In this document: positions 1 through 21,363 of the stretch, piece by piece
Numbering within the stretch: the first letter of the stretch is position 1
Layout: the number at the start of each line of letters is the position of its first letter
Source of the DNA: a virus
Virus record (IMG/VR): IMGVR_UViG_3300031688_000164
Coordinates: 1 to 21,363 of that record
Length of the DNA stretch: 21,363 bases
Direction: 5' to 3' (one strand)
The notes under the pieces: model-generated
Told to the model about the DNA's origin: nothing
Database searches by the model: none
Seen by the model: only the letters and a program-made list of their open reading frames with translations
Program-made: the position numbers and the translations under genes

Positions 1-305
1 CTCAGGAGATGAGAAGTATGGGGATTCCGGTTGTTAACTTCACGCCATCTAGGGGTAATGATAAAGTGACTAGGGTTCACTCGGTATCGCCATTATTTGA
101 AGCTGGGATGGTGTGGGTCCCTGACACTACTTGGGCGGATGAGTTAGTTGAGGAGGTTGCGGCATTTCCAAATGGTGAGCATGACGATTTGGTTGATAGC
201 ATGACACAGGCTTTGATGCGTTATCGTCAGGGCAATTTTGTTCAGTTGCCATCAGATGATTGGGAAGATGATGAGAACTCTGGTAGGATGCAGGTATATT
301 ATTGA
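1..305 (+). CDS. terL: Terminase large subunit, C-terminal end (5' partial)
   Basis: The frame is open from the left edge (first full codon at base 3), so this is the 3' end of a gene that begins outside the window. It is read as the C-terminal nuclease part of the large terminase, the motor that cuts and pumps phage DNA into the prohead. What shows this is a typical end-of-nuclease segment: a beta-strand/loop region ending in WVPDTTWADELVEEV, then PNGEHDDLVDSMTQAL, where the HDD-x-x-D acidic cluster matches the last metal-binding Asp region of the RNase H-like TerL nuclease fold. A short acidic tail follows. The portal gene two genes downstream fits the usual packaging order. The ATPase domain cannot be seen here. 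Confidence 0.88.
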   Translation, partial: QEMRSMGIPVVNFTPSRGNDKVTRVHSVSPLFEAGMVWVPDTTWADELVEEVAAFPNGEHDDLVDSMTQALMRYRQGNFVQLPSDDWEDDENSGRMQVYY

Positions 306-326
306 CAATAATTGCGAGTCGCACTG

Positions 327-1943
327 ATGGCTGAACCCTCCTATTCCCAGAACGTAGATACTGTGACGGTTTCTGCGGGTCCCTTATATAATTCAGATAA
401 CCCCGAGCGTATGGCTTTTGATGCGTACATGGCGGAAAACTACCCGGACCAGATTGAGGGCAGTAATTATTTTGATGCATTAGAGACGGCTTCGGTAAGT
501 GGCATGAAGCCGCTTGATGTTTATCAGGCCATGTCTTTGGGTGATTCGGAGGCCGCGGTTGAGGTAGCGAAGCGGTCTGGTTATGCCCTTCCGGTCGATA
601 TGCAGAGGGTTACTAGTCTGGGTACTGGCGACAAAAGGTCCAATCTCCATGGGCTGTATGTTCCTGAAGTAGTTGGAGACAGAAGTTTTTCGGTAATAAA
701 GTCCGGCAACATCAGTCGTCCTGACTTTTTCCCCGCTGAGAATCAGATGAATGCTATCTACGACCGTATGTCACAATACGAGAAGGCTTTTGGTGATAGC
801 CCTACGCCAGATATTTCCAGCAATCCAGAGATGTTTACGGAGGGCGATCAGATATTTACGATAGGGCCGGGTGGCATGGACCCTCAAACACTGGCTCACG
901 AGTTTTACCACCGCTCTGGGATAAGAGAAGAAAAGCCCATCTACACAATGTCCGTTATAAACGCTCAAACGCCCTTAGAGTATAAACAAGCGTTGATGGT
1001 CTATGCGGGAAAATACCGTAAGGAATTGTTGGAAGACCCTGAGACAGGCTATTTTACTTTTTCCAACTATCAGAAGTATGAAAAATTGCAAAGGGGCGAA
1101 GATGCCGAGCTACCTTCCGGATTAGAAAAAAACGTATTACTGGATATCACCGAGCGTCCCTACAAAAGTGGTGGTCTGCCCGCTAACAAGTCGGTCGCTT
1201 CTCAAATGGTTTTTGAAGAGTTTGATAAAGGCATCCGCGGACCTGACAGAGATGTGAAGCGGGAATTAGCTAACTTAGCTAATGGGGAAGGTCCGAGCAT
1301 GTTGGACACCGCTAAAGGAGGTATAGCAGACTTTTTTGGTTTAGAAGACACGCCTACTAAGCAAGAGCTTTTAGACGACCTTTATGAAATGCGTGTTACC
1401 GACAGCATTTTTGGTAAGCGTCGAGCGGAGCTACTCACAGAAGATGATTATGACAGCGATTACTTTATGGATTCCACGGCTAACCCAGACGAGATTTCAA
1501 AGTATAAGCTCATGCGTACCGCCGAGCCGAGGACATTGATCAACCGGGATTATGCCGAGGCTAACCCAGACCTTGTGGAGTATCAACGCAATGTTCCACA
1601 AATCACTGAAGAAGAGATAATGGAGCGATTTCTTGACCTTAGAGCCTTCGAAGAGGAGGGTGAGGGTTATACGGGAGATCGACAAAGACTTATGAATCAA
1701 GGTCTAAAGAGCTTAAACATAGAACAAAAGAATGTTCCACGTGGAACATCTGAGGATGGAATAGGTGAAATTATGAACAGACCACGGCCCACGGCCCCTG
1801 AAAACAGCAGGAAAAACGCGGCTACCGCTAAAATTATGCGTCAGGCCGGACTTCCTGTAAAATCAGAAAGAGATGCCTCCGACATTGAACCGGAGATATT
1901 AGAGCAATTAGACGCTATAATGGGCCGTTCTTCGGAGGAATAA
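327..1943 (+). CDS. HEXXH metallopeptidase-like protein between terminase and portal
   Basis: This 538-residue protein has no family I can name. Residues 191-195 read HEFYH inside LAHEFYHRSG, a hydrophobic-flanked HEXXH motif of the kind that binds zinc in gluzincin or metzincin peptidases. A plausible third ligand is E297 or E298 in MVFEEFDKG, about 100 residues on, but that is a guess. The C-terminal 250 residues are charged and probably helical or disordered. There is no signal peptide or membrane segment. I chose ATG 327; an in-frame TTG at 312 would add five residues, and neither start has a strong ribosome-binding site. The gene ends 3 nt before the portal start, so it should be co-transcribed with it. 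It could be a virion-injected or head-processing protease, or a protein that only keeps the motif. A perfect parS-like palindrome lies inside it at 1733-1748. Confidence 0.8.
   Translation: MAEPSYSQNVDTVTVSAGPLYNSDNPERMAFDAYMAENYPDQIEGSNYFDALETASVSGMKPLDVYQAMSLGDSEAAVEVAKRSGYALPVDMQRVTSLGTGDKRSNLHGLYVPEVVGDRSFSVIKSGNISRPDFFPAENQMNAIYDRMSQYEKAFGDSPTPDISSNPEMFTEGDQIFTIGPGGMDPQTLAHEFYHRSGIREEKPIYTMSVINAQTPLEYKQALMVYAGKYRKELLEDPETGYFTFSNYQKYEKLQRGEDAELPSGLEKNVLLDITERPYKSGGLPANKSVASQMVFEEFDKGIRGPDRDVKRELANLANGEGPSMLDTAKGGIADFFGLEDTPTKQELLDDLYEMRVTDSIFGKRRAELLTEDDYDSDYFMDSTANPDEISKYKLMRTAEPRTLINRDYAEANPDLVEYQRNVPQITEEEIMERFLDLRAFEEEGEGYTGDRQRLMNQGLKSLNIEQKNVPRGTSEDGIGEIMNRPRPTAPENSRKNAATAKIMRQAGLPVKSERDASDIEPEILEQLDAIMGRSSEE
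1733..1748. other. parS: Perfect parS-like centromere site (ParB binding site)
   Basis: The sequence is TGTTCCACGTGGAACA, a perfect palindrome whose symmetry extends one base each side (ATGTTCCACGTGGAACAT, 1732-1749). It equals the consensus of bacterial chromosomal parS sites, bound by the helix-turn-helix domain of the CTPase ParB. It lies within the HEXXH gene, where it encodes N-V-P-R-G-T in a charged C-terminal part of that protein. A second copy of the left half (ATGTTCCAC) occurs at 1591-1599. No parA or parB gene is visible in the window, so any ParB would have to come from the host or from elsewhere in the phage genome. That the site is functional is inference. Confidence 0.75.
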
Positions 1944-1946
1944 TAG

Positions 1947-4394
1947 ATGGCTAATGAAATAAAAGGTGTAGGTTCTTTGATGGATAACAATATTCCATCT
2001 CAGATTGATCCAGATGATTTAGATGCGGAAGTGCAGTTAGAGATTATGGATTTGGGTGAGCCCCTAGTCCGAAACTCAGACATTGAAGGTTCCCCTGAGA
2101 TAGAGATTATTCAGGAAGACGACGGTGGTGTCACAATAGATTTTGATCCGCAGGACGAGCGCGGCTCTAGTGATGACTTCTACGCTAACTTAGCGGAAGA
2201 GATGCCGGACCGCGAGCTTGCCGCTATTGCCAGCGAGCTTCTAGATCAGTTTGATGCTAACAAAGCCAGCCGTCAGGACTGGGAAGAGACTTACGCCAAT
2301 GGCCTAGAGTTGCTTGGATTCAACTACGAGGAGCGCGAGCAACCGTTCCGTGGCGCGTCGGGCGTGACTCACCCACTATTAGCCGAGGCCGCTACACAAT
2401 TCCAAGCGCAAGCCTTTAACGAGCTTCTACCTGCTACTGGTCCCGTCAAAACAGTTTCCTTGGGTAAGGACACACGTGCTAAGAAAGATCAGGCGCAGCG
2501 TGTTCAGACCTTTATGAATTACTACATTACGAATGTAATGGAAGATTACACCCCGGATATGGACCAGATGTTGTTTTATCTGCCCTTGGCCGGAAGTACC
2601 TTTAAGAAGGTTTATTACGATGAGACTCTGGGCCGTGCGGTAAGTAAGTTTATCCCTGCTGAGAATCTCGTGGTTCCTTATGAGACTTCTGATTTAGACA
2701 CCTGTCCTAACATTACTCAAGTTGTACGCATGTCGTTGAATGATCTGCGTAAGAAGCAGTATGCCGGTCAGTATTTGGATATAGATGTCTTGCCTTCACA
2801 GGGCGAGTTAGATTCTGTACGTAAAGAAATCAACTATTTGGATGGTCTTGAGCCGTCTAACATTGATTACGATTGCACTCTTTTAGAAGTACATGCTGAC
2901 TTAGAGATTGAGGGCTACGAAGAATTAGACGATGACGGTGAGCCTATCGGCATTAAGGTTCCTTATCTGGTTACTATTTCCCAAGATAACGGACAGATAC
3001 TATCTATACGTAGAAACTACCGAGAAGATGACGAGTTAAAGAAGAAGATACAATATTTTGTTCATTACAAGTTCTTGCCCGGTTTTGGTTTCTACGGCCT
3101 TGGTTTGATCCACACTATTGGTGGTTTGTCTCGCACAGCTACTTCTGCACTACGTCAGCTTATCGATGCCGGTACTCTGTCTAACCTCCCAGCAGGATTC
3201 AAGGCCCGCGGCCTACGGATCAGGGACGACGATGAGCCTCTACAGCCCGGTGAGTTTAGGGATGTTGATGCACCCGGTGGTGCGATCCGAGACAGCTTGA
3301 TGCCGTTACCGTTTAAGGGACCGGATCAGACGCTGTATCAATTGTTAGGTTTTGTTGTTCAGGCCGGTCAGCGGTTCGCTACTATCACCGATATGAAGGT
3401 GGGCGACGGTAATCAGCAGGCGGCAGTTGGAACTACAATAGCGATGCTTGAGCAGGGCTCGCGTGTAATGAGTGCGGTGCATAAGCGTCTGCATTATGCC
3501 ATGCGTGTTGAGTTTAAGATTCTGGCCCGAGTTATGGGTGAGAGTCTCCCAGCGGAGTATCCATTTGAGGTTGCAGGTGCTGACGGCACCGTTATGGCTA
3601 CGGACTTTGATTCGCGGGTCGATATCATACCGGTAAGTAACCCGAACATCTTTAGTCAGGCGCAACGCATTGCTCTTGCTCAGAGTAAGCTACAGCTTGC
3701 TACTGCGGCACCAGAGCTACATAACTTGCACGAAGTTTATCGTGACATGTATGAAGCGATGGGCGTGACTGATTTAGATCGGATTATGAAGGCTACTCCC
3801 GACCCACGGCCCATGGACCCTGCACAAGAGAACATTAACGCTCTTGATATGTTGGAGTTACAGGCTTTTGAAGGTCAGGACCATCAGGCCCACATTATGG
3901 CTCACTTGGTATTTGGTAATACGCCTATGGTTGGTCAATTGCCTCCAGTTGCGATAACATTGCAGAAACACGTAATGGAGCATATCCAGATTGCGGCTAA
4001 AGAGCAGGCTTCGGTAGCTTACATGCAGAAGGTTATGGGCAATCAAGGCGCGCCAGCTACTCCGGAGGAGATGTTGGAGATGGAAGCCATGACAGCACAA
4101 TACATTGCGGAAGGTATGCAACAACTCAAGCAACTGTCTGAGCAGATAGCAACAGGCGGACAAGAGCAAGGTCCGGACCCATTGATTGCACTGAAGCAAC
4201 AGGAGCTAGAACTTAAAGCTCAGTCTGAACAGGCTGACGCACAGATTGATCAGACCAAGGTCCAACTCGACGCGCAGGCGCTTGAGATGCGTAACCGCCA
4301 GTTTGGCGAAAGGATTGAGGCACAAAAAGCGCAGACAACGGCTCGTATTGATGCCGCAAGAGAGCGCGAATTTATTAAACAGCAGGGGCAATAA
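1947..4394 (+). CDS. Portal protein (podovirus type)
   Basis: This 815-residue protein should form the dodecameric ring at one capsid vertex through which DNA enters and leaves and on which the adaptors dock. It has an acidic N-terminal arm (1-75), then the conserved segment with DWEETYANGLELLG and PFRGASGVTHPLLAEAA, typical of long podovirus portals. A central domain contains the glycine-rich stretch with FGFYGLGLIHTIGGLSR (about 380-400). The C-terminal 100 residues are rich in Gln, Glu, Lys and Ala and predicted as a long coiled coil, which fits a barrel extension projecting into the capsid. The length resembles P22-type portals (about 725) more than siphovirus ones (about 400-500). The start has a clear GGAGGA site at 1934-1939. 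It follows the terminase region and precedes the accessory and head genes, as expected. Confidence 0.88.
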   Translation: MANEIKGVGSLMDNNIPSQIDPDDLDAEVQLEIMDLGEPLVRNSDIEGSPEIEIIQEDDGGVTIDFDPQDERGSSDDFYANLAEEMPDRELAAIASELLDQFDANKASRQDWEETYANGLELLGFNYEEREQPFRGASGVTHPLLAEAATQFQAQAFNELLPATGPVKTVSLGKDTRAKKDQAQRVQTFMNYYITNVMEDYTPDMDQMLFYLPLAGSTFKKVYYDETLGRAVSKFIPAENLVVPYETSDLDTCPNITQVVRMSLNDLRKKQYAGQYLDIDVLPSQGELDSVRKEINYLDGLEPSNIDYDCTLLEVHADLEIEGYEELDDDGEPIGIKVPYLVTISQDNGQILSIRRNYREDDELKKKIQYFVHYKFLPGFGFYGLGLIHTIGGLSRTATSALRQLIDAGTLSNLPAGFKARGLRIRDDDEPLQPGEFRDVDAPGGAIRDSLMPLPFKGPDQTLYQLLGFVVQAGQRFATITDMKVGDGNQQAAVGTTIAMLEQGSRVMSAVHKRLHYAMRVEFKILARVMGESLPAEYPFEVAGADGTVMATDFDSRVDIIPVSNPNIFSQAQRIALAQSKLQLATAAPELHNLHEVYRDMYEAMGVTDLDRIMKATPDPRPMDPAQENINALDMLELQAFEGQDHQAHIMAHLVFGNTPMVGQLPPVAITLQKHVMEHIQIAAKEQASVAYMQKVMGNQGAPATPEEMLEMEAMTAQYIAEGMQQLKQLSEQIATGGQEQGPDPLIALKQQELELKAQSEQADAQIDQTKVQLDAQALEMRNRQFGERIEAQKAQTTARIDAAREREFIKQQGQ

Positions 4395-4395
4395 C

Positions 4396-4593
4396 ATGAA
4401 ATCTAAAGTAAGCATTGTAACTAACACTCCGAAGGCGGCTCCAAAGGCCACTACTTACGCTGATATTAAGGGTCAAGGCCGTATTCCTTATGGCAAGACT
4501 GCTGAAGTAAAGATACCTACTACTATGACTCGCATGACTGCTCGCGGCATGGGTGCCGCTGTTAAGGGCGGCGGCTACATGGGTTGTAAGTAA
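4396..4593 (+). CDS. Small Gly/Lys-rich protein with ARG-x-GA motif
   Basis: A 65-residue basic protein of unknown function starting 1 nt after the portal stop, with an AGGGG ribosome-binding site at the end of the portal gene. I chose ATG 4396 over longer in-frame options because those would overlap the portal coiled coil. The C-terminus reads TARGMGAAVKGGGYMGCK. The ARG-x-GA core also occurs in the 105-residue protein at 13357-13674 (ARGCGAV), and both have a nearby Cys and a Lys/Gly-rich context. There is no membrane segment or enzymatic motif. I infer a small virion or DNA-associated protein. Close packing with the portal supports a real gene. Confidence 0.7.
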   Translation: MKSKVSIVTNTPKAAPKATTYADIKGQGRIPYGKTAEVKIPTTMTRMTARGMGAAVKGGGYMGCK

Positions 4594-4594
4594 A

Positions 4595-5788
4595 GTGTTT
4601 AACATAGACTTGTCTAGCCTTCCTAATTTCCCACCTAACTGGGACGAAATGACCGATGCCGAGAAATCGGCGTGGTTTAGAGAAAGGGCTGGTACGGCGG
4701 GTGGCGGTAGCAATAACCCGGACGGTATTCCCCCCGCAGTCGGTAACGTAGATGACGGTCGTACAGGAACTACTGGAACTACTGGAACTACTGGAACTAC
4801 TGGAACTACTGGAACTACTGGAACTACTGGCACTGCCGACCCTACTTCACAGGTAAGTTCGGGATTAGGCTCTTTATTTGTAGGTCAAGATGGTAAGGCC
4901 GTTTACACCTCTGACGGTCAATTAGTCGGTAATCAGGGTACTGGCGGGCCCATGTTCGATTTGGACTCGGACGGAGACGGAGTACCTGACGGCTATTTTT
5001 ACAATAGCTACTCAGAAGGTCAGTCAACCACCTCCTTATCTTGGCAACCCGCTACGGATGGTTCGGGACAAGGGGTATTTAATTACACCGATCCTGAAAC
5101 GGGTGCAGGAACTTTATTAAATCCCGGTCAAAAAATACCGGGTACGGGATATGGCGCAGACGCTAGGTTTGCCCCAGTTGGTCCCGACGGCGAAGATTAC
5201 GGTTTTTACGACAGTGAAGGTCGTGCGCTTTACGATGAGTTTGGTAGGACAATTGACCCTGAAACGGGCAAAGTGGATGATCAAATGGGTGCGGCTATTC
5301 GCAATATGGATACCAGCAACCTAGACCCACTTAGGCAGTACTCTGCTACTCGCCCTAATGATCCCAAAAACATCAATCCAATGTCTCAATATGGGCTACG
5401 GTTTCAAGACCCTAACGCACCAAAAGATACTGGTTCTGTGCCAAAAGCCCCCGAGCCTTACGTTCCCCCGGTTTATGACCCCGTTTTCCCCGAGTACGCT
5501 ACTAACCCGGGTGGAACACCTATTTCTCCGGTTGCACCACAGGCGAACCCTTTCTTGACTCAGCCTGTCAACGCAATAGCACCTCCGCCGGTAAGCCCTT
5601 TTGCTACTACGGTAGCACCTCCGCAGGTAAGCCCTTTTGCTACTACGGTAGCACCTCCGGTGCAGGCCAATCCTTTTCAAGGTGGAATAGGGTCTTTTGT
5701 ACAACAGCCCGAGGTAGCTCAACCTGTAGAACCCGTAGAGCAACCAGTACAACAACCTGTGTCAAACAATTTGTTTGGTGGAGGGTAA
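4595..5788 (+). CDS. Repeat-rich Gly/Pro/Thr protein with calcium-type Asp motif
   Basis: A 397-residue protein of unknown function. I chose GTG 4595, 1 nt after the previous stop; an upstream in-frame start at 4553 would overlap that gene by 41 nt. The N-terminus carries FPPNWDEMTDAEKSAWFRE. Residues 58-78 are seven Gly-Thr-Thr triplets coded by a perfect 9-bp tandem repeat. Residues 122-133 read DLDSDGDGVPDG, an Asp-rich loop like the calcium-binding repeats of thrombospondin type 3. The C-terminal 90 residues are Pro/Val/Gln-rich with repeated APPPVSPFATTV units and several NPF or SPF triplets, and end in LFGGG. The whole looks extended and low-complexity, more like a linker or surface protein than an enzyme. 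It sits between the portal and the lysis genes. Its role as a virion or accessory structural protein is inference. Confidence 0.75.
   Translation: MFNIDLSSLPNFPPNWDEMTDAEKSAWFRERAGTAGGGSNNPDGIPPAVGNVDDGRTGTTGTTGTTGTTGTTGTTGTTGTADPTSQVSSGLGSLFVGQDGKAVYTSDGQLVGNQGTGGPMFDLDSDGDGVPDGYFYNSYSEGQSTTSLSWQPATDGSGQGVFNYTDPETGAGTLLNPGQKIPGTGYGADARFAPVGPDGEDYGFYDSEGRALYDEFGRTIDPETGKVDDQMGAAIRNMDTSNLDPLRQYSATRPNDPKNINPMSQYGLRFQDPNAPKDTGSVPKAPEPYVPPVYDPVFPEYATNPGGTPISPVAPQANPFLTQPVNAIAPPPVSPFATTVAPPQVSPFATTVAPPVQANPFQGGIGSFVQQPEVAQPVEPVEQPVQQPVSNNLFGGG
4766..4828 (+). repeat. Seven perfect copies of a 9-bp tandem repeat (GGAACTACT)
   Basis: GGAACTACT is repeated seven times without a mismatch, followed by one degenerate copy (GGCACTGCC). 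It codes for Gly-Thr-Thr triplets. Because the unit is 9 bp, copy-number changes by slippage keep the reading frame. The lack of synonymous changes suggests recent expansion or active length variation. Confidence 0.95.
5578..5660 (+). repeat. 36-bp direct tandem repeat in the Pro-rich tail
   Basis: Two nearly identical 36-bp units (5578-5613 and 5614-5649) and an 11-bp start of a third. The units differ at two neighbouring bases only (CCGCCGG versus CCGCAGG context). They code for the 12-residue unit APPPVSPFATTV / APPQVSPFATTV. This is consistent with recent unequal duplication. Confidence 0.9.
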
Positions 5789-5790
5789 AG

Positions 5791-5979
5791 TTGGCTACAG
5801 TAAAAGACACCATTGCGAAACTTGAATCGCATGAAAAAGAATGCAGTATTAGGTACGAAAACATAGAAAAGCGTTTAGAGTCTGGAACCAAAAGGTTTGA
5901 TAGGCTTGAGTTGATAATGTTTAGCATGTATCCGTTTATTATAAGCGCGATAGCTTTGTTTAAGTGGATGCCTGCGTAG
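5791..5979 (+). CDS. Small coiled-coil protein with one C-terminal membrane segment (XhlA-like)
   Basis: A 62-residue protein. Residues 1-40 are a charged, probably coiled-coil helix, and residues 41-58 (LIMFSMYPFIISAIALFK) form one membrane segment with a very short tail. This layout resembles the XhlA haemolysin/holin-accessory family and other small lysis proteins, although sequence identity to them is not obvious. Translation starts at TTG 5791, supported by a strong GGAGGG site at 5779-5784 with six bases of spacing. The gene begins 2 nt after the previous stop and opens the block that ends with the lysozyme. I infer a lysis-accessory or membrane-anchoring role. Confidence 0.75.
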   Translation: MATVKDTIAKLESHEKECSIRYENIEKRLESGTKRFDRLELIMFSMYPFIISAIALFKWMPA

Positions 5980-5987
5980 GAGTTTGA

Positions 5988-6458
5988 ATGATCGCAGAAA
6001 TTTCCGCCGTAGTAGGGATACTCAAGGCGCTTAACGATGGGATATCTACTGTCAAGGAAAGCGGGAGTCACTTAACGGGGCTGTCGGGGGTTTTTGACGG
6101 CTTAACAAAAAGCAAGGCCGCTGTAGAGCAGATCGAAACAGATGTCAAAGAAGGTAACCATATCATTACTCAGGAGGAGGCTCTTGAGCTTGCTTGGGTT
6201 AAGCAGGATATCCGTCAGAAAGAAAAAGAACTAAAGAAATGCACTCCGCGAGAGGTCTGGCGAGACATGCTTGCCATTCAGCACAAATCCCTTATGGATG
6301 ACAAACAGCGCCGCGAGAAGGCTCGTTTAGCCAAGAACAGGGCTATAACCAAACGAGATGAAATGATAAAGAACATTCTTGGGGTATTGTTCCTTGCCGT
6401 CCTTGGCGCAGGGGGCTGGTACGCTATGGAAGTTATTAAGGTGTTTGACAGACAATGA
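5988..6458 (+). CDS. Membrane-anchored helical protein of the lysis block
   Basis: A 156-residue protein of unknown function. It has a mildly hydrophobic N-terminal helix (MIAEISAVVGILKALNDGIS), a long charged helical middle with many Lys, Arg and Glu, and one clear membrane segment at about 128-150 (ILGVLFLAVLGAGGWYAM). I recall similar short proteins with this N-terminus and a TPREVWRD-like centre in marine T4-like and podovirus genomes, without assigned function. The start has AGGAG at 5978-5982, overlapping the previous stop. Its 3' end overlaps the next gene by 4 nt (ATGA), implying coupled translation. The position among small membrane proteins upstream of a lysozyme suggests a lysis or envelope role. 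A spanin-like function is possible but lacks direct support. Confidence 0.75.
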   Translation: MIAEISAVVGILKALNDGISTVKESGSHLTGLSGVFDGLTKSKAAVEQIETDVKEGNHIITQEEALELAWVKQDIRQKEKELKKCTPREVWRDMLAIQHKSLMDDKQRREKARLAKNRAITKRDEMIKNILGVLFLAVLGAGGWYAMEVIKVFDRQ

Positions 6459-6775
6459 CACCGAAAAGACTAGAGAAAGAAAGCAAGTACTCTGAGTTTG
6501 ACTTAGATAACGATGGCATCGTCACTGACGAGGAAATTGCTCGTCACACGGAGATGGCTGATCAGACTATCAGGGAAGAGAAGGCAGACTCACAAAGAAA
6601 GATGGCGTGGGTCGCTATGGTTAGTATGTGCGTCTATGCCCTGCTTCCTATAATGCCTTTCATTCCCGAATCAAGATTATCTACTATAGCTTCATTAAGT
6701 GACATGCTGTTTCTGTCTCAGGCCAGTGTGATCGGAATGTTTTTTGGCGCGACTGCCTATATGACGAGGAAGTAA
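6455..6775 (+). CDS. EF-hand protein with two membrane segments
   Basis: A 106-residue protein. Residues 16-27 (DLDNDGIVTDEE) form a textbook EF-hand loop: Asp at loop positions 1, 3 and 5, Gly at 6, Val at 8, Thr at 9 and Glu at 12. It is flanked by helices (KRLEKESKYSEF and IARHTEMADQTIRE). Two membrane segments follow at about 50-70 (MAWVAMVSMCVYALLPIMPFI) and 82-103. Only one EF-hand is present, whereas most functional EF-hands come in pairs, so dimerisation may be needed. The start overlaps the preceding stop by 4 nt. Its size, two TM segments and position before a holin-like gene and lysozyme suggest a holin or holin regulator that senses calcium. That function is inferred. Confidence 0.8.
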   Translation: MTPKRLEKESKYSEFDLDNDGIVTDEEIARHTEMADQTIREEKADSQRKMAWVAMVSMCVYALLPIMPFIPESRLSTIASLSDMLFLSQASVIGMFFGATAYMTRK

Positions 6776-6777
6776 CT

Positions 6778-7176
6778 ATGTTGCAAGCACTTATAGGGCC
6801 AGTATCTGGCTTACTCGACAAGTTTATCGAAGACAAAGATACCAAAAACGCCTTGGCACACGAGATAGCCACCATGTCCGAGCGCCATGCTCAAGAACTC
6901 GCCAAGGGACAGTTAGAGGTCAATAAGGTCGAAGCGGCCTCAAAATCTATGTTTGTAGCTGGATGGCGACCAGCCGTGGGATGGGTGACTGTAATCGGCA
7001 TGGCCTCAAACTACATCCTGATCCCTATGGGCAATTTTGGTTTGGCATTAGCCGGTAGTGACATAGCCATACCTCTGTTACAGATGTCTGAGATGATGCC
7101 TGTGCTTTTAGGTATGCTCGGTCTTGGCGGTATGCGTACCGTTGAAAAGATTCAGAAAGTATCAAGGGAGAAGTAA
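6778..7176 (+). CDS. Holin, three-TM type (gene-transfer-agent holin family)
   Basis: A 132-residue protein that should make the membrane lesion releasing the endolysin or allowing cell lysis. The N-terminal part (1-55) is a charged amphipathic helix. The core GWRPAVGWVTVIGMASNY (62-79) is the signature of the GTA_holin_3TM-type family known from gene-transfer agents and marine phages. Hydrophobic segments lie at about 66-92 and 103-118, and the tail is basic (KIQKVSREK). A GAGGAAG site precedes the ATG. The lysozyme starts 1 nt after its stop, the usual holin-endolysin pairing. Confidence 0.85.
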   Translation: MLQALIGPVSGLLDKFIEDKDTKNALAHEIATMSERHAQELAKGQLEVNKVEAASKSMFVAGWRPAVGWVTVIGMASNYILIPMGNFGLALAGSDIAIPLLQMSEMMPVLLGMLGLGGMRTVEKIQKVSREK

Positions 7177-7177
7177 G

Positions 7178-7621
7178 GTGAAAACTAGCGGAGAAGGTAC
7201 TGCGTTAATAAAAAAGTTTGAAGGATGCAAGCTAGAAGCATACCAGTGCAGTGCCGCGGTTTGGACTATAGGCTACGGGCACACTGCGGGAGTTGTTTCT
7301 GGCGATAAAATAACACAGGAGTCGGCAGACGACTTGTTAAAGGAGGATTTAAATGAATTTGAAGGATATGTACTTAAATATATTGACCCAGTTCTGGATC
7401 AAAACCAGTTCGATGCGCTTGTGGCTTGGACATTCAATCTCGGTCCAAACAACTTACGGGAAAGCACTTTGCGGACTAGGCTTAATTCTGGTGATTTTGC
7501 GGATGTCCCTCATCAATTAAAACGATGGAATAAAGCGGGCGGTAATGTCCTAGACGGACTTATTCGTCGAAGAGAGGCGGAAGCCTTACTGTGGTTAGGA
7601 AAAGAGTGGTCACATATTTAA
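7178..7621 (+). CDS. Endolysin, GH24 lysozyme with Cys in the catalytic triad
   Basis: A 147-residue phage lysozyme (T4/P22 type, N-acetylmuramidase) that cleaves the glycan strands of peptidoglycan at lysis. The catalytic region reads FEGCKLEAYQCSAAVWTIGY, followed by GHT. Relative to the catalytic Glu, the residue at +9 is Cys and at +15 is Thr, giving Glu-8aa-Cys-5aa-Thr where T4 has Glu11-Asp20-Thr26. The C-terminal half carries QFDALVAWTFNLGPNN and GLIRRREAEALLWL, both hallmarks of the family. There is no signal peptide or N-terminal anchor, so export should need the holin. I chose GTG 7178 because AGGGAGAAG lies just upstream and an upstream start would overlap the holin gene. The length is normal for the family. 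Confidence 0.93.
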   Translation: MKTSGEGTALIKKFEGCKLEAYQCSAAVWTIGYGHTAGVVSGDKITQESADDLLKEDLNEFEGYVLKYIDPVLDQNQFDALVAWTFNLGPNNLRESTLRTRLNSGDFADVPHQLKRWNKAGGNVLDGLIRRREAEALLWLGKEWSHI

Positions 7622-7625
7622 AAAG

Positions 7626-7659
7626 TTGGTAGCCCCGCCTGTATAAGATATGCTAGGAT
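7626..7659 (+). promoter_or_regulatory. Weak candidate promoter in the gap after the endolysin gene
   Basis: This 77-nt gap is one of the larger non-coding stretches. TTGGTA (7626-7631) and TATGCT (7649-7654) are 17 bp apart, each matching the sigma-70 consensus at 4 of 6 positions. An overlapping extended -10 (TGCTAGGAT, 7651-7659) is an alternative. A promoter here would serve the head genes separately from the lysis block. The match is weak. Confidence 0.22.
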
Positions 7660-7698
7660 AAACTACTACTTTAACAGACAATATGCGGGCATATAAGA

Positions 7699-7896
7699 AT
7701 GGATGAGATACATACCGCGGAAGCAGTATTCCGGATCATTAGGGATAGAAGGCAAGGCATTGTAGATTTAATGATGTATGGCAATGTTAAGTCGATGGAG
7801 CAATATCGTGAGCTTATGGGAAACATGGAATCCCTCAATCACGTGGAACAGGAACTAAAACACCTGCTAGACAAACAGGAGCGCAGTAATGACTGA
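7699..7896 (+). CDS. Small helical protein upstream of the co-chaperonin
   Basis: A 65-residue, charged, almost wholly alpha-helical protein with no membrane segment. I recall short helical proteins of this length before scaffold and capsid genes in marine podovirus-like genomes, without known function. The ribosome-binding site is poor. The gene overlaps the next one by 8 nt, which suggests translational coupling. Bases 7835-7850 inside it form a degenerate parS-like site. A small assembly factor is possible; this is inference. Confidence 0.65.
   Translation: MDEIHTAEAVFRIIRDRRQGIVDLMMYGNVKSMEQYRELMGNMESLNHVEQELKHLLDKQERSND
7835..7850. other. Degenerate parS-like site (12 of 16)
   Basis: TCAATCACGTGGAACA matches TGTTCCACGTGGAACA at 12 of 16 positions. 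The core CACGTG and the whole right half are intact; the mismatches are all in the left half. It may be weakly bound or simply fortuitous. Confidence 0.25.
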
Positions 7897-8404
7897 TTCA
7901 AAAATTGATCTTTCAGCCGCCCCGAGTGCCGCTTTCCAGTTAGAATCGGAAAAAGAACAGGCAACCGAGGCTGTTACAAAAGATGCAGAAACCCCGAAAG
8001 ATGCAGAAACCCTTCAAGATGCTTACGCAGAAAAACCTTTTTTGCGACCAGAAAACATTGGCGAAAGCCTTTTAGAAAGATTGCCTTCACCTACTGGCTG
8101 GAGAATATTAATTCTTCCATACCGTGGCAAAGGTCAAACTGAGGGTGGAATCTATCTACCTGATCAAATGATGGAGCAACAGCACGTTTCGACGCAAGTC
8201 GGCTACGTTTTAAAGGTTGGTCCTCTCGCCTACAAAGACCCCGAGAAATTCCCTACAGGTCCGTGGTGTGAAGAAAAAGATTGGGTAATGTTTGCACGTT
8301 ATGCCGGATCACGTTTTTCTATTGATGGGGGCGAAGTTCGGATTCTTAACGATGACGAAGTTTTAGCTAAAATTCTCAGCCCCGAAGACGTATTGCATTT
8401 TTAA
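7889..8404 (+). CDS. GroES-like co-chaperonin
   Basis: A 171-residue protein. Residues 1-62 are an acidic, low-complexity extension including the repeated KDAETPKDAETLQDA. Residues 68-171 match the GroES/Cpn10 fold: GWRILILPYRGK at the start, then the mobile loop with GGIYLP (86-91), whose I-Y-L corresponds to the hydrophobic I-V-L of GroES that docks onto GroEL. STQVGYVLKVGP follows, then VMFARYAG and a C-terminal NDDEVLAKI strand. Phage versions include T4 gp31 and RB49 CocO, which replace host GroES so that GroEL can fold the capsid protein. The next genes are scaffold and major capsid protein, which supports that role. The start is fixed by AGGAG at 7877-7881. The extra N-terminal extension is absent from bacterial GroES (about 97 residues). 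Confidence 0.85.
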   Translation: MTDSKIDLSAAPSAAFQLESEKEQATEAVTKDAETPKDAETLQDAYAEKPFLRPENIGESLLERLPSPTGWRILILPYRGKGQTEGGIYLPDQMMEQQHVSTQVGYVLKVGPLAYKDPEKFPTGPWCEEKDWVMFARYAGSRFSIDGGEVRILNDDEVLAKILSPEDVLHF

Positions 8405-8414
8405 GGAGTAGAAT

Positions 8415-9284
8415 ATGAGTAAAGAAAATACAGTAGAGCTAGATGTATCTGAGGTAGAAGACGTAGAAATTGAAGTAAGCGTTGAGGATGGTACCGAAGA
8501 CAACACCGAATCTAGCGAAGACCAGTTTCAGAAAGCCGACACTTCTACGCAAAAGCGTATAGATCGACTTACTAAGAAAATGCGTGAGGCGGAGCGGCGT
8601 GAAAACGAGGCCCTTAGTTACGCTAAAAAAGTTAAAGAAGAAGCAGACACTATAAAGACTAGGATGTCTAACTTAGACACTCAGTACGTTAATGAGTACT
8701 CTACACGTGTTAACTCTCAATCTGCCGCGGCAGAAGAAGCCTTATCTCGTGCTATGGAGATCGGTGATACTAGAGCCGCAGTTGAAGCTCAGAAAGCTTT
8801 AACAGGTTTAGCGATAGAAAATGACCGGGCTCAACAGGCTCGTATTCAGCAAGAGCGTTATCAACGTCAAGTTGCCGCGCAACAACAGGCTCAACTGCAA
8901 GCGCCTATGCCGCAACAGCAGCCTCAACCTAAACGTCCTGACCCAAAGGCGGAAGATTGGGCGGCAAAGAACGATTGGTTTGGTCAAGACGAGGCTATGA
9001 CTTATGCCGCGTTTGGAATTCACAAGCGACTTGTTGAAGAAGAACAGTTTGACCCTAAGTCAGATGAGTACTATACTGAATTAGATCAAAGAATTAAGGG
9101 AGAATTCCCTCATAAATTTGGTAAACAGAGAAACCGTAACGCCCAGACGGTGGCATCTGCTTCTAGACAAACTACAGGGCGCAGTGGGAAAAGACAGGTT
9201 CGACTCACCCCGAGCCAAATTGCAATAGCAAAAAAATTGGGTGTGCCGCTTGAAGAATACGCGAAATACGTGAAGGAGACATAA
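8415..9284 (+). CDS. Capsid scaffolding protein
   Basis: A 289-residue, highly charged, mostly helical protein expected to direct prohead assembly and then leave or be degraded. The N-terminal 45 residues are strongly acidic. Residues 45-150 form long Arg/Glu/Ala/Gln-rich coiled-coil helices, followed by a Gln/Pro linker (QQQAQLQAPMPQQQPQPK). The C-terminal segment (about 235-289) is basic and ends with LTPSQIAIAKKLGVPLEEY, a helix-turn-helix-like tail reminiscent of the capsid-binding C-terminus of other scaffolds. The AAGGAG site lies just before ATG 8415. Its place immediately before the capsid genes is the classical one. No protease motif is present, so any prohead protease would be a different gene. 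Confidence 0.82.
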   Translation: MSKENTVELDVSEVEDVEIEVSVEDGTEDNTESSEDQFQKADTSTQKRIDRLTKKMREAERRENEALSYAKKVKEEADTIKTRMSNLDTQYVNEYSTRVNSQSAAAEEALSRAMEIGDTRAAVEAQKALTGLAIENDRAQQARIQQERYQRQVAAQQQAQLQAPMPQQQPQPKRPDPKAEDWAAKNDWFGQDEAMTYAAFGIHKRLVEEEQFDPKSDEYYTELDQRIKGEFPHKFGKQRNRNAQTVASASRQTTGRSGKRQVRLTPSQIAIAKKLGVPLEEYAKYVKET

Positions 9285-9285
9285 A

Positions 9286-9771
9286 ATGAGTGATAATACA
9301 GAAAAGTTTGATGCACCCATCAAAAGGGCTTCTCGCGCTAGTACAGAAAGGGGCAAAAAGGCGGTGCGTAAGCCTTGGGCTCCCCCGTCAATGTTAGAGG
9401 CACCACCTGCCCCTGACGGATTTAAGCATCGTTGGATTCGTGCTGAAACCAGAGGATTTAACGATAGCAAGAACGTCAGTGCTAAAATGAGGGAAGGTTG
9501 GGAGTTGGTCCGTAAGGACGAATACCCCGATTTCGAGTCCCCCGTTGTTGATACAGGTAAATACGAAGGTGTTTTTGGAGTAGGCGGACTACTTCTTGCA
9601 CGTATCCCCGTAGAAACTGTTGCCGAGCGAACTGCCTACTTTAATGGCAGAAACCGCGATCAGATGGAAGCAGTTGATTCAGATATGTTGCGAGAGAACG
9701 CACATTCATCCATGGCGATTTCAAAACCGGATCGTCAATCTCGTGTAACTTTTGGCGGCTCACGAAAGTGA
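9286..9771 (+). CDS. Conserved head-region protein, function unknown
   Basis: A 161-residue soluble protein. The first 40 residues are basic and probably disordered. The middle has PPAPDGFKHRWIRAETRG, then KMREGWELVRKDEYPDF, a compact Trp-rich domain. The sequence GVGGLLLARIPVETVAERTAYF follows. I recall homologues between scaffold and capsid genes in marine podovirus-like genomes without a confirmed role. A GAAGGAGAC site overlaps the end of the scaffold gene, whose stop is 1 nt upstream. A capsid-associated or assembly role is likely from context only. Confidence 0.72.
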   Translation: MSDNTEKFDAPIKRASRASTERGKKAVRKPWAPPSMLEAPPAPDGFKHRWIRAETRGFNDSKNVSAKMREGWELVRKDEYPDFESPVVDTGKYEGVFGVGGLLLARIPVETVAERTAYFNGRNRDQMEAVDSDMLRENAHSSMAISKPDRQSRVTFGGSRK

Positions 9772-9800
9772 TAGCCGTTTACTTTTAGGAGAATACTTTT

Positions 9801-10451
9801 ATGGCAAATTCAAATACTGCCTATGGTCTTCGCCCTGTTGGTCTAGTCGGAAGCGGTGCTAACTCTACTGGTGTAACCCAGTATGAAATCGCAAGCGACA
9901 ACACTAATGCTATTTTCCAGTATGGAATAGTTGTACCTTTAGCCGCAGGTGTTATCACCTTCGCTGGTGCTACTGATGGTGGAACTACACAAGCATTAGG
10001 TGTACTGATGGGCGTAGAATATGTTGATAGCGTAACAAAGAAGCCGACCTTTCTTAACTACTGGCCCGGTTCTAACTCTGTGAGTGTAGATACTAACCAC
10101 AAAGTTAAAGCTTTTGTTGCGGATGACCCAATGCAAATCTTTAAGGTGTCTTCAGACGCAACACTAACAGATGTAGCCACTGCACAAGCGGCTGTATTTG
10201 CTAATGCTAGTCTGGGAACGTCTGCTAGAACGGGTTCAACAAACACAGGGTCTTCCAACTCTCAGTTGGGTGTAAGCACCATTGCAACTACGGCTACCCT
10301 GCCGTTAAGAATTGTGGGTATTATGGACGATGCGGGTAACGAAGACGTTACTGCGGCTGGTCTGCCGATGCTTGTTCGCATCAATGCTCATTTCAACTCA
10401 CCTACTAGCCGTTTTGATTCGCAGACTAATGCGACATCAACAGGCATTTAA
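9801..10451 (+). CDS. Probable head decoration or stabilising protein
   Basis: A 216-residue protein rich in Ala, Gly, Thr and Val and predicted mainly beta. It starts with MANSNTAYGLRPVGLVGSG, a beginning I recall for proteins just upstream of marine phage capsid genes. The next gene is the major capsid protein, 12 nt away. There is no signal peptide or enzymatic motif. Capsid decoration proteins often lie next to the capsid gene and are beta-rich, hence the proposal. It could instead be a minor capsid protein. The ribosome-binding site is TAGGAG. Confidence 0.68.
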   Translation: MANSNTAYGLRPVGLVGSGANSTGVTQYEIASDNTNAIFQYGIVVPLAAGVITFAGATDGGTTQALGVLMGVEYVDSVTKKPTFLNYWPGSNSVSVDTNHKVKAFVADDPMQIFKVSSDATLTDVATAQAAVFANASLGTSARTGSTNTGSSNSQLGVSTIATTATLPLRIVGIMDDAGNEDVTAAGLPMLVRINAHFNSPTSRFDSQTNATSTGI

Positions 10452-10463
10452 GGGGGATATACC

Positions 10464-11375
10464 ATGGCTATTTCTCGCGCACAATTAGCGAAAGAGCTTG
10501 AACCCGGCCTTAATGCCTTGTTCGGCTTGGAATACGACCGTTACGAAAACGAGCATTCGGAGATTTTTGAAGAAGAGTCTTCCGACCGTGCTTTTGAAGA
10601 AGAAGTAATGCTCGGTGGTTTCTCAACTGCACCCGTTAAAAATGAAGGCGGAAACGTCAGCTTTGACGATGCACAAGAGACTTACACTGCACGTTACTCT
10701 CACGAGACTATCGCACTTGCTTTCTCTATTACTGAAGAAGCGATTGAAGATAATCTTTATGATCGACTAGCATCACGCTATACCAAAGCTCTGGCACGTT
10801 CCATGGCTCAAACCAAGCAAATCAAAGCGGCTTCTATCTTGAACAATGCGTTCTCGACAGGTTCTAGTGCGATTGGCGACGGTGCGGCCCTGTGTTCTGC
10901 TGCTCACCCATCTTTGTCAGGTAACCAGACTAATCTTCTGGCTACTCCGGCTGACCTCAACGAGACTTCTCTTGAGCAAATGCTGATTGACATTGCTGGT
11001 CTGACTGACGAGCGTGGTCTGAAGATCGCTGTACGTGGCATGAAGCTGATTATTCCGAAAGAACTGCAATTTATTGCAGAGCGAGTAATCAACTCTAACC
11101 TCCGCAGTGGTACCGCAGACAATGATAATAATGCAATGAAGAACATGGGAATGTTGCCGGAAGGCGCAGTGGTTAACCACTTCCTAACTGATTCAGATGC
11201 ATACTTTATCAAGACTGATGCTCCAAACGGCTTCAAATACTTCAACCGTTCGCCTATTAAGACGGCAATGGAAGGAGACTTTGACACCGGCAATATGCGC
11301 TTTAAAGCCCGTGAAAGATACAGCTTCGGCGTATCTGATTGGCGCTCTGTGTTCGGTACTCCCGGCGCGGCGTAA
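10464..11375 (+). CDS. Major capsid protein (HK97 fold, Mu gpT-like)
   Basis: A 303-residue protein expected to build the icosahedral shell. Features resembling the Mu gpT-like capsid group are an N-terminal helical segment (LAKELEPGLNALFGLEYDRY), then EEEVMLGGFSTAPVKNEGG, SITEEAIEDNLYDRLASRY and ALARSMAQTKQIKAASILNNAF. The later part has a peptide suited to the P and A domains (IAVRGMKLIIPKELQFIAER) and ends with FKARERYSFGVSDWRSVFG. There is no large N-terminal delta domain, in keeping with the separate scaffold gene. AGGGGG precedes the ATG. A strong terminator follows 17 nt after the stop, which makes this the last gene of its transcription unit and allows high expression. Confidence 0.88.
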   Translation: MAISRAQLAKELEPGLNALFGLEYDRYENEHSEIFEEESSDRAFEEEVMLGGFSTAPVKNEGGNVSFDDAQETYTARYSHETIALAFSITEEAIEDNLYDRLASRYTKALARSMAQTKQIKAASILNNAFSTGSSAIGDGAALCSAAHPSLSGNQTNLLATPADLNETSLEQMLIDIAGLTDERGLKIAVRGMKLIIPKELQFIAERVINSNLRSGTADNDNNAMKNMGMLPEGAVVNHFLTDSDAYFIKTDAPNGFKYFNRSPIKTAMEGDFDTGNMRFKARERYSFGVSDWRSVFGTPGAA

Positions 11376-11391
11376 GCCTATGTTGTTATGG

Positions 11392-11421
11392 AAGGGCGGC
11401 ACTTGCCGCCCTTTCTTTTTT
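11392..11421 (+). terminator. Rho-independent terminator after the major capsid gene
   Basis: The stem AAGGGCGGC / GCCGCCCTT (9 bp, loop ACTT) runs 11392-11413 and is followed directly by TTTCTTTTTT. It lies just after the capsid stop codon. The stem is GC-rich and the U-tract is good, so it should work as an intrinsic terminator, perhaps partly, limiting read-through to the downstream genes. Confidence 0.92.
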
Positions 11422-11431
11422 GCGGTATAGT
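11403..11431 (+). promoter_or_regulatory. Candidate sigma-70 promoter overlapping the terminator
   Basis: TTGCCG (11403-11408) and TATAGT (11426-11431) are exactly 17 bp apart, matching the consensus at 4 of 6 and 5 of 6 positions. The -35 element lies in the terminator stem and the spacer contains its U-tract. Transcription would begin about 60 nt before ATG 11499 and restart expression after the terminator. A further short inverted repeat (CAGTC / GACTG, 11453-11457 and 11467-11471) lies in the leader. Confidence 0.4.
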
Positions 11432-11498
11432 AAAATTGAACACAAACCCTGACAGTCGTTTTTTTTGACTGACATTTGCCAAGACAGGAGAAACACTC

Positions 11499-12056
11499 AT
11501 GGCTAACACAACTTTTTCTGGTGCGGTCCGTTCTGAAAACGGATTTACCGATGTAACCAAAGGCGCGACCGGTGCTTTTACTACCAACTCTACTTATGGC
11601 AACAACGCTTCTATTGGCGGAACCCTTAAAGCTAAACGCTCTGTAGTAAAAACTTGGGAAGCCACAGCGGCAGTCTCCGATACTCTATCTATATCTGATT
11701 CCGGTGCTATTGTACTAATTCACGGTACTTTAGATAATGTTATTACTTTACCTGCTTCAGCTACTGCAACAGAAGGCGCGTATTTTGACTTCTTAGTAAC
11801 TACCGCTGTAGGTTCTGGTAAAACAACGACTATTGCTATCCCTGCTTCAACAGGCAGTACTTTCTTGGCCCAAACGCAACTAGCGGCAGGCAATGCGGCT
11901 AACCCTGTTATCACAAACGCAGGGGACACCTTTACCTTTGTAGCGGGTTCGGGAATAGGCTCTAGATGCCGTATTACTTGTATTACTGCGGTAACTGGCG
12001 GCAAGCAGGTATGGATGGCAAGTTCTGTAGGAACGCCTATCTCTACAGTAGGGTAA
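11499..12056 (+). CDS. Beta-rich virion protein, function unknown
   Basis: A 185-residue Ala/Thr/Gly-rich protein. The N-terminus ANTTFSGAVRSENGF resembles proteins that marine phages encode directly after the capsid gene. The rest (KTWEATAAVSDTLSISDSGA, then ITLPASATATEGAYFDFLV) suggests a beta-sandwich like those in fibre or decoration proteins. There is no catalytic motif or membrane segment. The ribosome-binding site CAGGAG precedes the ATG. It is the first gene after the terminator-promoter junction. A capsid decoration or outer virion protein is my inference. Confidence 0.7.
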   Translation: MANTTFSGAVRSENGFTDVTKGATGAFTTNSTYGNNASIGGTLKAKRSVVKTWEATAAVSDTLSISDSGAIVLIHGTLDNVITLPASATATEGAYFDFLVTTAVGSGKTTTIAIPASTGSTFLAQTQLAAGNAANPVITNAGDTFTFVAGSGIGSRCRITCITAVTGGKQVWMASSVGTPISTVG

Positions 12057-12075
12057 TTAGCTAAAGGAGAAATTT

Positions 12076-12663
12076 ATGTCTGATGTTAAAGCGACATTTG
12101 TCTCTGCGGCAGTGGCAAGTGCAACGGCGATATCGACCGCGGCACAGGTAGCAAATAATGCCGCCCTTACTTTGACTGCTAGTCCGTATGTTACGGATGC
12201 GGCACGAAAAATTACCATTACTTCGGGTGGCAATGATTCCGGCATTTCTTTTGACATTGTTGGATTAGATGAAACGGGTGCCGCGGCTTCTGAACGAGTT
12301 ACGGGAGGAAATGCCGGTGCTGTAACCAGCACCGAGTACTATACTTCCGTTACCTCTATTACAGCAGTTGGTGATCCGGCAGGTACGGTGAGTGCGGGTA
12401 CTTCAAATAGCGTAGGAGCCCCGATGTTTGAGGGCCGTATGCGTTTAAGAGGTATGTACGCAGTCAATACTGCTACGGGCGGAACCATCAGCTTTAGAGA
12501 AGGTACCGTAGGCGGAACAATAAACATGCAGTTTAATACAGTTGGAAACGCAGACTCCGCCGAATACCCGGACATACCGGATAACGGCATGTTGTTTGTT
12601 GGGGGAGGGTACATAACGTATTCTGCCGCTAATATGGCTTCCATAACCGTTTTCTTTGCGTAA
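12076..12663 (+). CDS. Second beta-rich virion protein, function unknown
   Basis: A 195-residue protein similar in composition to its upstream neighbour: Ala/Thr/Gly/Ser-rich, predicted beta, with no charged coiled coil. It begins SDVKATFVSAAVASATAIST and contains RKITITSGGNDSGISFDIVG and RMRLRGMYAVNTATGGTISF. AAAGGAGAAA precedes the ATG. I recall similar proteins near capsid or adaptor genes in marine phages. A tail or decoration protein is plausible but cannot be confirmed here. Confidence 0.68.
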   Translation: MSDVKATFVSAAVASATAISTAAQVANNAALTLTASPYVTDAARKITITSGGNDSGISFDIVGLDETGAAASERVTGGNAGAVTSTEYYTSVTSITAVGDPAGTVSAGTSNSVGAPMFEGRMRLRGMYAVNTATGGTISFREGTVGGTINMQFNTVGNADSAEYPDIPDNGMLFVGGGYITYSAANMASITVFFA

Positions 12664-12675
12664 AAAGGTCTTTAT

Positions 12676-12960
12676 ATGGCTACTACAAAAGATGTTGAAA
12701 GACTTCCCAGTGGCCGTATAAAGTACCGTGGGGAGACTTTTCCGGGTTTTAATAAACCAAAAAAGACCCCTAAAAAATCTAAAAAAAGCGCCGTTTTAGC
12801 TAAAAAAGGCTCTGAAATCAAACTAGTTCGGTTTGGTGACCCCAACATGTCCATTAAAAAAGACCAGCCTGCCCGGAGAAGCAATTTTCGGGCTAGGCAT
12901 AAGTGCGACACCGCAAAAGATAAGTTTTCAGCGCGTTACTGGAGTTGTAAAGCATGGTAA
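12676..12960 (+). CDS. Small Lys/Arg-rich protein with conserved C-terminal Trp/Cys motif
   Basis: A 94-residue protein with 27 Lys or Arg. The N-terminal half is Lys/Pro-rich and probably disordered; the conserved half reads VRFGDPNMSIKKDQPARRSN, then FRARHKCDTAKDKFSARYWS and CKAW. I recall this C-terminal pattern (FGDPNM, ARR, FRARH, YWSCK) in many marine phage proteins without known function. The two Cys and one His could bind metal or form a disulphide. It overlaps the next gene by 7 nt. It is the first of five adjacent small Lys-rich genes. Nucleic-acid binding within the virion is a reasonable inference. Confidence 0.75.
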   Translation: MATTKDVERLPSGRIKYRGETFPGFNKPKKTPKKSKKSAVLAKKGSEIKLVRFGDPNMSIKKDQPARRSNFRARHKCDTAKDKFSARYWSCKAW

Positions 12961-13199
12961 GCGCAGTTAACTTAGGCGCAGGATCGCCCAAATCAAACAA
13001 ATGTGCCGTTATCCGCATGAAAAAAGGCGGATCGGTAAAAAAGAAGTCTGGCGGAAAGATTTGCCCAGAGGGTAAAGCTTGGGCAAAGCGTACTTTTGAC
13101 ACGTATCCCTCGGCCTACGCTAATTTAGCGGCTTCTAAATACTGTAAAGACCCTAATTACGCCAAGAAATCTAAAGGCGGTAAAAGAAAAGGACGTTAA
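12954..13199 (+). CDS. Small Lys/Gly-rich protein with CPEGKAWAKR motif
   Basis: An 81-residue protein with 21 Lys or Arg. It contains IRMKKGGSVKKKSGGK, then ICPEGKAWAKRTFDTYPSAY and ANLAASKYCKDPNY, ending in a Lys/Gly/Arg tail. The pattern CPxGxAWAKRTFxxYPSAYAN is one I associate with marine phage proteins of unknown function. Three Cys are present. The ATG lies inside the end of the upstream gene, so the two are probably translationally coupled. It shares the MKxGG-like element with the other small basic proteins here. Confidence 0.75.
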   Translation: MVSAVNLGAGSPKSNKCAVIRMKKGGSVKKKSGGKICPEGKAWAKRTFDTYPSAYANLAASKYCKDPNYAKKSKGGKRKGR

Positions 13200-13200
13200 C

Positions 13201-13347
13201 ATGCCTCATTCTACAAAAGATTTAGATAAAGTTATTGCTGGTTTAAAAAAAGCGTCTAAGCTTCATGCAAACCAAGCAAAAGTTTTGGAAAAAATAAAAA
13301 AAGACCATAGCAAAGGCTATGAGAAAAAGAAACCTAAAAAGAAGTGA
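13201..13347 (+). CDS. 48-residue Lys-rich protein
   Basis: A short gene starting 1 nt after the previous stop, with AAAGGACG before the ATG. It encodes 48 residues, 16 of them Lys and none Arg: MPHSTKDLDKVIAGLKKASK at the start, a single likely amphipathic helix, and a C-terminal EKKKPKKK. No family is recognised. Tight spacing, ribosome-binding site and the matching composition of its neighbours support it. A DNA- or RNA-binding peptide is possible. Confidence 0.62.
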   Translation: MPHSTKDLDKVIAGLKKASKLHANQAKVLEKIKKDHSKGYEKKKPKKK

Positions 13348-13356
13348 GAACATCTT

Positions 13357-13674
13357 GTGGGTGATTTAAAGAAGTGGGTTGACCAAGACTGGGTTAGGAT
13401 AGGGTCTGATGGTAACATTAAAGGGTCTTGCGGGACTTCTAAAGACACTAAAAACCCAGATAGGTGCTTGCCCCGTAGTAAAGCGCAGTCTTTGTCAAAA
13501 TCAGAGCGAGCGGCAACTGCGCGGAAAAAGAAGGCTTCTAAGAAAAAAGTTGTGAAAAACACTAAAGCGGCAGAAGTGCAGAAAATGAGTAAAGGCGGTG
13601 TGATTGCAAGAGGTTGTGGTGCGGTCATGTCTAATCGTAGAAAAAGAACCCAAGGTTCTGTTGTAAAACTTTAA
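13357..13674 (+). CDS. Basic protein with WVRIGSDG and ARGCGAV motifs
   Basis: A 105-residue protein started by GTG 13357 (ribosome-binding site weak, TGAGAA). The N-terminal domain reads KKWVDQDWVRIGSDGNIKGS, then CGTSKDTKNPDRCLPRSKAQ and SLSKSERAATARKKKASKKK. I recall this CGxSK/CLPxxKAxSL pattern in marine phage and other viral proteins of unknown function. The C-terminus, KMSKGGVIARGCGAVMSNRR, is a second module. Its ARG-x-GA core recurs in the 65-residue protein at 4396-4593. The two Cys of the first module may form a metal site or disulphide. It looks like a fusion of two short modules. The role is unknown. Confidence 0.74.
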   Translation: MGDLKKWVDQDWVRIGSDGNIKGSCGTSKDTKNPDRCLPRSKAQSLSKSERAATARKKKASKKKVVKNTKAAEVQKMSKGGVIARGCGAVMSNRRKRTQGSVVKL

Positions 13675-13686
13675 CGAGGTATAGCT

Positions 13687-13863
13687 ATGCGTGGATCAAC
13701 TAAGTACATGAAGAGCGGCGGTGCTGCTAAGAATAAAACAGCTAAGTACATGAAGAGCGGCGGTGCTGTTGCATCTAAAGCTAAAAAGAAAGAGTCAGGT
13801 ATGACTGTTGCACAAGCGCGGTCGTTCTTGAAAGATAAAGGTTACAAAGTTGTAAAGACGTAG
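13687..13863 (+). CDS. 58-residue Lys-rich protein with duplicated segment
   Basis: A short gene with GAGG upstream of ATG 13687, encoding 58 residues of which 16 are Lys or Arg. The segment TKYMKSGGA/AKYMKSGGA occurs twice, from a 27-bp direct repeat. The C-terminal MTVAQARSFLKDKGYKVVKT looks like a small helix-turn-strand unit. The stop TAG shares its last base with the GTG start of the next gene, which indicates coupling. No family is recognised. Confidence 0.65.
   Translation: MRGSTKYMKSGGAAKNKTAKYMKSGGAVASKAKKKESGMTVAQARSFLKDKGYKVVKT
13700..13768 (+). repeat. 27-bp direct repeat, two copies
   Basis: A 27-bp sequence beginning CTAAGTACATGAAGAGCGGC is present at 13700-13726 and 13742-13768, identical in both. 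It codes for KYMKSGGA. The perfect identity suggests a recent local duplication. Confidence 0.93.
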
Positions 13864-14543
13864 TGTCTTACCTAATTAGTAACATTCCGCACTTTAAGTG
13901 CTGGGTTAGGAAAGAATACACTTGTAACCATTTGCGTTATCAAGGCGAGTATTTACATGCACTTGCTATTGCCGTAAATACTATTCCAGACCGATCTTTA
14001 AGCTTTCAAGTTGTTTTTACAGGGTGTGAGAACGATGACGAAGAAATAGATGACGTTCATGGGGGTGCAATGTGGGCTAGGATGCCCCTACAGGCGTTGG
14101 TTGCCGATATTGTAATGCCAGAATGGCCTGAAGAAATGGCCGATCATTTGGCGCAACCGTGGGATTGCGAGTCCCGGGATCATTCTGTGATTACTATGGA
14201 CCGCGTTAGTAGCAGTCCTTGGGTAGCTAAGATAGACCACGAGTTTTACTCTGCTCGCTACATGTTTACTGTGGATTATACCGATCACCACATAGCGGAT
14301 GATCCCGCACAGCATAAACAGAGTCATGTGATGTATATTACAGAACCCGGTCCTTGGTATGGTAATATAGTGGCATTACCAAACAACCGAGTTCGGGCAA
14401 CTAGCCCAGCTTTGTGGAAGACAGGGCAGGGCGCACCGGATTTTTGCCCAAATCAGCGTGTTCATTCGGCTGAAGGGCATGAAAGTTATACAGACCCGTC
14501 TATTGTTTTTGATAATTTATATTCAGACAGTGACGGAGAATAA
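13863..14543 (+). CDS. Conserved 226-residue phage protein, function unknown
   Basis: A soluble protein beginning at GTG 13863, whose first base is the last base of the preceding TAG stop. Conserved-looking stretches are FKCWVRKEYTCNHLRYQGEY, MWARMPLQALVADIVMPEW, PWDCESRDHSVITMDR, YMFTVDYTDHHIADDPAQHK and MYITEPGPWYGNIVALPNNR, ending with DPSIVFDNLYSDSDGE. Proteins with this series of blocks are frequent in marine phage genomes near capsid and adaptor genes, to my recollection, always unannotated. It is rich in His, Trp and Cys, with no recognised catalytic motif. Being in the structural operon, it may be a virion protein, but an enzyme or host-interaction protein cannot be excluded. Confidence 0.75.
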   Translation: MSYLISNIPHFKCWVRKEYTCNHLRYQGEYLHALAIAVNTIPDRSLSFQVVFTGCENDDEEIDDVHGGAMWARMPLQALVADIVMPEWPEEMADHLAQPWDCESRDHSVITMDRVSSSPWVAKIDHEFYSARYMFTVDYTDHHIADDPAQHKQSHVMYITEPGPWYGNIVALPNNRVRATSPALWKTGQGAPDFCPNQRVHSAEGHESYTDPSIVFDNLYSDSDGE

Positions 14544-14558
14544 CGAGGATAATTAAAC

Positions 14559-15443
14559 ATGGCAACCTCTAACAGCACTAATTTTGAGCTAGACGTTACC
14601 GAATATATTGAAGAAGCGTTTGAGCGTTGCGGCTTAGAGGTTCGTACAGGTTATGATCTTAAAACAGCAAAACGATCTTTAAACATTATGTTAGCCGAGT
14701 GGGCCAACCGAGGTTTAAATGCGTGGACTATTGAAGAAATTACCATTCCTCTGGCAACAGGGGTAGGTGTATATCCTGCGGGCACGTTAACTATTTCAGT
14801 AGCGTCTTCCACTGGATATACCGTTGCCGAAACAATTACTGGCGGAACTAGCGGAGCAACAGCTACCGTAACAAGCGTTCCGTCGGCCACAAGTCTAGCC
14901 ATTACAATACCAGAAGGTACTTTCAGTCTTAGTGAAACACTTACAGGCGGAACTAGCAGTACAGCGTCAACTGTATCGGCAGTCGTAGACTTTTCCAACG
15001 TAAACTCTACTATTGATTTGTTGTCTGTGGTGGTCACTCGATCTGCAACTGACTTTAGTGTTGCTCGTTTAAGCAGAGATGGCTTTTTTAGTATCCCCAA
15101 TAAGGCTACCACTGGAAGAGCTAACCAATATTTTATTGATCGGTTAGTAACACCTACTTTAAAAATTTGGCCGGTACCCGAAAATAACACCGATGTCATA
15201 AAATTTACTCGTTTAACTCGAATACAAGATGCCAACACTCCTACAAACACCTTAGAAATACCTTTCCGTTTCTACCCTTGTTTAGCGGCAGGTCTGGCTT
15301 ACTACCTTTCGGTAAAAAGAGCGCCGAATAAGGTACAGTTGCTAAAGACTATTTATGAAGAAGAGTTTGATCGCGCCATGATGGAAGACCGTGATCGCGC
15401 TTCTTTTAACATTACCCCAAGCTACATGTACTTTAGGTCTTAA
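14559..15443 (+). CDS. Head-tail adaptor, P22 gp4-like, with beta-rich insertion
   Basis: A 294-residue protein likely to bind the portal and connect it to the tail. The N-terminal helical region (DVTEYIEEAFERCGLEVRTG, then DLKTAKRSLNIMLAEWANRG) resembles the helices of P22 gp4-type adaptors, where a similar LxxMxAEW pattern occurs. The later part has STIDLLSVVVTR, RDGFFSIPNKATTGRANQYF and PTLKIWPVPENN, then RFYPCLAAGLAYYLSVKRAP. Between them, about residues 72-148, is a Thr/Ser/Gly-rich region with two similar units (ETITGGTSGATATVTSV and ETLTGGTSSTASTVSAV) that looks like an added beta domain exposed on the virion. The gene is followed after 2 nt by the next one. Confidence 0.75.
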   Translation: MATSNSTNFELDVTEYIEEAFERCGLEVRTGYDLKTAKRSLNIMLAEWANRGLNAWTIEEITIPLATGVGVYPAGTLTISVASSTGYTVAETITGGTSGATATVTSVPSATSLAITIPEGTFSLSETLTGGTSSTASTVSAVVDFSNVNSTIDLLSVVVTRSATDFSVARLSRDGFFSIPNKATTGRANQYFIDRLVTPTLKIWPVPENNTDVIKFTRLTRIQDANTPTNTLEIPFRFYPCLAAGLAYYLSVKRAPNKVQLLKTIYEEEFDRAMMEDRDRASFNITPSYMYFRS

Positions 15444-15445
15444 AA

Positions 15446-15769
15446 ATGGCTAAGTATGCTTCAGGTAAAAACGCTTACGCTATCTCAGATCGATCTGGAA
15501 TGCGGTATCGCTATAAAGATATGCGTAAAGAGTGGAACGGCTCTTTAGTTGGTAAGGATGAGTTTGAGGCTAAACAGCCTCAACTAGGGCCTTTTAAGAA
15601 AGCCGTTGATCCGGAAGCTTTGCAGAACGCTAGACCAGAAACAAACTTAGAGTCCCAGCGTAATATACAATACGGTTTTGACCCAGTTGGCTTTAGGGGA
15701 AATGAAAATTTAACACCAAATCCGTTGAGAGCAACGGGCGGTGTAGGACAGGTTAAGGTAACGGTATGA
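15446..15769 (+). CDS. Conserved small virion-region protein
   Basis: A 107-residue protein starting 2 nt after the adaptor gene and overlapping the next by 4 nt. It begins AKYASGKNAYAISDRSGMRY, then RYKDMRKEWNGSLVGKDEFE and AKQPQLGPFKKAVDPEALQN. I recall this N-terminal block (AYAISDRSG, MRKEWNG, VGKDEFE, KxPQL) as widespread in phages between adaptor genes, function unknown. The C-terminal half is Pro/Asn/Gly-rich and may be disordered. A joint protein at the head-tail interface is likely from context. Confidence 0.75.
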   Translation: MAKYASGKNAYAISDRSGMRYRYKDMRKEWNGSLVGKDEFEAKQPQLGPFKKAVDPEALQNARPETNLESQRNIQYGFDPVGFRGNENLTPNPLRATGGVGQVKVTV

Positions 15770-16440
15770 GCTTTACATACGCACAGCTAAAGACGGCGCT
15801 ACAAGACTACACAGAAAACGATGAGACAAGCTTTGTCTCTAATCTTCCACTTTTTATACGTCAAGCCGAAGAGCGCATTTTAAAGAATGTCCAGTTATCA
15901 TTGTTTAGAAAAAATGCTCAAGCGGCTTTAACTCAAGGTAACCCGTACATTAACTTACCGGAGGACTTTTTAGCGCCATTTTCTTTTACCGTACAGCCTC
16001 CACTAGCGGACGGTTCTTTTTCAGACACTACTGAAAAAACTTTTTTGGACTACCGTGACGTAGATTTTGTTCAAGCTTATAACCCTACTCTTACGGTCAC
16101 CGGTGCGCCTAAGTGTTATGCGATGTTTGACGTTGTTAACTTTATTGTTGGTCCCACTCCTGACACGAATTATTTTGTGGAACTTCATTACTTCTATAGA
16201 CCGGATAGTTTGACTGCGGGCGCGGATTCGGGAACCACTTGGCTGAGTATAAATGCAGAGGTAGCCTTACTATATGGAAGTTTAGTAGAATGCTATACTT
16301 ATATGAAGGGTGAAGCAGATATGGTGCAAGAATACCAGAAAAGATTTACCGAGGCGTTAACTTCCTTAAAGATGTTTGGTGAAGCTAAAGAAGTTACAGA
16401 CGAGTACCGAACTGGAATGGTTATAAGGGCGAAGCAATGA
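15766..16440 (+). CDS. Head-tail adaptor (SU10-type)
   Basis: A 224-residue protein. The N-terminus SFTYAQLKTALQDYTENDET, SFVSNLPLFIRQAEERILKN is typical of the adaptor proteins named after phage SU10, which sit under the portal in podovirus particles. The rest is mixed beta and helical: NPYINLPEDFLAPFSFTV, then LHYFYRPDSLT and a C-terminal helical bundle (EVALLYGSLVECYTYMKGEA, VQEYQKRFTEALTSLKMFGE). It overlaps the previous gene by 4 nt (ATGA) and the next by 4 nt, so translation is probably coupled. I infer that, together with the gp4-like protein, it makes the head-tail neck. Confidence 0.78.
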   Translation: MSFTYAQLKTALQDYTENDETSFVSNLPLFIRQAEERILKNVQLSLFRKNAQAALTQGNPYINLPEDFLAPFSFTVQPPLADGSFSDTTEKTFLDYRDVDFVQAYNPTLTVTGAPKCYAMFDVVNFIVGPTPDTNYFVELHYFYRPDSLTAGADSGTTWLSINAEVALLYGSLVECYTYMKGEADMVQEYQKRFTEALTSLKMFGEAKEVTDEYRTGMVIRAKQ

Positions 16441-16730
16441 TTACAAACCCCGTAGTTATGAGCGAAGACTTTGGGATTACGGTCCAAACGTCGTCTAACC
16501 GAGGGTTTACCCCGGAAGAAATTGCCGAAAGATGTGTAAATCACATTATAAATATCTCAGATGACGCTCCACCGGCTATTAAAGGGCAGGCTTTAGCATT
16601 TAGAGATCAAGTAAAGGCAGTGGTCACTTTTTATTTGCGAGAAGCGGTTAAAAGCGACAGAACAACCGTTTTTAACGAACTAAACAACGCGGGACAACCG
16701 CAACTTGCTGAATTAATCAGGAGATTATAA
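16437..16730 (+). CDS. Conserved 97-residue structural-operon protein
   Basis: A helical protein with no membrane segment. The core FTPEEIAERCVNHIINISDD, APPAIKGQALAFRDQVKAVV and the end TTVFNELNNAGQPQLAELIR form three to four helices. I recall this sequence pattern next to SU10-type adaptor genes in many marine phages, with no known role. The start is coupled to the preceding stop by an ATGA overlap and its own stop overlaps the next ATG by 1 nt. It may be a neck or assembly protein. Confidence 0.76.
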   Translation: MITNPVVMSEDFGITVQTSSNRGFTPEEIAERCVNHIINISDDAPPAIKGQALAFRDQVKAVVTFYLREAVKSDRTTVFNELNNAGQPQLAELIRRL

Positions 16731-17164
16731 TGGCTTTTAACGGAAACTTTATGTGTACAAGCTTTAAAACACAGCTTTTAACGGGTACTCATAACTTTAC
16801 TAACACTAGCGGAAATGTTTTTAAACTGGCTTTGTACACAAACAGCGCCACTTTGAACGCTTCCACAACGGCTTATGCCACTTCAAACGAAGTCGCTAAC
16901 GGCAATGGATACACCACGGGCGGAGCGACGCTAACTAGCGTAACTCCTACCAGTTCAGGAACCACCGCTTTCTGTGATTTTTCGGACGTTACGTTTTCTA
17001 GTAGCACGATTACGGCTAGAGGGGCTTTGATTTATAATGATACGCAAGGCGATAAGTCCGTTCTTGTGTTAGATTTTGGATCCGATAAATCGTCATCTTC
17101 TGGAGACTTTGTGATCGTGATGCCAGCGGCTGACGCTAGTAACGCTATCATACGAATTGCATAA
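16730..17164 (+). CDS. Beta-rich tail-region protein
   Basis: A 144-residue Thr/Ser/Ala-rich protein of predicted beta structure. It contains NGNFMCTSFKTQLLTGTHNF, FKLALYTNSATLNASTTAYA, then EVANGNGYTTGGATL and ARGALIYNDTQGDKSVLVLD. Proteins with this block order are familiar from marine phage tail regions, near fibre genes, without function. It begins on the last base of the previous stop codon and ends 1 nt into the next gene. A tail or fibre-associated protein is a fair inference. Confidence 0.74.
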   Translation: MAFNGNFMCTSFKTQLLTGTHNFTNTSGNVFKLALYTNSATLNASTTAYATSNEVANGNGYTTGGATLTSVTPTSSGTTAFCDFSDVTFSSSTITARGALIYNDTQGDKSVLVLDFGSDKSSSSGDFVIVMPAADASNAIIRIA

Positions 17165-17487
17165 TGACAGACGCGGTAACAGCTTTTGCCGGATGGAACT
17201 CCTCTACTCAAGGGTGGGGAGAGTCCACGTGGGGTAACAGTGTAATAGACACTGCTTTTAGTGCTACTTCGGCTTTAAGTGGCGTTACAGTTATTTTTGA
17301 GATACAGGCCGCGCCGGTAGGACAAGTTGCTGTGGCACGGGTAACCGGTGTAACCGTAGAGGCGGGAACAGGCGTATCATTTGCAGTTACAGGACTTGGT
17401 GCTACCGCCCAAGTAGGCGCTGTATTGGTATGGGGGCGTATTGCTCCCGCCGAAACAGCAACTTGGACAGAAATGGTAGTAAATTAA
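17164..17487 (+). CDS. Small Trp/Gly motif virion protein
   Basis: A 107-residue protein that starts on the last base of the preceding stop. The N-terminus AGWNSSTQGWGESTWGNSVI shows a WG-repeat pattern; the rest is beta-rich with VAVARVTGVTVEAGTGVSF and AQVGAVLVWGRIAPAETAT, ending in WTEMVVN. The GWGxxTWG and C-terminal WTE motifs are familiar from marine phage tail proteins of unknown function. It is the last gene of the overlapping chain that began at 15446; a 36-nt gap follows before the fibre gene. Confidence 0.72.
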   Translation: MTDAVTAFAGWNSSTQGWGESTWGNSVIDTAFSATSALSGVTVIFEIQAAPVGQVAVARVTGVTVEAGTGVSFAVTGLGATAQVGAVLVWGRIAPAETATWTEMVVN

Positions 17488-17523
17488 ATAATTTTAGTTA
17501 AATCAGCTTGAGGGTAATTTAAA

Positions 17524-19632
17524 ATGGCTAGTACATATACAACTTTCTTAGGGCTTGAAAAGCCCGGTACGGGGGAACAATCCGGTACTTGGGGGGACAC
17601 TACAAACACCAATATGGACATGCTAGATCAAGCGGTTGACGGGATTATTTCGGTTACATTGTCTGCCACAGGTTCAACAGGTTCCCCAAACTCTTTACCT
17701 ATTACAGACGGCGCTGTTTCTAACGGGCGTAACAAATACATTGAGTTTGTTGATGGCGGAGATATTGGCGCTACGGTCTACGTTGCTTTAACGCCAAACG
17801 ATGCTGAAAAGGTGGTGTACTTCCGTAACAGCCTTTCCGGCTCACGCTCTATTCTTATTTTTCAAGGCACATATAACACCAGCAATGATTTTGAATTGTT
17901 GGCTGGAAAAGATTATGTCCTTAAATTTAATGGCGGCGGTTCAGGTGCCACCGTTACTGACGTAAATGCTAACTTAGCGGTTACTGCGCTTACTGCGACA
18001 ACTTTAAACGGTACAACCGTTACGGCCTCTGGAGTAATTACAGGATCAACTGTCGAAGCTACCGGAGACACTGCCGCTGGCGATAACGCGGCAATGGGTT
18101 TTACCGCCGCAGAAGGTCTTATTCTAACCGGACAAGGCTCTACGAATGATGTAACCATCAAGAATGACGCAGACGCAGATGTAATTGAGATTCCTACGGG
18201 AACAACTACTGTAAATTTTGCAGGTGCTGTGGATGTTGTTGGAGACTTAACTGCGGCTACGTTTACTCCGGACGGAGATACTGCGGCAGGTGATTCCGCC
18301 GCGATAGGCTTTACCGCAGCAGAAGGTCTTATCCTAACCGGCCAAGGCTCTACGAATGACGTAACTATTAAGAACGATGCTGACGCAGATGTTCTTGAGA
18401 TTCCAACCGGTACGGTAAACGTAACAGTTGCGGGAGACTTAGTCGCCGCGGGTACTTTAAAAGCAACGGGTGACACCGCCGCTGGAGACGGTGCCGCGCT
18501 AGGATTTACCGCCGCAGAAGGATTGATCCTTACAGGTCAGGGCTCTACCAACGATGTCACTATTAAGAACGATGCGGATGCCGCTGTTTTACAGATTCCA
18601 ACCGGTACGGTAAACACAACTCTTGCAGGTACTTTGGGTGTAGCGGGAGGTTCCACCAACGGTGTGGTCCTATCTCAGGGAGATATAGCCCTAAAGAATG
18701 GTGGAACTAGGTCAACAGTTAAGTTTTATTGCGAGTCAAACAACGCGCATTATGCTCAACTTCAAGCACCGGCACACTCTGCGTTCTCAGGCAATGTAAC
18801 CCTTACCCTCCCAGCATCTACGGATACTCTGGCGGGTATTGCGGCAACACAGACGCTGACTAATAAGACTCTTACAACTCCCGTTTTAAACTCCCCAGAC
18901 ATCACTGGCGGTACTGCGGCGGGCGACGATGCGGCTCTTGGTTACACTTCTGCGCTAGGTCTGGTGTTGACTGGGCAGGGATCATCAAACGACGTAACAA
19001 TAAAGAACGATGCCGATGCGGCTGTTCTTACCGTACCAACCGGAACCACCAACGTAGCAGTAGTAGGCGACTTAGCAGTCGGCGGGTCAATCACTGACTC
19101 AGGCGCGGCAGTTAAAGTTGCGGGTCTTGAGACTATCTATGTCCCAGCGGCGGGTATGTACCCAGAGACAACAAACGGTGCTTCAGACTTGACTCAAGTA
19201 GAGCTATCAAACGGCCCGGAGCTTAAATGCCTCGACTTTGCGGCGGCGGCAGATGACTTCGCTCAGTTTCAGGTTATATTTCCTAAAAGTTGGAACGAAG
19301 GCACGGTTACCTTCCAAGCGTTCTTTACTGTCACTGGAACCAACACAGGTACAGTAGCGTGGGGATTAGCAGGTAGAAGTTTTGCGGATAGTGCAGACCT
19401 AAACACGGCCTTTGGAACTCAGGTAGTGGCAACAGCTAAAGCTCACTCTGGAACGTCTAACGACATAGATGTAGCGGCAGTAAGCGGAAATGTAACCATT
19501 GCTGGAGCGGCGGCTGATACTCTGACCATCTTTCAGATTGCTAGAGATGTTTCGGCAGACAACCAATCGGGCGCTGCGCGTTTGTTAGGCATTAAGCTGT
19601 TCTTTACCACTGACGCGAAGAATGACGCATAA
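17524..19632 (+). CDS. Tail fibre protein with repeated modules
   Basis: A 702-residue protein likely to form the receptor-contacting fibre. The N-terminal block TTFLGLEKPGTGEQSGTWGD, TTNTNMDMLDQAVDGI is the usual particle-attachment end of marine phage fibres. Residues 180-360 and 461-525 hold four copies of a module with the core GFTAAEGLILTGQGSTNDVT, IKNDADA and a following IPTGT, probably beta-helix or shaft repeats. A TLPASTDTLAG and TLTNKTLTTPVLNSPDITGG segment, common in fibre shafts, lies before the fourth copy. The C-terminal 160 residues (IYVPAAGMYPETTNG, FAQFQVIFPKSWNEGTVTFQ, VAWGLAGRSF) are a beta-sandwich head domain that I recall in many marine fibres. GAGGG lies upstream of the ATG. 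No chaperone autocleavage motif is recognised. Confidence 0.82.
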   Translation: MASTYTTFLGLEKPGTGEQSGTWGDTTNTNMDMLDQAVDGIISVTLSATGSTGSPNSLPITDGAVSNGRNKYIEFVDGGDIGATVYVALTPNDAEKVVYFRNSLSGSRSILIFQGTYNTSNDFELLAGKDYVLKFNGGGSGATVTDVNANLAVTALTATTLNGTTVTASGVITGSTVEATGDTAAGDNAAMGFTAAEGLILTGQGSTNDVTIKNDADADVIEIPTGTTTVNFAGAVDVVGDLTAATFTPDGDTAAGDSAAIGFTAAEGLILTGQGSTNDVTIKNDADADVLEIPTGTVNVTVAGDLVAAGTLKATGDTAAGDGAALGFTAAEGLILTGQGSTNDVTIKNDADAAVLQIPTGTVNTTLAGTLGVAGGSTNGVVLSQGDIALKNGGTRSTVKFYCESNNAHYAQLQAPAHSAFSGNVTLTLPASTDTLAGIAATQTLTNKTLTTPVLNSPDITGGTAAGDDAALGYTSALGLVLTGQGSSNDVTIKNDADAAVLTVPTGTTNVAVVGDLAVGGSITDSGAAVKVAGLETIYVPAAGMYPETTNGASDLTQVELSNGPELKCLDFAAAADDFAQFQVIFPKSWNEGTVTFQAFFTVTGTNTGTVAWGLAGRSFADSADLNTAFGTQVVATAKAHSGTSNDIDVAAVSGNVTIAGAAADTLTIFQIARDVSADNQSGAARLLGIKLFFTTDAKNDA
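18061..19095 (+). repeat. Four diverged copies of a 190-210 bp module in the fibre gene
   Basis: Copies begin at 18061, 18271, 18466 and 18904. Each codes for GDTAAGD or GGTAAGD, then G(F/Y)T(A/S)AxGL(I/V)LTGQGS(T/S)NDVTIKNDADA. At the protein level they are nearly identical, but at the DNA level they differ mostly at third codon positions, so they are old and kept by selection. The fourth copy is separated from the third by about 250 bp of other shaft sequence. Confidence 0.88.
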
Positions 19633-19642
19633 GGAGTAACTG

Positions 19643-20584
19643 ATGACAGGTTTTGGTTATAACGTAAACGGCTTTGGTTCTTTCCCCTCTAGGGGAGCGA
19701 CTTTAGAGGTCGATATAATGGCGGCAGGTGCCGGTGGCGGTGGCGGGTTCAATGTCGGCGGTGGTGGTGGTGGTGGTGCCGTTACTTCGTTTGATGGCGA
19801 AATAGTTAAGTATGACAATAATTACACTGTAACCATTGGAGCGGGTGGAGCGGGTACTACCTACGGCGCGGGGGGTGGAGTTAATGGTGGTACTGGTAAC
19901 GATGCAAGTATTGCCGGCTCTGGTATAGGAACGTTATACGGTCGCGGTGGTCAGGGTGGCCGATATCAAGACTCGTCTGGAGGCGGTGGTTACGTTGCTG
20001 GTGGAGCAGGAGGAAATATTCTAAGTGGAGCGGTATATTCTGGAGGAACAGGCTCTCTCGGCGGCGATGGCGGCGATTCAGGTGGTCAGGGTGCATCAGT
20101 ATATATTGGCACGGGTGGCGGTGGTGGTGGTGCCACTGGCGATGGTTCCAACGGCTCCGCTACTTCGGGCGGCGATGGCGGCGAAGGGACAAACTGGAAA
20201 AGCTTAAACTTTGGAACGTACAATAAATTCGGTCACGGAGGTGGAGGGGCGCAAGGTACTTTTGTAGGTAATAATAATATAACCACCACACCCACTTCGG
20301 GTGTTGCAAGCGATAAGGGGTCAGGCGGAGTAAATAAAGACGGAAGTAATCTTGCTTTCGGAATTGCCGGCCCTGCCGGCGGACATGGTGGAGGCGGTGG
20401 CACAAACGATAACAATGCTACTGCGGCACACCGAGAGGGGGCGGCGGGAGGTGCGGGAGCGGTAATTATACGCTACGTTACAAGTGAGCTAGATGGTTCA
20501 GCTAGTGGTGGAACTGTATCTACGGCTGGTGGGTACACATACCACTACTTTACTTCTTCTGGCACTTTTGCCTTGTCATCTTAA
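19643..20584 (+). CDS. Glycine-rich tail adhesin candidate
   Basis: A 313-residue protein of which the middle (about 28-280) is dominated by Gly runs (GAGGGGGFNVGGGGGGG, TGGGGGGATG, GGHGGGGG) separated by short variable segments. The N-terminus has the strand LEVDIMAAGAGG and the C-terminus GGAGAVIIRYV, then GGTVSTAGGYTYHYFTSSGT, ending FALSS. This is typical of the glycine-rich domain proteins common in marine and cyanophage tails. Similar Gly runs form polyglycine-II sandwiches in the receptor-binding tip of phage S16 gp38, where the variable loops recognise the host. AAGGAG precedes the ATG. The position right after the fibre gene supports a tip adhesin. Receptor specificity is unknown. 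Confidence 0.8.
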   Translation: MTGFGYNVNGFGSFPSRGATLEVDIMAAGAGGGGGFNVGGGGGGGAVTSFDGEIVKYDNNYTVTIGAGGAGTTYGAGGGVNGGTGNDASIAGSGIGTLYGRGGQGGRYQDSSGGGGYVAGGAGGNILSGAVYSGGTGSLGGDGGDSGGQGASVYIGTGGGGGGATGDGSNGSATSGGDGGEGTNWKSLNFGTYNKFGHGGGGAQGTFVGNNNITTTPTSGVASDKGSGGVNKDGSNLAFGIAGPAGGHGGGGGTNDNNATAAHREGAAGGAGAVIIRYVTSELDGSASGGTVSTAGGYTYHYFTSSGTFALSS

Positions 20585-20596
20585 ATTGGAGGCCAC

Positions 20597-20950
20597 ATGG
20601 CCCATTTTGCTAAAATAATAGACGGTCTTGTCGTTCAGGTCATTGTTGCAGAACAAGACTTTATTGATACTCTGGGCGCGGATTGGGTTCAAACATCTTA
20701 TAACACTCGCGGCGGTATTCATTATGGGCAGGATGGAGAGCCTGATGGTGGCACAGCACTGCGGAAGAATTTTGCGGGTGTTGGGCATAATTATGATGCA
20801 ACGAGAGACGCTTTTTACCCGCAATCGCTTTACGCAAGCTGGACACTAAACGACAGCACCTGCATTTGGGAGGCTCCAACAGCCTGTCCAGATGCCGGCA
20901 ACCAATACAACTGGGATGAAGACACAACTTCATGGGTTGAGATAACATAA
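20597..20950 (+). CDS. Fibre-associated protein common in marine phages
   Basis: A 117-residue protein that starts AHFAKIIDGLVVQVIVAEQD and contains WVQTSYNTRGG, RKNFAGVGHNYDATRDAFYP, then ASWTLNDSTCIWEAP and NQYNWDEDTTSWVEI. I recognise this series of motifs (AHFAKxxxxxVxxVIVAEQ, NFAGxGxxYD, P-x-x-x-ASW, YxWxEDTxxW) from very many cyanophage and pelagic phage proteins located next to fibre genes. Its function is not established; a fibre component or assembly factor is likely. TTGGAGG precedes the ATG and the stop overlaps the next start by 1 nt. Confidence 0.82.
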   Translation: MAHFAKIIDGLVVQVIVAEQDFIDTLGADWVQTSYNTRGGIHYGQDGEPDGGTALRKNFAGVGHNYDATRDAFYPQSLYASWTLNDSTCIWEAPTACPDAGNQYNWDEDTTSWVEIT

Positions 20951-21234
20951 TGGAAATTAAACTATCGAATTTATTAGGTCTACTGCCTGTCGTGGTGGTG
21001 GCTACTGGTGCTATCTTCTCCTACGCCAGCTTAGATGCTATGGCATCAGAGAACGCTGAAGACATTGAAGATGTTAGCGAGCAGGTCGAGAAGATTGAAG
21101 AAGAGGTGGATGAGCTTCAGCAACAGATGACCCGCAGTGAGATACAGCTAGACAACGCTGTTGAGGACTTGTCAGAAGTACGCTTAGACACCAAGGCCAT
21201 CCTCAACTTGCTTCAACGTCAGCCTACTAACTAA
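20950..21234 (+). CDS. Small protein with N-terminal membrane segment and coiled coil
   Basis: A 94-residue protein. Residues 7-28 (NLLGLLPVVVVATGAIFSYA) are a hydrophobic membrane or signal-anchor segment with no evident signal-peptidase site. Residues 36-88 form an acidic coiled coil (EDIEDVSEQVEKIEEEVDEL). The start overlaps the preceding stop by 1 nt. The topology resembles small inner-membrane lysis or spanin-like proteins, but no lysis gene lies next to it. It could instead be a fibre-trimerising or superinfection-related protein. A degenerate copy of its 5' coding region occurs just after its stop. Confidence 0.65.
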   Translation: MEIKLSNLLGLLPVVVVATGAIFSYASLDAMASENAEDIEDVSEQVEKIEEEVDELQQQMTRSEIQLDNAVEDLSEVRLDTKAILNLLQRQPTN

Positions 21235-21263
21235 CGTAATTTATTAAGTTTGCTGCCTGTTGT
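21229..21263 (+). pseudogene. Degenerate duplicate of the start region of the preceding gene
   Basis: Bases 21229-21263 align with 20960-20993 with 29 identities, 5 substitutions and one 1-nt insertion. Read in phase, copy one gives NLLGLLPVVV and this copy NLLSLLPVVN. Three of the differences are silent, which suggests it once coded for a protein. It lies directly after the stop, in the same frame, with no start codon of its own and a TGA at 21286. It looks like the remnant of a duplicated or lost paralogue. Confidence 0.55.
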
Positions 21264-21289
21264 AAACGAACCCCTATTGAGTAAATGAT

Positions 21290-21363
21290 ATGCCGCTTAC
21301 GAAGTTACAGTTTAGACCCGGTGTTAACCGCGAAACCACTTCGTATACAAACGAAGGGGGTTG
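21290..21363 (+). CDS. Start of a large structural protein (3' partial)
   Basis: Only the first 24 codons are in the window. The start PLTKLQFRPGVNRETTSYTN, EGG is one I associate with a large podovirus-like tail protein (P22 gp10-like or stabiliser/nozzle protein) encoded near the fibre genes of marine phages. ATG 21290 is preferred over an overlapping ATG at 21285 in another frame because only this one gives that sequence. The ribosome-binding site is weak (TTGAG). The assignment is from the short N-terminus only. Confidence 0.6.
   Translation, partial: MPLTKLQFRPGVNRETTSYTNEGG

Follow-up and report, generated by a model that had tools for sequence, protein, structure and literature searches.

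A cassette of five small lysine-rich genes in the head region of a putative marine tailed phage, and its links to Tlr6f, DUF6321 and capsid protease modules

Results

Five highly basic genes lie between the capsid and connector genes

The DNA studied here (hereafter the window, i.e. the whole stretch analysed) is a virus record of 21,363 bases from IMG/VR that holds 34 genes. Judged from its sequence, it comes from a tailed phage, probably a marine one by its relatives; judged by the capsid protein, the named phages closest to it are DSL-LC04, 023Pt_psg01, HTVC027P/023P and CRP-901/902 (60–73% identity). The first gene, present with its 3' end only, was taken to be a putative large terminase. 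It is followed by the portal gene (phrog_1216), lysis genes, a scaffold-like gene, the major capsid gene and two more genes, then by five lysine-rich open reading frames (ORF1 to ORF5), a gene of 226 amino acids (phrog_3704) and the connector and tail genes (Table 1). Gene names given without a phrog or Pfam number (lysis, scaffold-like, connector, tail) were assigned by reading and are putative. A strong terminator-like hairpin at positions 11390–11415 separates the capsid gene from the cassette, so that the two may not share a single transcript.

A preliminary description of this DNA had pointed to five adjacent, strongly basic genes of the lengths given in Table 1, and both points were confirmed. 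All five lie on the plus strand with −7 to +12 nt between neighbours, and the net charges of their products are +19, +18, +11, +20 and +14 (ORF1 to ORF5). When the 34 genes of the window are ranked by charge per residue, these five take the top places, and the 65-residue protein encoded at 4396 comes sixth. Median pairwise dN/dS was 0.067, 0.077, 0.171, 0.106 and 0.103 for ORF1 to ORF5 and 0.044 for the capsid protein (15 to 150 pairs per family, keeping pairs with 75–97% identity and dS < 2). Thus, all five genes are under purifying selection.

Table 1. Position and support of the features discussed in the text (positions are those of the window; AF2, AlphaFold2).
Feature	Position	Strand	Support
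65-aa basic protein directly 3' of the portal gene, ends in ARGMGAAVKGGGY...	4396..4593	+	relatives in at least 88 loci, dN/dS 0.118
ARGMGA of the 65-aa protein, RGxGxAxxG-type tail	4540..4557	+	terminal in 56/3422 distinct genes, 1 elsewhere
Major capsid protein, context anchor	10464..11375	+	phrog_371 and PF25209
ORF1, 94 aa, Tlr6f/DUF5754-superfamily module (phrog_7595)	12676..12960	+	phrog_7595 7e-21, phrog_9979 2e-14; AF2 pLDDT 89
ORF2, 81 aa, 'KRTFDTYPSAYANLAASKYCKD' module, DUF5872-like (phrog_27331)	12954..13199	+	phrog_27331 6e-23
MKKGG motif, ORF2	13017..13031	+	sequence; enrichment
ORF3, 48 aa, Lys-rich	13201..13347	+	relatives in at least 45 loci
ORF4, 105 aa, GTG start, 'LKKW..WVRI...CGTS...RCLP' core and basic disordered tail	13357..13674	+	phrog_23735 1e-26
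MSKGG motif, ORF4; modelled with low confidence as a beta hairpin	13585..13599	+	sequence; enrichment; AF2
C-terminal tail ARGCGAVMSNRRKRT of ORF4	13606..13650	+	terminal in 108/3422 distinct genes, 0 elsewhere, 3 body clusters
ORF5, 58 aa, KYMKSGGA repeats and C-terminal TVAQARSFLKDKGYKVVK element	13687..13863	+	42-nt direct repeat
MKSGG motif, first, ORF5	13708..13722	+	sequence; enrichment
MKSGG motif, second, ORF5	13750..13764	+	sequence; enrichment
Connector-type gene (putative name), downstream anchor	14559..15443	+	at most 3 kb from ORF4 in 98/98 groups

ORF1, ORF2 and ORF4 belong to named families

The set consists of three compact modules, ORF1, ORF2 and ORF4, each of which has two conserved cysteines, and of flexible elements rich in charge, namely ORF3, ORF5 and the tails. 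No Pfam match above cut-off was obtained for any of the five, ORF3 and ORF5 matched nothing in PHROGs, and Pfam families of HU, histone and similar DNA-condensing proteins gave no match to any of them at E values up to 1. Likewise, no zinc-finger or DNA-binding Pfam assignment above cut-off was found among the ORFs and relatives examined, and searches of solved structures with ORF1, ORF2 and the profiles A1–A3 returned no convincing match. Two hits below cut-off were dropped, namely 'PASTA' in ORF5 (0.011) and 'Gly-zipper' in a relative. The earlier statement that none of the five has a known function was right, with the qualification that ORF1 (Tlr6f superfamily), ORF2 (DUF5872-like) and ORF4 fall into families that had already been named; the open-access literature searched gives no function for these families.

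The second PHROGs match of ORF1 is to the C-terminal part of phrog_9979. Against PF19058, ORF1 scored 10.7 bits (E 0.57), below the gathering cut-off of 27.4 bits. Because an 86-aa protein of phage NCTB exceeds this cut-off (43.8 bits) and also aligns with the ORF1-family alignment A1 (hhalign probability 96.4%, E 1e-9), ORF1 can be placed in the Tlr6f/DUF5754 superfamily, through this intermediate and not through the Pfam cut-off. ORF1 and Tlr6f have the pattern FG...(R)RxxFxxRH...YW.....W in common; ORF1 differs in that its subfamily carries a RHxC...YWSC pair and in that its gene is a member of a head cassette. Tlr6f (PF19058, DUF5754) is described in the available text of a recent study as ubiquitous and uncharacterised in polinton-like viruses, giant viruses and phages (PMC12220804). 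Papers of 2013 and 2015 had noted it as a conserved protein to which no function is assigned, present in some phages as well as in polinton-like viruses, virophages and giant viruses; the accessible part of one of them reports no similarity to domains with known structure or function (PMC4642659).

The AlphaFold2 model of ORF1 is confident (pLDDT 89, pTM 0.74). Foldseek and VIA-align found no relative of it in the PDB. Among predicted viral structures it had 21 matches with E ≤ 0.001, among them ICP1 ORF125 and proteins with the names ChaB and XkdF. Giant-virus proteins came next: those of Tunisvirus and Chloriridovirus and F2Y0K8 reached Foldseek probabilities of 0.93–0.99, but with E values of 0.06–0.15. 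Among the matches listed, about 600 candidates and 80 loci per query and tilted towards close relatives, at least 593 relatives of ORF1, 597 of ORF2 and 408 of ORF4 were confirmed in viral contigs. A set of 84,980 bacterial and archaeal genomes yielded three ORF1 relatives, all on Flavobacteriaceae MAG contigs, and the family appears to be confined to viruses.

ORF2 itself had zero Pfam matches (the PF19197 cut-off is 27.5 bits), and its relatives in CRP-2 (44 bits) and in contig L286 exceed the cut-off of PF19197 (DUF5872). The K..FD.YPSAYA core is common to ORF2 and DUF5872, but ORF2 has extra Cys and lysine tails bearing MxxGG. ORF4 also matched, weakly, the first 76–77 positions of phrog_12753 (0.001) and phrog_3477 (0.02); in its AlphaFold2 model, pLDDT is about 80 over residues 1–60 and below 50 over residues 85–105.

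Gene order is recurrent and ORF1 alternates with DUF6321

In the relatives, genes were called with a custom codon score and families were collected by iterated HMMER searches (E 1e-4) of 27,933 open frames; the loci, from 398 sources, form 246 non-overlapping groups. A relative of ORF4 lies 0–6 kb downstream of the capsid gene in 77 of the 79 groups that show both, and no more than 3 kb upstream of the connector gene wherever both are seen (98/98). The commonest orders are ORF1-2-4-5, 1-2-4, 2-4 and ORF1 alone, and the complete order 1-2-3-4-5 occurs in 15 loci (both statements concern the first 227 loci, overlapping ones included). CRP-2 departs from this arrangement, its ORF1 relative being upstream of the terminase genes and not downstream of the capsid gene.

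Some relatives lack ORF1 and have in its place a protein that corresponds to DUF6321 (PF19846), which was matched by all 12 of the 12 aligned members. The slot before ORF2, counted in the 81 loci with at least 3 kb upstream of ORF2, holds ORF1 in 49, DUF6321 in 24, neither in 8 and both in none. When only the loci found by ORF2 or ORF4 were considered (n = 52), the figures were 27, 23, 2 and 0, and over whole groups (n = 246) they were 174, 49, 23 and 0. Kinship among the phages makes a p-value meaningless for these counts. Because the alternation is strict, it suggests that ORF1 and DUF6321 have equal roles. Profile comparison of ORF1 with DUF6321 returned only a 15-column RRKSFxAR stretch (probability 27%), so that the relation was treated as replacement rather than as established kinship; between ORF1 and ORF4 it revealed no homology.

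The modules are fused to one another and to capsid proteases

The modules also occur within single genes. In relatives of the window, ORF3 is fused to the N-terminus of the ORF2 module (L225), ORF4 continues into ORF5-like repeats (L194) and the ORF4 tail stands on an ORF2-type protein (L234). In T4-like cyanophages, proteins of the T4-GC119 / phrog_727 / phrog_3477 type carry ORF4-, ORF2- and DUF6321-type modules in one chain. ORF29 of S-SCSM1 (517 aa) matches the ORF4 type at residues 64–138 (E 5.5e-6, hhalign 92.4%), the ORF2 type at 217–247 (E 4e-5) and DUF6321 at 445–515 (E 3e-22), and a protein of S-B43 matches the same three (E 0.002, 5e-4 and 2e-20, respectively). Gene 160 of P-SSM4 combines the ORF4 and DUF6321 types, and SSM1_115 of S-SM1 the ORF2 type and DUF6321 by HMM, with the ORF4 type seen by eye only. 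The family phrog_3477 aligns with all three module types, and the ORF4 model has weak matches (E 0.07–0.4) to proteins of cyanophages that go by the names DUF6321, DUF5872 and 'Virion protein [S-SCSM1]'. In the window, by contrast, the modules are separate genes and the Tlr6f module stands in for DUF6321; the cyanophage chains hold further modules.

A second kind of fusion involves the ORF1-type module. It forms the C-terminal part (residues ~183–259) of ICP1 gp125, whose gene adjoins the portal and scaffold genes, and it precedes the protease domain in Vibrio phage P018-4 and in contig L312. PF14550 (Peptidase_S78_2) was matched in all three; for gp125 the protease role is itself a prediction in the available text of PMC9040626. 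ORF1 differs from gp125 in having no S78_2 domain, only the accessory module being common to the two. In cyanophage KBS-S-2A the ORF1-type module is a stand-alone gene with a minor head gene on one side and a coat gene on the other. A 124-aa protein of GR7B annotated as Peptidase_S78_2 was excluded from the fusions, no such domain being found in it. Of all the evidence that the modules form one set, the single-chain fusions of modules with one another weigh most, and the suggestion that the set was built from shuffled short modules is largely borne out by fusions among its members, with DUF6321 and with capsid proteases.

Short motifs and C-terminal tails recur in otherwise dissimilar basic proteins

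The preliminary description had noted an M(K/S)(K/S)GG element in three of the five genes. Four copies are present in three of the five proteins (MKKGG in ORF2, MSKGG in ORF4 and MKSGG twice in ORF5), far above chance: shuffles of the same five proteins contained 0.012 on average, and none of 20,000 matched either count. A motif search in viral relatives, which had been proposed as a check, found the short motifs conserved and enriched. Among 3422 distinct plus-strand genes of the relatives, M..GG was enriched over shuffles 14.8-fold in the ORF2 family, 17.4-fold in the ORF4 family and 11.7-fold in the ORF5 family, compared with 5.5-fold in other basic genes of less than 200 aa; in the non-basic genes that remain, the ratio was 0.7-fold. 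It was near chance level in the ORF1 family and absent from the ORF3 and 65-aa families of the same relatives. The motif is flanked in relatives according to V-x-K-M-x-x-G-G-x-[VA]-K.

An ARG-x-GA element had also been described as common to the 105- and 65-residue proteins. Both do carry it within their last 25 residues (ARGCGA in ORF4, ARGMGA in the 65-aa protein), but the two tails then diverge, into GCGxVMxxRRKxT and GMGAAVKGGGY respectively, and may be of two kinds rather than one. The first, GCGx[VIL][ML]..RKxT, has no internal occurrence in the genes, and 105 of its 108 bearers are ORF4 relatives. For the second, RGxGxAxxG, the shuffle expectation is 0.15 and the bodies that bear it fall into 19 clusters; 33 bearers belong to the 65-aa family, and the remainder includes doubtful cases such as that in L227. 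Short C-terminal tails are thus common to basic proteins that are otherwise dissimilar.

Sister modules are found in cyanophage virion proteomes

The 52 virion proteins in Table 3 of the S-CREM2 study, as far as that source was available, include gp137 (108049-109521; 4 unique peptides) and gp160 (128342-129235; 7 unique peptides) (PMC10665884). The C-terminal end of gp137 is DUF6321 (E 1e-26) and the end of gp160 an ORF2-type module (E 5e-6). Apart from these two, both of them in the virion list, no module carrier was found in S-CREM2. S-SCSM1 ORF29 is called 'virion protein' in its record; this rests on the label, the text of the paper making no mention of ORF29. In the accessible part of that source, 45 S-SCSM1 proteins were detected by mass spectrometry, and the record labels structural proteins of the counted kind likewise. 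SSM1_115 of S-SM1 is labelled 'hypothetical' despite a 41-protein virion proteome of this phage, and S-SZBM1_192 is absent from the main text and tables of its proteome paper. A virion protein from that place, S-SZBM1_190, had been considered as the carrier but was dropped, having no module match. The available text on P-SCSP1u and P-SSP7 contained no virion proteome.

Carriers were sought in S-CREM2 outside 50,001–55,999 (which is inside a tail-fibre gene), in S-SM1 from 36,000 on and in its first 2,000 bases, in about 93 of the 178 kb of S-SZBM1 and in 13 of the 229 kb of S-SCSM1. Altogether, 3 of the 5 carriers in the four phages are virion-listed or -labelled, compared with 0.94 expected from detection rates (P for 3 or more ~0.05). 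The excess is modest and co-purification is possible, a caveat that the proteome authors themselves voice in the available text. No ORF1-type (Tlr6f) protein is among these carriers, nor did one appear in the virion proteomes consulted.

Discussion

The best reading of the five genes is that they are stand-alone copies of virus-specific, interchangeable small basic modules that together build or fill the head. Conservation, synteny, exchange of ORF1 with DUF6321 and module fusion are observed, and fusion and synteny are the reason for considering that the modules belong together. In a more specific form, to which we give about an even chance, the five genes would be a set of internal-virion modules, of the prohead-core or ejection kind, that bind the packaged DNA and have short, transferable tails at the C-terminus. 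The modules would be made late in infection. Entry into the prohead might depend, for some of them, on short motifs at the C-terminus or in a hairpin and, in other phages, on being part of the capsid protease. Once inside, they would remain beside the packaged genome, whether as internal proteins of the virion or as ejected ones, their lysine-rich tails binding DNA. Entry into the head is proposed because of the protease fusions and of the sister modules in virions; by extension, the five proteins would be located in the virion of this phage too. DNA binding is proposed because of the charge and of the spread over viruses with unrelated capsids: to judge from the available part of PMC4642659, presence in viruses with unrelated capsid folds would be easier to reconcile with DNA as the ligand than with a single capsid fold. 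That the five proteins coat or condense nucleic acid, as the preliminary description had offered, is plausible.

The same fusions to capsid proteases would also suit assembly or packaging cofactors that act at the prohead or terminase stage, where they would hold protease, scaffold, portal or DNA, and that for the most part do not stay in the finished virion. The position of modules between TerS and TerL in S-SM1 and S-CREM2 and before TerS/TerL in CRP-2 points the same way, as do the carriers of S-SM1 and S-SZBM1, for which no virion label or listing was found. Such a role is nevertheless somewhat unlikely, given gp137 and gp160 in the S-CREM2 virion proteome, as far as the source shows, and the labelled S-SCSM1 ORF29. 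We regard as quite unlikely that the proteins serve as ejected effectors or as take-over peptides, brought in with the phage or synthesised at once on entry, which bind host DNA, RNA or ribosomes. They are small, highly basic and exchanged among phages, and regulatory proteins are reported in cyanophage virions in the accessible parts of PMC9602691 and PMC10665884; yet the cassette lies within the head/connector block in 98 of the 98 groups with both anchors, modules are fused to capsid proteases, and they occur in viruses of widely different hosts. The host take-over role suggested in the preliminary description is disfavoured by this position of the relatives' genes.

A capsid cement or decoration protein, outside or at the inner face of the shell, with the charge as a side feature, would be in keeping with the P-SCSP1a DUF6321 gene immediately 3' of the capsid gene, with the two conserved cysteines per module and with the strong conservation of the folds. 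This seems very improbable, since the modules are common to viruses of other capsid folds and the P-SCSP1u capsid is described, in the available text on it, as held by non-covalent coat contacts with such a protein unmentioned there. Finally, although lysine/glycine-rich repeats such as those of ORF3 and ORF5 arise easily, chance low-complexity frames devoid of function have next to no likelihood: dN/dS far below 1 in all five genes refutes them, and hundreds of relatives of ORF1, ORF2 and ORF4 (among the matches listed) and the recurrent gene order speak against them as well.

The novel points of this study are that ORF1 alternates with DUF6321, that fusions link the modules and that Tlr6f has a place in a head cassette, together with the link between these module families, the capsid protease and the virion; the module link was not found in the open-access literature searched. 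Through the DUF6321 slot, the ORF2 and ORF4 partners, the prohead protease fusions and the sister modules of cyanophages, Tlr6f would gain its first concrete place, in the head interior, and its role is now testable in cultured marine phages. A broader and unlikely extension is that Tlr6f, DUF5872, DUF6321 and the ORF4 module form a virosphere-wide virion-nucleoid toolkit of tailed phages and of eukaryotic giant and polinton-like viruses, whose capsids are unrelated, with the RGxGxAxxG and RGCGxVM tails serving as a C-terminal signal for capsid loading that can be transferred between proteins.

The internal proteins IPI-III of phage T4 enter the prohead with a common short transferable capsid targeting sequence, according to the available text of PMC7697877. 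The five ORFs resemble them in being small, basic and encoded in the head region, a likeness of working only, with no claim of sequence similarity. The T4 peptide is N-terminal, about 10 aa long and cleaved off, whereas the common peptides of the window, which are not known to be cleaved, lie internally or at the C-terminus; inspection of the translations revealed no N-terminus common to the five. A loading or anchoring function of the tails is an attractive speculation, and if they do load cargo they would represent a new capsid-targeting peptide. In 10 of 35 groups, at least two genes of one locus group have such a C-terminal tail.

Features around the Lys-rich cassette

A strong terminator-like hairpin was observed directly 3' of the major capsid gene. 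It comprises 11 pairs, 8 of them G-C, and is followed by a T run. Barring read-through, this hairpin would set the transcripts of the capsid gene and of the five-gene Lys-rich cassette apart. Downstream of ORF5, the last cassette gene, the 226-aa gene is kept among relatives and matches phrog_3704, described in PHROGs as ferredoxin; the Pfam search with it gave no match. The 543-aa gene likewise had no Pfam match and contains an HEFYH (HExxH) motif. Within the 411-aa gene after the portal, a nine-base tandem repeat encodes Gly-Thr-Thr, and a set of three 182-nt direct repeats (74-100%) lies within the 702-aa tail-fibre-like gene.

Relatives and their annotation

Small proteins of this phage group carry EF-hand-like loops, which in relatives are linked to KGG repeats and RGxG tails (short shared C-terminal tails). 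Their sequences suggest possible calcium-binding parts of the head or tail. In the cyanophages S-SM1 and S-CREM2, the gene of the multi-module protein lies between the small and large terminase genes, and in S-SCSM1 it is found a short way upstream of the large terminase gene. The family phrog_1530, named 'DNA methyltransferase', aligns end to end with a capsid-protease protein, and the 124-aa protein of GR7B, labelled Peptidase_S78_2 though it is without such a domain, is of the Tlr6f type (ORF1-like, DUF5754). Judged from these sequences, both names are annotation slips.

Positions of the features (window, or locus of a relative in its own coordinates)
Feature	Position	Remark
543-aa gene	312-1943	flanked by terminase end and portal gene
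Gly-Thr-Thr tandem repeat	4744-4851	
EF-hand-like loops (DxNxDGxI)	6455-6775; L236:4655-5020; L113:2208-2753	
Hairpin	11390-11415	
226-aa gene	13863-14543	GTG start, overlapping ORF5 stop
182-nt repeats	18043-18629	
Annotation-slip entries	phrog_1530; L230:4818-5825; L401:3917-4291	
Cyanophage multi-module protein	L406, L414, L412	S-SM1, S-CREM2, S-SCSM1
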